Positions 1 to 64,000 of a stretch of 64,000 nt of DNA are shown here, in pieces. The position numbers were made by a program, and so were the translations under genes. The notes under the pieces were generated by a model. The model did not search any database. It had not been told where the DNA came from and worked only from the letters and a program-made list of their open reading frames with translations. How positions within the stretch are numbered: the first letter of the stretch is position 1; the number at the start of each line of letters is the position of its first letter. The stretch spans positions 248,001-312,000 of the forward strand of contig NZ_CANLWM010000004.1 of NCBI RefSeq assembly GCF_947494875.1. Direction: 5' to 3'. This DNA is from an uncultured Williamsia sp. (lineage in GTDB: Bacteria; Actinomycetota; Actinomycetes; Mycobacteriales; Mycobacteriaceae).

Positions 1-289
1 TGTCGGTGAAGTAGCGGTACAGGACCGTCTTGGAGACACCGATGTGCGCGGCGATCTCGTCCATGCCGACGTCGGCGCCGTGCTCGCGGACGGCGGCGAG
101 GGTCCCGTCCACCAACTCCGTGCGACGCTCCTCCTTGTGGCGCTGCCACCGCTGCTTGCGTCCGTCGACGAGCGCACCCTCGGCGGGATCGGCGGTGGCG
201 CGGAGTGCGGCCTCGAGCCCCTTGGTCGCTGCGGCCGCCGCGGTGATCGCGGCACGGGCCGCCGCGGCGGTGGACTGGCGGCTCGGCAT
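1..289 (-). CDS. TetR family transcriptional regulator (5' part, runs off the window)
   Basis: The reverse strand encodes the first 96 residues of a TetR-type repressor and continues beyond the left edge. An alanine-rich, basic leader of about 50 residues precedes the usual three-helix DNA-binding domain. The recognition region near residues 76-95 reads MDEIAAHIGVSKTVLYRYF, the classic TetR helix-turn-helix with the terminal YRYF. The ligand-binding domain is outside the window, so the target cannot be inferred. The start used is the ATG at 289. It is divergent from the DUF445 gene about 100 bp away. Confidence 0.85.
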   Translation of the reverse strand, partial: MPSRQSTAAAARAAITAAAAATKGLEAALRATADPAEGALVDGRKQRWQRHKEERRTELVDGTLAAVREHGADVGMDEIAAHIGVSKTVLYRYFTD

Positions 290-387
290 CACCTCAGCGT
301 ATCCGTCCTGCGCGGCGGCACCGGTGTGCGCCGTGGCGCCCGGCACACGGGGGAGTCCGTTCGCCGGATTCGGGTAAGACTGTGCGG

Positions 388-1710
388 GTGAACACGACCT
401 CCCTGCAGGAGCGGCAGGCCACCCCGTCGGGGATCTCCGGATTGGGCGGCGATCCCTCCGGGGACGAGCAGCGGCGTCGCGACCTGCGGAAGATGAAGGT
501 CGTGGCGACGGGCTTCCTGGCCTTCGCCGCGATCGTCTACCTGATCACCCGCTACCTCGAATCGCGCGACGGCACCGAGGTCGCCGGCTGGGTCGGCTAC
601 GTCCGTGCCGCCTCGGAGGCGGGGATGGTGGGTGCGCTCGCCGACTGGTTCGCCGTGACGGCGCTGTTCAAGCAGCCGCTCGGCCTGCCCATCCCGCACA
701 CCGCGCTGATCCGTCGGAAGAAGGACCAGATCGGCGATCAACTCGGTGACTTCATCGAGGAGAACTTCATGACCCCCTCGGTGATCGAGGGACAGGTCGA
801 GAAACTGCAGCTGCCGCATCGTGTCTCGCGGTGGCTGGCCGACCCCGCCAACGCATCGCGCATCAGCGACGAGGCGTCGCGGGCGATCGGGCTCGCCGGG
901 GAGATGCTCGCCGACGAGGACGTCGAGGCGTTCATCGTCGCCGGCATGCGCTGGATGGCCGAACCGCAGTGGGGTCCGCCCGCCGGCCGGGTGCTCGAAC
1001 AGCTCATCTCCGAGGACCGTCTCGAACCGCTCATCCAGATGCTGTGCGAACGCGCCCGCGGGTGGGCCGAGGAGAGCCAGCCGCTCATCGACCGCGTCAT
1101 CGACAAGGACGGCCCGGCCTGGGCGCCGAAGTTCGTCAACCTGCTCGTCGGGGAGCGCATCCACCGTGAGCTGGTGGAGTACACCGCCAAGATCGCCGCC
1201 GACCCCGAGCACGACATCCGCCGCGCGTTGCGCGAGCTCGCGGTCAACTTCGCCCACGACCTGCAGCACGACCCCGCGACGATGGCCAAGGTCGAGGAGA
1301 TCAAGGACGAGTTCATCGGCCGCGACGAGGTCGCGGGCGCGGCGTCGACGGCGTGGAAGGCGGCGAAGGCCGTCCTCGAGCAGGCCCTCGACGACCCCGA
1401 CAGCCGACTGCGCGCCGCGCTCGCCGACGGCGTCATCCGGGTGGCCACACGTATCAGCGGCGACGACGTCCTGCAGGACAAGATGAACATGTGGACGGTG
1501 CGGGTGGCCCGTCACGTGTCGCAGAACTACTCCCGCGAGATCATCTCGGTCATCACCGAGACCGTCCGCGGGTGGGACGCCGACGACACCAGCCGGAAGA
1601 TCGAACTGCAGGTCGGCCGCGACCTGCAGTTCATCCGCATCAACGGCACCGTGGTCGGCTCACTCGCCGGGTTGGCGATCTACACCGTCTCGGTGCTGCT
1701 CTTCAGCTGA
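388..1710 (+). CDS. DUF445 family membrane protein
   Basis: A 440-residue protein of the DUF445 (YjiN-like) family, whose molecular function is unknown. One hydrophobic segment lies near residues 38-56 and another at the extreme C-terminus (about 420-440), with a long charged, mostly helical domain between them, suggesting a membrane-anchored protein. Two in-frame GTG codons occur at 382 and 388. I chose 388 because a -10-like TAAGAC lies at 375-380, leaving 7 nt to the start, which suits a leaderless transcript. Its last 31 bp overlap the end of the convergent TetR gene. Confidence 0.85.
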   Translation: MNTTSLQERQATPSGISGLGGDPSGDEQRRRDLRKMKVVATGFLAFAAIVYLITRYLESRDGTEVAGWVGYVRAASEAGMVGALADWFAVTALFKQPLGLPIPHTALIRRKKDQIGDQLGDFIEENFMTPSVIEGQVEKLQLPHRVSRWLADPANASRISDEASRAIGLAGEMLADEDVEAFIVAGMRWMAEPQWGPPAGRVLEQLISEDRLEPLIQMLCERARGWAEESQPLIDRVIDKDGPAWAPKFVNLLVGERIHRELVEYTAKIAADPEHDIRRALRELAVNFAHDLQHDPATMAKVEEIKDEFIGRDEVAGAASTAWKAAKAVLEQALDDPDSRLRAALADGVIRVATRISGDDVLQDKMNMWTVRVARHVSQNYSREIISVITETVRGWDADDTSRKIELQVGRDLQFIRINGTVVGSLAGLAIYTVSVLLFS

Positions 1711-2267
1711 CCCGTCAGCCGGGCGAGGTCGTCGAAGAGGCCGCGGCACACCGCGTCCGGTGCGCGGGTGCCGTCGGCGACCCACAGCGCGAACGCCGTC
1801 GTGAACACGGTGACGCCGCTGTGGGCGGCGAGTTCTGCGTCGGTCGGATCGACACCCCGCGCCGTGAGTCTGTCGGCGATGATCGTCGCCAGCCGCGCCA
1901 TCTTGTCCCGTTCGCGTTCCCGCAGTTGCGGTGTCGCGTCGACGATCCGGTGACGGAGTGCGGCGAACTCCCGTCGCTCGGGCGTGAAGCCGGACGCACC
2001 GCCTTCGACCGCGGCCGCGACCACGGCCATCGCCGGCGCGTCGGAGGGCATCGCGTCCACGGCGTCGAGGAACGACTCCTCGAACTCGACGGATCCCCAG
2101 AAGAGGACCTCCCGCTTGTCGGCGAAGTACCGGTAGAAGGTGCGCTCGGTGAGGCCCACGGCGGCGGCGATGTCGGCGGCGGTGGTCGCGTCGTATCCGT
2201 GCTCGGCGAACAGGTGCAGCGCGGCGCCGCGCATCCGTTCCCCCGCGCCGGGTTGCCACCGTGCCAT
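1680..2267 (-). CDS. TetR/AcrR family transcriptional regulator
   Basis: A 195-residue TetR repressor. The helix-turn-helix lies at about residues 24-47 and ends in RTFYRYFADK, followed by an all-helical ligand-binding domain. It is divergently transcribed from an NAD-dependent epimerase, and the 98-bp space between the start codons holds two copies of a matching 21-bp dyad, so it very probably represses itself and the epimerase. The ligand is unknown. The 3' end overlaps the convergent DUF445 gene by 31 bp. Confidence 0.9.
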   Translation of the reverse strand: MARWQPGAGERMRGAALHLFAEHGYDATTAADIAAAVGLTERTFYRYFADKREVLFWGSVEFEESFLDAVDAMPSDAPAMAVVAAAVEGGASGFTPERREFAALRHRIVDATPQLRERERDKMARLATIIADRLTARGVDPTDAELAAHSGVTVFTTAFALWVADGTRAPDAVCRGLFDDLARLTGQLKSSTETV

Positions 2268-2295
2268 GCGCCCGAGTCTAGGTCGTCCGAGACAG

Positions 2296-2316
2296 TGATG
2301 ACAGAAGCTGACATCG
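2296..2316. promoter_or_regulatory. Putative TetR operator, copy 1
   Basis: Imperfect dyad TGATGAC-N7-GACATCG. It has the same 21-bp length and arm sequence as copy 2 at 2331-2351, and lies in the TetR/epimerase divergent promoter region. The role is inferred from position and symmetry. Confidence 0.6.
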
Positions 2317-2330
2317 CGGCGTACGCTCAG

Positions 2331-2351
2331 TGATGTCAGGAACAGACATCA
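2331..2351. promoter_or_regulatory. Putative TetR operator, copy 2
   Basis: Perfect inverted repeat TGATGTC-N7-GACATCA. It sits just after a -10-like TACGCT (2322-2327) and before the epimerase RBS, so binding here would block epimerase transcription. Its centre is 35 bp from the centre of copy 1. Confidence 0.65.
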
Positions 2352-2365
2352 CAAAGGGGTTCGTC

Positions 2366-3262
2366 ATGAAGGTGCTCGTCACGGGGGCGTCGGGGTGGAT
2401 CGGGTCGGCGGTCACGCGCGAGTTGGTCGCGACGGGGCACGAGGTGCTGGGACTCGCCCGGTCCGACGCGTCGATGCAGGCGGTACAAGGGAACGGCGCG
2501 ACGCCCCTGCGCGGCGATCTCGACGACCTGTCGTCGCTGCGCACGGGTGCCGAGTCCGCCGACGCCGTCGTCCACCTCGGCATGAAGCACGACTGGGCGC
2601 ACGTGGAGCGTGCGTTCGCGACGGAACGCGCCGCGGTCGATTGCTTCGGCGACGTGCTCGCGGGCTCCGGCCGGCGGCTGATCATCGCGGGCGGTCTGGC
2701 GGCACTCGCGGAGGGTCGGCCCGCCACCGAGGACGATCGGTCACCGTTCCACGGTGCGGACTCGCCGCGGGGCGGTGCGGAGAACTTCGTGCTCGACCTC
2801 GTCGACCGTGACGTGGCGGGCATCGTCGTGCGCTTCGCGCCCACCGTCCACGGGGTCGGCGACCACGGTTTCATCGCGACGATCACCGCCGCGGCGCGGC
2901 GGCACGGGGTCTCGGGCTACGCGGGCGCCGGAGACAACCGCTGGGCGGCCGTGCACCGCGACGACGCAGCCCGCCTCGTCGGGCTCGCAGTGACAGGTGG
3001 TGAGGCGGGCGCGATCCTGCACGCCGTCGGCGAGGAGGGCATCCGCACCCGGGACGTCGCGGAGGCGATCGGCGCCGCGGAAGGTGTTCCGGCGCAGTCG
3101 CTGTCGGCTGACGTGGTGGCCGACCAGATCGGCCCGTTCGTGGGCGGGTTCTTCGCGCACGGTGACATGGCGGCCACGAGCGATCGCACCCGATCGGCGC
3201 TCGGGTGGGAGCCCCGCGGCCGCGGCCTGCTCGCCGACATCGCCGCGGGAGCCTATGCCTGA
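2366..3262 (+). CDS. NAD(P)-dependent epimerase/dehydratase-like SDR
   Basis: A 298-residue extended-SDR protein. The N-terminal Rossmann motif VTGASGWIGSAV (GxxGxxG type) is at residues 4-15. Proteins of this kind act as NAD(P)-dependent reductases or epimerases on nucleotide sugars or small carbonyls; the substrate is not evident. The ATG at 2366 is chosen over an in-frame ATG at 2330 because an AAAGGGG RBS lies just before it and the earlier start would fall inside the operator. It is divergent from a TetR gene that probably controls it. Confidence 0.85.
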   Translation: MKVLVTGASGWIGSAVTRELVATGHEVLGLARSDASMQAVQGNGATPLRGDLDDLSSLRTGAESADAVVHLGMKHDWAHVERAFATERAAVDCFGDVLAGSGRRLIIAGGLAALAEGRPATEDDRSPFHGADSPRGGAENFVLDLVDRDVAGIVVRFAPTVHGVGDHGFIATITAAARRHGVSGYAGAGDNRWAAVHRDDAARLVGLAVTGGEAGAILHAVGEEGIRTRDVAEAIGAAEGVPAQSLSADVVADQIGPFVGGFFAHGDMAATSDRTRSALGWEPRGRGLLADIAAGAYA

Positions 3263-3312
3263 GGTCGCCGCGACCGCGTTCGTGATGTGACGTCGGCAAC
3301 GTGTTAGCAAGA

Positions 3313-3332
3313 GTGCTTGCATTTGCTAGCAC
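3313..3332. promoter_or_regulatory. 20-bp palindrome upstream of the XRE regulator
   Basis: GTGCT-t-GCA-tt-TGC-t-AGCAC is a near-perfect palindrome; only the central pair and one position per arm mismatch. A further inverted repeat, GCAAG-N4-CTTGC (3307-3320), overlaps its left side, giving three phased half-sites about 40-65 bp before the XRE start. It is a likely autoregulatory operator. Confidence 0.55.
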
Positions 3333-3372
3333 CGCTGTTTACCGTGGTGGACGGAATCGAGAGGAGGAGCCG

Positions 3373-3807
3373 ATGGGTTCGGAATCGCACGATCCCGACA
3401 CGACGTCTGACGATGTCGATGCCGAGGAACTTGCCAGCCGCGCCGTCGAGGGTGTCGTGAACGCCGCCCAGGACATCGGTTCTTTCATCCGGTCCCAGCG
3501 GGAGGCCGCCGAGGTCTCGCTGCGCCAGCTGGCGGAGCGGGCCGGGGTGAGCAACCCGTACCTCAGTCAGATCGAACGAGGGCTGCGCAAGCCCTCCGCC
3601 GATGTGCTGGCGCAGATCGCGAAGGGTCTGCGTGTGTCGGCCGAAGTGCTGTACGTGCGGGCCGGCATCCTCGAGGAACGAGCCGCGAGTCCCGTGCGTG
3701 ACGCACTGCTGGCGGACTCGCAGATCACCGAGCGGCAGAAGCAGATGCTGCTCGAGATCTACGAGTCGTTCCGCAAGGAGAACGGGTCCGTCGAGACCAC
3801 AGCATGA
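3373..3807 (+). CDS. XRE-family helix-turn-helix regulator (Rv0474-like)
   Basis: A 144-residue regulator with a single Cro/C1-type HTH at about residues 37-92; the recognition part reads LAERAGVSNPYLSQIERG. An acidic N-terminal leader and a helical C-terminal tail flank it. A strong GAGGAGG RBS (3361-3367) fixes the ATG at 3373. It directly precedes hbhA, as Rv0474 precedes Rv0475 in M. tuberculosis, which supports orthology. The upstream palindrome suggests autoregulation. Direct control of hbhA is possible but not shown. Confidence 0.9.
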   Translation: MGSESHDPDTTSDDVDAEELASRAVEGVVNAAQDIGSFIRSQREAAEVSLRQLAERAGVSNPYLSQIERGLRKPSADVLAQIAKGLRVSAEVLYVRAGILEERAASPVRDALLADSQITERQKQMLLEIYESFRKENGSVETTA

Positions 3808-3859
3808 CGTCCACCGGCCTCGCCCTGGCCGGTCATCACGAGATCAATCGAGGAGAAGC

Positions 3860-4594
3860 ATGAGCAAGAACGAGCGTGGCCTGGCCACCCCGATCTACGC
3901 CGCTGTCGGCGCCGGTGACCTGGCTCTGCAGCAGGTCGCCGAGGTGCTCGGGCAGCTGCGCGAGCGCGCCGAGTCGGCCACCGAGACCGCCCAGGCCCGC
4001 GTCGAGGAGACGCGTGGTCGCATCGAGGAGACCCGGGACCGCATCCAGTCGCTGCCCGAGGAGCTCCCCACCAACATCGAGGAGCTTCGCACGAACATCG
4101 ACGAACTGCGCACCCGGTTCACCAGCGAGGAGCTGCGGAAGGTCGCCGAGGCGTACATCGAGGTCGCGACCGGCATCTACAACTCGCTCGCCGAGCGCGG
4201 CGAGGAGACCGTGGAGCGTCTGCGTCAGCAGCCGGAGTTCCAGGACAACGTCTCCCGTGCCGAGAAGGCATACAACGACGCCGTCGACATCACCGAGGAC
4301 GCGCTGGGCACCATCTCGTCGCAGACCCGCGCCGTCGGTGAGCGCGCCGCCAAGCTCGCGAACCTGGCCTCCGGCAAGGTCTCCGGCGCGGCCGGCACCG
4401 TCGAGGCGAAGGCCCGCGGGTCGAAGGACTCGCCCGCGGCCAAGCTCGAGGAGCTGAAGGAGCCGGCGAAGAAGACCCCGGCCAAGAAGACCCCGGCCAA
4501 GAAGTCGCCGGCGAAGAAGGCGACGGCCAAGAAGTCGACGCCCGCGAAGAAGACCCCGGCGAAGAAGGCCCCGGCCAAGAAGTCGGCGAACTGA
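3860..4594 (+). CDS. hbhA: Heparin-binding hemagglutinin HbhA
   Basis: A 244-residue HBHA-like protein. The N-terminal two thirds form a long charged coiled coil (for example repeats around RVEETRGRIEETRDRI). The C-terminal about 45 residues are repeated KK-x-PAK units, the lysine/alanine/proline-rich tail that in mycobacterial HBHA binds heparan sulfate and is methylated. It is longer than the roughly 200-residue M. tuberculosis protein. HBHA is surface-associated despite having no classical signal peptide, and none is seen here. AGGAGA RBS at 3851-3856. It follows the XRE gene by 52 bp and is closed by a strong hairpin. Confidence 0.92.
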   Translation: MSKNERGLATPIYAAVGAGDLALQQVAEVLGQLRERAESATETAQARVEETRGRIEETRDRIQSLPEELPTNIEELRTNIDELRTRFTSEELRKVAEAYIEVATGIYNSLAERGEETVERLRQQPEFQDNVSRAEKAYNDAVDITEDALGTISSQTRAVGERAAKLANLASGKVSGAAGTVEAKARGSKDSPAAKLEELKEPAKKTPAKKTPAKKSPAKKATAKKSTPAKKTPAKKAPAKKSAN

Positions 4595-4617
4595 CCGACA
4601 TCTGACGGACCCGACCA

Positions 4618-4648
4618 CCGCGCCCCCGGCATCATGCCGGGGGCGCGG
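4618..4648 (+). terminator. Hairpin terminator after hbhA
   Basis: Perfect palindrome with 15-nt arms CCGCGCCCCCGGCAT and ATGCCGGGGGCGCGG around one central base, starting 24 bp after the hbhA stop. No T-tract follows beyond TT, as is common in actinobacteria. Confidence 0.8.
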
Positions 4649-4678
4649 TTCGTCGTGGGTGGGTCGGAGGTGTCCGAT

Positions 4679-4684
4679 TACCCT
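4679..4684 (+). promoter_or_regulatory. -10 element of the DUF2516 gene (leaderless)
   Basis: TACCCT hexamer followed by 7 nt and then the GTG start; no Shine-Dalgarno sequence is present. Confidence 0.5.
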
Positions 4685-4691
4685 GTCGGTC

Positions 4692-5003
4692 GTGAACCTC
4701 GTCCAGTTCCTCGCCTACGGGCAGAACATCCTCCTGCTCGTCCTCACCGTCGTCGGCGGCGCGGCGGCGCTGCTGGCCTTGGTCCACGCGGCCACGCAGC
4801 GGCCCGACGCGTTCCCCGCCGTCGATCGACAGTCCAAGGTCATCTGGGTGTCGATCCTCGTCGTCGGGGCGCTGTTCATCTGGTTCTTCGGGCTGCTCAG
4901 CTTCCTCGGGATCATCGGCATCGTCGCGGTGTTGATCTACCTCGTGGACGTGCGTCCGCGGGTCGACTCCATCCAGAACAAGCGCTGGTTCCGCAAGGTC
5001 TGA
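4692..5003 (+). CDS. DUF2516 family small membrane protein (Rv0476-like)
   Basis: A 103-residue protein with three hydrophobic segments (about 9-30, 51-72 and 73-90) and a short basic C-terminus, typical of the DUF2516 family of unknown function that follows hbhA in mycobacteria. The GTG at 4692 is chosen because a -10-like TACCCT lies 7 nt before it and the upstream in-frame codons would encode an unlikely polar leader. The hbhA terminator at 4618-4648 indicates separate transcription. Confidence 0.8.
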   Translation: MNLVQFLAYGQNILLLVLTVVGGAAALLALVHAATQRPDAFPAVDRQSKVIWVSILVVGALFIWFFGLLSFLGIIGIVAVLIYLVDVRPRVDSIQNKRWFRKV

Positions 5004-5040
5004 GCCCGCGCGGACGGCCTGTGGTGCTGTCCGCGATCGA

Positions 5041-5056
5041 GACAACATTCGTTGTC
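5041..5056. promoter_or_regulatory. Palindrome upstream of the diiron oxygenase
   Basis: GACAAC-ATTC-GTTGTC, a perfect 6-bp dyad, with a related half-site GACAAC at 5067-5072 inside a TTGACAA (-35-like) stretch. This is a candidate binding site for a regulator, possibly the MerR protein encoded downstream. Confidence 0.5.
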
Positions 5057-5151
5057 GCATTACCTTGACAACGGTCAGTGTCACAGTGCATCGTGGAAAC
5101 AACGATGGCGCACGTCACACCGGGTGCGCCACACCGCGAAGGAGCGCCGAC

Positions 5152-6072
5152 ATGACCGTCGCCGTGGAGCATCCGAGCCCCCGCCAGAGGCTGAACGACC
5201 GCGAGGACATCGCCCGACGACTCCTGGCGTCGTCGGCGCGGAAGTCCTACGACCCGCTGATCGAGGTCGACTGGGACGCCCCCGTCGACCACTCGACGCT
5301 CTACGGGATGACGCCCGAGTGGTGCAGCCTCTACGGCACGCCGCTGTGGGAGTCGATGACGCCGGCGCAGCGCATCACGCTGACCGAGCACGAGGCCGCC
5401 AGCATCAGCGCGACCGGCATCTGGTTCGAGATCATCCTCATGCAGATGCTCATCCGTGACGCCTACAAGCAGGACCCGGCGTCACCGCACTTCCAGTTCG
5501 CCCTGACCGAGATCGCCGACGAGTGCCGACACTCGACGATGTTCGCGAAGGCCGCCGAGCACTTCGGCATCCCCAACTACGGCCCGCCGCTGTGGATCCG
5601 TACATTGGCCCGCCCCTTCAAGGCTCTCGCGTCGGGGTCGTTGGCGTTCGGTGGGACGCTCGCCGCCGAGGAGATCCTCGACATGATGCAGCGCGACTTC
5701 ATGAAGGACGATCGCGTCCAGCCGGTCACGCGCACGGTGAGCAGGATCCACGTCCTCGAGGAGGCGCGCCACATCCGCTTCGCCCGCGAGGAGACCAAGC
5801 GGACCGTCGCCGGCATGGGCCGACTCCGCCGTGCGGTGACGCGACTGCATCTCGCGATCACCGTCTACATGGTCGTGTACTGCCTGGTGAACCCGAAGGT
5901 CTACGAGGCCGCCGGACTCGACCGCCGGGAGGCCGTCCGGGCCGCGCGTCACAACGCCTTCTACAACGACCGCAAGCGCAACGGTTGCGCGAAGACCGTC
6001 GAGTTCCTCGACGAGTGCGGTCTGATCGGTGGCCCCGGCGCGTGGCTGCTGCGCCGCGGTTCGATCATGTGA
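5152..6072 (+). CDS. AurF-like diiron oxygenase
   Basis: A 306-residue helical protein of the AurF (p-aminobenzoate N-oxygenase) family. Candidate carboxylate/histidine metal ligands occur in order: TEHEAA (residues 78-83), EIADECRH (120-127), AAEEI (171-175) and HVLEEARH (200-207), the pattern of a ferritin-like diiron site. AurF-type enzymes oxidise amines to nitro groups or hydroxylate; the substrate is unknown. The ATG at 5152 has a GAAGGAG RBS. A palindrome and TTGACA-like sequence lie upstream. MerR regulator and alpha/beta-hydrolase genes follow, suggesting an oxidative biotransformation module. Confidence 0.85.
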   Translation: MTVAVEHPSPRQRLNDREDIARRLLASSARKSYDPLIEVDWDAPVDHSTLYGMTPEWCSLYGTPLWESMTPAQRITLTEHEAASISATGIWFEIILMQMLIRDAYKQDPASPHFQFALTEIADECRHSTMFAKAAEHFGIPNYGPPLWIRTLARPFKALASGSLAFGGTLAAEEILDMMQRDFMKDDRVQPVTRTVSRIHVLEEARHIRFAREETKRTVAGMGRLRRAVTRLHLAITVYMVVYCLVNPKVYEAAGLDRREAVRAARHNAFYNDRKRNGCAKTVEFLDECGLIGGPGAWLLRRGSIM

Positions 6073-6114
6073 CGTCGCCTCGCGACGCTGCCGGGTGTGG
6101 GACACCTGCCCCGA

Positions 6115-6120
6115 TAGACT
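6115..6120 (+). promoter_or_regulatory. -10 element of the MerR gene (leaderless)
   Basis: TAGACT followed by exactly 6 nt and then the GTG at 6127. An inverted repeat GGTGT-GGG-ACACC (6094-6106) lies just upstream and could be an operator. Confidence 0.5.
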
Positions 6121-6126
6121 CGTCCG

Positions 6127-6861
6127 GTGGCCGAGTACCGGATCAACGAACTCGCGGAGGTGTCGGGCGTCAGCGTCCGCAACATCCGCGTGTACCAGGA
6201 CCGTGGGCTGCTGCCACCACCCAAGATCAAGGGCCGCACCGGCTGGTACTCCACCGAGCACCTGGTCCGTCTGAACCTGATCTCGCGACTACTCGAACGC
6301 GGCTACACGTTCGCCACGATCAGCGAGCTGCTCCTCGCCGCGCACTACGGGATGAAGGTGGAGCACGTCCTGCACGGCGAGCCGAGGGGCGGCCGCTGGC
6401 GCACGTTCAAGCGCGCCGCGACGATCACGCTCACCGAGCTGCGCAAGACGCTGGGCGCCGACGAGAAGACCATCGCGATGAGTCAGAAGCTGGGTCTGCT
6501 CGCGAAGGAGGGTGCCCAGTACGCGGTGAAGAGCCCCGAACTGCTCGAGGGCGCGGAGGTGCTGGTGAAGGCCGGCATCGACCTGGAACCGTTGCTGCGC
6601 AAATGGGAACGGATCCAGAACGACATCGACGACATCGCCGACAACTTCGTCGCGATCATCACCGACAAGTACTTCGGCGACGACGGACGGCTGCTGGACC
6701 TCGAGGAGACCGAGATCGCGAAGGTCGCGCACCTCATCGGCACGGTCCGCCCCATGGCGCACGAGATCGTGGACACGCAGTTCCGACGCGCTCTCGACGC
6801 GAAGATCTCGTCGGCGATCGGGGAGGCCTCGGAGATCCTCGAGGCCGACACCCAGACCTGA
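6127..6861 (+). CDS. MerR family transcriptional regulator
   Basis: A 244-residue MerR-type regulator. The winged HTH is at the N-terminus (YRINELAEVSGVSVRNIRVYQDRGLLPPP, residues 3-31), with a dimerisation helix after it. The C-terminal half is a long effector region without the cysteine metal-binding loop of metal sensors, so an organic ligand is more likely. It has its own leaderless-type promoter but lies in line between the diiron oxygenase and the hydrolase genes, which it probably regulates. Confidence 0.88.
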   Translation: MAEYRINELAEVSGVSVRNIRVYQDRGLLPPPKIKGRTGWYSTEHLVRLNLISRLLERGYTFATISELLLAAHYGMKVEHVLHGEPRGGRWRTFKRAATITLTELRKTLGADEKTIAMSQKLGLLAKEGAQYAVKSPELLEGAEVLVKAGIDLEPLLRKWERIQNDIDDIADNFVAIITDKYFGDDGRLLDLEETEIAKVAHLIGTVRPMAHEIVDTQFRRALDAKISSAIGEASEILEADTQT

Positions 6862-6910
6862 CCACACAGCACACCCCGACGATCGGGGATCCAGGAAGGC
6901 GGGGTGCGCG

Positions 6911-7984
6911 ATGAGGCGATCCACGCGGCACGCGGTGGAAGGCATGGCGATCACCGGTGGTGTCGCCGCGGCGGCGAGCACGGCGGCGGTCGGGACGATC
7001 CTGGCCGCACTGCTGCGGACGGCGATGACGTCACCGCCGCCCGTCGAGGACGGACCCGACCCGCTGCTCGACACGCCGACGGTCGCGCCCGACATCATCC
7101 CGGTGCGGTCGGTGGCCGACGGCAACCCGATCCACGTCGAGGCGTACGGACCGCCCGACGGCGAGGTCCTCGTGTTCGCCCATGGGTGGACCTGCTCGAC
7201 GAAGCACTGGTACGCGCAGATCAACACGTTCTCCGAGCACTACCGCGTCGTCGCGTACGACCAGCGCGGCCACGGACGGACGCCGCTGGGGAAGACCCGG
7301 CTGTCGACGGATCTCCTCGGCGCGGACCTCGAGTCGGTGGTGCGGGCCGTGACCGGTGACGGTCGGCGCGCGCTGGTGGCCGGGCACAGCATGGGCGGGA
7401 TGTCGGTGATGGCCTGGGCCAAGGACTTTCCCGAGTCCGTCTCGTCGCGCGCCCGCGCGATCGTGCTCACCTCGACCGCCGCGGTCGAGATCATCCAGAA
7501 CCTCGCCGTCGTCCCCGAGGGCCTCCCGCGGTACACCAAACCGTTCGAACGCGCCGTCGGCCGCATGGTCGCGACGGCCCCGATCCCGTTGCCGCACACC
7601 ACCGCATCGCCGCGGGTCGCGCAGTACATCGCCCTGAACACGCAGTCGCGGCTCGCACACGTGGAGTTCTGCGACCACATGGTCAGCGAGTGCCCGGCCC
7701 GCGCCCGGGCCCGCTGGGGTGTGGCCATGCTCGACCTCGACGTGTGGCAGGGCGTGCTGAACATCGACGTCCCCACCGCCGTCGTCGTCGGCACCGACGA
7801 CCGGCTGACGCCGCGCAAGCACTCCGACGCGATCGTCGCGCAGCTGGAGAAGCAGGATGTGCTGCTCGAGTACCTCGTGCTGCCGCACACCGGCCACATG
7901 GCCAACATCGAGGAACACGACGCCTACAACGACCTCCTCACCGACGTCCTCGACCGGACGAAGGACCGGGCCACCCGCGTCTGA
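6911..7984 (+). CDS. Alpha/beta hydrolase, membrane-anchored or exported
   Basis: A 357-residue alpha/beta-hydrolase. An N-terminal hydrophobic segment (about residues 12-37) suggests a membrane anchor or uncleaved signal. The oxyanion-hole motif FAHGWTC occurs near residue 90, the nucleophile elbow GHSMGG near residue 158, and a late HTGH provides the probable catalytic histidine. Similar proteins act as lipases, esterases or epoxide-hydrolase-like enzymes. It lies 49 bp after the MerR gene in the same direction. It is convergent with deoC. Confidence 0.85.
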   Translation: MRRSTRHAVEGMAITGGVAAAASTAAVGTILAALLRTAMTSPPPVEDGPDPLLDTPTVAPDIIPVRSVADGNPIHVEAYGPPDGEVLVFAHGWTCSTKHWYAQINTFSEHYRVVAYDQRGHGRTPLGKTRLSTDLLGADLESVVRAVTGDGRRALVAGHSMGGMSVMAWAKDFPESVSSRARAIVLTSTAAVEIIQNLAVVPEGLPRYTKPFERAVGRMVATAPIPLPHTTASPRVAQYIALNTQSRLAHVEFCDHMVSECPARARARWGVAMLDLDVWQGVLNIDVPTAVVVGTDDRLTPRKHSDAIVAQLEKQDVLLEYLVLPHTGHMANIEEHDAYNDLLTDVLDRTKDRATRV

Positions 7985-8004
7985 CCCCCGTCGGGGAGTG
8001 GTGG

Positions 8005-8676
8005 TCAGTCGTCGGGGAAGCCGGCGAGGACGTCGCGGCTGCGCGAGAGCCCGAGGCGGGTCGCCCCGGCCGCGATGAGATCGGCGGCGGCCTCGGCGGT
8101 GCGGATGCCGCCCGACGCCTTGACGCCGACGTGCGACGGGACGGCCGCGCGCATCAACTCGACCGCCTGCACACTGGCGCCGCCCGCGGGATGGAACCCG
8201 GTGGAGGTCTTCACCAGCGACGCACCCGCCTGTGCCGCACGGCGACTCGTCTCGGTGACCGCCTCGGGCCCGACCGCGGCGAGCAGCGCCGCGGACTCGA
8301 TGATGACCTTGAGCACCACCTCGGCGCCGATGGCCTCGCGGACGGTCAGCACGTCGGCGAACACCTCGTCGTACAGGCCGGCGACGGCGGCGCCGACGTC
8401 GATCACCATGTCGATCTCCCGCGCACCGGAGTCCACGGCGAGCCGGGCCTCCGACGCCTTCACGAGTGAATGGTGTTTGCCCGAGGGGAATCCCGCGACG
8501 ACACACGATCGCACGGAGCCGGTGTCGATCGGGAGCATCGACGGCGACAGGCACACCGCGAGCACACCGAGGTCCACGGCCTCGGCGACGCAGGCCAACG
8601 CGTCGTCACGCGTGGCCTCGGGGGCGAGCAGGGTGTGGTCGACCATCGCGGCGACCTGGCGGCGGGTGAGAGTCAC
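8005..8676 (-). CDS. deoC: Deoxyribose-phosphate aldolase
   Basis: A 223-residue class I aldolase that cleaves 2-deoxyribose-5-phosphate to glyceraldehyde-3-phosphate and acetaldehyde in deoxynucleoside catabolism. The TIM-barrel active site is visible: SLVKTSTGF holds the Schiff-base lysine and [10 protein letters not shown] the second lysine. It is Rv0478-like. The GTG start lies 12 bp after the stop of the MHS transporter gene, so the two are probably cotranscribed. Confidence 0.95.
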
Positions 8677-8688
8677 CCCCCGAGGATG

Positions 8689-10092
8689 TCACGCGCCGAC
8701 GGTCACCGGTTCCGGGTGTTCCACGGGTCGGCGCAGCGTCGCCTCCGGCTCGCCGGGACGCAGGAACGACGTCGCGACGGCCGAGATCGCACCTGTCGCC
8801 GCGAGATACGCAGCGGCCCGCCAGGGACTCCCGTCGCCCGCGTGGATCAGGGCGGTCAGGATCAGCGGGGTGAGCCCCGAGGCGTAGACGCCGGCGACGT
8901 TGTAGATGAAGGAGATGCCGGTGTACCGGACCTGTGTCGGGTAGAGCAGCGCGTACAGCGTGCCCTGGGCGCCGTAGAACCACCCGTGGACGAACCCGAA
9001 GACGATGATCAGCCCGACCCCGAACCAGACGATGTCTGCCGTCGAGAACAGGGCGAACACCGGGAACACGGCGAGCCCGTACAGCGCGACGCCGCTCGCG
9101 AAGATCCACTTCGGCGGGATGCGATCAGCCATGCGACCCGACAGCGGGATCACGGCGGCCATCACCGCGCACGCCAGGGTGACGGCCCACAGCACCGGCA
9201 CCTTCGCCATGCCGAGAGTGCCGGTGGCGTAGGTGATCGCGAACACGCCCCACGTGTTGAACGCCGCGCCCTCGGCCCACCGGGACAGCAGACCCAGCAC
9301 CGTCGGACGGCGCAGCGCGCGGTCGGTGACCAGGGCCTTGATCGGGGTGCGCACCGTCACCTCCGCGGCCTCGGCGGCGCGGAACGACGGCGTCTCCTCG
9401 ACGGCGAGCCGCACGACGAAGCCGACGATCACCAGGACGAGACTCACCCCGAACGCGATGCGCCACCCCCAGGCCAGGAAGTCGGCCGCGTCCAGGGTGG
9501 TCTGCAGGATCGCGAACACCGCGGTGCCCAGGCCGAGCCCGAGGGGCAGGCCGATCTGCGGGATCGACCCGAAGAACCCGGTGCGACCGCGGGGCCCGTG
9601 CTCGACGGCCATCAGCACGGCACCCGCCCACTCGCCGCCGAGCGCGAACCCCTGCACGATGCGCAGCACCAGCAGCAGGATCGGCGCGAGAACCCCGACC
9701 TGGGCGGCGGTCGGCAGCACGGCCATCAGTGCGGTGGCCAGGCCCATCAGCAGCATGGTGACGGCCAGCGTGCGTTTGCGGCCGATGCGATCGCCGATGT
9801 GCCCGAACACGATCCCGCCGATCGGCCGGACGAGGAAGCCGACGGCGAACGTCGCGAGCGACAACATCGTGCCGACGTAGGAATCGGTGTCGGGGAAGAA
9901 GAGGGTGTTGAACACCAGCGACGCGGCGGTGGCGTAGAGGAAGAAGTCGTACCACTCGATGGTGGTGCCGAGAAGCGCTGATGCGATGACGAGGCGCAGG
10001 TGACGGGTGTCCGTCGGGGTGGGGGAGTCGGCGATCGCGTCGTCTGCAGGCACGACGATCGACGGTACGAGTGATCCGAGCGGGCGGTCCAC
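8689..10092 (-). CDS. MHS-family major facilitator transporter
   Basis: A 467-residue, 12-helix MFS permease of the metabolite:H+ symporter (MHS) subfamily, related to ShiA/ProP/KgtP-type carriers. The family loop 2-3 motif GHIGDRIGRKRTL and the N-terminal GTTIEWYDFFLY signature are present. Members import organic acids, betaines or sugars by proton symport; the substrate cannot be read. The GTG at 10092 gives a polar leader of about 30 residues, and a later start is possible. It is followed at 12 bp by deoC. Confidence 0.9.
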   Translation of the reverse strand: MDRPLGSLVPSIVVPADDAIADSPTPTDTRHLRLVIASALLGTTIEWYDFFLYATAASLVFNTLFFPDTDSYVGTMLSLATFAVGFLVRPIGGIVFGHIGDRIGRKRTLAVTMLLMGLATALMAVLPTAAQVGVLAPILLLVLRIVQGFALGGEWAGAVLMAVEHGPRGRTGFFGSIPQIGLPLGLGLGTAVFAILQTTLDAADFLAWGWRIAFGVSLVLVIVGFVVRLAVEETPSFRAAEAAEVTVRTPIKALVTDRALRRPTVLGLLSRWAEGAAFNTWGVFAITYATGTLGMAKVPVLWAVTLACAVMAAVIPLSGRMADRIPPKWIFASGVALYGLAVFPVFALFSTADIVWFGVGLIIVFGFVHGWFYGAQGTLYALLYPTQVRYTGISFIYNVAGVYASGLTPLILTALIHAGDGSPWRAAAYLAATGAISAVATSFLRPGEPEATLRRPVEHPEPVTVGA

Positions 10093-10154
10093 CGTTGGGA
10101 TCGCCCTGGGTCGAAGGCGTCAGGGTCGAGGGCGTCTGGGGCGACGCCGGCGGG

Positions 10155-10406
10155 TCAGATGCGACCGCGGTGCAGCGGGTTCTCGTAGAGCATCGTGTGC
10201 ACGCCCGACAGCACGATGCCGACCACGACGGTGGCGGCACTGGTGGCGAGGATCCAGTGGTCGGCCGGGAACGACCACTGACCCACGTGACCGTCGACGG
10301 CGGAGGCGCCGAACAGTGTCACGACGAACACGGCGACCGCGGCGTAGACCACCCCCGCATAGCCGAGAATCGCCAGCGCAGTGGGGTTGTGTGTGTCGTT
10401 CCTCAT
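10155..10406 (-). CDS. Small two-helix membrane protein, function unknown
   Basis: An 83-residue protein with two hydrophobic segments (about residues 10-32 and 51-71) and short polar ends. I do not recognise a family. The ATG at 10406 is preferred to an in-frame GTG at 10442 because GAGGTGG lies at RBS distance. It sits between the MHS transporter and the photolyase, all on the reverse strand, without clear operon linkage. Confidence 0.6.
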   Translation of the reverse strand: MRNDTHNPTALAILGYAGVVYAAVAVFVVTLFGASAVDGHVGQWSFPADHWILATSAATVVVGIVLSGVHTMLYENPLHRGRI

Positions 10407-10505
10407 CGTCTGCCACCTCGTGTCAGCGGTCGGGTCGGTCACGGTTGCGGGCCCCGTTTCGGGGCACCGGAGTGCCGAGCCTAACGCGACAACCTGAGCA
10501 TCGGG

Positions 10506-12041
10506 TCAGAATTCGTCGCGGGCGCGTTCCTGTTCGAGGAGTTCGTCGAGGTCCTTCAGGCGGTTCATCGTGGCCACCGATCGCGCGGTGCGGTTGTTGG
10601 CCTTGAGCATCGCCTCGTGGCGATGCGTGAACGCCCAGTACCCCGCGGTGAAGGGACACGCGTTCTCCCCGACACGGACTTTCGGGTTGTACGCACAGTC
10701 GCCGCAGTAGTCCGACATCGTGTTGATGTAGGCGCCTCCCGACGTGTACGGCTTCGTCGCCATCCTGCCGCCGTCGGCGTGTTGGCTCATGCCGATCACG
10801 TTGACCGGCATCACCCAGTCGAACCCGTCGACGAAGTTCGCGCGGAACCACTCGGTCAGCTCGGCGGGGTCGTACCCGCGTTGCAGGGCGTGGCTGCCGA
10901 GGATCATCAACCGCGGGATGTGGTGGACCCACCCGCGGTCGCGGACGCCCGCGAGCACGTCGGAGAGGCAGCGGGCGGTCACGGCGTCGGCGTCGAGGTC
11001 GGTGAACCAGTCCGGGAGCCGGGTGTGCGCCTTCAGCTCGTTCTTCTTCGTGTACTCGGGACCGAAGTGCCAGTAGAGGTGCCAGATGAACTCGCGCCAC
11101 CCGATGATCTGCCGGATGAACCCCTCGGCGGCCGCCATGTCGACGGAGCCGTCGCGGGCGGCGGACTCCGCGGCGTGCACGACATCGAGCGGATCGAGCA
11201 GGGACAGGTTCAGCGGCACCGACAGCAGCGAGTGCGACATCGTCCAGTCGGCGCCCATCATGGCGTCCTCCCACCGTCCGAACGTCGCGAGACGGTGGTC
11301 GAGGAACGTGTGCAGCGCCTTCTGTGCCTCGTCGCCGGTGACGGCGAACTGTCGCGGCCCGTCGACGCCGGTGAAGGCGACGTCGGGCCGGTCGTCGACG
11401 AGGGCGTCGAGGTCGGCGCGGACCTCCTCGTCGATCTCGTCCTCCTCCGGCCACCACGGCGGGTCGACACCGAGCGTCGTCCGCTTCGGCGGGCTGTCTC
11501 GGTTCTCCGCGTCGTAGTTCCACTTGCCGCCGGCCGGGGAGGTGCCGTCCATGAGGATGTCGAATCGGCGACGCTGGTCGCGGTAGAAGTTCTCCATCCG
11601 GAAGTTCTCGCCGTCACCGGCCCAGGTGGTGAAGTCCTCCCGGGACAGGGCGAAGGTCGGGTTGGGCAGGATCTCCGACACCAGCCCCTCGTCGTGCAGC
11701 GTGTGGACGAACCGCGACGCCGCCCGCGACGACGGCTCGTGCACGACGACGGGGCGTCCGAACTCGGTCAGCGCGTCTCGGTAGCCCTCGGCCTGCCAGA
11801 ACTCGGCGCGGTCACCGAGTTCGGCGGCGAGGTGGCGCATCCCGGACAGGACGAGGTGCGCCTTCTGTCGGTGCCCGCCCCGCCGTGCGAGGGCCGCCGT
11901 CGACTCGATCAGCAGGATCTGGCGGTCCGTGTGGTCGTCGGAGGAGTGGATGTGCGGACCGAGCTGGTCGGCGAAGAGCCACAGCGGGTCGGGACCCGAC
12001 GGCCCGGACTTCTTCTTCCCTGACTTCTTCTTCGCCGTCAT
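10506..12041 (-). CDS. Cryptochrome/photolyase-family protein, FeS-BCP type
   Basis: A 511-residue flavoprotein of the iron-sulfur bacterial cryptochrome/photolyase group (PhrB-like), which repairs UV (6-4) photoproducts with FAD, a ribolumazine antenna and a 4Fe-4S cluster. The N-terminal antenna domain starts LWLFADQLGPHI. The C-terminal catalytic domain contains MPVNVIGMSQHADGG and the cysteine cluster DYCGDCAYNP followed by ENACPF. A lysine-rich leader precedes it. The ATG at 12041 overlaps the stop of the upstream DUF2993 gene in an ATGA, indicating translational coupling, an odd pairing of DNA repair with an envelope protein. Confidence 0.9.
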   Translation of the reverse strand: MTAKKKSGKKKSGPSGPDPLWLFADQLGPHIHSSDDHTDRQILLIESTAALARRGGHRQKAHLVLSGMRHLAAELGDRAEFWQAEGYRDALTEFGRPVVVHEPSSRAASRFVHTLHDEGLVSEILPNPTFALSREDFTTWAGDGENFRMENFYRDQRRRFDILMDGTSPAGGKWNYDAENRDSPPKRTTLGVDPPWWPEEDEIDEEVRADLDALVDDRPDVAFTGVDGPRQFAVTGDEAQKALHTFLDHRLATFGRWEDAMMGADWTMSHSLLSVPLNLSLLDPLDVVHAAESAARDGSVDMAAAEGFIRQIIGWREFIWHLYWHFGPEYTKKNELKAHTRLPDWFTDLDADAVTARCLSDVLAGVRDRGWVHHIPRLMILGSHALQRGYDPAELTEWFRANFVDGFDWVMPVNVIGMSQHADGGRMATKPYTSGGAYINTMSDYCGDCAYNPKVRVGENACPFTAGYWAFTHRHEAMLKANNRTARSVATMNRLKDLDELLEQERARDEF

Positions 12042-13069
12042 AGAACAGAGCAAGTGCTCTGCTGCGACCCGCTGTTCCCGGTGGCGCCGAGGGAATTCTG
12101 ATCCAGCACGACGTCCGAGCCGCGAACGGCGAAGTCGATGCCCTGCGAGGTCACCGACAGCTTCTCGAACTGCAGATCGTCGAACAGCGGCGGGAAGAGC
12201 GACTTGGACACGCCGTCGACGATGGTCTGGGCGAAACCGGAGGGCACACCGAAGACCAGTGCACTGGCCTTGACCACCTGGAACTCGATCTTGCCGTTGG
12301 AGACGACGGGCTTGATCTCGGTGCTCACCGGGATCGGGAAGATCGCCACGGTGACCGTAGCGTCGATGGTCATCGTGCCGGTGGCCTGGTTGCCGGTGAC
12401 GTTCGACAGTGTGAAGCCGCCGAAGAGGCCCCCGAGTCCCGACGAGTCGCCGGAGGTGCCCGACTGGTCCTGACCGCCCGACTGGTCCTGCGAGTTCTGC
12501 GCGCCCTGCTTGCTGAGCGCGACGATCCGCGAGAACGGCACGGCGCCGGTGGCGGCGATCGACCCGAGGGTCGACCCGTCGGACCGGCCGGTGATGTCGT
12601 CGGCGCGACCGTGCAACTCGATGGCCTGTCCGTTGTCGCCGGACGAGTCGACCTGCACGTACGGGACCTTCTTGGTCGCGTACTGCAGGAGCATCGGTTC
12701 CTTGCTCAGCGACACCGACGTCGACGACCCCGTCACCGACGAGAACGACTTCTGCAGGCAGTCCTTCGTCGCGCTGCGCAGGTACAGCTCGCTGCCGACG
12801 CCGGCGATCACGAGCACCAGCAGCACCACGAGCGTGCTGATGCCGACGATCATGGCCACCCTCCGGCGCGGTCGTCGTGGCCGAGCGCCACCGCTGTCGG
12901 GAGCCCCGCCGTCCGGCACCCCGGGCTGGGGCTCGGAGTACGGATACGACGTGGTGTCGAAGGGGCGTGTCTGCGACCACGCCTGCGGTGACTGCTGCGG
13001 CTGGGGGATCCGCTCGGTGCTCGGTGCCGACGGATCGTCGGGATGCGAAGGATCACTGGGATGGGTCAT
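12038..13069 (-). CDS. DUF2993 family membrane-anchored protein (Rv0479c/LmeA-like)
   Basis: A 343-residue envelope protein. A proline/serine-rich cytoplasmic tail (residues 1-65) ends in an arginine cluster, followed by one membrane helix (about 72-93) and an extracytoplasmic DUF2993 domain. The family includes LmeA, involved in lipomannan maturation, and Rv0479c, which has the same neighbourhood. A low-complexity S/Q/G-rich loop lies near residues 185-210. It is translationally coupled to the photolyase gene and downstream of the amidase gene by 95 bp. Confidence 0.85.
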   Translation of the reverse strand: MTHPSDPSHPDDPSAPSTERIPQPQQSPQAWSQTRPFDTTSYPYSEPQPGVPDGGAPDSGGARPRRPRRRVAMIVGISTLVVLLVLVIAGVGSELYLRSATKDCLQKSFSSVTGSSTSVSLSKEPMLLQYATKKVPYVQVDSSGDNGQAIELHGRADDITGRSDGSTLGSIAATGAVPFSRIVALSKQGAQNSQDQSGGQDQSGTSGDSSGLGGLFGGFTLSNVTGNQATGTMTIDATVTVAIFPIPVSTEIKPVVSNGKIEFQVVKASALVFGVPSGFAQTIVDGVSKSLFPPLFDDLQFEKLSVTSQGIDFAVRGSDVVLDQNSLGATGNSGSQQSTCSVL

Positions 13070-13164
13070 CGGGGTCGATTGTGCCTGTCAGCTGGACAGC
13101 ACGGGTGAGACTTCCATGAGGGTTCGGTGAGAGTCGGACGCTCAGCCGGTCAGGGAGGGCGCTC

Positions 13165-13968
13165 TCACAGACGCGCGTTGTCGAGGACGGCGATGTCCCG
13201 ACGAGCCGTGTGCACGGGTTCGAGGTCGAGCTCGTGCACGGCGATCTGTTCGGCGTCATCGTATTCGACCAGCACACGGCCGTACGGGTCGGCGATCGTG
13301 GAGTGCCCCACACCGGTGGGTGCGGTGCTGTCGGCGACCGCGGGGTCGGTCGGCAGGGGCTGCCCGACCCCGACGACGACCGTCGAGCTGTCCAGCGCGC
13401 GGGCGCGGGTGAGGACCTGCCACTGCTCGACCTTGCCGGGCCCGGATCCCCACGACGTCGGGACGACGACGACCCGCGCGCCGTCGTGGGCCAGACGGGT
13501 GAACAGGGCCGGGAAGCGGATGTCGTAACAGGTCGCGAGTCCGACGGTCACGTCGCCGACGGTGATGGTGCGGGGTTCCTCGCCGGGTGCGACGGTGTCG
13601 GACTCGCGGAAGCCGAAGGCGTCGTAGAGGTGGATCTTGTCGTAGTGGGTGGACGAACCGTCGGGACCGGCCGCGATCAGGGTGTTGACCACCCGCCGTC
13701 GCCCGCCGTGGTCGTCGCCGGGGGTGAACATCCCCGCCACCACGGTGATGCCGGCCTCGCGAGCCGCGGCACGGACGCCGTCGGCCCACGGGCCGTCGAG
13801 CGGTTCGGCGACCGGCCCGAGCGGGACCCCGAAGCGGCACATCATGGCCTCCGGGAAGACGACGAGGTCCGCACCGCCCTCGGCGGCCTGCCGTGTCCGC
13901 GTGCGGACGGTCTCGAGGTTGGCCGACGGGTCGGTGCCCGCCGCGACCTGCGCCATCGCCACTCGCAT
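13165..13968 (-). CDS. Nitrilase-superfamily carbon-nitrogen hydrolase (Rv0480c-like)
   Basis: A 267-residue C-N hydrolase with the catalytic Glu-Lys-Cys triad visible: E40 in FPEAMM, K111 in YDKIHLY and C147 in LATCYDIRFP. The closest named group is Nit1/deaminated-glutathione amidase, but the substrate is not settled by sequence. It lies 9 bp after the methyltransferase gene in the same reverse-strand series, matching the Rv0479c-Rv0481c region of mycobacteria. Confidence 0.9.
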   Translation of the reverse strand: MRVAMAQVAAGTDPSANLETVRTRTRQAAEGGADLVVFPEAMMCRFGVPLGPVAEPLDGPWADGVRAAAREAGITVVAGMFTPGDDHGGRRRVVNTLIAAGPDGSSTHYDKIHLYDAFGFRESDTVAPGEEPRTITVGDVTVGLATCYDIRFPALFTRLAHDGARVVVVPTSWGSGPGKVEQWQVLTRARALDSSTVVVGVGQPLPTDPAVADSTAPTGVGHSTIADPYGRVLVEYDDAEQIAVHELDLEPVHTARRDIAVLDNARL

Positions 13969-13977
13969 CGCTCCAGC

Positions 13978-14769
13978 CTAGTTTCCTGCGGGATCGACCA
14001 CGGACCACGGGACGGTCAGGGTGTTGTCGTGTTCGCGGCGACGGGGCTGCTCGCAGGGCACACCGGACTCCACGAGGGCCTCCCGAGCCCGCAGCCACCG
14101 GAACCGCGGTCCGTACGGGGCCCACGCCGCTGCGGCATCCCAGCACCGGTCGGCCGCGGCCAGCAACTCGCCGATGCCCGTCCCGGGGACGTTGTGGTGG
14201 ATCAGTGCCTTGGGGAGGCGCTCGGCGACGTCGGAGGGGCGGTCGGTGTGCGCGGGATCCCACGCGAGAGTGAGGGTCCTCGGTTCCCTGCGGTCGAGGA
14301 CGATCCACGTACACCGCCGACCGATCTCGTCGCATGTGCCCTCGACGATGAACCCGTCCGGCGCGAGTCCCGCCTGCATGCGCGCCCAGGAGGGGCGGAC
14401 CTGCTCCTCGTCGTACTGGCGAAGCACGTTGAACGCCCGGATCAGGTGCGGGCGGAGGCCGGCGAGTTCGAAGCCGCCGCGGGCGAACCGCACACCGTCG
14501 CGGTCGGCGACGACGCGGGCGGGGTCGATCTCGAGTCCGACCGTCTCGACGTCGGGGACGACATCGGTGAGCCGTCGGTGCAGGTCGACGGCGGTGTCCG
14601 GACGATCGCCGTAGCCCAGGTCGACGACGAGAGGGGACGGGGCCGACCGCAGCGCCTCCACGATCTCGGCGCGCCCCGCGATCCACCGGTCGACGCGTCG
14701 CAGACGGCCGACGTTGGTGGTGCCCCGGGTGATCCGACCGTCGACGCCGCGACGATCACCCGGCTGCAC
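13978..14769 (-). CDS. Class I SAM-dependent methyltransferase-like protein
   Basis: A 263-residue protein with a Rossmann-type methyltransferase pattern: LVVDLGYGDRPDTAVDL (motif I, near residues 46-62), VGLEIDPARV (motif II) and a later FNVLRQYDEEQV region. The glycine-rich loop is unusual (DLGYGDRP rather than DxGxGxG), so activity is not certain. It is 8 bp from the upstream DUF2505 gene and 9 bp from the downstream amidase gene. Confidence 0.7.
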   Translation of the reverse strand: MQPGDRRGVDGRITRGTTNVGRLRRVDRWIAGRAEIVEALRSAPSPLVVDLGYGDRPDTAVDLHRRLTDVVPDVETVGLEIDPARVVADRDGVRFARGGFELAGLRPHLIRAFNVLRQYDEEQVRPSWARMQAGLAPDGFIVEGTCDEIGRRCTWIVLDRREPRTLTLAWDPAHTDRPSDVAERLPKALIHHNVPGTGIGELLAAADRCWDAAAAWAPYGPRFRWLRAREALVESGVPCEQPRRREHDNTLTVPWSVVDPAGN

Positions 14770-14777
14770 GGCGGGCC

Positions 14778-15287
14778 TCAGGCGTTGGCGGCGATCCAGT
14801 CGGCCGTGAACTCGGCCTCGCCGCGGAACAGGTCGACGAGATTGACGAGGATCAGCTGCTCGAGCTTGCCGTTGACGAACGGCACGTACACCTTCACCTC
14901 GGTGGTCCGTCGCAGCGTCGAGCCGGTCTCGGTCGGGAAGAGCTCCTGCACGCCGGTGAGGTTGCCCGGGCCGGCAGGGATGCCCGCGGTGTAGGTGCCC
15001 TCGGTCTTCTCGGGGTGGAACGGGCCGAGCTTCTCGGTCCGCGTGATCACCATGTCCTTCTTGATCACCGCGCTCGCGATGGCGGGCAGGTCCGACCGAG
15101 GGAGGGTCTGGGTGAGCACCAGGTCGATGCCGTTCTCGTCGACGACGAACTTCGTGACGTCGGACTGCGGGGTGAGCTTGCGGAACTCGACCATCTGGTC
15201 GTACCAGAACTGCCGGGACGACAGAGCCTGGTAGACCGTCTCGGCCGGGTGCTCATACCGGGCCGAGTAGCTGAGACGACGCGCCAT
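14778..15287 (-). CDS. DUF2505 family protein, copy 2
   Basis: A 169-residue soluble protein of the DUF2505 family, which has a START/SRPBCC-like fold and may bind a lipid or hydrophobic ligand (inferred from the fold class). The N-terminus YSARYEHPAETVYQAL is typical of SRPBCC proteins. The ATG at 15287 is chosen because residues before it look like noncoding sequence. It is the second of two tandem DUF2505 genes 25 bp apart, probably a duplication, since both share the ending pattern of a G-K-[IL]-E-[KQ]-L-I motif and a late W. Confidence 0.85.
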   Translation of the reverse strand: MARRLSYSARYEHPAETVYQALSSRQFWYDQMVEFRKLTPQSDVTKFVVDENGIDLVLTQTLPRSDLPAIASAVIKKDMVITRTEKLGPFHPEKTEGTYTAGIPAGPGNLTGVQELFPTETGSTLRRTTEVKVYVPFVNGKLEQLILVNLVDLFRGEAEFTADWIAANA

Positions 15288-15312
15288 GGCGCTCACGCTA
15301 CCCGGGGGGTGG

Positions 15313-15816
15313 TCAGCTCTTCTCGGCGTCCCACGCAACGGTGAAGTCGCGCTCGGCGTCGAACAGCGTCAGCATGTTCTGGCTGATGAGTTTCTCGATC
15401 TTGCCGCCGACCAACGGGATTCGGACAGTCACCGACCCGTCGAACTGCGCGACGGTGTCGGAACCCTCCTCGCGCAGCGAGAACGAGCCCTCGGTGGTGG
15501 CGGGCGTGCCCGGGACGGTCGCGTGGAACGTGCCCTGTGCGGCGGTGTCGGAGGAGAACGTCCAACTCATGGTGCGCTCGATCGACAGATCGCCGCTGAC
15601 CAGGGACGTCACCACCGACGGCAGCTTGTCCGACGGGATGCGCTGGGTGAGTTCGACGGTCACGCGATCACCGCTGACCTCGACCGACTTCACCTCGCCG
15701 GGGGACTTCTTCACGCTGGTCGCCAGTGCCTCCCAGTACGCGGGGTCGCTGACCGCGGCGCGCACGCGGTCGAGCCCGAGCGGATAGGTGACCGGGTGCT
15801 GCAGCTTCGTCGCCAT
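15313..15816 (-). CDS. DUF2505 family protein, copy 1 (Rv0481c-like)
   Basis: A 167-residue DUF2505 protein, first gene of the leftward series. Its C-terminal GGKIEKLISQNMLTLFDAE parallels GKLEQLILVNLVDLF in the neighbouring copy, supporting paralogy. Function unknown; the SRPBCC-like fold suggests binding of a hydrophobic ligand. Its start is only 25 bp from the divergent murB start, so both promoters must reach into coding DNA or share elements. Confidence 0.87.
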   Translation of the reverse strand: MATKLQHPVTYPLGLDRVRAAVSDPAYWEALATSVKKSPGEVKSVEVSGDRVTVELTQRIPSDKLPSVVTSLVSGDLSIERTMSWTFSSDTAAQGTFHATVPGTPATTEGSFSLREEGSDTVAQFDGSVTVRIPLVGGKIEKLISQNMLTLFDAERDFTVAWDAEKS

Positions 15817-15829
15817 GATCTGCAGACGT

Positions 15830-15835
15830 TACCGT
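15830..15835 (+). promoter_or_regulatory. -10 element of murB (leaderless)
   Basis: TACCGT, then exactly 6 nt, then the murB ATG at 15842. There is no room for a Shine-Dalgarno leader in the 25-bp divergent space. Confidence 0.5.
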
Positions 15836-15841
15836 TGGCCC

Positions 15842-16897
15842 ATGTCCGGGGTGCTGCTGTCGTCGCTCACGACGATGCGCGTCGGCGGCCCGGCCCGCGA
15901 TCTCGTGACACCGTCGTCGGCCGACGACCTCGTCGCCACCATCACCCGCCTCGACGCCGCCGGTAAGCCCGTGCTGGTGATCGGGGGTGGCTCGAATCTG
16001 CTCGTCGGGGACGCCGGCGTCGACGCGACGGTCGTGAAGGTCACCCACGCCGACGTCGCGGTCGAGCCGCTGGGCGACGGCGGTGTGCGGATGGTGGTGG
16101 GGGCGGGTGCCGACTGGGACGCGATCGTCGCCGACTCGGTCGCCCGCGGGCTCGGGGGACTCGAATGTCTCTCGGGCATACCGGGATCCGTGGGGGCCAC
16201 GCCCGTGCAGAACGTCGGCGCGTACGGCGTCGAGATCGCCGACGTGCTCGACGGCGTGGAACTCCTCGACCGCACCACCGGGACGCGTTCCTGGGTCGCG
16301 CCGTCGGCGCTGGGGTTGGGGTACCGGACCAGCGCCCTCAAACACCGCGACGAGCGCATCGTGCTCACCGTCGCCTTCCGTCTCACCGACGACGGGGTCA
16401 GCGCGCCGATCCGCTACCGCGAACTCGCCGGGGTCCTCGGCGTGGACATGGGGGAGCGGGCCGGCGTCGTCGAGGTGCGGGAGGCGGTGCTCGCGCTACG
16501 CCGGGGCAAGGGGATGGTGCTCGACGCCCGCGACCCCGACACGTGGAGTTCGGGGTCGTTCTTCACCAATCCCGTGGTCTCCGCGACCGATCTGCCGGCC
16601 GTCGAGGACGCGGTCCGCGCACGGCTCGGCTCCGCGGACATGCCGCGCTACCCGGCGCCCGACGGCGTGAAGCTCTCGGCGGGCTGGCTGATCGAGAAGG
16701 CGGGGTTCGGTCGGGGGTTCCCGGGCCCGGACGCGCCGGCACGGTTGTCGACCAAGCACACGCTGGCCCTCACCAACCGGGGGTCGGCCTCGGCGGAGGA
16801 CATCGCGGCGCTCGCCCGGCGCGTCCGGGACGGTGTGCAGGATGCGTTCGGCGTCCGGTTGCACCCGGAACCGGTGCTCGTGGCCTGCACGGTGTGA
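15842..16897 (+). CDS. murB: UDP-N-acetylenolpyruvoylglucosamine reductase
   Basis: A 351-residue FAD enzyme that reduces UDP-GlcNAc-enolpyruvate to UDP-MurNAc in peptidoglycan synthesis. FAD-binding motifs [10 protein letters not shown] (near residue 46) and [18 protein letters not shown] are present, the catalytic serine lies in SSGSFFTNP, and the C-terminal HPEPVLV supplies the conserved glutamate. Type I MurB layout. The ATG at 15842 is supported by the leaderless promoter and the early TTMRVGGPA motif. It is followed by the L,D-transpeptidase gene, a functional pair in cell-wall assembly as in Rv0482-Rv0483. Confidence 0.96.
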
Positions 16898-16974
16898 CCC
16901 GATCGCGCATGTGAGGCGTGTCTCCCACGGCCCGACCACCTGCGACGGCGGTCGGGGGCACCGTGATGGCCCGG

Positions 16975-16980
16975 TATCCT
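16975..16980 (+). promoter_or_regulatory. -10 element of the L,D-transpeptidase gene
   Basis: TATCCT with 8 nt to the ATG at 16989; no Shine-Dalgarno sequence is evident, so a leaderless transcript is likely. Confidence 0.45.
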
Positions 16981-16988
16981 CGGCGAAC

Positions 16989-18299
16989 ATGACTGCCGCT
17001 TCCCGTGCACAGATGACCAGGCGCGGCGCACTCGCCGCGCTCGCCGTCGGCGCCGCGGGTGTCGCCGCCGCAGCCTGCTCGAACGGCGACAAGAGCTCGA
17101 CGACCGGCGCCGCCGCGTCGAAGAGCGCCGAGCCGACCGCGACGCTCACCTTCACCCCGGCCCTGAACGCCCAGGACGCCCCGAGTCCCACCGCGGCGTT
17201 CTCCGTCAAGGTGGACAAGGGCCAGCTCAACCCGGACGTGAAGCTGACCAACGCCCGCGGGACCGTCGTGACGGGTGCGCTGTCCGAGGACCGCACGACG
17301 TACACGATCACCGAGCCGTTGGGCTACGGGAACACCTACACGTGGTCGGGTACGGCCATCGGTGAGGACCGCAAGACCGTCCCGGTGCAGGGCCAGTTCA
17401 CGACGCTGAACCCGCAGCAGCAGATCAACGTCGTCATCAACATCGCCGACGGCCAGGAGGTGGGGATCGCGGCGCCGCTGATCCTCAAGTTCGACTCCAC
17501 CGTCACCGACAAGAAGGCGGTCGAGAAGGCGCTGACGGTGAAGACCACCCCCGAGACCGAGGGCAGCTGGGCGTGGCTGCCGGAGGACAACGGGTCTCGT
17601 GCCCACTGGCGGTCGAAGGACTACTTCGCACCCGGCACCAAGGTGTCGATGGTCGGCAAGCTCTACGGCCTCGACCACGGAGACGGTGCCTACGGCGCCG
17701 CCGACGTCACCTCCGACTTCACGATCGGCCGGTCGCAGATCGTCAAGGCCGACGCCACGTCGTTCAAGATAGACGTCGTCCGTGACGGCGCCGTGCTGAT
17801 GACCCTGCCCTGCAGTTACGGCAGCGGTGACCTCGACCGCAACGTGACCCGCTCGGGCATCCACGTGGTGAGCGAGAAGCACGAGGACTTCTACATGTCG
17901 AACCCGGCGGCCGGGTACTTCAACGTGCGCGAGCGGTTCGCCGTCCGGATCTCCAACAACGGCGAGTTCATCCACGCCAACCCGGAGACCACCGGTGTGC
18001 AGGGGTCGTCGAACGTCACCAACGGCTGCATCAACCTGTCGTTGGACAACGCGCAGCGGTACTTCGACACCGCGATCTACGGGGATCCGGTCGAGGTGAC
18101 CAACACCCGCATCGAGCTGTCGCAGGCCGATGGTGACATCTACGACTGGACGTTCAGCTGGGACGACTGGAAGTCGATGTCGGCGCTGCAGGGCGAGGTC
18201 ACCAGTTCGTCGGCCCCGGCGACTCCATCCGGCGCCCCGCAGCTGTCGGGGATCTCGACGACCACCCCGCAGCCCGCGACGCAGGGCCGCACGGGCTGA
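16989..18299 (+). CDS. L,D-transpeptidase lipoprotein (LprQ/LdtMt5-like)
   Basis: A 436-residue exported enzyme that forms 3-3 cross-links in peptidoglycan. An RR pair (residues 11-12), a hydrophobic stretch and Cys30 in VAAAAC resemble a Tat-type lipoprotein signal, although the lipobox is weak. Ig-like domains (about 45-245) precede the YkuD domain. The catalytic motif is TNGCIN with Cys347, where Asn replaces the His of the common SHGC form. The tail is rich in S/T/P. It lies 91 bp after murB, matching Rv0482-Rv0483. Confidence 0.92.
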
Positions 18300-18306
18300 G
18301 CGCGCC

Positions 18307-19062
18307 CTAGCCGGTCTTGATGTTGCGGCGGGCACTGGCCTGATCGCGCGGCTTGAGCACGATCAGGTCCAGGTCGACGTGCGGCGGGCGTGACGCGACG
18401 AACCCGATGACCTCGGCGACGTCGTCCGCGGTCAGCGGCGTGAGCCCGTCGTACACGGCGTCGGCCTTCTCCTTGTCGCCGTCGAACCGGACGAGCGAGA
18501 ACTCCGTCTCGACCATCCCCGGCGCGATCTCGGTGAGCCGGATGGGCTTTCCCAACAACTCGTAGCGCAGGGTGCGGTGCAGCACGCCCTGGGCGTGCTT
18601 GGCCGAGGTATAGCCGGCGCCGTTGTCGTAGGCCTCCAGCGCGGCGATCGAGGTGATCGTGACGACGAGCCCGTCGCCGGACGCCTCCAGCGCGGGCAGC
18701 AACGCTCGCGTCAGACGCAGTGTGCCGAGCACGTTGGTCTCGTACATCCAGCGCCAGTCGTCGAGGTCGGCCTCGGCGACGGGCGCCAGGCCCTTCGCCC
18801 CGCCGGCGTTGTTCACCAGCACGTCGACGCTGTCGAGGCCGTCGCAGAACGCGGCGACCGACGCGTCGTCGGTCACGTCGAGGGGGCGGGCGGTCGCGCC
18901 GATCTCCGCCGCCAGGCTCTCGAGACGGTCGGTGCGCCGGGCACCGATCACGACATGGAAACCCTGTGCGGCAAGCGTTCTGGCGGTCGCGGCTCCGATC
19001 CCGGAACTGGCGCCGGTGACGACGGCGACACGGCGGTCGGGGGACGAGGTCTCGGTGCTCAC
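18307..19062 (-). CDS. Short-chain dehydrogenase/reductase (Rv0484c-like)
   Basis: A 251-residue classical SDR. The cofactor motif TGASSGIG is near residue 16, NNAG near residue 88, and the catalytic Ser-Tyr-Lys is in TSIAALEAYDNGAGYTSAK. ARR after the second strand suggests NADP(H) preference. It resembles YdfG-type 3-hydroxy acid dehydrogenases, and the real substrate is unknown. It is convergent with the L,D-transpeptidase gene (7 bp between stops), as in the Rv0483-Rv0484c arrangement. Confidence 0.9.
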   Translation of the reverse strand: MSTETSSPDRRVAVVTGASSGIGAATARTLAAQGFHVVIGARRTDRLESLAAEIGATARPLDVTDDASVAAFCDGLDSVDVLVNNAGGAKGLAPVAEADLDDWRWMYETNVLGTLRLTRALLPALEASGDGLVVTITSIAALEAYDNGAGYTSAKHAQGVLHRTLRYELLGKPIRLTEIAPGMVETEFSLVRFDGDKEKADAVYDGLTPLTADDVAEVIGFVASRPPHVDLDLIVLKPRDQASARRNIKTG

Positions 19063-19175
19063 GTCGACCGAGTTTACGGACCGACGCGCGCGGCACTACG
19101 GTTGCGCTCAGGGTGGACACCGTGCAGCAGTCGGGGAGTCACCGGAACCGGCCCGTTCGCTCCCAGGAGGCATCC

Positions 19176-19997
19176 TTGCCCGACGTGACCACCCCGCCCC
19201 GCGAGGTCTCCGCGATGCTCGACATCGGGATCGAGGCCGCGACGGAACTCGAGTTCCAGATCGCCGTCGCGCGGCTCCCCGGACTCGAGATGGACGAGGC
19301 CCTCACCTTCACCGTCGACGGGACCCAGGTCTTCCCGACGGAGATCACCGCCGAATGCGGCACCCGGATCCACAAACTGTCCGTCGACTCCGGACGGGTG
19401 CTCGTGAACTACTCGGCCACCGTCCACACGCCCGCCGAGCCGTTGCGCGCGCAGGCCGGTGATCGCTCGGTCTACCTGCGCCCCAGCCGATATGCCGAGG
19501 CCGACAAGTTCTTCGGGTACGTCACCGGCGAGTTCGACCTCGACACCGACCCCGCCGACCTACTGGTGCAGGTCACCCAGTTCGTGTCCCGGAGGTTGAA
19601 CTATCTGCCCGGCGCGAGCGACCCGATCGACGGCGCCGCCGACACCCTGCTCGCCGGCGCGGGTGTCTGTCGCGACTACGCCCACCTCGTCGTGGCGCTG
19701 CTGCGCGCCCTGAACATCCCCGCGCGGCTCGTCGCGGTGTACGCACCCGGCTGCGACCCGATGGACTTCCACGCCGTCGCCGAGGCCCTCGTCGACGACC
19801 GGTGGCTCGTCGTCGACGCCACCGGACTCGCCCCGCGACAGAGCCTGGTGCGCATCGCGACCGGGCGCGACGCCGCCGACACCGCGTTCCTCGACAACCA
19901 CTCGGGCACCATCTCGCTCGACGCCTACCAGGTGATGGCCACCGTCTCCGGTTCGCTTCCCTTCGACGACATCTCGAAGCAGGTCGCGATCGGCTGA
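19176..19997 (+). CDS. Transglutaminase-like domain protein
   Basis: A 273-residue protein with a transglutaminase-like fold. An N-terminal beta-rich domain precedes the core, whose catalytic triad is seen in GAGVCRDYAHL (Cys), DFHAVAEAL (His) and LVVDATG (Asp). Bacterial members are usually proteases or peptidases rather than cross-linkers. The TTG at 19176 is chosen because AGGAGG (19165-19170) lies 5 nt before it; an upstream in-frame start would place this RBS inside the gene. It is divergent from the SDR gene. Confidence 0.85.
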   Translation: MPDVTTPPREVSAMLDIGIEAATELEFQIAVARLPGLEMDEALTFTVDGTQVFPTEITAECGTRIHKLSVDSGRVLVNYSATVHTPAEPLRAQAGDRSVYLRPSRYAEADKFFGYVTGEFDLDTDPADLLVQVTQFVSRRLNYLPGASDPIDGAADTLLAGAGVCRDYAHLVVALLRALNIPARLVAVYAPGCDPMDFHAVAEALVDDRWLVVDATGLAPRQSLVRIATGRDAADTAFLDNHSGTISLDAYQVMATVSGSLPFDDISKQVAIG

Positions 19998-20011
19998 TCC
20001 GCGCGGACCGA

Positions 20012-20061
20012 GCGTTCCCGCGCCGTCTTGCGTTTCCGCTTCGAGCACGCGTTCCCGCGCC
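20012..20061 (+). repeat. Direct repeat in the convergent intergenic region
   Basis: GCGTTCCCGCGCC occurs at 20012-20024 and again at 20049-20061, where the second copy forms the left arm of the terminator hairpin. Between them lies a partial copy, GCGTTTCCGC. Possibly remnants of an interspersed repeat. Confidence 0.5.
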
Positions 20062-20081
20062 ATGCACGGCGCGGGAACGCG
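20048..20081. terminator. Bidirectional hairpin terminator
   Basis: Perfect 14-bp arms CGCGTTCCCGCGCC and GGCGCGGGAACGCG with loop ATGCAC, placed between the convergent transglutaminase-like gene (ends 19997) and the otsB-GH15 gene (ends 20096). Confidence 0.85.
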
Positions 20082-20095
20082 CGGACGACGCGGGT

Positions 20096-22654
20096 TCAGG
20101 CTCCGAGGAGGGCGGCGCAGCGGAGAAGACCGATGTGGCTGTAGGCCTGCGGGTGGTTGCCCAGCGAGCGTTCGGCGACGGGGTCGTACTCCTCCGACAG
20201 CAGGCCGGTCGGGCCGGCGGCCTTCACGAGCTGGTCGAAGAGCGCCTCGGCGTCCGACCGTCGACCGATCAGCAGGTACGCCTCGACGAGCCACGCCGCG
20301 CAGAGGTGGAACCCGCCCTCGCCGCCGGGCAGGCCGTCGTCGTGGTGGTAGCGGTAGACCGTTGCGCCGCTGCGCAGTTCGGCCTCGGTCGCCTCGACGG
20401 TCTGGGTGAAGCGCGGGTCGTCCGGCGAGATCAGCCCGGCCAGGCCGATGAACAGGGTGGCCGCGTCCAGGTCGGTGCCGTCGTAGGCGGCCGTGAAGGA
20501 CTTGACCGTCGGGTTCCAGCCCTGAGTCAGCACCTGCTGTGCGATGACGTCCCGCAGCACCGGCCAGCCGGGTTCGATCTCGCGTCCGAACCGTTCCCCG
20601 ATCGCGATGGCGCGGTCAACGGTCATCCAGCACATCACCTTCGAGTAGACGTGATGGCGCGGGTTGCCGCGGATCTCCCAGATGCCGTGGTCGGGTTCGA
20701 ACCAGCGCCGTTCCACCGCCCACACCATGTTCGCGACGAGATCCCAGTCGGCGTCGGTCAGGGGCGTCTCGGTCCCGCCCGCGGCCCGCGCATCCGCGAG
20801 ATGACCGATGAGGTCGACGATGGGCCCGAACACGTCGAGCTGGACCTGCTGGTTCGCGGCGTTGCCGACGCGGACCGGCCGCGACCCGGCGTATCCGGGA
20901 AGCGAGTCGATGATGGCCTCGGGCGGCAGGCCACCGCCGTGCAGCGTGTAGAGCGGGTGCAGCCACTCGGGCCCGCTGATGGTGCCGAGCACGCGGTAGA
21001 GCCACGTCAGGTAGCCCTCGGCCTCGTGCAGCGACCCGACCGACACCAGCGCGGACGCCGTCAGCGCGGCGTCGCGCAGCCAGCAGTAGCGGTAGTCCCA
21101 GTTGCGGACGCCACCGATCTCCTCGGGCAGCGACGTCGTCGCGGCGGCCATGATCGACCCGGAGTCGGCGTGGACGAGCCCCTTGAGGGTGAGCGCGGAG
21201 CGCTTCATGAGATCCGGTTTGCGGACGGGGAGTGACAGGTCGGCCGACCACGAACTCCAGTAGCTCTCGGCCAGCGCCCGACGCTGCTGCTCGGTGCGCT
21301 CCTCTTCACCGATGTAGTCAGTGCCACAGCGCAATTCGAGGACGACCGGACCCGCCGAGGGGTCGACGACGGCGGTCGCGCGCTGGTAGAAGCGGTCGGT
21401 GTCGACGCGCCACACGACGCCCGGCGCCCGCAGCACGATGGGGTCGTTGGAGCCGTAGACGCGGAGCCCGTCCTCGACCGGCTCGATCTGCACACTGGTC
21501 TGCCCGAACTCCGGCCGCGGCGCGAACTCGACGTGGGCCGGCACCGACCCGGTGATGACGCGGACCAGGTCGGTGCGGCCCGGTGCGACGTCGTGGGGGA
21601 GGTAGTCGACCACCTCGAGGCCCGCCCAGCGGGTCGCGACGGTCATGGTGCCGTCCACGTAGCGCTGACTCTGCGGCAGCGGCGCGCGACGGTCACCGTC
21701 GACGTGGGGGCGGACGCCGAACTCGCCGGCGTCGACCGTGCCGAGGAGGCTGGCGAACAGCGCGGCGGCGTCGGGCTCGGGGTGACACATCCAGCAGACC
21801 TTGGCGTCCGGTGTCACCAGCGCGACGGTCCGCGGGGAGGCCAGCATGGTCAGGCGCTCGATCGGGGCGGCGTTCTCGCCGCGCAGCCAGGCCCGCCGCT
21901 CCTCGTAGAGGAACGCCAACGCGGTCGCGACGTGGTCGGTGTCGGCGACGCGGTAGGTCGCGAGGGTGTCGCCGTCGCCGACCTTCACCCCGAAGTCGGG
22001 ACCGTGCAGGCGCCGGAACGCCTTCTCGTCGGTGACGTCGTCGCCGAAGAAGACGGCCGCTCCCGCGCCGGCCTGATGACGCAGGATGTCGAGCGCCTGA
22101 CCCTTGTCGGTGCGGATCACCGCGAGCTCGATCACCGCCTTGCCCTCGGTGACCTGCACGCCGTCCCATGTGGCGGGGCCGGTGCGGACGCGGTGCAGCG
22201 CCGCCTCGGCGTCGACCTCGTCGGCGTTGCGGACGTGCAGCGCCGTGCTGGCCGGCTTCGTCTCGACGGTGACGCCGTCGTAGTCGACGGCGATGGCCTG
22301 CAACTCGCCCACGACGGTGCTCAGCAGTTCCTGCGCGTCGGGCCCGATCTCGTGCACGAAGCCGATGTCGAACTCGCTGCCGTGGCTGCCCACCAGGTGG
22401 ACCTCGGCGGGCAACCGCGACAGCGTCGCCAGGTCACGCAGGGCGCGACCGGAGATGACCGCCGCGGTGGTGGAGTCGAGGTCGGCGATGGCCCGCATCG
22501 CGCGGACCGAATCCGGGTTGGGCCGTGCGTCTTCGGGTCGCGAGACGATCGGCGCCATGCACCCGTCGTAGTCGGAGGCGACGAGCAGTCGCGGAGTGCG
22601 CGCGATGTCCTTGAGCGCTCGACGCAGCTCGGGTGCAAGATCCTGGGCACTCAC
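20096..22654 (-). CDS. otsB: Fusion of trehalose-6-phosphate phosphatase and GH15 hydrolase
   Basis: An 852-residue two-domain protein. Residues about 15-245 are an OtsB-type HAD phosphatase: the nucleophile motif DYDGCMAPI, then SGR, and FFGDDVTDEKAF near residue 215. Residues about 255-850 are a glycoside hydrolase family 15 (glucoamylase/trehalase-like) domain with GGVRNWDYRYCWLRDAA and a late SEEYDP. The GTG start is 65 bp after otsA. The fusion would join synthesis of trehalose from trehalose-6-phosphate with a hydrolase that may cleave trehalose or another glucoside; the GH15 substrate is inferred only. The phosphatase motif has Cys where the common DxDGT has Thr. Confidence 0.9.
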   Translation of the reverse strand: MSAQDLAPELRRALKDIARTPRLLVASDYDGCMAPIVSRPEDARPNPDSVRAMRAIADLDSTTAAVISGRALRDLATLSRLPAEVHLVGSHGSEFDIGFVHEIGPDAQELLSTVVGELQAIAVDYDGVTVETKPASTALHVRNADEVDAEAALHRVRTGPATWDGVQVTEGKAVIELAVIRTDKGQALDILRHQAGAGAAVFFGDDVTDEKAFRRLHGPDFGVKVGDGDTLATYRVADTDHVATALAFLYEERRAWLRGENAAPIERLTMLASPRTVALVTPDAKVCWMCHPEPDAAALFASLLGTVDAGEFGVRPHVDGDRRAPLPQSQRYVDGTMTVATRWAGLEVVDYLPHDVAPGRTDLVRVITGSVPAHVEFAPRPEFGQTSVQIEPVEDGLRVYGSNDPIVLRAPGVVWRVDTDRFYQRATAVVDPSAGPVVLELRCGTDYIGEEERTEQQRRALAESYWSSWSADLSLPVRKPDLMKRSALTLKGLVHADSGSIMAAATTSLPEEIGGVRNWDYRYCWLRDAALTASALVSVGSLHEAEGYLTWLYRVLGTISGPEWLHPLYTLHGGGLPPEAIIDSLPGYAGSRPVRVGNAANQQVQLDVFGPIVDLIGHLADARAAGGTETPLTDADWDLVANMVWAVERRWFEPDHGIWEIRGNPRHHVYSKVMCWMTVDRAIAIGERFGREIEPGWPVLRDVIAQQVLTQGWNPTVKSFTAAYDGTDLDAATLFIGLAGLISPDDPRFTQTVEATEAELRSGATVYRYHHDDGLPGGEGGFHLCAAWLVEAYLLIGRRSDAEALFDQLVKAAGPTGLLSEEYDPVAERSLGNHPQAYSHIGLLRCAALLGA

Positions 22655-22719
22655 CGGGAGAAGTCTAGGGCCGACATCGTGAACGGTCCCAATCAGACGC
22701 TCACACCTGCGGGATCGGC

Positions 22720-24258
22720 CTAGTAGTCGTCGCCCCCGGCGGTGTCCTCGGTCACCAGGTCGATGCCGCGGTTCTCGCTCGTGGTGGTCTCGTTGTCCGC
22801 GGCGAGGGTCTCCAGGAAGCTCTGCGCCCAGCGGCTGACGTCGTGCGCGAGGACCTGACGACGCAGCGCCCGCATGCGGCGGCGGCCCTCGTCGGGCGTC
22901 TGCGAGACGGCGCTGACGATCGCGTCCTTCACCCCGTCGAGGTCGTACGGGTTGGCCTGATACGCCGACCGCAGCTCGGCGGCGGCGCCGGTGAACTCGC
23001 TGAGCACCAGCGCGCCACCGAGATCGCTGCGGCAGGCGACGTACTCCTTGGCCACGAGGTTCATCCCGTCGCGCAGGGGGGTCACCAACATGACGTCGGC
23101 GGCGACGAAGAACGCGATCAGCTCGTCGCGGTCGACCGGTCGGTGCAGGTACTGCACCACCTGGTGCGCGACCTCGCCGTACATGCCGTTGATGTTGCCG
23201 ACGAGCTGCTCGATGCCGGCGCGCATCTGGATGTAGCTGTCGACCCGTTCGCGGCTGGGGGTGGCCAGCTGGATCATCACCGTCTGACGCGGGTCGACAC
23301 GTCCCTCGGCGAGCAGCTCCGAGAGCGCTCGGAGGCGGACGTCGATGCCCTTGGTGTAGTCGAGGCGGTCGACGCCCAGCATGACGGTGGTCGGGTTGCC
23401 GAGTTCCTGGCGCAGTTCGGCGGCGCGTGCGCGGATCTTCTTCGACTTCGACGTCGCGTCGAGCGCACCGGAGTCGATGGAGATGGGGAACGCCCCCACC
23501 CGCACGTGCCGGAAACCGACCTGCACCACGCCGAACTTCGCGCGCACGCCGACTGTGCCCTTCGACGTCGCCTGGCCGGCGAGTCGTCGGGCGAGGTAGA
23601 GGAAGTTCTGCGCGCCGCCCGGCAGGTGGAATCCGATGAGGTCGGCACCGAGGAGTCCCTCGACGATCTCGGTGCGCCAGGGCAGTTGCATGAACAGTTC
23701 GACGGGCGGGAACGGGATGTGCAGGAAGAAGCCGATCCGCAGGTCCGGCCGGAGCATCCGCAGCATCTTCGGGACCAGTTGCAGCTGGTAGTCCTGGATC
23801 CACACCATCGCGCCCTGCGAGGCGATCTCCGACGCCGCCTCGGCGAACCGCCGGTTGACCTCGACGTAGGAGTTCCACCACTCGCGGTGGTACTCCGGCT
23901 TCACCAGGACGTCGTGGTACAGCGGCCACAGGGTCGCGTTGGAGAAGCCCTCGTAGTACTCGTTGATCTCCTGCGCCGACAGCGGCACGGACACCAGCTG
24001 GAGACCGTCGACGACGGGGTTGTCGGCGGAGTCGGGGACACCCGACCACCCGACCCAGGCGCCCGTCCGCGACCGCAGGATGGGCTCCAACGCGGTCACC
24101 AGACCGCCGGGACTGCGCTTCCATCGGACGGTGCCGTCGGGAAGCGTCTCCTTGTCGACGGGGAGCCGGTTGGCGACGACGACGAAATCGGCCGTCTCGG
24201 CGATCTCCGCGGGGACGTCAGCGGTGCGGTCGGTCTGATCCTCGCCGGTCGCGGTCAC
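22720..24258 (-). CDS. otsA: Trehalose-6-phosphate synthase
   Basis: A 512-residue GT20 glycosyltransferase that joins a glucosyl nucleotide and glucose-6-phosphate to give trehalose-6-phosphate. Recognisable stretches are VVANRLPVD near the N-terminus, [38 protein letters not shown] and [13 protein letters not shown] short nonconserved leader of about 25 residues precedes it. The GTG start lies 3 bp after the stop of the small upstream gene and the fused phosphatase follows downstream, so the two pathway enzymes are made together. Trehalose also feeds mycolate carriers in this order. Confidence 0.96.
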
Positions 24259-24261
24259 AGA

Positions 24262-24429
24262 TCAGTTGTCGTCGAGCGCGATACCGAGCATCGACAGGAG
24301 CATGCGGCACTCCTCGGCGTCGTTCGAGTAGGTGGCGACGACGCGGCGCGCGGCGTTCGCCGTCTCGTCGGCGACGGCCCCGAGGTCCTCCTCGCCGAGA
24401 TCGGTCTTGTCGCTGGTCTTCGCAGGCAT
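24262..24429 (-). CDS. Small conserved protein between thrE and otsA (Rv3489-like)
   Basis: A 55-residue acidic protein starting MPAKTSDKTDLGEEDLG and ending SMLGIALDDN, with one predicted helix bearing a single cysteine (EECRMLL). It starts 5 bp after the thrE stop and ends 3 bp before the otsA start, so it is held within the operon. A small ORF of similar size (Rv3489) adjoins otsA in M. tuberculosis, which suggests conservation. Function unknown. The tight coupling and codon use like its neighbours argue that it is real. Confidence 0.65.
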   Translation of the reverse strand: MPAKTSDKTDLGEEDLGAVADETANAARRVVATYSNDAEECRMLLSMLGIALDDN

Positions 24430-24434
24430 GGGAG

Positions 24435-26096
24435 TCACTTTACTCGGTCACGGGGCACGCCCGGCGACCGACGGTGCCGCTGCGACAGCGGCCTCGGCGA
24501 GGTCGCGCTGTAGGCGAGCGGGGTCGCGGCCTGCGGGGGCTGCGCCGGCGGCGGGGACTGCGCCGCCGACTCCGCCTCCAGCCGGTCGCGGACGCCGCTC
24601 AACGCGCCGGTGTGCACCTCGATGAGGTGGTCGGTGTCGACGACGCGGGCGCTCTCGTCCGGCAGCTGTGTCTCGGGGTCGAGGCGGGTGAACCGCTTCG
24701 GGCGCAACGCCGACCGGGCGCCGAAGAGGGCGCGCGTCGGACGGGTCGGGATGCGGGGTCGACGCAGCGTGCGGGCCATGAACTCACCGAAGGTGACGCC
24801 GGCGGCCAGCGCGGCACCCGTACCGAGCGCGGCGGCCAGCGCGGTGAAGCCGTCGAGCGTCTGGTCGTTGAGGACGCCGTAGAGACCGCGGTAGATCGCG
24901 AGACCCGGCAGCAACGGGGTGATGCCCGCGACCGCGACGACGAGAGGCGGCGTGAGCGCGCGGCGGGCGAGCAGACCACCGAGGAACCCGACGCCCACCG
25001 CGGCGACCCCCGAGGCGATGACGCTGCCGACGCCGATGATCGCGCCCGTGACCGCGACCGCGGTGCCCAGAACGCCGGCGAAGAACGCGACCGGCAGCGC
25101 CCGACGCTCGGCGTAGCTGGCGAGCGCGAACGCCATCGCCGCGATGCCGCCACCGGCGATCTGGGCGGGCGCGTCGAAGAACCCGACCGCGGTGGTGCTG
25201 GTGATCGTGGGCAGGGTGATCCCGGTCGCCTCGAGCAGCCGGATCGCGATGCTGACGCCGGTGATGATGCCGCCGGTCATGATCAACAGCTCGAAGAAGC
25301 GCGCGACGCCGGTGATGGGTGCGCCGGTGATGGCGTCCTGCACCGAGCCCACCAGCGACAACCCCGACAACAGCACGGTCACGCCGGCGGCGATGACCAG
25401 TGTCGGCGCCACGGACACGCCGAGACTCTCCGAGAACCGGAAGACCACCGCGGCCGGTATGACCGCGATGAAGCCGCCGGTGACCTGCTGGAAGAAGATC
25501 GGGGTGCCGTAGCTGTTCAGGACTCGGTTGACGCGGTCGATGACCGCGGTCGTCAGGAAGGCGACCACCGCAACCCATGCGCCACCACCGAAGGCGACGG
25601 CCAGCGACGCGGCCAGCATCGACCACGCGATCGTCGCGATCCACCGCTTGTACGGGTGCGGCGCGGCGACGATCTCGTCGATGACGGCGTGCGCCTCCGA
25701 CGGCGTGACGGCGAGCCCACGGATCTTGCGGATGAGGCGATCGACTTGGGCCAGACGCGTGAAGTCGAGCGAGCGGTAGTGCACGGTGCGCATCGCGGTC
25801 ACCGGCGGCAGCGCCGACCCGCGGCGGGCGCTCACGACGATCGTGTTGTACGTGACGTCGACCTCGCACCGCTCGACACCGAACATCCCTGCGACGAAAC
25901 GGATCTGGGTCTGCGTGTCGATCGCGCCGGTTCCGGAGTCGAGGAGGACCGAGCCGACCTTGATGGCCAGGTCGAGCACCTCGGTGACCGCGGCGTCGTC
26001 GGTGAGATCGACGGGCTTGCGCGGAGACAGCGCAGAGGTGAGGGGCTCGATCGTGTCGATCGTGGCCCGGCGGGATCCGGCCAGGGGTCGCAGCAT
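24435..26096 (-). CDS. thrE: Threonine/serine exporter of the ThrE family
   Basis: A 553-residue membrane protein. The N-terminal soluble domain (about 30-150) carries the GTGAIDTQTQIRFVAG and YNTIVVSARRG segments of the ThrE family, followed by about ten membrane helices with GSVQDAITGAPITGVARFFE and GITPLLPGLAIYRGLYG, nearly identical to corynebacterial ThrE. The C-terminal about 100 residues are polar and P/Q-rich. The ATG at 26096 is preferred to the one at 26117 because ThrE also begins M-L and because a -10-like TATATC (26103-26108, reverse strand) lies exactly 6 nt before it. First gene of the thrE-small ORF-otsA-otsB operon. Confidence 0.92.
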   Translation of the reverse strand: MLRPLAGSRRATIDTIEPLTSALSPRKPVDLTDDAAVTEVLDLAIKVGSVLLDSGTGAIDTQTQIRFVAGMFGVERCEVDVTYNTIVVSARRGSALPPVTAMRTVHYRSLDFTRLAQVDRLIRKIRGLAVTPSEAHAVIDEIVAAPHPYKRWIATIAWSMLAASLAVAFGGGAWVAVVAFLTTAVIDRVNRVLNSYGTPIFFQQVTGGFIAVIPAAVVFRFSESLGVSVAPTLVIAAGVTVLLSGLSLVGSVQDAITGAPITGVARFFELLIMTGGIITGVSIAIRLLEATGITLPTITSTTAVGFFDAPAQIAGGGIAAMAFALASYAERRALPVAFFAGVLGTAVAVTGAIIGVGSVIASGVAAVGVGFLGGLLARRALTPPLVVAVAGITPLLPGLAIYRGLYGVLNDQTLDGFTALAAALGTGAALAAGVTFGEFMARTLRRPRIPTRPTRALFGARSALRPKRFTRLDPETQLPDESARVVDTDHLIEVHTGALSGVRDRLEAESAAQSPPPAQPPQAATPLAYSATSPRPLSQRHRRSPGVPRDRVK

Positions 26097-26104
26097 CCGG
26101 CCGA

Positions 26105-26110
26105 TATACT
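26105..26110 (+). promoter_or_regulatory. -10 element of the tRNA-Thr gene
   Basis: TATACT, one mismatch from consensus, 16 nt before the tRNA. On the reverse strand TATATC (26103-26108) forms the likely -10 of thrE, so the two initiation sites overlap. Confidence 0.55.
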
Positions 26111-26126
26111 CACGCACGCCTACCTC

Positions 26127-26198
26127 GCCTCCTTAGCTCAGTGGTAGAGCACTCGCCTTGTAAGCGAGCGGTCGTCGGTTCGATCCCGACAGGGGGCT
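26127..26198 (+). tRNA. tRNA-Thr (anticodon UGU)
   Basis: A full cloverleaf can be folded: acceptor GCCTCCT/AGGGGGC, D-stem GCTC/GAGC, anticodon stem CTCGC/GCGAG with loop CTTGTAA (anticodon TGT at 26159-26161), T-stem GTCGG/CCGAC with loop TTCGATC, discriminator T. The 3' CCA is not encoded. It is divergent from the threonine exporter gene. Confidence 0.95.
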
Positions 26199-26347
26199 CT
26201 CATCGCCGCCGTGTCGTCGTCTCGCGGACACCGTATGACTCACGGCGCCACGCGCGAAACCCTCCCGACCCCAACGGTTCGTCGTTCCCGGGGAGTTCCC
26301 GCAGGCCGATCTCGCCGGAGTGATCTCCTTCACGGCCGCCGGCGGGA

Positions 26348-27172
26348 TCAGGCGTCGGAGTGGCGGCTGTCGCGTCGCTCCTCGGAGAGGAGTTCCTTGG
26401 TGCGGACCAGACGCAGAGCCGTCACCAGCACGACGCCACCGGCGATGTTGAGCAGCACCGTGTACCAGAACCACGAGATCCAGTCGCCGTAGCCCACATC
26501 CGCGCCGGACAGGATCGCCCCGAAGATCACCAACGAGTCCAGGATCGAGTGGAACAACTGCAGGCCGGCGAGCAGGAACGCGGCGCCGACGCAGGCGACG
26601 AGCCGGGCGACGGGGCTGTCGGTGCCCTGCTGCATCCGCGTCAGAAGCGTCATGGTGCTGCCACCCAGGATCGCCAGGCAGACCGACTGCCAGGCGATCG
26701 GCGCGTCGACGAAGTGGTGTGCGGACTCCGACAGCGTCGGCGACCACTCGGGGAACGCCTGCACCACGATGAGCATGAAGAGCCACCCGCCGACCAGGTT
26801 CGCGGCGAGGGTGCCGATCCACAGCTTGGCCAGATCGCGGACACGGCCGTCGCGGGCGACCACCGCGGCGATCGGCATGAGGAAGTCCTCGGTGAACAGC
26901 TCGCTGTGGGCGAGGTGGATCGCGATCAACCCGATCGAGAACGCGAGTCCCGCCAGGAGGTGGTTCCCCGTCTCGTGCAGGACCGCGAGGAACGCCATCA
27001 CGCCGATGCCGACCTCGATGCCACCGAAGAGTCCGGTGATGAGGACGGTGCGAACCGTGCGGTGCAGACGCTCGGCACCCTCGGTCACGATGGTCGCGAA
27101 GCTGTCCTCGAGTTCGCTCTCGAGCGGTCCGTCGTTGCGCCCGATCTCGCGTCGGGTCTGGTCGTCGCTCAT
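26348..27172 (-). CDS. Formate/nitrite transporter (FNT) family channel
   Basis: A 274-residue membrane protein with about six hydrophobic segments (from about residue 42 to 245), resembling the YfdC branch of the FNT family. FNT proteins conduct small monovalent anions such as formate, nitrite or hydrosulfide; the substrate of the YfdC branch is unknown. The polar N-terminus has an acidic cluster (PLESELEDSF). The ATG at 27172 is chosen over an upstream in-frame codon at 27220 that would overlap the RidA promoter region. No operon partner. Confidence 0.85.
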   Translation of the reverse strand: MSDDQTRREIGRNDGPLESELEDSFATIVTEGAERLHRTVRTVLITGLFGGIEVGIGVMAFLAVLHETGNHLLAGLAFSIGLIAIHLAHSELFTEDFLMPIAAVVARDGRVRDLAKLWIGTLAANLVGGWLFMLIVVQAFPEWSPTLSESAHHFVDAPIAWQSVCLAILGGSTMTLLTRMQQGTDSPVARLVACVGAAFLLAGLQLFHSILDSLVIFGAILSGADVGYGDWISWFWYTVLLNIAGGVVLVTALRLVRTKELLSEERRDSRHSDA

Positions 27173-27255
27173 GGCTGCGTCACCCGTCGAGGTTACGGAG
27201 CGGGGGAGGGGGCTCGGCAAGAGCGGAGCGCTCCGACGGCGTCGGGGGCGCGTCG

Positions 27256-27261
27256 TAGGGT
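27256..27261 (+). promoter_or_regulatory. -10 element of the RidA gene (leaderless)
   Basis: TAGGGT, exactly 6 nt before the ATG at 27268; no RBS. Confidence 0.5.
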
Positions 27262-27267
27262 GAGCGC

Positions 27268-27669
27268 ATGTCGCACATCCGTGTCGCAGCGTCCGGGTCC
27301 CTGTACGCCGGCGGGTGGTCGCACACCGCCACCGCCGCGCCGGGCTCGGTGATCTTCACCGCCGGTGCCTCGCCGATCGACACCGACGGCGAGACGGTCG
27401 CCCCAGGTGACGTCCAGGGCCAGGCGCAGCAGTGCATGGCCAACCTCGAGGTGGCCTTGCGCGACGCGGGTGCCGGCCTCACCGACGTCGCGAAGGTGAC
27501 CGTCTACGTCGCCGAGCGGCTGCAGGCCGATCTCGTCGTGGCCTGGGACGCGGTGGTCGAGGCCTTCGGCGACCACAAGCCCGTCGGGACCCTGCTCGGC
27601 GTCACCGTCCTCGCCCACGACGAGCAGCTGGTCGAGATCGAGGCGATCGCGGCGCTCCCACCGGCCTGA
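27268..27669 (+). CDS. RidA/YjgF family protein
   Basis: A 133-residue Rid-family protein, probably a trimeric cytosolic enzyme. Canonical RidA hydrolyses reactive enamine/imine intermediates from PLP enzymes. The core FTAGASPIDTDG, QCMANLEVALRDAGAGLTDVAKVTVYV and a C-terminal VEIEAIAALP fit the family. The late VEIEAIAAL keeps the glutamate region, but the arginine usual for enamine deaminase (R105-like) is not clear, so another Rid subgroup is possible. Its stop overlaps the next ATG (TGATG). Confidence 0.88.
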   Translation: MSHIRVAASGSLYAGGWSHTATAAPGSVIFTAGASPIDTDGETVAPGDVQGQAQQCMANLEVALRDAGAGLTDVAKVTVYVAERLQADLVVAWDAVVEAFGDHKPVGTLLGVTVLAHDEQLVEIEAIAALPPA

Positions 27670-28907
27670 TGTCCGCGCGGCCCCGGGTCGACATCGCGCA
27701 GCGCCGCGCGCGGATGCTGCGCCGCCACCATCTGGTGAGCGGGACGCGACTGTCGGTGGTCGGGACGTCCGGGGCCACCGCTTCGGGTCCCGACGCGGTG
27801 GTGCAGCTCGCCTCCGACATGGTCGCGCTGCACGCGACCTGTCCGCCGACGGTCTTCCTCGCCGCGTGGGCCCGGATCGACGGGATCACGCCGGCCGACG
27901 TCGAGCACGCCCTGTACACCGACCGCACGCTGGTCCGGCACCTCTGCATGCGGCGGACCGCCTTCGTCCTCGACCACGACACGCTCGCCGACGCCGTGCA
28001 CGCCGTCGGTCCCCGGGTGAGTGCCTCCGAGCGCACCAACATGCAGCGGGACCTGCGGCGCAGCCCCGACTTCGACGACCCCGAGGCCTGGATCGACACC
28101 GCCGCCGCGGCCGTTCGGGACCATCTGTCCGACGGGTCCGACGCGACGTCGACGGAGCTCCGCGCACGTCTCCAGCAACTCGACGGTCGGGTCTCGGTGG
28201 CCACGGACAAGAGTTGGGGCGGGTCGATCCCGATGGCGCCGCGGGTGCTGAACATGATGAGCGCGGCGGGACAGATCGTCCGCGGCGTCAACACGGGCGG
28301 CTGGCACGTGTCGCGACCGCGGTGGTCGTCGATGACCGCCTGGCTCGGCGGACCCCTGCCGGACGGGACCGTCGCGGACGGTCACGCCGCGCTGGTCCGC
28401 AAGTGGTTGCGTACCTTCGGTCCGGGTACCGAGACCGACATCGTGTGGTGGCTCGGCTCGACCAAAGCCGCTGTGCGCGAGGCACTCACGACGGTCGGCG
28501 CCGTCGAGGTCGACGTCGAGATCGGTGCGGGGGAGTGGGCGACCGGATACCTGCTGCCCGACGACCTCGACCCCGTCGACGCCGTCGACCACGAGGGGTT
28601 CCTCCTGCCCGAGCTCGACCCGACCACGATGGGGTGGAAGCAGCGCGACTGGTATCTCGCACCGCACGGCGAGCATCTCTTCGACCGCAACGGCAACGGT
28701 GGTCAGAGCGTGTGGTGGGACGGGCGCATCGTCGGCGGCTGGTACCGCGAGCCCGACGGCGGTGTCGGACTGCATCTGCTTGAGAAGCTCCCGCAGCGCA
28801 CAGTCGCCCGGCTGCGCCGGCGCGCCGACGCGCTCGCCGACTGGCTCGGGCCGGTGAAGGCCACGCCCGGCTACCCGGCGCCGTTCATGAAGGTCGTGCC
28901 GCGGTGA
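27669..28907 (+). CDS. Winged-helix DNA-binding domain protein (DUF1006/AlkX-like)
   Basis: A 412-residue protein of the widespread actinobacterial winged-helix DNA-binding domain family (HTH_42 type), related to YcaQ/AlkX glycosylases that unhook DNA crosslinks or excise alkylated bases. Landmarks are LHATCPPTVFLAAWAR near residue 60, RTAFVLDHDTLADAV, MMSAAGQIVRG and WWLGSTKAAVREAL. The catalytic QxQ or QxD motif of the characterised glycosylases is not obvious, so activity is uncertain. Its position directly before an alkylguanine-DNA methyltransferase gene, with a 4-bp overlap, supports a role in alkylation repair. Confidence 0.75.
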   Translation: MSARPRVDIAQRRARMLRRHHLVSGTRLSVVGTSGATASGPDAVVQLASDMVALHATCPPTVFLAAWARIDGITPADVEHALYTDRTLVRHLCMRRTAFVLDHDTLADAVHAVGPRVSASERTNMQRDLRRSPDFDDPEAWIDTAAAAVRDHLSDGSDATSTELRARLQQLDGRVSVATDKSWGGSIPMAPRVLNMMSAAGQIVRGVNTGGWHVSRPRWSSMTAWLGGPLPDGTVADGHAALVRKWLRTFGPGTETDIVWWLGSTKAAVREALTTVGAVEVDVEIGAGEWATGYLLPDDLDPVDAVDHEGFLLPELDPTTMGWKQRDWYLAPHGEHLFDRNGNGGQSVWWDGRIVGGWYREPDGGVGLHLLEKLPQRTVARLRRRADALADWLGPVKATPGYPAPFMKVVPR

Positions 28908-29434
28908 CGGACTCAGTCGGATGCCATGTGGTGGAGACCGTCCTCGGTCCGTGCGGGGTCGCCTGGGACGCGCAGGGGCGTGTCACCGCCGTGGCCCTGC
29001 CCGACCGGGACGCCGACGCCGTCGTCGCCCACCTCGATGCCCCGGTGGTCGATCCGCCGCCGGCCATCGTCGACGTCGCCGACCGGATGGCCGCCCTCCT
29101 CGCGGGTCGCGATGTCGACCTCACCGACGTCGCGCTCGCCGACGACGACCTGCCCGACTTCGACCGGCGCGTGTACGCGGTGCTCGCCGCCATTCCCCGC
29201 GGGGCGGTGCTCACCTACGGCGAGGTCGCGGCCCGGCTGGGTGCCCCGGGCGCGGCGCAGGCCGTGGGCCGCGCACTCGGGCGCAACCCGTTCCCGATCG
29301 TCGTGCCCTGCCACCGGGTGCTCGGCGCCGGCACCGAGATCGGCGGTTTCTCCGCGCCGGGAGGCGTCGCGACCAAGCGGTCGATCCTCGCCGCCGAGGG
29401 CGTCGCCGGGTTCGGCGAGCCGACGCTGTTCTGA
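28904..29434 (+). CDS. ogt: Methylated-DNA-protein cysteine methyltransferase
   Basis: A 176-residue suicide repair protein that moves alkyl groups from O6-alkylguanine to its own cysteine. The active site VVPCHRV has acceptor Cys136, preceded by the helix-turn-helix LTYGEVAARLGAPGAAQAVGRALGRNP, with C-terminal GGFSAPGGVATKRSIL. The GTG start overlaps the previous stop in GTGA, so it is translated with the winged-helix protein. Confidence 0.95.
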   Translation: MTDSVGCHVVETVLGPCGVAWDAQGRVTAVALPDRDADAVVAHLDAPVVDPPPAIVDVADRMAALLAGRDVDLTDVALADDDLPDFDRRVYAVLAAIPRGAVLTYGEVAARLGAPGAAQAVGRALGRNPFPIVVPCHRVLGAGTEIGGFSAPGGVATKRSILAAEGVAGFGEPTLF

Positions 29435-29466
29435 CCGGCGCCTGCGCGTGCGACGCTGGTGAGCGT

Positions 29467-29484
29467 TCACAGGGATCGCCCAGG
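29467..29484 (+). promoter_or_regulatory. Weak PhoP-box-like direct repeat before phoP
   Basis: TCACAGG-N4-GCCCAGG has the 11-bp spacing of the mycobacterial PhoP box (TCACAGC-N4-TCACAGC), but the second heptamer matches only 4 of 7. It is possibly autoregulatory. Confidence 0.3.
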
Positions 29485-29527
29485 TTCCTCGCAGTCTCGG
29501 CCCAGCACGGTGGCGGAAGGTGGCAGC

Positions 29528-30226
29528 ATGTCTGATTCCGGTGCCCGGGTCCTCGTCGTCGACGACGAGCCCAACATCCTCGAGCTGCTGTCGGTGTCGC
29601 TGAAGTTCCAGAACTTCGATGTCGCGACCGCCGCGAACGGGCCCGCCGCCATCGACAAGGCGCGCTCGTTCCGCCCCGACGCGCTCGTACTCGACGTGAT
29701 GATGCCCGGGATGGACGGCTTCGGCCTGCTGCGTCGGCTCCGCGCCGACGGCGTGGACGCGCCCGCGCTGTTCCTCACCGCGCGGGACTCGATGGAGGAC
29801 AAGATCACCGGGCTCACGATCGGCGGTGACGACTACGTCACCAAGCCGTTCAGCCTCGAGGAGGTCGTCGCGCGACTGCGGGTGATCCTGCGTCGCAGCG
29901 GTTTCGGCGAGAAGGAACCGGAGCCGAGTCGGATCACGTTCGCCGACATCGAACTCGACGACGACACCCACGAGGTGTGGAAGAACGGTGAGCTGGTGGC
30001 GCTGTCGCCGACGGAGTTCACCCTGCTGCGCTACTTCATGATCAACGCCGGGACGGTGCTGTCGAAGCCACGCATCCTCGACCACGTGTGGAACTACGAC
30101 TTCGGCGGCGAGGTCAACGTCGTCGAGTCCTACGTCTCCTACCTGCGTCGCAAGGTCGACACCGGCGAGAAGCGCCTGATCCACACCCTGCGGGGCGTGG
30201 GATACGTGATGCGCGAGCCGCGGTGA
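29528..30226 (+). CDS. phoP: Two-component response regulator PhoP
   Basis: A 232-residue OmpR/PhoB-type regulator. The receiver domain has acidic residues D12-D13, phospho-acceptor Asp56 in LDVMMPGMDG, and the DYVTKPF lysine. The C-terminal winged helix contains LSPTEFTLLRYFMINAGTVLSKPRILDHVWNYDFGGEVNVVESYVSYLRRK, close to M. tuberculosis PhoP from my knowledge of that protein. PhoP controls lipid, acid-stress and envelope genes there. The ATG at 29528 is chosen over a GTG 69 bp upstream. It is coupled to phoR by a GTGA overlap. Confidence 0.93.
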   Translation: MSDSGARVLVVDDEPNILELLSVSLKFQNFDVATAANGPAAIDKARSFRPDALVLDVMMPGMDGFGLLRRLRADGVDAPALFLTARDSMEDKITGLTIGGDDYVTKPFSLEEVVARLRVILRRSGFGEKEPEPSRITFADIELDDDTHEVWKNGELVALSPTEFTLLRYFMINAGTVLSKPRILDHVWNYDFGGEVNVVESYVSYLRRKVDTGEKRLIHTLRGVGYVMREPR

Positions 30227-31665
30227 CCGCTTCCGCACTCGTCCCGACGGACACCTCTGGCGGGACCCGACGTCGCCGCGGCATCCCGCTGCGGGTGTCG
30301 CTGGTCGCGCTGATGGTGGTGGTGCTCGCCGTCGGGCTGCTGGTGTCCGGGGTGTCGGTCACCTCGGCGATGAAGAACCGCCTCGTCGACCGCACCGACA
30401 ACGGACTCGTCGCGGCGGCCGAGGGCTGGGCGCGCCCGCGCGGCGACTTCCGCATCGGACCGCCGCAGGACGAGCGACGACCACCGTCGCCCTACTGGGT
30501 CCGCGTCACCCGATCCGACGGTGACGCGTTCACCGTCAACGACGTCGGTGGTGAACCGGCCGTCGGCGACCTGTCCAGGATCGGTCCGAATCCACAGACC
30601 GTCGGATCTGCCGACGGCTCGTCCACGCAGTGGCGGGTGGTCAAGACAGTCAACGAGTACGGGACCTCGGTCGTCGCGGTGAAGCTGTCCGACGTCGCCG
30701 ACACCGTCCAACGCCTCATCTGGCTGCAGCTCGGCATCGGGCTGGCGGTCATGGTGGTGGTCGGCGGCCTGGGCTACGTACTGGTCCGCACCAGTCTGCG
30801 GCCGCTGCGTCGGGTGGAGGAGACCGCGGAGAAGATCGCCGGCGGCGACCTCGACCACCGCGTCGCCGAGACGGCACCGAACACCGAGGTCGGCAGCCTG
30901 GCGATGTCGCTCAACGCCATGCTTCAGCAGATCCAGACGGCGTTCGCGAAGACGGCTGCCAGCGAGGAGCAGGCGCGCGCGTCGGAGGACCTGATGCGCC
31001 GGTTCGTCGCCGACGCCAGCCACGAACTGCGCACCCCGCTGACATCGATCCGCGGCTTCTCCGAGCTGTACCGCCAGGGCGCGATGACCGACACCGACCA
31101 GCTGATGTCGCGGATCGAGCACGAGGCGAGTCGCATGGGTCTTCTGGTCGAGGAGCTGCTCATGCTGGCGCGGCTCGACGCGCAGCGCCCGCTCGAGCGC
31201 GCGCCGGTCGACCTGTTGTCGCTCGCGTCGGACGCCGTGCACAGCGCCCGCGCGACCGCGCCGCGGCGGGAGATCTCGGTCGAGGTGATCGACGGACCCG
31301 GGGTGCCCATGGTCCTCGGTGACGCGCCACGCCTGACCCAGGTGCTGAGCAACCTGCTGTCCAACGCCATCCGCCACACCCCCGACGAGGCGTCGATCGT
31401 GACGCGGGTCGGCACCGAGGAGTCGTGGGCGGTGATCGAGGTCGTCGACACCGGACCCGGTTTGAGCGCCGAGGACCGGGCGCGTGTCTTCGAACGCTTC
31501 TACCGCGGCGACTCGTCGCGCTTCCGCGGAGGTGCACCCGGTGGCAGCGGTCTCGGGCTGTCGATCGTCGCGGCGATCGTCGACGCCCACGGTGGACGAG
31601 TGGGCGTCGAGGACACCCCCGGCGGCGGCGCGACCTTCCGCATCCGCATCCCACGCACCGACTGA
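30223..31665 (+). CDS. phoR: Sensor histidine kinase PhoR
   Basis: A 480-residue membrane sensor kinase. TM1 is at about 24-45, an extracytoplasmic sensor loop at 46-165, TM2 at about 166-188, then HAMP (190-242), a dimerisation domain with phospho-accepting His267 in DASHELRTPLTS, and a catalytic domain with N box LSNLLSNAIRHTP, DTGPGL and GGSGLGLSIV. The GTG start overlaps the phoP stop by 4 bp. The sensor loop is P/D/R-rich (PPQDERRPPSPYW), and its signal is unknown. It forms the PhoPR pair seen upstream of the HIT gene in mycobacteria. Confidence 0.93.
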   Translation: MTASALVPTDTSGGTRRRRGIPLRVSLVALMVVVLAVGLLVSGVSVTSAMKNRLVDRTDNGLVAAAEGWARPRGDFRIGPPQDERRPPSPYWVRVTRSDGDAFTVNDVGGEPAVGDLSRIGPNPQTVGSADGSSTQWRVVKTVNEYGTSVVAVKLSDVADTVQRLIWLQLGIGLAVMVVVGGLGYVLVRTSLRPLRRVEETAEKIAGGDLDHRVAETAPNTEVGSLAMSLNAMLQQIQTAFAKTAASEEQARASEDLMRRFVADASHELRTPLTSIRGFSELYRQGAMTDTDQLMSRIEHEASRMGLLVEELLMLARLDAQRPLERAPVDLLSLASDAVHSARATAPRREISVEVIDGPGVPMVLGDAPRLTQVLSNLLSNAIRHTPDEASIVTRVGTEESWAVIEVVDTGPGLSAEDRARVFERFYRGDSSRFRGGAPGGSGLGLSIVAAIVDAHGGRVGVEDTPGGGATFRIRIPRTD

Positions 31666-31674
31666 ACCCACCGC

Positions 31675-31716
31675 GTCGAGTGGGCGGTCGGAGACGTCGA
31701 GTGGGCGTCCGGCGGC
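31675..31716 (+). repeat. Array A of the 21-bp repeat (2 copies)
   Basis: Two units of GTCGAGTGGGCG followed by a 9-bp variable part, starting at 31675 and 31696. The array fills the phoR-HIT gap and covers the -35 region of the HIT promoter. Same family as the arrays at 54779 and 55788. Confidence 0.85.
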
Positions 31717-31723
31717 CCCGGCC

Positions 31724-31729
31724 TACGAT
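31724..31729 (+). promoter_or_regulatory. -10 element of the HIT gene (leaderless)
   Basis: TACGAT, exactly 6 nt before the ATG at 31736 and 7 nt after the end of the 21-bp repeat array. Confidence 0.5.
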
Positions 31730-31735
31730 CAGCGC

Positions 31736-32161
31736 ATGGCATCGGTGTTCAGCATGATCATCAACGGCGACATCCCCGGACGGTTCGTGTGGAAGGACGA
31801 CACCGCCGTCGCCTTCCTCACCATCAACCCCGTCACCCCCGGTCACGTGCTGGTGGTGCCGCGCGAGGAGATCGACCACTGGGAGCAGGTCGATCCCGGC
31901 ACGTTCGCGCACCTGACCACGGTCGCGCAGACCATCGGCCGGGCCACCCGCGACGCCTTCGACGCACCGCGGATGGGTCTGCTCATCGCGGGCCTCGAGG
32001 TGCCGCACCTGCACATCCACGTCTTCCCGGCGCACTCGCTGGAGACCTTCGACCTCGCGCAGGCCGAGAAGGACCCCGATCCCGCCGCCCTCGACGACGC
32101 CGCCGCGAAGATCCGTGAGGCGCTACGCGCGGCGGGCGAGGGCGCGCACACCGCGGACTGA
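31736..32161 (+). CDS. HIT family nucleotide-binding protein (Rv0759c-like)
   Basis: A 141-residue histidine-triad protein with the signature HLHIHV near residue 95. HIT proteins hydrolyse or transfer nucleotides from substrates such as adenosine phosphoramidates; the substrate here is unknown. The ATG at 31736 is supported by the -10 element 6 nt upstream and the family start SVFSMIINGDIPGRFVWKDD. Its position after phoPR matches Rv0757-Rv0759c, although in M. tuberculosis the HIT gene is on the opposite strand. Confidence 0.9.
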   Translation: MASVFSMIINGDIPGRFVWKDDTAVAFLTINPVTPGHVLVVPREEIDHWEQVDPGTFAHLTTVAQTIGRATRDAFDAPRMGLLIAGLEVPHLHIHVFPAHSLETFDLAQAEKDPDPAALDDAAAKIREALRAAGEGAHTAD

Positions 32162-32169
32162 GGACGACG

Positions 32170-33000
32170 ATGACGCACAGGATCGACGCGTGGCCATCGC
32201 GACCGCGCGGAGCGGGCTGGGTGTGGGTGGTGCTGGCGCTCGTCGGCGCCGTCGGATTCGTCGTCGCACCGACGGTGGTCGCCGGTGACCCCTACGGCGC
32301 AGGCATCGGCGACGGACGAGCTCTCGGGGACGCGGCGCACGTCGCGGTCGTCGACTTCCTCGGTCGCCACTCGGCCGCGGTGACCGGCACCTTCGGGGAT
32401 CTGACGCACTACTGGGCGCAGTACCACGGGGTGAAGGTCGTGTTCGCACTCGTCGCGGCGGTCGCGCTGGCGCTGTTCGGTGGTCGGCTGTCCCGAACTG
32501 CGCGCATCGCATCCACTCGGCTCGACCGTGTGCGGTGGGCTGCTGCGGGCGGCATCCTCGCAGCGGCAGCGGTCGCTGCGATGGTGCTCGCGGTCGCGAA
32601 CGTCCAGGGCGCGCTGGCCCCGGTGTCGTCGGCGCTGAGCCTGCTCCCCGCATCCGGTGGCGCCGACCTCGCCACCGCGCGTGCCTCGGTGAGCACGGGG
32701 ATCGCCGACGGCGCACACGATCCCGCGGTCGCCGTCCTCGTCCACGACTTCGGGCGCTACCACGCCGTACTCGCGATCTGCCTCGGCGTCGTCGTCGTGC
32801 TTCTCGCCGCGCTCGCCGTCGTGGTCGGACGGAGAGCCCGCACCGCAGAGCGCGGAACCGCTCTGAGGCCTCTCGCGGCGGCGGCGACCGGCGTGTTCGC
32901 GGCCGCCGCGGCCGGGCTGGCCGTCATCGTCGTCGCCAACGTCGGGACCGCCCTGGACCCGGCGCCGGCGCTGCGATTGTTCTTCGCCGGCAGCGCCTGA
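32170..33000 (+). CDS. Polytopic membrane protein, function unknown
   Basis: A 276-residue protein with about five hydrophobic segments (near residues 18-37, 88-104, 124-143, 196-221 and 236-257). I recognise no domain. A soluble loop between the first two segments carries DFLGRHSAAVTGTFGDLTHYWAQYHG. It starts 8 bp after the HIT stop with GAGGA at RBS distance, so it is probably cotranscribed with the HIT gene. Confidence 0.7.
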   Translation: MTHRIDAWPSRPRGAGWVWVVLALVGAVGFVVAPTVVAGDPYGAGIGDGRALGDAAHVAVVDFLGRHSAAVTGTFGDLTHYWAQYHGVKVVFALVAAVALALFGGRLSRTARIASTRLDRVRWAAAGGILAAAAVAAMVLAVANVQGALAPVSSALSLLPASGGADLATARASVSTGIADGAHDPAVAVLVHDFGRYHAVLAICLGVVVVLLAALAVVVGRRARTAERGTALRPLAAAATGVFAAAAAGLAVIVVANVGTALDPAPALRLFFAGSA

Positions 33001-33030
33001 CCGCCGGGCGTCTCACCTGCACGGACGCGC

Positions 33031-33048
33031 TCACAGGAACCTGACAGT
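33031..33048 (+). promoter_or_regulatory. PhoP-box-like direct repeat
   Basis: TCACAGG-N4-TGACAGT: two heptamers 11 bp apart, close to the mycobacterial PhoP consensus TCACAGC-N4-TCACAGC (6 and 5 of 7). It overlaps the -35 region of a -10-like TAGAGG (33056-33061) upstream of the GT2-GtrA gene. phoP lies 3 kb upstream. Confidence 0.5.
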
Positions 33049-33092
33049 CTGCCCGTAGAGGTACGCCAGCGGCGGGGACCAGAGTCTGCGCC

Positions 33093-34397
33093 ATGACAGC
33101 AGACACCATCGACCGGTCCCGGGGCGCAGGACGCCCGGAAGGGACCGGCGACCCCGAGATGACGGTCGTGTTCGACCGCACCCCGAGGACCCCGGCGCTC
33201 GACGTCGTGGTGCCGGTCTACAACGAGGAGGCGGACCTCGCGTCGTGTGTCGAGAGGCTCGCCGAGCACCTGCGGACCCGTGTCCCGTACTCGGCGCGAA
33301 TCACCATCGCCGACAACGCGAGCACCGACACGACGCTCGCTGTGGCCGTGGAGCTCGCCCAGACGATGGACTGCGTCCGCGTCGTGCACCTCGCGGAGAA
33401 GGGTCGGGGACGCGCACTCAACGCGACGTGGCGCGCCAGCGATGCGACCGTCGTCGCCTACTGCGACGTCGACCTGTCCACCGACCTCAACGCCCTCATG
33501 CCGTTGGTGGCCCCGTTGCTGTCGGGGCACTCCGACGTCGCGATCGGGTCGCGTCTGTCGCGGTCGTCGCGGGTGGTCCGGGGAGCCAAGCGGGAGTTCA
33601 TCTCCCGCAGCTACAACCTGATCCTGCGCACCACCATGGGTGCGAAGTTCTCCGACGCCCAATGCGGCTTCAAGGCCATGCGCACCGAGGTCGCGAAGGC
33701 GTTGCTGCCGTACGTCTCCGACACCGGGTGGTTCTTCGACACCGAGCTGCTGGTGCTGGCCGAGCGTGTGGGCCTGCGCATCGCCGAGGTCCCGGTCGAC
33801 TGGGTCGACGACCCGAACTCAAAGGTCGACATCGTCGACACCGCGATGAAGGACCTGCAGGGCTGCTGGCGCGTGGGCCGCGCCCTCGCGAAGGGCGATC
33901 TCCCCGTGGCCGACCTGCGACGCACACTGGGACGCAACCGCATCGACGACCCGCAGGTCGCCGGCGTCCCGCGCGGGATGGTGGGTCAGCTCGTCCGCTT
34001 CGCCGTGATCGGCGTCATCTCCACCGTCGCGTTCGCGGTGCTCTACCTGCTGCTCCACCCGATGATGGGGGCGCAGGCCGCCAACTTCGTCGCGCTGCTC
34101 GTCACGGCCGTGTTCAACACGGCGGCCAACCGTGCCTTCACCTTCGGTGTGAAGGGGCGCGACGGCGCCGCGCGTCACCACATGCAGGGCTTCGTGGTGT
34201 TCGTCTTCGGCTGGGCACTGACCTCCGGATCGCTGTGGATCCTCGAGACGACGGCGCCCGGTGCGTCGAAGCACGTGCAGCTCGCAGTCCTCATCATCGC
34301 CAACCTCGTCGCCACGCTCACACGGTTCATCGCCCTGCGGTGGGTGTTCCGCGGTGAGCAGGACGGCCACGACGTCACCGCAGGGGCCACACCGTGA
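33093..34397 (+). CDS. Glycosyltransferase family 2 fused to a GtrA-like membrane domain
   Basis: A 434-residue membrane glycosyltransferase. The N-terminal GT2 domain (about 30-265) starts VVVPVYNEEADL and has the DxD-type motif YCDVDLSTD and the QCGFKAMR motif of polyprenyl-phosphate sugar transferases (DPM1/GtrB-like). A C-terminal GtrA-like domain of four membrane helices (about 297-425) follows. Such fusions make lipid-linked sugars and flip or present them to GT-C enzymes. It overlaps the next GT39 gene by GTGA, so this protein probably supplies its donor. Confidence 0.9.
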   Translation: MTADTIDRSRGAGRPEGTGDPEMTVVFDRTPRTPALDVVVPVYNEEADLASCVERLAEHLRTRVPYSARITIADNASTDTTLAVAVELAQTMDCVRVVHLAEKGRGRALNATWRASDATVVAYCDVDLSTDLNALMPLVAPLLSGHSDVAIGSRLSRSSRVVRGAKREFISRSYNLILRTTMGAKFSDAQCGFKAMRTEVAKALLPYVSDTGWFFDTELLVLAERVGLRIAEVPVDWVDDPNSKVDIVDTAMKDLQGCWRVGRALAKGDLPVADLRRTLGRNRIDDPQVAGVPRGMVGQLVRFAVIGVISTVAFAVLYLLLHPMMGAQAANFVALLVTAVFNTAANRAFTFGVKGRDGAARHHMQGFVVFVFGWALTSGSLWILETTAPGASKHVQLAVLIIANLVATLTRFIALRWVFRGEQDGHDVTAGATP

Positions 34398-36517
34398 CCG
34401 ACACCCTCGACACCACGCGCACCGACGTCCCGCAGCCCGCACCGGCGGCGGGACGCCGCATCGCCAGACCGGACCGGTGGGGCCTCGGCGTGCTGCTCAC
34501 GGGCACGGCGATCCTCTACCTGTGGAATCTGTCCGCGAACGGCTGGGGCAACTCGTTCTACGCCGCCGCGATCCAGGCCGGTTCGGTCTCGTGGAAGGCG
34601 TGGTTCTTCGGCTCGTCCGACGCCGCGAACTCCATCACCGTCGACAAACCACCGATGTCTCTGTGGATCCCGGGCATCGCGGTGAGGATCTTCGGATTGA
34701 ACTCGTGGTCGGTCCTCGTCCCGCAGGCGTTGATGGGCGTCGCCTCGGTCGCCCTCCTGTACGTCATCGTCCGTCGGTATGTGGGCTGGCAGGCCGGTCT
34801 GCTGGCCGGGCTGGCCCTTGCGCTGACTCCGGTGGCGGCGTTGATGTTCCGCTTCGACAACCCCGACGCGCTGCTCGTCCTGCTGATGCTCGGAGCGGTG
34901 TGGGCGACGCTGCGCGGCATCGAGGACGGTCGCATCCGGTGGATGCTGCTCACCGGTGTGTTCGTCGGGTTCGGGTTCCTCACCAAGCAACTGCAGGTGT
35001 TCCTGGTGATCCCGCCGCTCGCGCTGACGTATCTCGCGTTCGGACAGCACACCTGGGTCAAGCGGATCGGTCACCTCCTCGCGGCGGGTGCAGCGCTTGT
35101 CGTCGCGGCCGGGTGGTGGGTGCTGGCGGTCACGCTGTGGCCGAAGGACTCACGCCCCTACATCGGTGGATCGCAGCACAACTCGATCCTGGAACTGACG
35201 TTCGGCTACAACGGCTTCGGACGGCTGACGGGTAACGAGACCGGCAGCACCATGCCCGGTGGTGGCCGCAACAACGCTGCGTTCGCCGAGTTCGCCCGCG
35301 CCGCCGGCTTCCCCGCCGGTGGACCGGGCGGAGGACGCGGCGGTGGCATGTGGGGCGAGACCGGCTTCTGGCGCATGTTCCAGCCCGAGCAGGGTGGCCA
35401 GATCGCCTGGCTCATCCCGGCCGCGGTGATCCTCGGAGTCGCCGCCCTGGTGGTGTGCGGCCGCGCCGCACGAACCGACCTCCGGCGGGCGCTGCTCGTC
35501 GTGATGCTGCTCTGGCTGGCCGTCACCTACCTGACGTTCAGCTTCATGTCGGGGATCTTCCACGCGTACTACACGGTGGCGCTGGCGCCGGCGATCGCCG
35601 GTGTCGTCGGTGCGGCCGGATGGATGTGCTGGACGCAGCGCCGGCGCATCTGGGTGCGTGTCGTGTTCGCAGCCTCGGTTGTCGCGACAGGGATCATGGC
35701 GTACGTCCTGCTCGACCGGTCCGCGGATTTCGTGCCGTGGTTGCGCTGGGTGGTCCTGGTCGGCTCGATCGTCGCCGCTGTGGCGCTGCTGCTGACCCGC
35801 ATCCCGCGGATCGCGACGATCGGTGCCGCCCTCGCGGTGATCATGGGCCTCGCCGGGCCGACGGCCTACGCACTCGACACGGTCTCGACGTCGGTGAGCG
35901 GCTCCATCATCAGCGCAGGCCCCCGAGTGGCCGGTGGGTTCGGCCCCGGTGGACACGGCGGGTTCCCGCGCTTTCGCCAGGGTGGTCAGCCGGGTGCGTT
36001 CGGCGGTCAGCCCGGGCAGCCCGGGCAGCAGGGTCAGTTCGGCGGCGGGCCGGGGCAGTTCGGTCCCGGTGGCACGCAGCAGCAACCCGGCCGGGCCGGA
36101 GGGAACGGCTCACGCGCCGGCGGGTTCGGCGGCATGGGCGGACCCGGTGGCGGCCTGCTCGAGGGCTCACGACCGTCGTCCGAACTGACCGCGCTGCTCG
36201 AACGCGACGCCGACCGCTACACCTGGGTGGCGGCAACAGTCGGCTCGAACTCGGCGGCGGGCTATCAGCTGGCCACGCAGGACCCGGTCATGCCGATCGG
36301 TGGGTTCAACGGCAGCGATCCGTCACCGACCCTCGCGCAGTTCCAGCAATACGTCCGCGAGGGGAAGATCCACTGGTTCATCGGCGCGAGTAGCGGTTTC
36401 GGTCCCGGCATGAACGCCCGCGGCACCGCGTCGGAGATCCGCTCGTGGGTCGAGGCGAACTACACGCCGCGGACCGTCGGGTCGGTGACGCTGTACGACC
36501 TCACCGATCCGAAGTAG
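34394..36517 (+). CDS. GT39-family (ArnT/PMT-like) glycosyltransferase with Gly-rich inserts
   Basis: A 707-residue GT-C membrane enzyme with about 11-12 helices, expected to transfer a sugar from polyprenyl phosphate to an envelope acceptor. The first loop keeps VDKPPMSLWIPG with the acidic residue region of GT39. Two glycine-rich stretches stand out: about residues 287-326 (GGPGGGRGGGMWG) in an extracytoplasmic loop, and about 510-590, rich in G, Q and P, before a folded C-terminal domain of about 110 residues. Coupled by a GTGA overlap to the GT2-GtrA gene. Its last 17 bp overlap the convergent hydrolase gene. Confidence 0.88.
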   Translation: MTDTLDTTRTDVPQPAPAAGRRIARPDRWGLGVLLTGTAILYLWNLSANGWGNSFYAAAIQAGSVSWKAWFFGSSDAANSITVDKPPMSLWIPGIAVRIFGLNSWSVLVPQALMGVASVALLYVIVRRYVGWQAGLLAGLALALTPVAALMFRFDNPDALLVLLMLGAVWATLRGIEDGRIRWMLLTGVFVGFGFLTKQLQVFLVIPPLALTYLAFGQHTWVKRIGHLLAAGAALVVAAGWWVLAVTLWPKDSRPYIGGSQHNSILELTFGYNGFGRLTGNETGSTMPGGGRNNAAFAEFARAAGFPAGGPGGGRGGGMWGETGFWRMFQPEQGGQIAWLIPAAVILGVAALVVCGRAARTDLRRALLVVMLLWLAVTYLTFSFMSGIFHAYYTVALAPAIAGVVGAAGWMCWTQRRRIWVRVVFAASVVATGIMAYVLLDRSADFVPWLRWVVLVGSIVAAVALLLTRIPRIATIGAALAVIMGLAGPTAYALDTVSTSVSGSIISAGPRVAGGFGPGGHGGFPRFRQGGQPGAFGGQPGQPGQQGQFGGGPGQFGPGGTQQQPGRAGGNGSRAGGFGGMGGPGGGLLEGSRPSSELTALLERDADRYTWVAATVGSNSAAGYQLATQDPVMPIGGFNGSDPSPTLAQFQQYVREGKIHWFIGASSGFGPGMNARGTASEIRSWVEANYTPRTVGSVTLYDLTDPK

Positions 36518-37313
36518 GTCCCGTCGTCGGGGCCGTGCTGCCCGCCACCAGGATCGAGGCGATCAGTTCCGGGTTGTCGGTCATGGGGACATGACCGACG
36601 CCCGGGACCGAGATGATCCGTGCCTGCGGGAAGTGCTCGCGGACCCGGTGTCGCTGCCGGTTCGGGAGGATCAGATCTCGCGTACCCCACGCGACGGTGA
36701 CGGGGATCGACGGGTCGGTCGCCTGTGGGAACGCGAACTCCGCCTCGATGCCGTCGTCGAGAGCGGTGTTGGTGCGCAACGAGTTCACGTCGACGACAGC
36801 GTTCTCGTACGACACCCGGCTCGGGTGGGCGAAGAACGGTGCGAGCGACGGATATCGGACCGCCCTGCTCCGGAACAGTGTCGGCGCCCGGTCACCCATC
36901 ACCGACGCTGCCGCGCGGAGCGCCCGGAATCGCGCGATGGCACGCGACTGCTCGGCGGGGGTGTTCCAGAAACCGGCCGGCGACACCGCCGTCGCGGTGG
37001 CGACCTCGCCCCGCGCGGCGAGACACAGCGCGAGGTAGCCGCCCAGCGAGTTGCCCGCGACATGCGCCGGACCGCTGCCGTCGCCGACCTCGCGGACGAA
37101 CGCAGCGAGCTCGTCGAGCATCATCGCGATGCGCTGCGCGCCGGGCTGGTCGAAATCGTCGGACTCGCCGTGACCGGGGAGGTCGACGACGACCACGCGC
37201 CGGTAGGGGGCGAGGAGCTCCGCCACCGGCGCCCAGGCCTGTCGGCGGTGGATGACCCCGTGGACGAGGACGAGCGTCGGACCGTCACCGATGACGTCGT
37301 GGCGTAGCTGCAT
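36501..37313 (-). CDS. Alpha/beta hydrolase
   Basis: A 270-residue alpha/beta hydrolase. LVLVHGVIHRRQAW provides the oxyanion region, GNSLGGYLAL near residue 92 is the nucleophile elbow with Ser, and GVGHVPMTDNPE near the end holds the catalytic His. It resembles esterases and C-C hydrolases, with no specific substrate evident. It is convergent with and overlaps the GT39 gene by 17 bp. The upstream LLM monooxygenase genes are on the same strand but the gap is only about 28 bp, so they may share a transcript. Confidence 0.85.
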   Translation of the reverse strand: MQLRHDVIGDGPTLVLVHGVIHRRQAWAPVAELLAPYRRVVVVDLPGHGESDDFDQPGAQRIAMMLDELAAFVREVGDGSGPAHVAGNSLGGYLALCLAARGEVATATAVSPAGFWNTPAEQSRAIARFRALRAAASVMGDRAPTLFRSRAVRYPSLAPFFAHPSRVSYENAVVDVNSLRTNTALDDGIEAEFAFPQATDPSIPVTVAWGTRDLILPNRQRHRVREHFPQARIISVPGVGHVPMTDNPELIASILVAGSTAPTTGPTSDR

Positions 37314-37341
37314 CCGCGGAACGATAGCCGCGCAGGCCGAC

Positions 37342-38688
37342 TCAGCCGGTGACGGGTGCGTGCGTGAGCCCGAGGTTGTCGCGCAACGTCGTGCCCTCCC
37401 ACTCGGTGCGGTACACGCCCTTCTCCTGTAGCAGCGGGATGACGTCGTCGGCGAAGCGGTCGAGCCCGCCGGGGGTGATGTGCGGGACCAGGATGAAGCC
37501 GTCGGAGACGTCGTCCTGAACGAAGCGGTCGATGGTGTCGGCGACCGTCCGCGGCGACCCGACGAAGTTCTGTCGACTCGTCACCTCGACGATGAGCTCG
37601 CGCGTGGTCAGGTTCTTCCCCTCGGCTATCGCGCGCCACTCGCGGGCGACCTCGACCGGGTCACGGTGGTGCCGCACGCTCGCCCGGCCGCGGGCCACGG
37701 TGTTCTCGCCGGGAACAGGGTCGACCGTCGGCAGCGGGCCGTCCGGATCGTGGTCGGAGAGATCGCGGTTCCACATCTGCTCGAGGAACGCGATCGCCGT
37801 GGCGCCGCTGACCTGCTGCAGCCGCACCTCGTGGGCGATGTCGGCGGCCTCGGCATCGGTGTCGCCGAGGACGAACGTCGCGGCCGGGAGGATGAGCAGG
37901 TCCTCGGCACGCCGGCCGAACCCGGACAGGCGTCCCTTCACATCGGCGAAGAACGCACGGCCCTCGTCGTAGGTGGCATGACGGGAGAAGATCGCGTCCG
38001 CGCGTTGTGCCGCGAAGTCACGCCCGGCGTCGGAGTCGCCGGCCTGGAAGATCACCGGGCGGCCCTGCGGACTCCGCGGCACCGGGAACTGGCCCGCGAT
38101 GTCGAACTGGGAGTCGCTGTGGGAGAACGTCCCCACATCCGGTCGGGCGAGGAACTGTCCGGACTCCTTGTCGGCGACGATGTCGTCGTCGCGCCACGAG
38201 TCCCACAGCTCGGTCGCGACCTGGAGGAACTGTTGGGCACGCGTGTAGCGCTCGCTCTGCGGGAGGTAGCCGCCGCGGCGGAAGTTCTCGCCGGTGAACT
38301 CGTCCCACGACGTCACCACGTTCCACGCCGCGCGGCCGTCGCTGAGGTGGTCCAGGGTGGCGAATTGCCGTGCCACCTCGAGGGGTTCGTTGAACGTCGA
38401 GTTGATCGTGCCGGCGAGTCCCAGATGCGTGGTCACCGCCGCGAGCGCCGACAGGATCGCGAAGGTGTCCGGCCGTCCGACGACGTCGAGGTCGTAGATC
38501 TTGCCGTTCTGCTCCCGGAGCCGCAGACCCTCGGCGAGGAACAGGAAGTCCATCTTGGCCCGCTCCGCGGTCTGCGCGAAGCGCACGAACGACGAGAAGT
38601 CGATGTGGCTGCCCGCGGCCGGGTCGCTCCACACGGTGGTGTTGTTGACGCCCGGGAAATGGGCCGCCAGGTGCACCTGCTTGGTCAT
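37342..38688 (-). CDS. LLM-class flavin monooxygenase, NtaA/SnaA/DszA type
   Basis: A 448-residue FMNH2-dependent monooxygenase of the nitrilotriacetate monooxygenase component A family (two-component, needs a separate flavin reductase). Family landmarks are HLAAHFPGVNNTTVW, LAGTINSTFNEPLEVARQFATLDHLSDGRAAWNVVTSWDE and RSPQGRPVIFQAG. Members desulfurise thiophenes or sulfones or oxidise chelators; the substrate is unknown. ATGA overlap with the previous LLM gene shows they form a unit. Confidence 0.9.
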   Translation of the reverse strand: MTKQVHLAAHFPGVNNTTVWSDPAAGSHIDFSSFVRFAQTAERAKMDFLFLAEGLRLREQNGKIYDLDVVGRPDTFAILSALAAVTTHLGLAGTINSTFNEPLEVARQFATLDHLSDGRAAWNVVTSWDEFTGENFRRGGYLPQSERYTRAQQFLQVATELWDSWRDDDIVADKESGQFLARPDVGTFSHSDSQFDIAGQFPVPRSPQGRPVIFQAGDSDAGRDFAAQRADAIFSRHATYDEGRAFFADVKGRLSGFGRRAEDLLILPAATFVLGDTDAEAADIAHEVRLQQVSGATAIAFLEQMWNRDLSDHDPDGPLPTVDPVPGENTVARGRASVRHHRDPVEVAREWRAIAEGKNLTTRELIVEVTSRQNFVGSPRTVADTIDRFVQDDVSDGFILVPHITPGGLDRFADDVIPLLQEKGVYRTEWEGTTLRDNLGLTHAPVTG

Positions 38689-39908
38689 GCCGACGCGCCT
38701 CCTGTCGTGGCGTAGCGGTTGGCGGGGTGCGGGTCCAGTCCGAACCGTTCCCGCAGGGTCGATTCCGCGTATCCGTCCCGGAACAGGCCGCGACGGCGCA
38801 GCTCGGGGACGAGGTCGTCGGCGACGCGTGTGAGGTCGTCGGGCAGGGCTGCGGGCCGCAGCCGGACGCCCGAGATCCCGTGGACCGCGGTCAGTTCCGC
38901 GATGCGGTCGGCGACGTCGGCGGCGGTGCCGACGACGATCTCGGCGTCGGAGCGGACAGGGGACCCGAAACGGTCGTCGAGACGAGCGAGACGGTCCTGC
39001 GCCGCGGTGGTGGTGTCGCCGAGCACGACGAGCAGGTCGACGAGAACCCGCACCGGATCGCTCCGGTCGGCCGCACGGTGCGCGGCGTCGACGGCCGCGA
39101 CGATGTCGGCCGCCTCGTCGAGGTCACGCGGTGTGATGAACCCGATGTCGGCCGACTCGCCGATGAACTCGAACGGCACCGCCTGGTGGCCCAGCGCCGC
39201 GACCAGCGGCTGCCCCTGCGGCGACCGCGGGGTGATGGACGGGCCGCGGACGGAGAACCACGCGCCCTCGAAGTCGATGTAGTGCAGCTTGTCCCGGTCG
39301 ACGAACCGGCCGGTGGCGACATCACGGATCTCGGCGTCGTCCTCCCATGAGTCCCAGAGCCGCCGCAGCACCTCGGCGTAGTCGTGCGCCTCGCGGAACA
39401 GGTCCCCGACGAGGGCGGAGTTCGCGGGATCGGTCGGGTCCGACGCCGACCCGGTCGGGAAGGACCGGCGCCCGAACAGTGTGGCCTCGTGCGGTGGGGC
39501 CGAGACCTGCAACCGCACACCACCGCGGCCAGCGCTGACGTGGTCGAGGGTGGCGATCGCCTTCGAGGTGTGGAACGGCTCGGTGTGCGTGACCACGGCG
39601 GTGGGGAGGAACCCGATGTGGCTGGTGGTCGGCGCGATCCGGTTGGCGAGCAGGATCGCGTCGAGTCGGCCGGAGACGAGATCGGTGCGGGGTTCCAGGT
39701 CACGCCGCTTCGTCGGTCGCAGGCCGAAGGAGTCCTCGATGGTCACCGCGTCGATCGCAGCGCGTTCGGCGGTCGCGACCAGGTCGACCCAGTAGCGGGC
39801 TCCGAACAGCTCGTCGGGTCGCGCGGACTCCTCCCGCCACGCCGCCGGGTGCCAGCCGGCGCCCTCGAGCGCCACCACCAGGTGGATATGGTCTGTCGGA
39901 ACGGTCAC
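38685..39908 (-). CDS. LLM-class flavin-dependent oxidoreductase
   Basis: A 407-residue luciferase-like TIM-barrel protein similar in layout to its downstream neighbour but shorter: LVVALEGAGWHPAAWR at the start, THTEPFHTSKAIATLDHVSAGRGGVRLQVS, and RSPQGQPLVAALGH. It would use reduced FMN from a partner reductase, not encoded nearby. The GTG at 39908 is chosen because GAGGAG lies just before it; an upstream ATG adds a nonconserved leader. It is divergent from a third LLM gene, with 130 bp between. Confidence 0.87.
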   Translation of the reverse strand: MTVPTDHIHLVVALEGAGWHPAAWREESARPDELFGARYWVDLVATAERAAIDAVTIEDSFGLRPTKRRDLEPRTDLVSGRLDAILLANRIAPTTSHIGFLPTAVVTHTEPFHTSKAIATLDHVSAGRGGVRLQVSAPPHEATLFGRRSFPTGSASDPTDPANSALVGDLFREAHDYAEVLRRLWDSWEDDAEIRDVATGRFVDRDKLHYIDFEGAWFSVRGPSITPRSPQGQPLVAALGHQAVPFEFIGESADIGFITPRDLDEAADIVAAVDAAHRAADRSDPVRVLVDLLVVLGDTTTAAQDRLARLDDRFGSPVRSDAEIVVGTAADVADRIAELTAVHGISGVRLRPAALPDDLTRVADDLVPELRRRGLFRDGYAESTLRERFGLDPHPANRYATTGGASA

Positions 39909-40038
39909 CGGAAACTCCTCACACACGGTTGCCTCGAAGAACACCGACGGTGGCACAGCACATCCCTCCGGGTGGCGATGCGATCAGCCTGAACTCAACC
40001 CGGGCGCGACGACCCCTGGCCGCGCTAGACATGATCAG

Positions 40039-41184
40039 GTGACGTCTGCCGCACCGATCCCGCTCTCTGTCCTGGACCTCTCGCCCATCCCCGAGGGCGG
40101 GACGGCGAGGCAGGCCCTGCGGACCACCGTCGACCTCGCCGTCGCCGCCGAGGCATGGGGGTACAAGCGGTACTGGCTCGCCGAGCACCACTTCGCCGCC
40201 GTCGCCGGCGCGTCCCCCACCACTCTCGTCGGCCTGGTCGCCGCGAACACGTCGACGATCCGAGTGGGATCGGCCGCGGTCCTCATCGGCTTCAGCACGC
40301 CGGTCGGTGCGGTCGAGGCGTTCGCCACCGTCGACGCCCTGCACCCGGGGCGCCTCGATCTGGGGTTGGGCCGGTCGGTGCAGCGGCGGGCGGAGACGAC
40401 AGCCCCGACACCGCCGAGGGCCCCGCGGCCGCCCCGGGAGGACCGCGTCGTCGACGGACTGCTGATCCCCGCCCCGTTCCCGATCCCGAAGGAACTCCTC
40501 GGGTCGCCGAGCATCGCGGCGTCGACCGAGTCGCTGGTGTTTCCCGGCGCACAGATCCCCGACTTCGACGAGGCCGTCGACACGGTGTTGTCGCTGCTCG
40601 ACGGCACCTACGCGGTCGCCCCGCCGTCGTCGGGCACCCCGGTCCCGCTGCGGTCGTGGCAGGCCGCCGAGGCCGACGTCGACGTGTGGGTCCTGGGAAG
40701 CAGCAGCGGGCAGAGTGCGCGCGTCGCCGGGGAGCGGGGTCTGCCGTTCGTCGCGGCGTATCACATCGTCCCGTCGGGGGCGCTGGATGCCGTGGAGGCC
40801 TACCGTGCGGCATTCCGTCCGTCCGAGCGCCTGTCCGAGCCGTACGTGATCGTCTCCGCCGACGTCGTCGTCGCGGACGACGACGAGACCGCGCGGGAGC
40901 TCGCGGCCGGGTTCGGCAACTGGGTGTACGACATCCGCACCGGCCGCGGCGCCCAGCCGTATCCCCGCACAGCGCAACCACTCTCGGACGATCAGCTCGC
41001 CGTCGTGTCCGATCGGACCCGCACGCAGATCGTCGGGTCGCCGGACACGGTGGTCGAGGGACTACAGACCCTGGCTCGCGCGCTCGGCGCCGACGAGATC
41101 GTCGTCACCAGCATCACCCACGACGAGCGTGATCGCTTCCGCTCGTACGAACTCCTCGCGAAGGCCTGGGGCCTCCCGGCCTGA
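40039..41184 (+). CDS. LLM-class oxidoreductase, MsnO8-like
   Basis: A 381-residue luciferase-like monooxygenase of the group with LSVLDLSPIPEGGTARQAL at the N-terminus and YKRYWLAEHHFAAVAGASP, typical of single-chain FMN-dependent members (MsnO8/YwcH-like). A charged PPRAPRPPRED loop near residue 130 is an insertion. Substrate unknown. The GTG start follows a TAGACAT sequence at 40026-40032, suggesting a leaderless message. A strong hairpin follows. Confidence 0.87.
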   Translation: MTSAAPIPLSVLDLSPIPEGGTARQALRTTVDLAVAAEAWGYKRYWLAEHHFAAVAGASPTTLVGLVAANTSTIRVGSAAVLIGFSTPVGAVEAFATVDALHPGRLDLGLGRSVQRRAETTAPTPPRAPRPPREDRVVDGLLIPAPFPIPKELLGSPSIAASTESLVFPGAQIPDFDEAVDTVLSLLDGTYAVAPPSSGTPVPLRSWQAAEADVDVWVLGSSSGQSARVAGERGLPFVAAYHIVPSGALDAVEAYRAAFRPSERLSEPYVIVSADVVVADDDETARELAAGFGNWVYDIRTGRGAQPYPRTAQPLSDDQLAVVSDRTRTQIVGSPDTVVEGLQTLARALGADEIVVTSITHDERDRFRSYELLAKAWGLPA

Positions 41185-41234
41185 CCGCCTGACCGCCCCG
41201 AGCGTGCACCAGATCCCGTCGACCGTGCACACGC

Positions 41235-41268
41235 CACGGCCCGCGACGAGTGTTCGTCGCGGGCCGTG
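41235..41268. terminator. Bidirectional hairpin terminator
   Basis: Perfect 15-bp arms CACGGCCCGCGACGA and TCGTCGCGGGCCGTG with loop GTGT, between the convergent LLM gene (ends 41184) and the flavoprotein monooxygenase gene (ends 41285). Confidence 0.88.
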
Positions 41269-41284
41269 TGCGTGAGGGGATCGC

Positions 41285-42640
41285 TCAGGCCGGGACCGGC
41301 TCCGCGCGGGTGAAGTCGCCTGCGGGGCTGAACTTCGCGAGCACGTCTTCGGCGGGCTCGCCGGCGACGGCGGAGATGAAGCCCAGGATGTCGTCGCGGG
41401 TCTTCAACGTGAGCAACGGGTTCGGGTCCGACAGCAGGCCGAACAGCGCCGACGCGATGTCGCTGTTCACGGCGGCCGCGGGGAACGCGAGCTCCAGGTG
41501 CTCGGCGTAGTCGGGGTGGCCGAGGAACAGGCGGGTCACCTCGACGGCCGCGTGGCCGCGGAGCTCCCAGAACTTCTCGAACTGGTCCGACAGCCACTCG
41601 GCGGTGAACGGGCCCTCATGGGCGGCAGCGGCCTTCACCAACTCCGACACCTGCACGAGGGCGTTCTGTGCACCCTGTCCCGCGACCGGGTCGACCGCGA
41701 TCGCCGTGTCACCGATGGCCGCGACGACGTGACCGCTCGCCGTGGTCGCCGTCGAGTGGCGCACCACCGGGGTGACAGCGCCCTTGGCCCAGGACTTCTC
41801 GTCGGATTCCACGATCTCCAGCTTCTCGACCTCGGGGAGGTCGTGCGGGAAGTAGTCGCGGTAGAGGTCGAGCACGATCTGACGGGCGGACTCGCGGTCG
41901 GTGGCGGCGGCGAAACGCTCCGACCACTGGCCCTCCGGCTTCGCGAACCCGAGGAAGGCCCAGGTGATGCCCTCGTCCTTGTGCAGGTACGGGCCCAGCC
42001 ACGCCTCGCCGTTGTCGGCGTCGAGGTTGTAGAGGTCGTGCTTGCCACCCTCGCGGTTGCGGTAGGCGAAGACGTCCTCACCCTGGTCGAGGCCCTTCAG
42101 CACGATCTGCAGCAGGTGACGCTGCGGCCGGTCGTAGACGGTGCGTGACTCGTCGGTGCCGAAGAGCTGTGCGAGCCCGCCCTTCCCGGTGGCGACGAGG
42201 GTGAGGTCGTGGGCGCCGGCGATCTCGTCGAGGACGTCGGCGTCGACGGAACGGACCTCGAACCGGCCGCCGCGCTCGAGGAACCGGCCGAGCCGGTCGT
42301 CGGAGCGCAACCGCACGTCGACCGCCTGCGTCACGTAGTTGAAGTCGGGGTTGAACTCCAGCACCTGCGCGCGGTCGTCGCCGCCGCCGGCGTAGAGACG
42401 TGCGCTGATGCCACTGGTGTTCCCGACGCTGTAGAGGTCCTCGATGATCGAGGCGTCGTAGTCCTTCGACTTGCCGAACAGGACCGCCGTCCCGGTCGGG
42501 GGGACGTCGTCACGCAAGGACGCGCGGTCGCGGTCGCTGTAGAGCGTGACGTCGAAGCCGGCGTCGACGAGGCCGAGAGCCGCAGTGGTCCCGGCGATCC
42601 CGGCGCCGATCACCGCGGCGGAGCGGGTGGTGGATGCCAT
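41285..42640 (-). CDS. StyA-like FAD-dependent monooxygenase (styrene/indole monooxygenase family)
   Basis: A 451-residue group E flavoprotein monooxygenase. The N-terminal FAD motif GAGIAGTTAAL near residue 11 and the late IGDTAIAVDPVAGQGAQNAL motif match styrene and indole monooxygenases, which epoxidise alkenes or indole using FADH2 from a separate StyB reductase. No reductase domain or neighbouring reductase gene is visible. AGGAG before the ATG at 42640. A strong terminator closes it downstream. Substrate not inferable. Confidence 0.85.
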   Translation of the reverse strand: MASTTRSAAVIGAGIAGTTAALGLVDAGFDVTLYSDRDRASLRDDVPPTGTAVLFGKSKDYDASIIEDLYSVGNTSGISARLYAGGGDDRAQVLEFNPDFNYVTQAVDVRLRSDDRLGRFLERGGRFEVRSVDADVLDEIAGAHDLTLVATGKGGLAQLFGTDESRTVYDRPQRHLLQIVLKGLDQGEDVFAYRNREGGKHDLYNLDADNGEAWLGPYLHKDEGITWAFLGFAKPEGQWSERFAAATDRESARQIVLDLYRDYFPHDLPEVEKLEIVESDEKSWAKGAVTPVVRHSTATTASGHVVAAIGDTAIAVDPVAGQGAQNALVQVSELVKAAAAHEGPFTAEWLSDQFEKFWELRGHAAVEVTRLFLGHPDYAEHLELAFPAAAVNSDIASALFGLLSDPNPLLTLKTRDDILGFISAVAGEPAEDVLAKFSPAGDFTRAEPVPA

Positions 42641-42836
42641 GTGTGTTCTCCTGCCCAAGAAAGTGAACTGACGCCGCCCACGGTGTCGCGGTGCGGGGCC
42701 GGGCAGAAGGGTTTGGCGTCCGGTGAACGCAAGGCGGCCCGCCGGCGACGAAATCCCTTTGCCGTGCTCAGGGCCGCGCCGATAGCGTCGTCCGCGCACC
42801 GTCGGACGACGGTGACCCGTCGTGTGAGGAAAGACC

Positions 42837-43325
42837 ATGCTCCCGCTGTCCGAGGCCGAGATCCGGTCGTCGTTCGTCAACTGCTCCAAGGGCGACGCCA
42901 AGCGCATGTCGGTCCCGTCCGATCTCGACTCCCTCGACTGGGACGCGCTCGACTTCCTCGGCTGGTCCGACGCCACCTTCGCGGGGCGCTCCTACGTCGT
43001 GGTTCCCGGTGACGACGGCGTGACAGGCGTCGCTCTGCGGCACGCGTCCGGCACCTCGCGACGCGCCCAGATGTGCACCATCTGTCAGACCACCCACCCG
43101 TCGGGCGGTGTCGCGCTCATGACGGCCGCGAAGGCCGGAGCCGCGGGCCGCAAGGGCGACTCGGTCGGTGCCTACATCTGTTCCGACCTCGCCTGTCCGG
43201 CCTATGCGCGGGGTACGAAGACGCCGTCGCTAGGCAAGCAGTACCGCGACGACCTCGACGCCGACAGCAAGACCGCCCGGGTCCGGGAGAACATCGCGGC
43301 CTTCGTCGCACGCGTCGTCGCCTGA
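42837..43325 (+). CDS. FBP-domain zinc-finger protein (EF-G-binding type)
   Basis: A 162-residue protein with an N-terminal helical part and a C-terminal treble-clef zinc finger of the FBP_C type: C80-x2-C83 (MCTICQTTHPSGG) and C115-x4-C120 (YICSDLACPAY). In FusB/FBP proteins this domain binds elongation factor G and rescues stalled or fusidate-bound ribosomes; whether this homologue does so is inference. GAGGAAAG RBS precedes the ATG. It is divergent from the flavoprotein monooxygenase. Confidence 0.82.
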   Translation: MLPLSEAEIRSSFVNCSKGDAKRMSVPSDLDSLDWDALDFLGWSDATFAGRSYVVVPGDDGVTGVALRHASGTSRRAQMCTICQTTHPSGGVALMTAAKAGAAGRKGDSVGAYICSDLACPAYARGTKTPSLGKQYRDDLDADSKTARVRENIAAFVARVVA

Positions 43326-43592
43326 TGCTGCGATCACGCTGACGCCAACCCTGGTGCGACCCGTCCGGCCGCGCCAGGGTGGTCGCCATGTCCTGGCCCC
43401 GCTGGTCGCGTGTGTGGCGGTGGCGGCGGTCGTTCCGCCTCGACACGGCTGCGCTGTGCGCCGCCGCGTCGACGTGCCACCCCGAGGCTCCCACCGCCGC
43501 GGTCTGATCCGCGCCGCGCGGTCGTCCGCTATACGGTCACCCGGGGGCTCGGCCCCCGATCGTCGATGCGACGTCTCTGACCGGGAGGACCC
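43326..43592 (+). other. Intergenic leader region before the LtrA gene
   Basis: No convincing gene. A TATACG -10-like sequence (43530-43535) and a 7-bp hairpin CGGGGGC-TCG-GCCCCCG (43542-43558) lie upstream of the LtrA start. A 39-codon Trp/Arg-rich frame (43388-43507, starting MSWPRWSRVWRWRRSF) is open, but evidence for translation is weak. Confidence 0.4.
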
Positions 43593-44840
43593 ATGACCGC
43601 TGCAACCGTGCCCTCGGTGGCGCATCGGATCCGTCGCATGACCGGCCGCGATCACCACGAGGACGGCCGGACGGCCTCGGACCTGGAACTGTTCTTCGAC
43701 CTGACGTTCGTCGTGGCGTTCTCCGTCGCCGGCGTGCAGGTGGCGGAGTACCTCGCCGAGGGGCACTACCGCACGGCGATCGCAGGATTCCTGTTCTCCT
43801 CGTTCGCGACCATCTGGGCCTGGATCAACTTCTCCTGGTTCGCCTCCGCCTTCGACACCGACGACTGGGTGTTCCGCGTGGTGACGATGGTGCAGATGGG
43901 CGGGGTGCTCGTCCTGTCGCTGGGCATCGCGCCGGTGTTCGAGTCGCTGGACTCCGGGGACCACCTCGACAACCGCGTCCTGGTGCTCGGGTACGTCGTG
44001 ATGCGCGTGGCGATGCTGGTGCAGTGGCTGCGTGCCGCGTCGCAGAGCGAACAGTACCGCCGCACCTGCCTGACGTATGCCGCCGCGATCCTCGTCGCCC
44101 AGTTCGGATGGGTGGTCGTCATCGTCCTCGAGATGTCGTTGCTCCCGACCGCTATCGCGACCGTCGTGCTGGTCGGCGTCGAGCTGGCCGGACCGTTCGT
44201 GGCCGAACGGCGTATGCCGACGCCGTGGCACCCGCACCACATCGCCGAGCGGTACGGACTGCTCGCGATCATCACCCTCGGGGAGGGGATCGTCGGGACG
44301 GCGGTCGCGCTGCAGTCGGTGATCGCGGAGCAGGGGTGGAGCGTCGAGACGGCCGTGCTGGGCCTCGCGGGGGTGGCGATCACGTTCTCGCTGTGGTGGA
44401 TCTACTTCGTCGTGCCCGCCGGGGACGCGCTGGAGGCCGACCGGTCCAAGTGCTTCGTCTGGGGGTACTCGCACATCCTGGTGTTCATGGCGATCGCTGC
44501 CGTCGGTGCCGGCCTGCACGTCGCGGCCCTGTACCTCGAGCACCACGCGGACATCGGGGCCGAGGTGGCCGTGGCGGCGGTGGCCGTACCCCTGGCCGTC
44601 TACTTCGTCATGCTCACCCTCACGTACTCGTACCTTGTCGAGTTCGACGTGCTCAACGCCGCGCTGACGGTGGCCGGGCTCGTGATCCTCGGCGTGGCCG
44701 TCGCGGCCGCGGCCGCCGGGATGTCGGTGGTGTGGGCGCTGGTCGTGGCGGCCGTCGCGCCGGTCGGGATCGTCGCCGTCGACGAGGCGGTCGGGACCCG
44801 TCACCGCGCGGAGGCACTTCTGCGCCTGCGGTCGGGATAG
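43593..44840 (+). CDS. Low-temperature-requirement A (LtrA) family membrane protein
   Basis: A 415-residue protein with about 11-12 hydrophobic helices and the LtrA signature [13 protein letters not shown] near residue 33, with [17 protein letters not shown] later. The family is named from a Listeria cold-growth locus; its biochemical role is unknown. The start ATG follows GGGAGGACCC. purD begins 31 bp downstream but has its own promoter-like hexamer. Confidence 0.85.
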
Positions 44841-44857
44841 GCCCCGGGACGCGACGG

Positions 44858-44863
44858 TAGAGT
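44858..44863 (+). promoter_or_regulatory. -10 element of purD (leaderless)
   Basis: TAGAGT with 8 nt to the GTG start at 44872 and no Shine-Dalgarno sequence. Confidence 0.5.
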
Positions 44864-44871
44864 CCACCCCC

Positions 44872-46128
44872 GTGCGAGTTCTGGTGATCGGATCCGGTGG
44901 ACGCGAACACGCCCTGCTCCTGGGCCTGACGGCCGACCCCGGCGTCGACGACCTGCACATCGCGCCGGGCAACGCCGGTACCCGGTCGATCGCCACCAGC
45001 CATCCCGTCGACGTCGCCTCGTCGGACGCCGTGGTCGCCCTCGCCCGCGAGATCGGTGCCGACCTCGTGGTCGTCGGACCGGAGGTCCCCCTGGTGCTCG
45101 GCGTCGCCGACGCATTGCGGGAGGCGGGGATCGCGACGTTCGGTCCGAGCGCCGCCGCGGCGCGGATCGAGGGCTCGAAAGCGTTCGCCAAGGACGTGAT
45201 GGCCGCGGCGGGCGTACGGACCGCGCACAGCGAGATCGTCGACAACCCCGCGCATCTCGACGCCGCCCTCGACCGCTTCGGCCCGACGTGGGTCGTCAAG
45301 GACGACGGACTCGCCGCAGGCAAGGGGGTCGTCGTCTCGGCCGACCGTGGCGCCGCCCGCGCGCACGCCGCCGACCTGCTCGAGGCCGGTCACCCGGTGC
45401 TGCTGGAGTCGTTCCTCGACGGACCCGAGGTGTCGCTGTTCTGCCTCGTCGACGGCACCGACGTCGTCCCGCTCCTGCCTGCGCAGGACCACAAGCGCGT
45501 CGGCGACGGGGACCAGGGGCCGAACACCGGAGGCATGGGCGCCTACACGCCGCTGCCATGGCTGCCCGAGGACATGGTCCAGCGGATCGTCGACGAGGTC
45601 GTCGAGCCCGTCGCGCGCGAGATGAGTTCTCGCGGTTGCCCGTTCAGTGGCCTCCTGTACGCGGGCCTGGCGATCGGCGCCGACGGGCCCGCGGTCGTCG
45701 AGTTCAACTGTCGCTTCGGTGATCCCGAGACCCAGGCGGTGCTGGCGCTGCTCGAGTCACCTCTCGGTGAGGCACTGAATGCCACGGCGACAGGGCATCT
45801 CGCCGATCTCGCGCCGCTGCGGTGGCGCGACGGGTCGGCCGTCACCGTCGTCGTGGCCGCCGAGAACTACCCCGGTACGCCGCGGACCGGCGACCCGATC
45901 GCCGGTGCCGACGTCGAGGGTGTGTTGCACGCGGGGACGAGGCTCGACGCCGACGGCGCCGTGCTGTCGTCGGGCGGTCGGGTGCTGGCGGTGGTCGGCG
46001 TCGGCGACGATCTCGCCGCGGCGCGAGCGCAGGCCTACGAGCGGGTCGCCGGGGTGCGACTCACCGGCTCCCACCACCGCACCGACATCGGTCTCGCCGC
46101 CCTCGAGGGCCGCATCAGCATCCCCTGA
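44872..46128 (+). CDS. purD: Phosphoribosylamine-glycine ligase
   Basis: A 418-residue ATP-grasp enzyme (GAR synthetase), second step of de novo purine synthesis. Markers are [14 protein letters not shown] at the N-terminus, [13 protein letters not shown] (ATP grasp), [20 protein letters not shown], and [12 protein letters not shown]. Start GTG at 44872. It opens the block that also holds purB, purC, purS and purQ. In M. tuberculosis purD is Rv0772. Confidence 0.97.
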
Positions 46129-46134
46129 CCGCGG

Positions 46135-47037
46135 TCAGGCGTCGAGGTTGCGGCCGAGAAATGCCATCTGGTCGGGCAGGACGCTGCGCCAGAACCGGTT
46201 GTTGTGGCCGCCCGGTGCGGTGGTGAACGCCGCGGGCGGGTGCAGTCCCGCCATCCACTGCCGCGTGTACAGGTAGAACTGGTCGCTCGCCCCGATGTCG
46301 ATGAGCAGCGGGATCTGCGTGAACGCCGCCTGCTGTCCGAAGAGCGAGTTCGCCCGGTAGTCCTCGGGGCTGTCGAACGCTCGTGGTGGGAACGTCCGCG
46401 GGTCGCCCCACAGGGCGGGGGAGCTGGCGGCGATCGCGGCCACCCGGGTGGGGCCCATGAGTGCGCCGAGGCGCAGCGCGCCGTACCCGCCCATCGACCA
46501 CCCGTAGAGCCCGATGCGCTCGGTCGAGAGCCCCAGCGACGGGTTCGCGGCGAGCATGGGCAGGAACTCGTCGATCACCATCGCGGCGGCGTCGGTGCCG
46601 TCGAGTCGCGGGTGGTAGTAGTTCCGGCCGGTGTCCGGGGCGGCCAACGCGAACGGCGCCGTCCCCGCCGCCACCGACTGCGCGAGATAGCGGTGCATCT
46701 GCAGGCTCGAGATGAACGCGGTCTTCTCGTCGGTGTTGAGCGCGTGCAGCACGACGACGACGGGCAACGTCCCGACCACGCCGGGCGGGCGCGCGACGAT
46801 CCACCGCGTCTCGCGGCCCAGCATCTTCGCCGACCGGAAACTGCCGGTGATCAGCTCCGGGTCGCCCGGCCGCGAGGTGGTGGGCGGCGTCGACTCCGGG
46901 GACACCTCGTCCTGGGTGCGCGCCCGGGCCTGCTGACGCGGGGTCGCGGCCTCGTCGCGGCTGCACGCACCGAGCGCGAGGAGAGCACCGATCCCGGCGC
47001 CCGCACCCAGCACGGTGCGTCGGTCGACTGCGCGCAT
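46135..47037 (-). CDS. Exported esterase, lipoprotein, mycolyltransferase-like fold (Rv0774c-like)
   Basis: A 300-residue secreted alpha/beta-hydrolase. A twin-arginine (R6-R7), hydrophobic stretch and lipobox LGAC with Cys25 indicate a Tat-exported lipoprotein. The nucleophile elbow GWSMGGYGAL is near residue 178, with a late GGHNNRFW histidine region. It belongs to the esterase/antigen 85-like group but lacks obvious mycolyltransferase hallmarks. Convergent with purD (6 bp), as Rv0774c lies near Rv0772. Confidence 0.87.
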   Translation of the reverse strand: MRAVDRRTVLGAGAGIGALLALGACSRDEAATPRQQARARTQDEVSPESTPPTTSRPGDPELITGSFRSAKMLGRETRWIVARPPGVVGTLPVVVVLHALNTDEKTAFISSLQMHRYLAQSVAAGTAPFALAAPDTGRNYYHPRLDGTDAAAMVIDEFLPMLAANPSLGLSTERIGLYGWSMGGYGALRLGALMGPTRVAAIAASSPALWGDPRTFPPRAFDSPEDYRANSLFGQQAAFTQIPLLIDIGASDQFYLYTRQWMAGLHPPAAFTTAPGGHNNRFWRSVLPDQMAFLGRNLDA

Positions 47038-47121
47038 ACCCCTCTTCCGGCAAGGATCCGACGCCGCCCGCGGGCGGCGTCGAACGGCTCGTGACGAGTC
47101 CAGAGGCTACCGGCTCTCGCC

Positions 47122-47127
47122 TACAGT
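47122..47127 (+). promoter_or_regulatory. -10 element of the aminotransferase gene
   Basis: TACAGT with 7 nt to the ATG at 47135 and no RBS, consistent with a leaderless transcript. Confidence 0.45.
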
Positions 47128-47134
47128 GCGTCGC

Positions 47135-48325
47135 ATGGCCTTCTCGCGTCCCGGCCCGCTCGCGCCCGCCCCGTCCGCCCGCTCCGACATCGCGATGTTC
47201 CACGTCATGGACGTGCTCGCGGCCGGTGCCGCACGACGCGCGGCGGGTCTCGAGGTCGTGTCGTTGGCCGCCGGGCAGCCGTCGACGCCGGCGCCGGAAC
47301 CGGTGCGTCGGGCTGTGCGCGAGGCGATCGACGCCGACCTGCTCGGCTACACCGAGTCGTCGGGGACGGCCGCCATCCGCGGGGCGATCGCGGGCCACCA
47401 CCGCCGCCGGTACGGCCTGGACGTCGACGCCGAGGACGTCATCGTGACGACGGGCTCGTCGGGGGCGTTCACCCTGATCTTCCTCGCCGCGTTCTCGCCG
47501 GGGGATCGCGTGGTGCTGCTGCGGCCGGGTTACCCCGCCTACCGGAACGCGTTGAGCGCCCTCGGGTGCGAGGTCGTCGAACTGGACTGCGGGGCCGAGT
47601 CCGACTACCGACTGACCGTGGACATGCTCGACGCGCTCGGCGAGCCGCCCGCGGGACTCATCGTCGCCAGCCCCGCGAATCCGACCGGCACGATCATCCC
47701 GCCCGACGACCTCGCCGCCCTGGCGCGATGGTGCGAGGAGCGAGGCACCCTGCTGATCTCCGACGAGATCTACCACGGCATCGAGCACCCCGGCGCACCC
47801 GCGACATCGTGCGCGTGGACGACATCGCGTGAGGCCGTCGTCATGGGGTCGGTCTCGAAGTATTTCTGCATGACCGGGTGGCGGCTCGGGTGGATGCTCG
47901 TCCCCCAGCGGTATCGGCGCGCCGTGGAACGCCTCACCGCGAACCTCACCATCTGTCCGCCGACGCTGTCGCAGATCGCGGCCGTCGCCGCGTTCGACGA
48001 CGCGTCGCTCACCGAGTGCGACGCCCATGTGGCCCGGTACACCGCCAACCGCGACGCGCTCATCACCGGCCTCGCCGACCTCGATGTCACCGAGATCGCG
48101 CCGCCGGACGGCGCGTTCTACCTCTACGCCGATGTCGGCCACGTGACCGACGACAGCCTCACGTGGTGCCGGGAGGTGCTGGCCTCCACGGGCGTTGCGA
48201 TCGCCCCGGGAGTCGACTTCGACACCGTGCGTGGCTCGCGCACCATCCGTCTCAGCTTCGCGGGGGACCGTTCGGACATCGACCGGGGGCTCGAGTTGCT
48301 CGGCCCGGTGTTGACGCGGGGCTGA
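47135..48325 (+). CDS. Class I/II PLP-dependent aminotransferase
   Basis: A 396-residue AspC-type aminotransferase. The PLP lysine lies in GSVSKYFCMTGWRLGW, the phosphate-binding GSSGAF is near residue 108, ANPTG near residue 188, and the substrate carboxylate arginine is in RTIRLSFAG. It could act on aspartate, aromatic or branched amino acids; the sequence does not decide. Start at 47135 is fixed by the -10 element and homology to the FHVMDVLAAGAARRAAG start region. It is followed by a TetR gene. Confidence 0.9.
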   Translation: MAFSRPGPLAPAPSARSDIAMFHVMDVLAAGAARRAAGLEVVSLAAGQPSTPAPEPVRRAVREAIDADLLGYTESSGTAAIRGAIAGHHRRRYGLDVDAEDVIVTTGSSGAFTLIFLAAFSPGDRVVLLRPGYPAYRNALSALGCEVVELDCGAESDYRLTVDMLDALGEPPAGLIVASPANPTGTIIPPDDLAALARWCEERGTLLISDEIYHGIEHPGAPATSCAWTTSREAVVMGSVSKYFCMTGWRLGWMLVPQRYRRAVERLTANLTICPPTLSQIAAVAAFDDASLTECDAHVARYTANRDALITGLADLDVTEIAPPDGAFYLYADVGHVTDDSLTWCREVLASTGVAIAPGVDFDTVRGSRTIRLSFAGDRSDIDRGLELLGPVLTRG

Positions 48326-48372
48326 TCAGTCCCGGCTGGTCGCGGTCGACACGCCGCCGACGGTCACCAGAC

Positions 48373-48410
48373 CTGCCAAAACGCGTCGGCGGAGACCCCC
48401 CTTTTGGCAG
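48373..48410. promoter_or_regulatory. Inverted repeat before the TetR gene
   Basis: CTGCCAAAA (48373-48381) and TTTTGGCAG (48402-48410), perfect 9-bp arms 20 bp apart, ending 11 bp before the TetR ATG. Likely an autoregulatory operator; AT-rich arms stand out in GC-rich DNA. Confidence 0.55.
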
Positions 48411-48421
48411 CATGTCCCCCT

Positions 48422-49012
48422 ATGACGTCAGCAGCGACTCCCAAGGGTCTGCGACGTCGTGCCCGTCTCATCGCTGCGGCCGGAGATCTGCTGATGGAGG
48501 GCGGGTTTGACGCCGTTCGTCACCGCGCCGTCGCCGACCGCGCGGGGTTGCCGCTCGCGTCGACCACGTATTACTTCGAGTCCCTCGAGGACCTCGTCGT
48601 CGAGGCGGTGTCCCACGTCTGTCAGGGCGACCTCGACGGGATCCGCGAGCGCACCACGCACCTGACCCGACGCCGACGCGGATGCGAGGCCACCGCCGAG
48701 GCGCTCGCGGACGTGTTCGTCGGCGACGATCGCGGCATGCTGACCACGCGTTGCGAGACCGTCGTTCTTGCGCAACGGTTTCCGCGCATCCGGCCGCTGC
48801 TGGTCAACCGCGGCAAGCTACTCGGCGAGCTGCATCACGAGGTGCTGGAGAAGTCGGGCCGGAGTGTCGCGACGGCAGCCGTCGCGCAGCTGATGGCGGT
48901 GGAGGAGGGTGCGGTGGTCCGCGCACTGTCCGACTCGGTGGAAGACGTGCACGCCGCGACCTACGAGACGCTGACCCACGTCGTCGACGCCCTGGCCCCC
49001 AGCGGTCGCTGA
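48422..49012 (+). CDS. TetR family transcriptional regulator
   Basis: A 196-residue regulator. The HTH covers about residues 10-50 (HRAVADRAGLPLASTTYYFESLEDLV), with YYF replacing the more common YRYF. The C-terminal domain is helical and contains a TetR_C-type pattern. The start ATG at 48422 follows a 9-bp inverted repeat that probably binds it. It lies between the aminotransferase and purB, in the position of a TetR gene (Rv0775) in M. tuberculosis. Target unknown beyond itself. Confidence 0.87.
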   Translation: MTSAATPKGLRRRARLIAAAGDLLMEGGFDAVRHRAVADRAGLPLASTTYYFESLEDLVVEAVSHVCQGDLDGIRERTTHLTRRRRGCEATAEALADVFVGDDRGMLTTRCETVVLAQRFPRIRPLLVNRGKLLGELHHEVLEKSGRSVATAAVAQLMAVEEGAVVRALSDSVEDVHAATYETLTHVVDALAPSGR

Positions 49013-49057
49013 CACCGTCGCGATCGGCGCGGGGCCGCACGGGGCACAATGAGCCGC

Positions 49058-50488
49058 GTGTCTGACAAGCCGCGCATCACCGATGTCCTCGCGGGGCGGT
49101 ACGCCTCGGCCGAGCTGGTGACCCTGTGGTCGCCCGAACACAAGATCGTCCTCGAGCGGCGGCTGTGGATCGCGGTGCTCACCGCCCAGCGTGACCTGGG
49201 CGTCGACGTGCCCGACGGCGTGATCGAGGACTACGAGCGCGTCGTCGACGACGTCGACCTTGCCTCCATCGCCGACCGCGAGCGGGTGACCCGGCACGAC
49301 GTGAAGGCGCGGATCGAGGAGTTCAACGCCCTCGCCGGCCACGAGCACATCCACAAGGGGATGACGAGCCGCGACCTCACCGAGAACGTCGAGCAGCTGC
49401 AGATCCTGCGGTCGCTGGAGCACGTGCACGCCCACGGCGTCGCGGTGGCCGCCCGCCTCGCCGACCGTGCGGCGCAGTACGCGTCGGTCGTGATGGCCGG
49501 CCGCAGCCACAACGTCGCCGCGCAGGCGACGACGCTCGGGAAGCGGTTCGCGTCGGCGGCCGACGAGACGCTCGTCGCGCTCACCCGTCTGCGCGAGTTG
49601 ATCGGTCGCTACCCGCTGCGGGGGATCAAGGGTCCGATGGGCACGTCGCAGGACATGCTCGACCTGTTCGACGGGGACACCGACAGGCTGGCGTCGCTGG
49701 AGTCGAGAGTCGCTGCCCACCTGGGCTTCTCGCAGTCGTTGACGTCGGTCGGCCAGGTGTACCCACGCTCGCTCGACCACGACGTCGTCTCCGCGCTCGT
49801 GCAGGTGGCGGCGGGACCGTCGTCGATGGCGCACACGATCCGGCTGATGGCCGGCCACGAACTGGTCACCGAGGGCTTCCAGCCCGGGCAGGTGGGCAGT
49901 TCGGCCATGCCGCACAAGATGAACACACGCAGCTGCGAGCGGGTCAACGGATTGGCCGTCGTGCTGCGGGGCTACGCGTCGATGACCGCGGAACTCGCGG
50001 GGGCGCAGTGGAACGAGGGTGACGTGTTCTGCTCGGTGGTGCGCCGGGTCGCCCTGCCCGACGCGTTCTTCGCCGTCGACGGGTTGATGGAGACGTTCCT
50101 GACCGTGCTGGCCGAGTTCGGTGCGTATCCGGCGGTGATCGCCAACGAGCTCGACCGCTACCTGCCGTTCCTGGCCACCACCAAAGTGCTCATCGCGGCG
50201 GTGCGTGCGGGCGTCGGGCGGGAGAGCGCGCACGAGGCGATCAAGGAGAACGCGGTCGCCGTCGCGCTTGCGATGCGGGAGGAGGGCCGCGAACCCGACC
50301 TGCTCGATCGCCTCGCCGCCGACGACCGCCTGCCGCTCGACCGTGCCGCGCTCGACGCGGCACTGGCCGACAAGCACGCGTTCATCGGCGCCGCCGAACA
50401 GCAGGTCGCCGACGTCGTGTCGGCGGTCGGGCGCCTGGCCGACCAGTACCCCGACGCCGCCCGCTACACCCCTGCGCCGATCCTCTAG
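49058..50488 (+). CDS. purB: Adenylosuccinate lyase
   Basis: A 476-residue fumarase/aspartase-superfamily lyase that acts twice in purine synthesis, on SAICAR and on adenylosuccinate. The signature GSSAMPHKMN is near residue 290, with GMTSRDLTENVEQLQ and GRSHNVAAQATTLGKRFA. The GTG at 49058 is preferred to the ATG at 49049 because the family starts near xxITDVLAGRYAS and a -10-like CACAAT (49045-49050) would lie inside the longer version. Confidence 0.96.
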   Translation: MSDKPRITDVLAGRYASAELVTLWSPEHKIVLERRLWIAVLTAQRDLGVDVPDGVIEDYERVVDDVDLASIADRERVTRHDVKARIEEFNALAGHEHIHKGMTSRDLTENVEQLQILRSLEHVHAHGVAVAARLADRAAQYASVVMAGRSHNVAAQATTLGKRFASAADETLVALTRLRELIGRYPLRGIKGPMGTSQDMLDLFDGDTDRLASLESRVAAHLGFSQSLTSVGQVYPRSLDHDVVSALVQVAAGPSSMAHTIRLMAGHELVTEGFQPGQVGSSAMPHKMNTRSCERVNGLAVVLRGYASMTAELAGAQWNEGDVFCSVVRRVALPDAFFAVDGLMETFLTVLAEFGAYPAVIANELDRYLPFLATTKVLIAAVRAGVGRESAHEAIKENAVAVALAMREEGREPDLLDRLAADDRLPLDRAALDAALADKHAFIGAAEQQVADVVSAVGRLADQYPDAARYTPAPIL

Positions 50489-50794
50489 GTCACGCTCGGG
50501 AGTCGTCGCCGACGACCGGTGCGCGTAGTCGATGAGCGCGCACTTCTGCTACGCCTCGCCGTGCCCCGGCATGCGGACCCGCGGCCTACTCACGAACCCG
50601 CGCCACGTTCGGCGGGTTCGCTCGCTCGCCGCGGATTCGCCGGTGGGTGGGGGAAACCGCGTCGTTCTCGCGAACCCGCGCCGTTCTCGCTGCCCCGCGT
50701 CCAGTGGGCCGACCCGCGTCGAGTGTGGCGCGGATTCGCCCGCTCGCCGCGGATTCTCGTCGACGTGGATCCGAACCGCCCCTGCCGACGTGCG
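50489..50794. repeat. Gene-free region with mosaic short repeats
   Basis: No gene. CGAACCCGCGCC occurs at 50593 and 50671, CGCTCGCCGCGGATTC at 50623 and 50741, and CGCGGATTCGCC at 50729. CGAACCCGC (50593-50601) and GCGGGTTCG (50612-50620) can form a hairpin. GTCCAGTGGGCC (50699) and GTCGAGTGTGGCG (50718) look like decayed copies of the 21-bp repeat core. Confidence 0.6.
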
Positions 50795-51310
50795 TCAGAC
50801 CCCGGCGCGCTCCGCGATGCCGGCAACGAACTGGGCTTGTCCGATGTGCAGGGTGATGTCGTTGAGGACGCTGATCAGCCGGACCCCGGCGGTTACCGGA
50901 GGATCCCAGTTCTTGTCGACCACACGCTCGACCTCGTCGGCGGTGAGGGTGCGGATGTAGTCCAGCGCCGCCTGGTGGGCGTCGTGGAAGTAGCCGGCCA
51001 GCAGTTCGCCGTCGCCGGGGACCGCGGCGACCTCGTCACTGCTCTGCCCGTACCCCGTCGCCCAGTCGTCGAACGGGAGCCCGAAGCGGTCACGCCACTG
51101 CGGCCACTGCTGGTCCTCGCCGGTCAGGCCGGCGACGTGGTCGTCGAGGATGCGCGCCGAGTGCCAGATCAGCCACGCGATCGTGTTGGCGTCCGCGTCG
51201 ACGCGGTGGGTGAGGACGGCGCTGCTCGCACCGTCGGTCAGGGACGACACGGCGTCGTCGGCGCGGGTGAACGCGTCGACGAGGACGTCGTGCAGGGCGG
51301 TGTCGGTCAC
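50795..51310 (-). CDS. DinB-superfamily protein (DUF664/mycothiol transferase-like)
   Basis: A 171-residue four-helix-bundle protein. The metal-site histidines appear as LIWHSARILDDHVAGL near residue 50 and LHIGQAQF near residue 155, as in DinB/DUF664 proteins; several actinobacterial members use mycothiol for detoxification, which is only a possibility here. The GTG at 51310 is supported by GAGGAG upstream; a longer frame exists but lacks conservation. Convergent with purB across a repeat-rich gap. Confidence 0.8.
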   Translation of the reverse strand: MTDTALHDVLVDAFTRADDAVSSLTDGASSAVLTHRVDADANTIAWLIWHSARILDDHVAGLTGEDQQWPQWRDRFGLPFDDWATGYGQSSDEVAAVPGDGELLAGYFHDAHQAALDYIRTLTADEVERVVDKNWDPPVTAGVRLISVLNDITLHIGQAQFVAGIAERAGV

Positions 51311-51382
51311 GGGAGCTCCTCGAGAGGTCGGCAGGGGACCCCCGGTGCAACGTGCGCCGGTGTGGCCGCGCATCCCTGCAGA

Positions 51383-51682
51383 TCAGGGGGTGCGGACGTC
51401 GCCGTGTCCGAGGTCGCGGTCGGGGAACGCGGCGTCCCGAACACGACGCTTGAGTTCGGCAGCGTCGGGGAAGCCCCCGTCGACGGAGCGATCCCAGACC
51501 GTCATGCCGTCGACCTCGACGGTGAAGACGCCGCCGGTGTCGGGGACGAGGGTGACCGATCCCAGCTCGGTGCCGAAGGTCGACAGCAGCTCCGCTGTTA
51601 TCCAGTTCGCCCGCAGCAGCCAGTTGCACAGCGTGCAGTAGCGGATGCCCACGGCGGGTCGGGTGGCGTCGGGCGTGCTCAT
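51383..51682 (-). CDS. SelW/SelT/SelH (Rdx) family thioredoxin-like protein
   Basis: A 99-residue protein of the selenoprotein W-like family with a redox motif C16-T-L-C19 in IRYCTLCNWLLRA, where animal proteins have CxxU. The fold is thioredoxin-like. Late VEVDGMTVWDRSVDGGFPDAAELKRRVRD is the family tail. Role probably redox, partner unknown. Its start is only about 57 bp from the divergent purC start. Confidence 0.88.
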   Translation of the reverse strand: MSTPDATRPAVGIRYCTLCNWLLRANWITAELLSTFGTELGSVTLVPDTGGVFTVEVDGMTVWDRSVDGGFPDAAELKRRVRDAAFPDRDLGHGDVRTP

Positions 51683-51727
51683 GCATGACGACAGTAGGCG
51701 CGCGCCGTGCCGCGACCTGGCCACCAC

Positions 51728-51733
51728 TAGCCT
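51728..51733 (+). promoter_or_regulatory. -10 element of purC (leaderless)
   Basis: TAGCCT, exactly 6 nt before the purC ATG at 51740. Confidence 0.5.
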
Positions 51734-51739
51734 TGGGCC

Positions 51740-52633
51740 ATGCGTCCCACCATCGAGTCCTATCGCCATGTGGCGTCGGGCAAGGTCCGCGAGCTCTACG
51801 AGATCGACGCCGACACGCTGCTCATGGTGTCGACGGATCGCATCTCCGCCTACGACCATGTCCTCGACAGCCTCATCCCCGACAAGGGGCGGGTCCTCAC
51901 GGCGATGTCGTTCTTCTGGTTCGAGACGCTGGGCATCGCCAACCACCTCGTCGGCGGGCCCGACGATCCTCGCATCCCGGCCGCAGAACTCGGCCGGTCG
52001 ATGGTGGTGCGCAAGCTGCCGATGATGCCGGTCGAGTGCGTCGCCCGCGGTTACCTCACCGGCTCGGGTCTGCTCGACTACCGAGCCACCGGCTCGGTGT
52101 GCGGCATCGCCTTGCCACCGGGCCTGCAGGAGGCGTCGCGGCTGCCGATGCCGATCTTCACCCCGGCGAGCAAGGCGGCCATCGGTGACCACGACGAGAA
52201 CATCGACTTCGTCGGGGTCGTCGAGCGTGTTGGCGAGCCGACGGCGCGCGCACTACGGGACACCACCCTCGACATCTACATGCGCGGAGCCGAACTCGCG
52301 GCGGGACGCGGGATCATCCTCGCCGACACTAAGTTCGAGTTCGGACTCGCGCCCGACGGGTCGCTGGTGCTCGCCGACGAGGTGCTGACGCCGGACTCGT
52401 CGCGGTACTGGGACGCCGGTATCCACACACCGGGCGTCGTGCAGCCCAGCTTCGACAAGCAGATCGTCCGCAACTGGCTGACCGGCCCGGAATCAGGGTG
52501 GGACAAGACGGGTGCCGCGCCGCCGCCACCTCTGCCGGGTGATGTGGTCGCTCGCACACGCACGCGATACATCGAGGCGTACGAGACCATCTCAGGTCGA
52601 TCGTTCGCGCAGTGGCCGGGAGGTGCGCGGTGA
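51740..52633 (+). CDS. purC: SAICAR synthetase (phosphoribosylaminoimidazole-succinocarboxamide synthase)
   Basis: A 297-residue enzyme that joins aspartate to CAIR in purine synthesis. Signatures are SGKVRELYE near residue 13, [28 protein letters not shown], and [10 protein letters not shown]. The start is fixed by a leaderless promoter. Its GTGA overlap with the next gene couples it to oligopeptidase B, an arrangement seen also at Rv0780-Rv0781. Confidence 0.97.
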
Positions 52634-54726
52634 GCGGGGTGCCCGAGGCGAAGAAGGTGCCGACGAGGCGCGAGCACCACGGTGATGTCGTCGTCGACGA
52701 ATACGAGTGGTTGCGCGAGAAGGACGACCCCGAGGTGATCGCGTTCCTCGAGGCGCAGAACGCGCTGACCGAGGCCGACACCGCCGAACTCGCCGACCTG
52801 CGGTCGACGATCGTGGGGGAGATCAAGGCGCGTACCAAGGAGACCGACATGTCGGTGCCGGTGCGCCGCGGCCGGTTCTGGTACTACTCCCGCACCGTCG
52901 AGGGAAAGCAGTACGGGATCAGCTGTCGCTGCCCGATCAGCGGCGACGACGACTGGGATCCGCCGACGGTCGGTGACGACCCACTCGACGGCGAGACCGT
53001 CCTGCTCGACTCGAACGTCGAGGCGGAGGGCACCGACTTCTACTCGCTGGGGTCGTTCTCGGTGAGCGACGACGGCACCCTGCTGGCCTACGGCGTCGAC
53101 ACCATCGGCGACGAGCGATACACGCTGCGGTTCAAGGACCTGACGTCCGGGGAGATGCTCGCCGACACGGTGGAGAACACCGCACCCGGTGCGACGTGGT
53201 CGGCCGACGGACGGCACGTCTTCTACCTGACCGTCGACGACGCCTGGCGTCCGGACACGGTGTGGCGCCACGACATCGGGGCCGGGTCCGACGACGTCCG
53301 CGTGTTCCACGAGCCCGACGAACGCTTCTGGGTCGGCATGGGGACCACTCGCAGCGACCGGTACCTGATGATCGCGCTCGGGTCCAAGATCACGTCCGAG
53401 GTGTACGTCCTCGACGCGTCGGAGCCGACCGGCGAGTTCCGCGTCGTGTGGCCGCGGCGGGACGGCATCGAATACGACGTCGAACACGCGGTCATCGCCG
53501 GTGAGGACCGGTTCCTCATCACGCACAACGAGAACGCCGAGAACTTCGAGGTGTTGTCCGCGCCGGTCGACGATCCGTCGGCGACGCGCGTGGTGGTCGC
53601 GCACGACGACGAGCGGCGCATCGAGGGCGTGGACGCGTTCGCCGATCGGCTGGTGCTCAGCTATCGACAGGGCGCGACGCCGAGGATCGCCGTCGCCGAT
53701 CTCGCGGGCGTCGGCGTCGACGACGACATCGCTTTCGCCGAGGTGGAGTTCGCGCAGGAGATCTCCTCGGCCGGGCTCGCGTCGAACCCGGAGTGGACCG
53801 CGCCCCGGCTGCGGATCGGGTACACGAGCTTCATCGAACCGTCGGAGGTGTTCGACCTCGACCTGCGGACCGGCGAACGGATCCTGTTGCGCCGGCAGCC
53901 CGTTCTCGGCGGCTACGACCCCGCCGACTACGAGCAGCATCGTGAATGGGTCACCGCGCGTGATGGCACCCAGGTGCCGCTGTCGGTGATCTCGCGGCGC
54001 GGTGTCGAGCGCCCGGCGCCGACACTGCTCTACGGGTACGGCTCGTACGAGGCCAGCATGGACCCGGCGTTCTCCATCGCGCGGCTGTCGTTGCTGGACC
54101 GCGGTGTCGTCTTCGTCGTCGCGCACATCCGCGGCGGCGGCGAGATGGGCCGGCACTGGTACGAGAACGGCAAGACGCTCACGAAGAAGAACACCTTCAC
54201 CGACTTCGTCGACGCCGCACAGCATCTCGTCGACACCGGCGCGACGACGCCGGACCGGTTGGTGGGGGAGGGCGGCTCCGCCGGCGGCCTGCTGATCGGT
54301 GCGGTCGCGAACCTGGCGCCCGAACTGTTCAGCGGGATCCTGGCCGTCGTGCCGTTCGTCGACCCGTTGACGTCGATCCTCGACCCGTCGCTGCCGCTGA
54401 CCGTCATCGAGTGGGACGAGTGGGGCAACCCGCTGGACGACCCCGAGGTGTACGCGTACATGAAGAGCTACTCGCCGTACGAGAACGTCGAGGAGAAGGC
54501 GTATCCCGCGATCCTGGCGATCACGTCGCTCAACGACACGCGGGTCATGTACACCGAGGCGGCGAAATGGGTTGCGCGCCTGCAGGCCCACACGACGTCG
54601 GATGCCCCGATCCTGCTGAAGACCGAGATGACCGCCGGCCACGGCGGCGTGAGCGGTCGCTACAAGCAGTGGGAAGAGGTGGCCTTCGAGCACGCCTGGG
54701 TCCTCCGCCAGACCAAGGCCCTCTGA
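52630..54726 (+). CDS. ptrB: Oligopeptidase B (prolyl oligopeptidase family S9A)
   Basis: A 698-residue serine peptidase that cleaves peptides after basic residues. An N-terminal beta-propeller (about 60-420) caps the catalytic domain. The active site is GEGGSAGG (Ser), with Asp in NDTRV and His in GHGGVSG. It is intact here; the M. tuberculosis gene is annotated as two pieces (ptrBa/ptrBb). The GTG start overlaps the purC stop. Confidence 0.95.
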
Positions 54727-54744
54727 CCGCTCCGGACCGAAACA

Positions 54745-54769
54745 CCCGACCCGACCCGACCCGACCCCC
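54745..54769 (-). other. G-quadruplex-capable tract (reverse strand)
   Basis: Five runs of at least three C on the forward strand (at 54745, 54750, 54755, 54760 and 54765), each separated by GA, give GGG-TC repeats on the reverse strand. It lies 18 bp after the ptrB stop and just before repeat array B. Confidence 0.6.
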
Positions 54770-54778
54770 ACTCACCTC

Positions 54779-54862
54779 GTCGAGTGGGCGCTCGGAGCCG
54801 TCGAGTGGGCGGCCGGAGCCGTCGAGTGGGCGCTTGGAGGCGTCGAGTGGGCGTTGGTACGC
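54779..54862 (+). repeat. Array B of the 21-bp repeat (4 copies)
   Basis: Four units start at 54779, 54800, 54821 and 54842, each GTCGAGTGGGCG plus 9 bp, mostly of the form nnnGGAGnC. The array ends directly beside the stop codon of the DUF559-like gene at 54864. Orientation is opposite to array C. Confidence 0.92.
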
Positions 54863-54863
54863 G

Positions 54864-55745
54864 TCACCGGTATCCCCGACGTTCCAGAGCTGATCTGATC
54901 TTCGCCATCTCGCCGTTCTCGTCCGCCGACAGAGCAGCTGCGACGGTTCGAAGCGGAATCCACCCTCGACGCATCACCCCACCGTCACGTCGGTGGTCAT
55001 GCAGCTTCTGCTCCTCGCTCGAGTGGTACTCCACGCCGTCGTAATCGATACCGATCTTGTACCGCCTGTACCCGAGGTCGAAGCGAGCGATCAGGGCGCC
55101 GTTCTCGTCGAACACCTCGATCTGACTCTCCGGTCGCGGGAGGCCGTGGCGGTGCATGATCAGTCGCGTCCAACTCTCGCCTGGTGACTCGGCGAGCGGG
55201 TCGACGAGCGGGACGAGCTCTCGGAGCTGGCAGATCCCACGGGCGCGCGGGTGGTCCCGGGTATAGGCCCACAACGCGGCCAGGTCCAGCTCGGCGGACC
55301 GCGCGAGATCGTCGAGGTGGCCGAGCGCCAGCCAGTCTGGACGTCGTCGGCCGAGATCGTATGCGGTCCGGACCACGCTGGTGACGGGCATCCCCGCGAT
55401 CTCGACGATGTCGTGGGCGGACAGTCGGTCCGTTCGGATGAAGCGAATCCCGCTCCTACGTCTGCCCTGGCCGCGGAGATCGCGGATCATCTCGACGTCT
55501 CCGTCCACATCGGGGTAGCGGACGCCGTGGAGGAACTGTGCACTCAGCCCCGCGACGACAGACCCGGACCCTGCGCTCATCCAGGCTGCTCGTATGCGGT
55601 CGGTTGTCGTCAGCGTCGTTCCCGAGTCGACGTAGACGCCTCGGTGCAGCCGCCGGAAGTCTCGTCGGACGTCGTCGTCGGCCCTGTCGGTGCGGACGAT
55701 CTGGGGTCGCGACGACTGCGCCTCGGAGGGGTTGGTCACGTTCAT
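54864..55745 (-). CDS. AbiEi-type / DUF559-like protein, predicted PD-(D/E)XK fold
   Basis: A 293-residue protein resembling the actinobacterial family with an AbiEi-type winged-helix N-terminus (RRDFRRLHRGVYVDS...WMSAGSGSVVAGLSAQFLHG) and a C-terminal DUF559/Vsr-like endonuclease-fold domain with ARFDLGYRRYKIGIDYDGVEYH and a HDHRRDGGVMRRGW tail. Members accompany defence or toxin-antitoxin contexts or stand alone; no partner toxin is seen. It breaks the otherwise conserved ptrB-emrB order and lies between inverted arrays of 21-bp repeats. The ATG at 55745 is chosen as the first start in the conserved part; RBS unclear. Confidence 0.7.
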   Translation of the reverse strand: MNVTNPSEAQSSRPQIVRTDRADDDVRRDFRRLHRGVYVDSGTTLTTTDRIRAAWMSAGSGSVVAGLSAQFLHGVRYPDVDGDVEMIRDLRGQGRRRSGIRFIRTDRLSAHDIVEIAGMPVTSVVRTAYDLGRRRPDWLALGHLDDLARSAELDLAALWAYTRDHPRARGICQLRELVPLVDPLAESPGESWTRLIMHRHGLPRPESQIEVFDENGALIARFDLGYRRYKIGIDYDGVEYHSSEEQKLHDHRRDGGVMRRGWIPLRTVAAALSADENGEMAKIRSALERRGYR

Positions 55746-55787
55746 GGGACGCGGCGAACGGCGATCCGGTTCCACTCGGCGTCCATC

Positions 55788-55904
55788 TGCCCAGTCGACC
55801 TCTCCAGCCGCCCACTCGACCTCTCCAGCCGCCCACTCGACGCCTCCGGCCGCCCACTCGACGCCTCCGGCCGCCCACTCGACGCCTCCAGCCGCCCACT
55901 CGAC
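55788..55904 (-). repeat. Array C of the 21-bp repeat (6 copies)
   Basis: Six cores CGCCCACTCGAC on the forward strand (first copy TGCCCAGTCGAC, degenerate) at 55788, 55809, 55830, 55851, 55872 and 55893, exactly 21 bp apart. It lies 43 bp upstream of the DUF559-like start and is inverted relative to array B. Confidence 0.92.
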
Positions 55905-55930
55905 GGGTGGTGTGGGGGCTCGTGTCGACG

Positions 55931-55966
55931 ACGAACGGCCCCCGGCTGATGCCGAGGGCCGTTCGT
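55931..55966. terminator. Hairpin terminator after the EmrB-type gene
   Basis: Arms ACGAACGGCCC and GGGCCGTTCGT (11 bp) extended inward by CGGC/GCCG after one mismatch, loop TGAT. It lies 13 bp beyond the stop of the reverse-strand transporter gene. Confidence 0.8.
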
Positions 55967-55979
55967 GGATCGTGCTGTG

Positions 55980-57452
55980 TCAGTGCATCATCACCGGGGC
56001 GGCGGGTTCGCCGTTCGGGGTGGCGACGGCGATCTTCTTGCGCGGCAGGAAGAACGCCGGGATCAGGCAGATCGCCACCAGCACCACCGCGACGATGAAG
56101 GTGTCGCCGAAGGCACCCGCTGCGGCCGACGGGGTCGGCTGTGCGAGCGAGGTCAGGTTGCTGGCGAGGATCACCGAGATGACGGCGGTGCCGATCGAGG
56201 CGGCGGTCTGCTGGACCACGTTCACCAGCGTGGAACCGTCGGCCACGTTCTCCGGCTTGAGCGTGGCGAGGGCGGCGGACATCATCGGCATCATCGTCAT
56301 GCCCATGCCGAGACCCTGGACGAACAGCCCCGCGCCCAGCAGCCAGTACGAGGTGCCGGCACCCAGGAACATGAACACACCGAGGCCGACGGCGATGAGC
56401 ACCAGGCCCGTCAGCACGAACTTGCCGGGACCGATCTTGTCGGTCATCCGCCCGGCGATCGGCATCGTGATCATCGCGCCGATGCCCTGCGGGGCGACCA
56501 GCAGACCGGCCATGAGCGTGGACTCACCGCGGACACCGATGAAGTACTGCGGGAACATCAGCGTCGCACCGAAGAACGCGATCAGGAACAGCGTGAACGT
56601 CACCATCGTGATGCTGAGCGTCCGGTTCTTGAAGAGCCGCAGATCGAGGAGCGGCTTCTTCCCGCGCAGTGCGTGTGCGATGAACGCCGCGATCAGGATC
56701 GCGCCGATCGCCATCGGGATCAGCACCTTGGCGGCGAGGAACGTGCCGGCCTCGTTCGACGACGAGACGCCGAACAGGAACACCGCGAGACCCGGTGACA
56801 GGAGCAGCAGTCCGACGAAGTCGAAGGCAGGCGACGACTTCTCCTCGCCACCGTCCAGGATGAACGCCGAGTACACGATGGCGAGGATGCCGATCGGCAC
56901 GTTGATGAGGAAGATCCAGTGCCAGGAGACGTACTCGATGAGCACGCCACCGAGGATGGGGCCGGCGATCGGTCCCAGCAGCATCGGGATGCCGAGCACG
57001 GCCATGATCGAACCGACACGCTCCGGCCCCGCCGCGCGGGTCAGGATCATCATGCCGACGGGCATCAGCATGCCGCCGCCCGCGCCCTGCAGCATGCGGA
57101 AGGCGACCAGCGAACCGATGTTCCACGCGAAGGCGCAGAGCACGGAGCCGATCACGAACAGCACCAGCGACATCAGGTAGACGTTCTTCGTCCCGAACCG
57201 CGCCGTCGCCCAGCTGGAGAGCGGGATGACGGCGGCCAGGGCCAGGGTGTAGCCGGTCGCCGTCCATGCCGCGTTGGCCGCGGACGTGGAGAACACCTGC
57301 TGGAACGTGGTCTGCGCGACGGCCACGACGGTGGTGTCCAGGATGGACATGATCGCGCCCAGCACGACGACGGCCGCGATCTTCAGAGTGCGGGCGTCGA
57401 GGCCGGGCGCCGAGTCGGCGGCGGGCGTCGACGGGGCTTGGGTGGTTGTCAT
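55980..57452 (-). CDS. DHA2-family MFS drug exporter (EmrB/QacA type)
   Basis: A 490-residue, 14-helix major facilitator of the DHA2 family. The N-terminal LDTTVVAVA motif (helix 1), the MLQGAGGGMLMPVGMMIL region and GPILGGVL (antiporter motif C-like) fit multidrug proton antiporters. It resembles Rv0783c (emrB). The ATG overlaps the MarR stop as ATGA, so the pair is a regulator-pump unit. A hairpin terminator follows. Confidence 0.93.
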   Translation of the reverse strand: MTTTQAPSTPAADSAPGLDARTLKIAAVVVLGAIMSILDTTVVAVAQTTFQQVFSTSAANAAWTATGYTLALAAVIPLSSWATARFGTKNVYLMSLVLFVIGSVLCAFAWNIGSLVAFRMLQGAGGGMLMPVGMMILTRAAGPERVGSIMAVLGIPMLLGPIAGPILGGVLIEYVSWHWIFLINVPIGILAIVYSAFILDGGEEKSSPAFDFVGLLLLSPGLAVFLFGVSSSNEAGTFLAAKVLIPMAIGAILIAAFIAHALRGKKPLLDLRLFKNRTLSITMVTFTLFLIAFFGATLMFPQYFIGVRGESTLMAGLLVAPQGIGAMITMPIAGRMTDKIGPGKFVLTGLVLIAVGLGVFMFLGAGTSYWLLGAGLFVQGLGMGMTMMPMMSAALATLKPENVADGSTLVNVVQQTAASIGTAVISVILASNLTSLAQPTPSAAAGAFGDTFIVAVVLVAICLIPAFFLPRKKIAVATPNGEPAAPVMMH

Positions 57453-57955
57453 CGTGTCGCTTTCTGACGTCGGTGTGCGAACACCGGATCGGGATCGGCG
57501 AGATAGTCCCCGGTGACTATCGAGTGCAGGACCTGGTGGAGGTCGTCGCGCAGTGCAGCGGGCAGACGGTCCAGGAAATTCCGGAACTCGTCCTCCTTGC
57601 GGTCGAGATGTTCGGTGACGCGGTGATGACCCTCGTCCGTGAGCGTCACCCGCTTGACCCGGCGGTCCGCGGGGTCCTCACGACGGTCGACCAATCCGAG
57701 GCCGACCAGCTTGTCGACGTTGCGGCCCGTCGCGGCGAGCGAGAGGTGCAGGACCTCGCTGAGCTCGTTGAGCGAGAGCGCCCGTGCCCGACCCGCCAGC
57801 ACCATCAACGTCCGGAAATGGGCGAAGGAGATGTCGCTGGTGGCGAGCCCGTCGATCGCGTCGACCTCGGCGGTCGTGAGGAGACGGCTGAGGAACTCGG
57901 TGAGCACGTCGAACGTCGCCTCGGTCGTCACCTCGTCCACGGTCTGTTCACGCAC
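57449..57955 (-). CDS. MarR family transcriptional regulator
   Basis: A 168-residue winged-helix regulator. LNELSEVLHLSLAATGRNVDKLVGLGLVDRREDPADRRVKRVTLTDEG is the MarR core, with the wing DRRVKR. It probably represses the coupled EmrB-type exporter and itself until a toxic ligand binds. The GTG at 57955 is taken as start; a TTG at 57979 would add eight residues that overlap the putative operator region, and neither has a clear RBS. Confidence 0.88.
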   Translation of the reverse strand: MREQTVDEVTTEATFDVLTEFLSRLLTTAEVDAIDGLATSDISFAHFRTLMVLAGRARALSLNELSEVLHLSLAATGRNVDKLVGLGLVDRREDPADRRVKRVTLTDEGHHRVTEHLDRKEDEFRNFLDRLPAALRDDLHQVLHSIVTGDYLADPDPVFAHRRQKATR

Positions 57956-58079
57956 CGAGAAAAGGTAACTCGCGCGCAACTATCGACGCCACCGCAAGTG
58001 ACTGTGCCGTCGGTCACGCATCCGAGCCGGTGAGATCGCGGTCACCGCAGCGGCACTGTTCACCCGCCGTATGCGTGGT

Positions 58080-58085
58080 TACGCT
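58080..58085 (+). promoter_or_regulatory. -10 element of the glutathione-peroxidase-like gene
   Basis: TACGCT, 7 nt before the ATG at 58093; no RBS, consistent with a leaderless transcript. Confidence 0.45.
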
Positions 58086-58092
58086 CGTCGCC

Positions 58093-58581
58093 ATGACCGG
58101 CATCAACGACATCCCCGTGACGACCCTGCGCGGCGAGGAGGCCAGCCTCGGGCAGTTCGACGGCCCAGTCCTCGTCGTCAACGTGGCGAGCAAGTGTGGC
58201 CTCACGCCGCAGTACACGGCGCTGGAGAAGATCGCCGAGGACTACCGCGACCGTGGACTCACGGTCGTCGGCGTCCCGTGCAACCAGTTCATGGGTCAGG
58301 AGCCGGGCACGGCCGAGGAGATCGAGACCTTCTGTTCGACGACCTACGGCGTCACCTTCCCGCTGATGGAGAAGACCGAGGTCAACGGCGAGAACCGTCA
58401 CCCCCTCTACGCCGAGCTGACCAAGACCCCCGACGCCGACGGCGAGGCCGGTGACGTGCAGTGGAACTTCGAGAAGTTCCTCGTCGACGCCGACGGCGCC
58501 GTCGTCCGCCGCTTCCGCCCGCGGACCGAGCCGGATGCACCCGAGGTCATCGAGGCGATCGAGGGAGTCCTCACCCACTGA
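58093..58581 (+). CDS. Glutathione peroxidase-like thiol peroxidase
   Basis: A 162-residue GPx-family peroxidase. Peroxidatic Cys35 in VASKCGLTPQY, the C63-N64-Q65 motif in GVPCNQF, and the WNFEKFLVD tryptophan make the standard active site. The organism group has mycothiol rather than glutathione, so the reductant is probably thioredoxin or a mycoredoxin. It lies divergent from the MarR gene, with about 135 bp between. Confidence 0.92.
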   Translation: MTGINDIPVTTLRGEEASLGQFDGPVLVVNVASKCGLTPQYTALEKIAEDYRDRGLTVVGVPCNQFMGQEPGTAEEIETFCSTTYGVTFPLMEKTEVNGENRHPLYAELTKTPDADGEAGDVQWNFEKFLVDADGAVVRRFRPRTEPDAPEVIEAIEGVLTH

Positions 58582-58651
58582 CGCACGCAGTTCGACCCGC
58601 GTACACGTCGTCGCCACCGTCGCCTCACCTGCAGCGATCACACTCGATGGC

Positions 58652-59359
58652 ATGGCTGGTCGACTGTATGTCTCCATCTCGGGGATTCGCGCCGAGACCC
58701 TCGACGACGTGCGCGCCCTCGCCGACGACCTCGCCGTCCATGACGTCCCCGTCTCGCTGCTGGTGTCTCCGCGCCTGAAGCACGGGTATCGGCTGCACGA
58801 GGACCCGGAGACCGTCGACTGGCTGCGGGAGCGCCGGTCCGGTGCCGACGCGGTGGTCCTCCACGGCTACGACCAGGCACCGACGAAGCGTCGGCGGGCG
58901 GAGTTCGCGGTCATCGACGCGCACGAAGCAGCACTCCGACTGGCCGCGGCGGACCGCGTGCTCGAGACGTGCGGCCTGCGCACACGGCTGTTCGCCGCGC
59001 CACGCTGGACCTCGTCCCCGGGTGCGCTGGCGGCATTGCCCCGCGCCGGCTTCCGGGTGAACCTCGGTTTCACCGGCTGGGACGACCTGACGACCGGCTC
59101 CACCACCCGCGCCCGGGTGCTCGGATTCGGGGACGGGTTCCGCGTCGACCCCTGGTGGTGCCGCATGGTGGTCGCGGCGACCAACCGCACCGCTCGCCGC
59201 GGCGGTCACGTCCGACTCTCGATCGCCGGCAAGCACCTCGCGACGCCCCTGGCCCGGCAGACCCTGCTCGACTGCGTCGGCCTCACCCGCCACCACGCGC
59301 TGACGCCGGCCACGTATCGCGAGCTGACCCCGAGCCGCGCAGGTCACACCGCCGCCTGA
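58652..59359 (+). CDS. DUF2334 polysaccharide-deacetylase-like protein (Rv0784-like)
   Basis: A 235-residue protein of the DUF2334 group, an NodB/polysaccharide deacetylase-like fold. VSISGIRAETLDDVRALADDL and VVLHGYDQ (HGY for the metal-binding HxxxH region) are seen. The deacetylase Asp and two His of classical NodB enzymes cannot all be matched, so activity is uncertain. The ATG at 58652 gives the conserved N-terminus. It precedes the purS-purQ genes. Confidence 0.78.
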   Translation: MAGRLYVSISGIRAETLDDVRALADDLAVHDVPVSLLVSPRLKHGYRLHEDPETVDWLRERRSGADAVVLHGYDQAPTKRRRAEFAVIDAHEAALRLAAADRVLETCGLRTRLFAAPRWTSSPGALAALPRAGFRVNLGFTGWDDLTTGSTTRARVLGFGDGFRVDPWWCRMVVAATNRTARRGGHVRLSIAGKHLATPLARQTLLDCVGLTRHHALTPATYRELTPSRAGHTAA

Positions 59360-59397
59360 GCCCACGGCCGCGGCGCGGGTCGAGACCCGTCGGCCGG

Positions 59398-59403
59398 TAG
59401 AGT
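59398..59403 (+). promoter_or_regulatory. Putative -10 element of purS
   Basis: TAGAGT, about 92 nt before the purS ATG, so the transcript would have a leader of about 85 nt, unlike the leaderless purD and purC. The leader shows no strong hairpin by eye. Confidence 0.35.
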
Positions 59404-59494
59404 GACCGCTGATCCCCGGCGGGCCACGACGTGCGACGACGCCGTCCGGCGACCTCCGGGACCACGAGTGACAGCGACGAACGGGAGTGTGTCC

Positions 59495-59734
59495 ATGGCG
59501 CGTGTTGTGGTCGACGTGATGCCCAAGGCGGAGATCCTCGACCCGCAGGGGCAGGCGATCGTCGGGGCGCTGGGCCGCCTCGGGTTCTCCGGGATCGCCG
59601 ACGTGCGGCAGGGCAAGCGTTTCGAACTCGACCTCGACGGCGACGTCGACGACGTGACCCTGGAGCGCATCGCCGCGGAGTTGTTGGCCAACACCGTCAT
59701 CGAGGAATTCACCGTCAGCCGGGTCGACTCGTGA
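59495..59734 (+). CDS. purS: FGAM synthase subunit PurS
   Basis: A 79-residue small subunit of the three-part phosphoribosylformylglycinamidine synthase (PurS-PurQ-PurL). The start [19 protein letters not shown] and [12 protein letters not shown] are diagnostic. An ACGGGAG RBS precedes the ATG. Its stop overlaps the purQ GTG (GTGA). Confidence 0.96.
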
Positions 59735-60411
59735 CCGCCCGCGTCGGTGTCATCACCTTCCCCGGCACACTCGACGACGTCGACGCCACCCGGGCGGTCC
59801 GCCTCGCAGGAGCCGAGCCGGTCGAGCTGTGGCACGCCGACGCGGACCTGCAGGGTGTCGACGCCGTGATCGTCCCCGGTGGCTTCTCCTACGGCGACTA
59901 CCTGCGGGCCGGGGCCATCGCGCGGTTCGCGCCGATGATGGGCGCCGTCGTGCAGGCGGCCACCCGCGGGACCCCGATCCTGGGGATCTGCAACGGATTC
60001 CAGGTCCTCTGCGAGGCCGGGTTGCTGCCGGGTGCGCTCACCCGCAACGTGGGTCTGCACTTCGTCTGCCGTGACCAGTGGCTCGAGGTGGTCGCCACGG
60101 ACACCGCGTGGAGCAGCCGGTTCGAGCCCGGCGCGGAGATCCTCATCCCGCTGAAGTCCGGCGAGGGCCGCTACGTCGCCTCCGACGAGGTGCTCGCCGA
60201 GCTCGAGGGCGAGGGACGCGTCGTGTTCCGCTACGCCGGTGACAACCCGAACGGGTCGCTCAACGCGATCGCAGGGATCGCCAGTGCGGACAAGCGGATC
60301 GTCGGTCTCATGCCGCATCCCGAGCACGCGACCGAGCCGCTCACCGGTCCCAGCGACGACGGTCTCGGGCTCTTCTACTCCGCGCTCGACGCCGTCCTCG
60401 CCACCGCCTGA
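59731..60411 (+). CDS. purQ: FGAM synthase glutaminase subunit PurQ
   Basis: A 226-residue class I glutamine amidotransferase subunit supplying ammonia to Pur[16 protein letters not shown] starts it, the nucleophile is in GICNGFQVL, and the catalytic His-Glu pair is in MPHPEHA. GTG start overlapping purS. purL is not in the window. Confidence 0.97.
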
Positions 60412-60413
60412 CC

Positions 60414-61697
60414 ATGATCACCAGCACAGCCGACGCGACCGGGCTCTGTCGGTTCGTCGACGCGTCGCCGTCGCCGTTCCACGTCTGCGCGACCGTGGCC
60501 GACACGCTGCGCGCGGCGGGCTGGACCGAGCTGCGCGAGACCGACGGATGGGCGAACGCGGGACTCGCGTCCGAGGGCAGGTTCTTCGTCGTCCGGGGCG
60601 GATCGGTGATCGCTTGGGACGCAAGGGGAGTGGATTCCTCGCTCTTCCGCATCGTGGGCGGCCACACCGACAGTCCCAACCTGCGGGTGAAGCAGCACCC
60701 CGAGTACATCTCGGCCGGGCTGGCGATGGTCGGCCTCGAGCCGTACGGCGGAGCGTGGCTGAACTCCTGGCTGGATCGCGACCTCGGGGTGTCCGGGCGT
60801 CTGGCCCTGCGGGGTGAGGGCGGTGTCCGTCAGGTCCTGGTGCGAATCGACGACCCGATTCTGCGGGTGCCGCAGCTGGCGATCCATCTGTCCGAGGACC
60901 GCAAGGGCGTGTCCCTCGACCCGCAGCGACACGTCAACGCGCTCTGGGGCGTTCCCGGTGGGATCGGCTTCCTCGACGCCGTCGCCGAGCGCGCCGGAGT
61001 CGCGGCCGACGACGTCGTCGGCTGGGAACTGATGACCCACGACCTCGCGCCGAGCGCGGTGGTCGGGGCTGCCGGCGACCTGGTGAGCGCTCCGCGTCTG
61101 GACAACCAGGGGACCTGTTACGCGGGTCTGCGGGCGTTGCTCGACGCGGTCGATCGCCCCTCGGACGCCATCCGGGTGCTGGCCCTCTTCGACCACGAGG
61201 AGGTCGGCAGCAACTCGGATCGTGGTGCGGCATCGGACTTCCTCATCACCGTGCTCGAGCGGATCGTCCTGGCGCGAGGTGGCGATCGCGACGCGTTCCT
61301 CGCCACGATGGCCGGAAGCGTCTGTGCCTCCGGTGACATGGCGCACGCCACGCATCCGAACTATCCCGAGCGTCACGAGCCGTCGCACACCATCGCGGTC
61401 AACGGTGGCCCGGTGCTCAAGGTGAACCAGAACCTCCGCTACGCGAGCGACGCGACCGGGGAGGCCGTCTTCGCGATGGCATGCGCCGACGCCGGGGTGC
61501 CGCTCCAGCGGTACGTCCACCGGGCCGATCTGCCCTGCGGGTCGACCATCGGACCCATCACCGCGACACGGACCGGACTGTCCACCGTGGACGTCGGGGC
61601 CCCGCAGCTGGCCATGCACAGCGCTCGTGAGGTGATGGGCGCCTCCGACGTGGCGAGCTATTCCGCTGCGCTGCAAGCGTTCCTGGCTCCGGCCTGA
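60414..61697 (+). CDS. pepC: M18 family aminopeptidase
   Basis: A 427-residue zinc aminopeptidase of the M18 (aspartyl aminopeptidase) family, which removes acidic N-terminal residues. Metal and catalytic motifs are [47 protein letters not shown], and [20 protein letters not shown]. It starts 2 bp after purQ and is probably cotranscribed. M. tuberculosis pepC (Rv0800) is the likely counterpart. Confidence 0.95.
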
Positions 61698-61706
61698 CGC
61701 GGCGCT

Positions 61707-62261
61707 CTACGACGGTGCGTCGGTCTGGCCGATGAGGAATCTCTCCGCCTGGGTGAACAGCCAGGCGAGGGCCTCGGGATCGTCGGGGAGCGTGATCTGC
61801 TCGTAGCCGGCAAGCAGGTACATCGCCCACTTGGCGAAGAGCTCCGCACCCCGGCGGTCGCCCATGATGGCCTCGGCCGACTCGACGAGCACCTCGTACC
61901 GCGCCGCGTCGACCCGCTGTTGGACCTCCCGCACATCCGGGTCGAGGCTGCTCCAGGTCCGGATGGCCGCCTCCGCGTGGTACGGCAACGACAGCGCGAT
62001 CCCGCGCAGGATGTCGATGCGTCGACGGGGGTCGGCCTCGGCGCGGACGTGGCGGATCAGCGCGGTGTTGCTCTCGCTCTCCCAGTGGCCGATGAGCTCG
62101 GTCGTGTACGTGCCCCAGTTCGCGAAGAAGTGATAGAAGGACCCCGACGTCACCCCGAGCCGGCGACACACCTCGGCCAGCTTGAGGCCGCCATACCCGA
62201 GATCGGCCAGAACCGACAAGCCCGTCTCGAGGTAGGCGTGTCGCGTCGTCGTCGCCGGCAT
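61707..62261 (-). CDS. TetR family transcriptional regulator
   Basis: A 184-residue regulator with a TetR-type HTH (LKLAEVCRRLGVTSGSFYHFFANW, about residues 27-50) and a C-terminal TetR ligand domain. Its HTH tail FYHFFANWGTYTTEL is characteristic of a subgroup often near lipid- and CoA-metabolism genes. It is divergent from the SCP2-P450 operon, with a 17-bp palindrome between, and is its probable repressor. Convergent with pepC. Confidence 0.87.
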   Translation of the reverse strand: MPATTTRHAYLETGLSVLADLGYGGLKLAEVCRRLGVTSGSFYHFFANWGTYTTELIGHWESESNTALIRHVRAEADPRRRIDILRGIALSLPYHAEAAIRTWSSLDPDVREVQQRVDAARYEVLVESAEAIMGDRRGAELFAKWAMYLLAGYEQITLPDDPEALAWLFTQAERFLIGQTDAPS

Positions 62262-62335
62262 GTGCCCAGCCTAGAGGGCTGCCGTGCGGGCGAACGGAAG
62301 GTCGGGACGGGATGTCGATCAGGGCACGGGAGCCA

Positions 62336-62352
62336 TAACATGACTTATGTTA
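62336..62352. promoter_or_regulatory. Putative TetR operator before the SCP2-P450 operon
   Basis: TAACAT-GACTT-ATGTTA, a perfect 6-bp dyad in an AT-rich patch, 50 bp before the SCP2 start and 75 bp from the divergent TetR start. TTACTG follows it and could form part of a promoter. Confidence 0.6.
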
Positions 62353-62402
62353 CTGTGATCCACGTCATGATCGACGAGGTTCGTGACCAGGAGGAGGCAT
62401 CG

Positions 62403-62828
62403 GTGGCGACCACGGACACGGCAGGTTTCGCGACGGCAGAGGAGGTCCGGCGCTACATCGGCGGGATCTTCGAGGCGGCGTTCGCCGACCCCGAGTTGGG
62501 GCCCAGGCTGGCGGCGGTGGGGATCGTGCTCGCCGTCGAGTGCACCGAGCCCGACGCGCGGCTCGTCATCGACACCGGCTCGGGCACCGTGCACGACGAC
62601 GGTCCCGACGCCCCCGTGGCCACCGCGACCATGGCGATGTCGTCGGCGGTCAGCAACGCCTACTGGCAGGGAAAGGTCAACCTGCCGATGGCCATGGCGC
62701 GCAAACGCATCACCGTCTCGGGTGAGATCGGCGCGCTGCTCAAGCTGGCGCCGCTGTCGAAGAAGTTGTTCCCCGTCTACGTCGAGCGCCTACGCGCCGA
62801 CGGCCGCGACGACCTCGTCGTCGCCTGA
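62403..62828 (+). CDS. SCP2-type sterol-binding domain protein
   Basis: A 141-residue protein with one SCP2 sterol-carrier domain (about 15-120), including YWQGKVNLPMAMARKRITVSGEIGALLKLAPLSKKLFPVY. SCP2 domains bind sterols, fatty acyl-CoA or similar lipids. The GTG at 62403 is chosen because AGGAGG (62390-62395) precedes it; an ATG at 62367 lies in frame but would contain that RBS. The stop is 10 bp before the P450 start, so the protein may deliver a lipid to it. Confidence 0.85.
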   Translation: MATTDTAGFATAEEVRRYIGGIFEAAFADPELGPRLAAVGIVLAVECTEPDARLVIDTGSGTVHDDGPDAPVATATMAMSSAVSNAYWQGKVNLPMAMARKRITVSGEIGALLKLAPLSKKLFPVYVERLRADGRDDLVVA

Positions 62829-62838
62829 GGAGGCCGAC

Positions 62839-64000
62839 ATGACCGCACCGTCCGTCGACCGGACCTTCCATCCGGATTCCATCTCGCCGCTGTCGTTCTG
62901 GGCCGCGTCGGCCGACGAGCGGGAGGCCACCTTCGCCCGCCTGCGCGCCGAGGCGCCCGTCAGTTGGCACCCGCCCGTCGAGGGTGGGCTGATGCTGCCC
63001 GAGCAGCCCGGCGTGTGGGCCGTGGCCCGTCACGCCGACATCACCTACGTGAGCAAGCATCCCGAGCTGTTCACATCCGGTCAGGGCGTCATGATCGAGG
63101 AGGTGCCCGAGGACATGCTCGAGGCCGCCATGTCGTTCCTCGCCATGGACGGCAAGCGGCACACCTCGTTGCGCCGACTCGTCAGCGCCGCGTTCACGCC
63201 GCGCCGGATCGCGGCGATCGCCGAGCAGATCCACCGTCAGGCCGTGTCGATCGTCGACGACCTGCTCGAGAACCCCGAGGGCGACTTCGTCTCCGCGGTC
63301 AGCAAGCGCCTGCCCATGTGGACCATCTACGAGATGATGGGGCTCCCGCTCGAGCAGCGGGAGATCGGCGCCCACCACGCCGACGGGATGGTGTCCTGGA
63401 ACGACCCCGACGTCGCCGACGGGCGGGAGCCCGGCGAGATCCTCGCCGAGTCGCTCGTCGCCCTGCTGGGGCTCGCGCTCGATCTCGCCGACGCGCGGCG
63501 ATCGCACCCCGAGGACGACCTGATGACCGCGCTGGTGCAGGCCGAGGTGGACGGCGAACAGCTCACCGACGACGAGATCGCCGCGTTCTTCGTTCTGCTC
63601 TCGGTGGCCGGCAACGACACCACCCGCAACACCATCAGCCTCACCGCGAAGGCGTTGCAAGACAACCCCGATCAGCGACAGCTGCTCGTCGACGACCTCG
63701 ACGGCGTGATGCCGACGGCGGTCGAGGAGTTCGTCCGCTTCGCGACACCGGTGATGACGTTCCGCCGGACAGCGCTCGCCGACACCGAACTCGCCGGACA
63801 GCAGATCCGCGCGGGGGAGTGGGTGCTGCTGCTCTATCCGTCGGGCAACCGCGACGAGACCGTGTTCGACGACCCGCACCGCTTCGACCTGACCCGCTCG
63901 CCGAACCCGCACCTCGGTTTCGGAGGCGGCGGCCCGCACTACTGCATGGGCGCGTTCCTGGCGAAGACGCAGTTGCGGGAGTTGTTCGGACAGTTGATCA
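62839..64000 (+). CDS. Cytochrome P450 (3' end outside the window)
   Basis: The first 387 residues of a soluble bacterial P450. Features in order: N-terminal SPLSFWAASADEREATFARLRAEAP, the I-helix AGNDTTRNT near residue 257, the K-helix region EEFVRF, and heme ligand Cys369 in GFGGGGPHYCMG. It resembles the CYP124/125/142 and CYP126 lipid- or sterol-oxidising families; M. tuberculosis has cyp126 near purB. GAGGAGG RBS precedes the ATG. Electron partners lie outside or elsewhere. The SCP2 gene just upstream supports a lipid substrate. Confidence 0.9.
   Translation, partial: MTAPSVDRTFHPDSISPLSFWAASADEREATFARLRAEAPVSWHPPVEGGLMLPEQPGVWAVARHADITYVSKHPELFTSGQGVMIEEVPEDMLEAAMSFLAMDGKRHTSLRRLVSAAFTPRRIAAIAEQIHRQAVSIVDDLLENPEGDFVSAVSKRLPMWTIYEMMGLPLEQREIGAHHADGMVSWNDPDVADGREPGEILAESLVALLGLALDLADARRSHPEDDLMTALVQAEVDGEQLTDDEIAAFFVLLSVAGNDTTRNTISLTAKALQDNPDQRQLLVDDLDGVMPTAVEEFVRFATPVMTFRRTALADTELAGQQIRAGEWVLLLYPSGNRDETVFDDPHRFDLTRSPNPHLGFGGGGPHYCMGAFLAKTQLRELFGQLI

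Follow-up and report, generated by a model that had tools for sequence, protein, structure and literature searches.

An AbiEi-like nuclease gene between inward arrays of a dispersed 21-bp repeat in Williamsia

The locus and its homologues

Within the window, a stretch of 64,000 nucleotides from the genome of an uncultured Williamsia sp., a single reverse-strand nuclease gene lies between two arrays of one 21-bp repeat and is bordered by a peptidase and a transporter gene. A further array of the same repeat occurs at a distance:

31675..31707, plus strand: dispersed solo array of the same repeat, two forward units (core search)
52612..54726, plus strand: S9 prolyl oligopeptidase (ptrB-like), flanking host gene, PF02897/PF00326 (Pfam)
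54779..54862, plus strand: left array, four forward 21-bp units with core GTCGAGTGGGCG (sequence reading, Tandem Repeats Finder)
54864..55745, minus strand: AbiEi/EDxHD nuclease gene, ATG start (ORF list, homologues, domain searches)
55748..55773, minus strand: promoter-like element GGAACC-N16-CGTC directly 5' of the ATG (regular expression)
55788..55904, minus strand: right array, six reverse units, repeat as in the left array (sequence reading, Tandem Repeats Finder)
55980..57452, minus strand: MFS transporter, flanking host gene, PF07690 (Pfam)

An earlier note on this DNA had described inverted 21-bp arrays around one reverse-strand gene, and four forward and six reverse units are indeed seen. 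Each unit is composed of the core GTCGAGTGGGCG and the spacer NNNGGAGNC, 21 bp together. The cores of the left array start at 54779, 54800, 54821 and 54842; the first reverse unit of the right array is TGCCCAGTCGAC, and the remaining five are exact. Tandem Repeats Finder recovered both arrays with a 21-bp unit (54778-54853, score 124; 55782-55905, score 185). The left array, as the note had stated, adjoins the stop codon of the nuclease gene, the minus-strand reading frame ending at 54864. This frame (54864-55775) is open from a GTG, and homologues indicate the ATG at 55745, gene starts being guesses. The promoter-like element, which resembles the consensus of ECF-sigma promoters, has the form G[GA]AACC-N16-CGTC 5' of homologue start codons, and the regular expression matches 15 of 22 close and 13 of 48 remote homologues, compared to 123 of 2000 random 135-mers of the window. 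Rfam gave no match within 54500-56100, up to an E-value of 1, and no intron or intein was noticed in the same interval.

The closest homologues, 19 genes in eight Williamsia genomes and four in Gordonia rhizosphera, G. sputi and G. jacobaea, sit between inward arrays whose 21-22-bp units vary from clade to clade (one side of L117 contains Ns). To score this framing, the 350 bp upstream of a gene were aligned with the reverse complement of the 350 bp downstream, a score of at least 35 counting as a pass. All 22 testable close homologues pass, with scores of 44-133; since this set includes orthologues of one site, the 22 are not 22 independent events and the counts are inflated. Among remote homologues from the same order or from Gordonia, 33 of 48 reach 35. 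None of 47 window genes does so (maximum 29), and random cross-pairs, shared repeats included, reach 35 in 20 of 1000 cases. Omitted from the set were the duplicates L127, L132 and L137, loci that are fragments or have faulty ends or stops (L144, L153, L154, L156 and L172), L171, in which the start is absent, and L117 on account of its Ns and length.

Framing extends beyond these genera. In a phylum-wide sample, a non-random set made of the best match per highest-scoring genome, the pass score of 35 is reached by 8 of 26 usable loci (99th percentile 29 and maximum 37 among 756 cross-pairs). Three of the 29 sampled loci, L189, L209 and L211, are cut off by contig ends, and two of the 26 (L188 and L190) come from the host's own family, neither of them passing. 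Of the 14 homologues in a same-family genome assembled as one contig, 9 score at least 30 and 7 at least 35, with different units. Each flank of remote members is often palindromic in itself, and for a remote paralogue in the genome of the window, four solo copies of the palindrome were found at other places (E <= 2.2e-8).

Dispersal, unit types and the history of the peptidase site

The earlier note had counted many dispersed arrays as support for its reading of a cassette with terminal inverted arrays, and such arrays are plentiful. The core GTCGAGTGGGCG is present in 86 copies in the 4.77-Mb genome versus 9 for its reversal, and tandem pairs of cores at a 21-bp spacing number 41 versus 0 for the control. 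A random local duplication, also considered in the note, is ruled out by this genome-wide occurrence. The solo array at 31675-31707 is located between two plus-strand genes, 9 bp past a stop codon, and the arrays in general lie mostly 3' of stop codons. According to a regular expression for exact-type units, arrays are inward in 14 of 26 other loci of this genome, outward in none and unclassed in 12 (L022, L027, L035 and some with varying partner units among these), L031 and L033 being outward-looking by eye once variant units are read. Inward pairs fold into long hairpins in all three cases folded (z -8.9, -8.1 and -6.4). Of the 23 own arrays for which both neighbouring genes could be called, 13 are located between convergent genes; among other gaps of these loci, 5 of 50 are convergent (Fisher p 4.8e-5). 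Neighbours were called with a simple purpose-made hexamer model. This context analysis covers 24 of 29 own loci; L009, L010 and L035 (single cores inside called ORFs) and the ambiguous L022 and L027 were set aside.

Across 61 genomes, the 12-bp core is prominent in seven of eight Williamsia genomes (14 to 97 copies; the eighth, G004, has 5), and the other 53 hold 0 to 8 copies. A looser pattern, three TGGGC at a 21-bp period, is matched 58-143 times per genome in all eight Williamsia genomes versus 0-6 times in 143 others. On named contigs, the tandem core was found in Williamsia, in four Gordonia species and in two Bacteroidetes bins (59 stretches). The two bins, whose isolate names are alike (Nc350), contain long one-way 21-bp arrays (L044 94-399, L086 2399-2798) with the core as in Williamsia, CGCCCACTCGAC, and AT-rich spacers, in loci with a G+C of 0.52 and 0.44. 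No nuclease homologue was found in either bin genome at E 0.001, and their same-core arrays may be due to convergence or to a wider repeat class.

The type of unit matches the genome and, in most cases, the clade of the protein. Among the eight Williamsia genomes, which are related so that the match is not independent of common descent, CAGTTGGGCACNTA occurs only in G001, G004, G005 and G007 (61, 62, 25 and 80 copies), precisely the four in which CAGTTGGGCACNTA frames the nuclease at the peptidase site. Likewise, GTYYGTTGGGCRNNNGGRRCC occurs only in G000, G002 and G006 (59, 64 and 19), exactly those carrying the gene at a second site, with unit GTTCGTTGGGCGNNNGGAACC. Unit types mostly track the clades of the protein tree, the deep forks of which are unsettled; exceptions are CAGTTGGGCAC, which frames two clades, and GTCGAGTGGGCG, which frames L097/L098 and also L104. 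Counter to the pairing, GTCGAGTGGGCG cores number 54 in W. serinedens (G002) and 26, 26 and 14 in G001, G005 and G007, where no gene framed by GTCGAGTGGGCG was found. Such cores may be relics of lost genes or may be served by a related protein.

The S9 peptidase gene is present in all eight Williamsia genomes searched. In seven it is followed by the nuclease gene, inside arrays and in one orientation, and G003 (CHRR-6) has other DNA on the side of the MFS transporter. A gene inversion between species was considered and proved wrong, the orientation being uniform in the seven genomes with the gene. Gordonia aichiensis was considered as an empty site and is uninformative, as the site is rearranged and has neither gene nor array; none of the loci compared showed an insertion with a clean empty site. 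The earlier note had regarded arrays at the same place in relatives without the gene as refuting its reading, and W. serinedens presents this very case, with a gene-free inward array of a different unit type at the peptidase site. What stands of the cassette is that the 22 close homologues are framed alike and that the gene is exchanged within the frame; what does not is the notion of arrays as termini, most of them enclosing no such gene. Given the many gene-free arrays, including the one in W. serinedens, the gene is better seen as resident in a repeat family, on which it is probably acting, than as a single insertion bounded by terminal repeats.

The exchange of the gene is read from sequence identities at the peptidase site. 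Between G005 and G001 or G007, the flanks are 92.0-95.6% identical, compared to only 67.8-68.8% for the gene (protein about 60%), whereas the proteins of the same three genomes at the purE site are 87.2-89.7% identical. The gene has thus been replaced within its frame. Between G005 and G004 the gene (84.6%) and flanks (85.0-86.2%) are alike, and between G001 and G007 the gene is, with 88.4%, below its flanks (93.9-95.9%).

Many array positions are conserved between species and their sequences are homogenised within species. For 14 of 24 own array sites, W. deligens or W. serinedens has counterparts of both flanks next to units (13 with this core, 1 with another type). Within the matched intervals, spacers of different sites within a species have a likeness of 0.58, 0.64 and 0.66, compared to 0.53 for the same site between species, a value barely higher than the 0.51 for different sites in different species; none of 2000 within-site label shuffles reaches the observed difference. 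Judged from the sequences, this is a pattern of concerted evolution, by copying or by selection for the preference of one protein. The nearly invariant core and the GGAG in the spacer pointed out by the earlier note apply at the locus and broadly across the genome, yet the spacers of sister species differ.

A two-part protein

The protein combines an N-terminal half resembling the AbiEi antitoxin with a C-terminal nuclease half of the Vsr/I-Bth0305I type (EDxHD). The N half matches AbiEi models (PADLOC AbiEi 3.1e-13), the protein model aligns with AbiEi as well as with I-Bth0305I/Vsr, and the acidic residues of the nuclease are conserved. Among 44 aligned members, PF04480 (DUF559) is matched by 20 and PF18741 (MTES_1575) by 32 at E 0.01; the window protein itself remains below the cut-off of PF18741 (29 against 38.2 bits). 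AbiEi_1 and AbiEi_4 are matched as well, and no transposase family is matched by these members at E 0.01. The label DUF559/AbiEi-like, given from sequence alone in the earlier note, was therefore right by both family and model comparison.

Homologues occur in 63 of 149 sampled actinobacterial genomes (E 1e-10). In three genomes of the same family and another genus (G035, G081 and G097), at least 15, at least 14 and at least 10 homologues per genome were counted. Six homologues were found on plasmids at E 1e-8, all below 60% identity. A phage origin was considered and dropped, since the phage collection held no match to the nuclease at E 1e-5 and no viral contig contained the exact tandem core.

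A proposed mechanism and its relation to known systems

We lean towards a repeat-associated nuclease element that lives in its own target. The AbiEi-like half would recognize the unit of approximately 21 bp, the EDxHD half (Vsr/I-Bth0305I-type) would nick or cut at this unit, and the inward arrays around the gene are the presumed target of its own product. Repair of a cut array from another array-bearing copy would homogenize the arrays within a genome. The same cutting and repair could give rise to new arrays, and could allow the gene to home into arrays or to swap between them. More tentatively, and as a possibility that falls a little short of probable, we put forward a wider reading in which a non-HUH, repeat-driving selfish element is spread across Actinomycetota, its AbiEi-EDxHD nuclease recognizing and propagating its own short repeat; a genome could contain as many as a dozen or more such paralogues, and each would be paired with a repeat of its own.

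Other explanations have to be weighed against this mechanism. The protein could be a resident factor, regulatory or architectural, that uses the arrays at the ends of genes as functional sites, for instance to terminate transcription between convergent genes; the arrays would then co-evolve with it by selection instead of copying. The excess of arrays in convergent gaps, the strong hairpins and the often conserved positions agree with such useful sites, and the species-wide homogenization could also reflect selection for the preference of one protein. We retain the idea because the arrays lie at 3' ends and their positions are often conserved, but consider it unlikely: three genomes of the same family have at least 10 to 15 homologues apiece, whose repeats differ in the genome examined for this; genes have been swapped at one site; species diverge sharply in unit type and copy number; and the nuclease residues are conserved. 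Somewhat less probable still is a transposition similar to that of RAYT systems, in which the solo inward arrays, as miniature transposons, move in hairpin form: the nuclease would excise and insert them via single-stranded intermediates, in place of a spread by homing and repair. The long hairpins of the three solo elements tested, the inward pairs at 14 of 26 own loci with none outward by regular expression (L031 and L033 apart, by eye), the preference for positions past stop codons and the similar REPIN layout in the available text of PMC3116915 would suit this explanation; it is opposed by a protein that is no HUH tyrosine transposase, by the many array positions conserved between species and by the lack of any clean-empty-site insertion among the sites compared.

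Two further explanations carry little weight. A defense or toxin-antitoxin module, with an AbiEi-type autoregulator, a nuclease effector and arrays that are merely operators, would account for the match of the N half to AbiEi models, and AbiEi proteins bind inverted repeats in their own promoters (PMC7319586, available text). It is nevertheless improbable, as arrays are also present 3' of the gene and at the ends of many distant genes, the next genes at the window locus are the peptidase and the transporter with no AbiEii toxin as neighbor, and the phage collection gave no match. Hardly credible, finally, is a passive association in which slippage and gene conversion suffice to spread the arrays and the genes do no more than tolerate these surroundings. 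Ordinary genes too lie between inward arrays, and the Bacteroidetes bins have same-core arrays and no homologue; the framing of 22/22 and 33/48 homologues versus 0/47 window genes, and a unit type that tracks the genome and mostly the protein clade, nonetheless speak against it.

The proposed nuclease element has features in common with several known systems. In the available text of two sources (PMC3733652, PMC3116915), a RAYT/TnpA-REP gene has copies of a repeat on either side, further copies are scattered over extragenic DNA, frequently as inverted doublets, one genome can contain several such genes, each with its own repeat group, and REP-like repeats are tied to tyrosine transposases. REPtrons and TIRtrons (RAYT with REP, REPIN or TIR) are thus alike in having a gene between inverted repeat copies, a dispersed repeat and inverted hairpin doublets. 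They differ in their IS200/IS605-type HUH tyrosine transposase, replaced here by AbiEi-like and Vsr-like nuclease halves, and in their single tagged palindromes, as opposed to tandem units of 21-22 bp in Williamsia. With neither the transposase nor a GTAG tag in the GTCGAGTGGGCG-NNNGGAGNC unit consensus, the Williamsia element is not a member of the RAYT/REP group. The EDxHD homing endonuclease I-Bth0305I and Vsr share the C-terminal fold and the conserved acidic residues, but here the presumed target is a multi-copy repeat and the other half is AbiEi-like. A gene inside arrays, a gene-free array at the same site and exchange of the gene within its frame invite the comparison with homing, with cleavage presumed. 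Like the AbiEi antitoxin and Rv2827c, the protein has an AbiEi antitoxin domain, whereas the nuclease fusion, the genome-wide repeats and the absence of an AbiEii (DUF1814) toxin neighbor at the window locus set it apart. An insertion sequence with terminal inverted repeats would be marked by target-site duplications and clean empty sites; W. serinedens keeps arrays at the site in place of an empty one, and the G. aichiensis site is rearranged. Many members match DUF559 and the REase-like MTES_1575 (PF04480, PF18741), families described as of unknown function or REase-like, and a literature search covering few subscription journals returned, among the matches listed, no link between DUF559/AbiEi nucleases and flanking or dispersed repeats. 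The scattered copies of the framing repeat, and the matching repeats often found at related genes of other actinobacteria, point to an undescribed kind of genome-shaping element, which would work like RAYT/REP elements or a homing endonuclease but with an unrelated protein.

DUF559 thereby gains a candidate role and target. If the mechanism holds, it would be a second, unrelated protein solution for REP-like repeats, and the requirements for such repeats to persist could be tested comparatively. As the flanks of these genes often seem to contain the target, sequence data suffice to match a protein to its repeat. This would open the change of specificity in a DNA-reading protein to direct study; the flanks of each gene would then name its target and yield a large natural set of protein-target pairs.

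Some smaller observations concern the contents of the arrays. Variant units, GTCGACTGGGCR and GTCGGTTGGGCG, are mixed with the main core in L014 (3001-3186), L030 (3001-3175) and L031 (3001-3121). Single unrelated genes lie between inward arrays in L217, L218, L221 and L236 (YqeY-like, flavin-reductase-like, DUF308 and a weak DUF4190 match that falls below the Pfam cut-off, respectively). That larger inserts between arrays are decayed nuclease genes was rejected on the basis of four out of six inserts, which were checked with Pfam and all hold other genes. In Gordonia sputi and G. jacobaea (L129 and L130), the same gene occupies the same site with flanks about 93% identical, and the number of units differs on both sides, which is fast array turnover.
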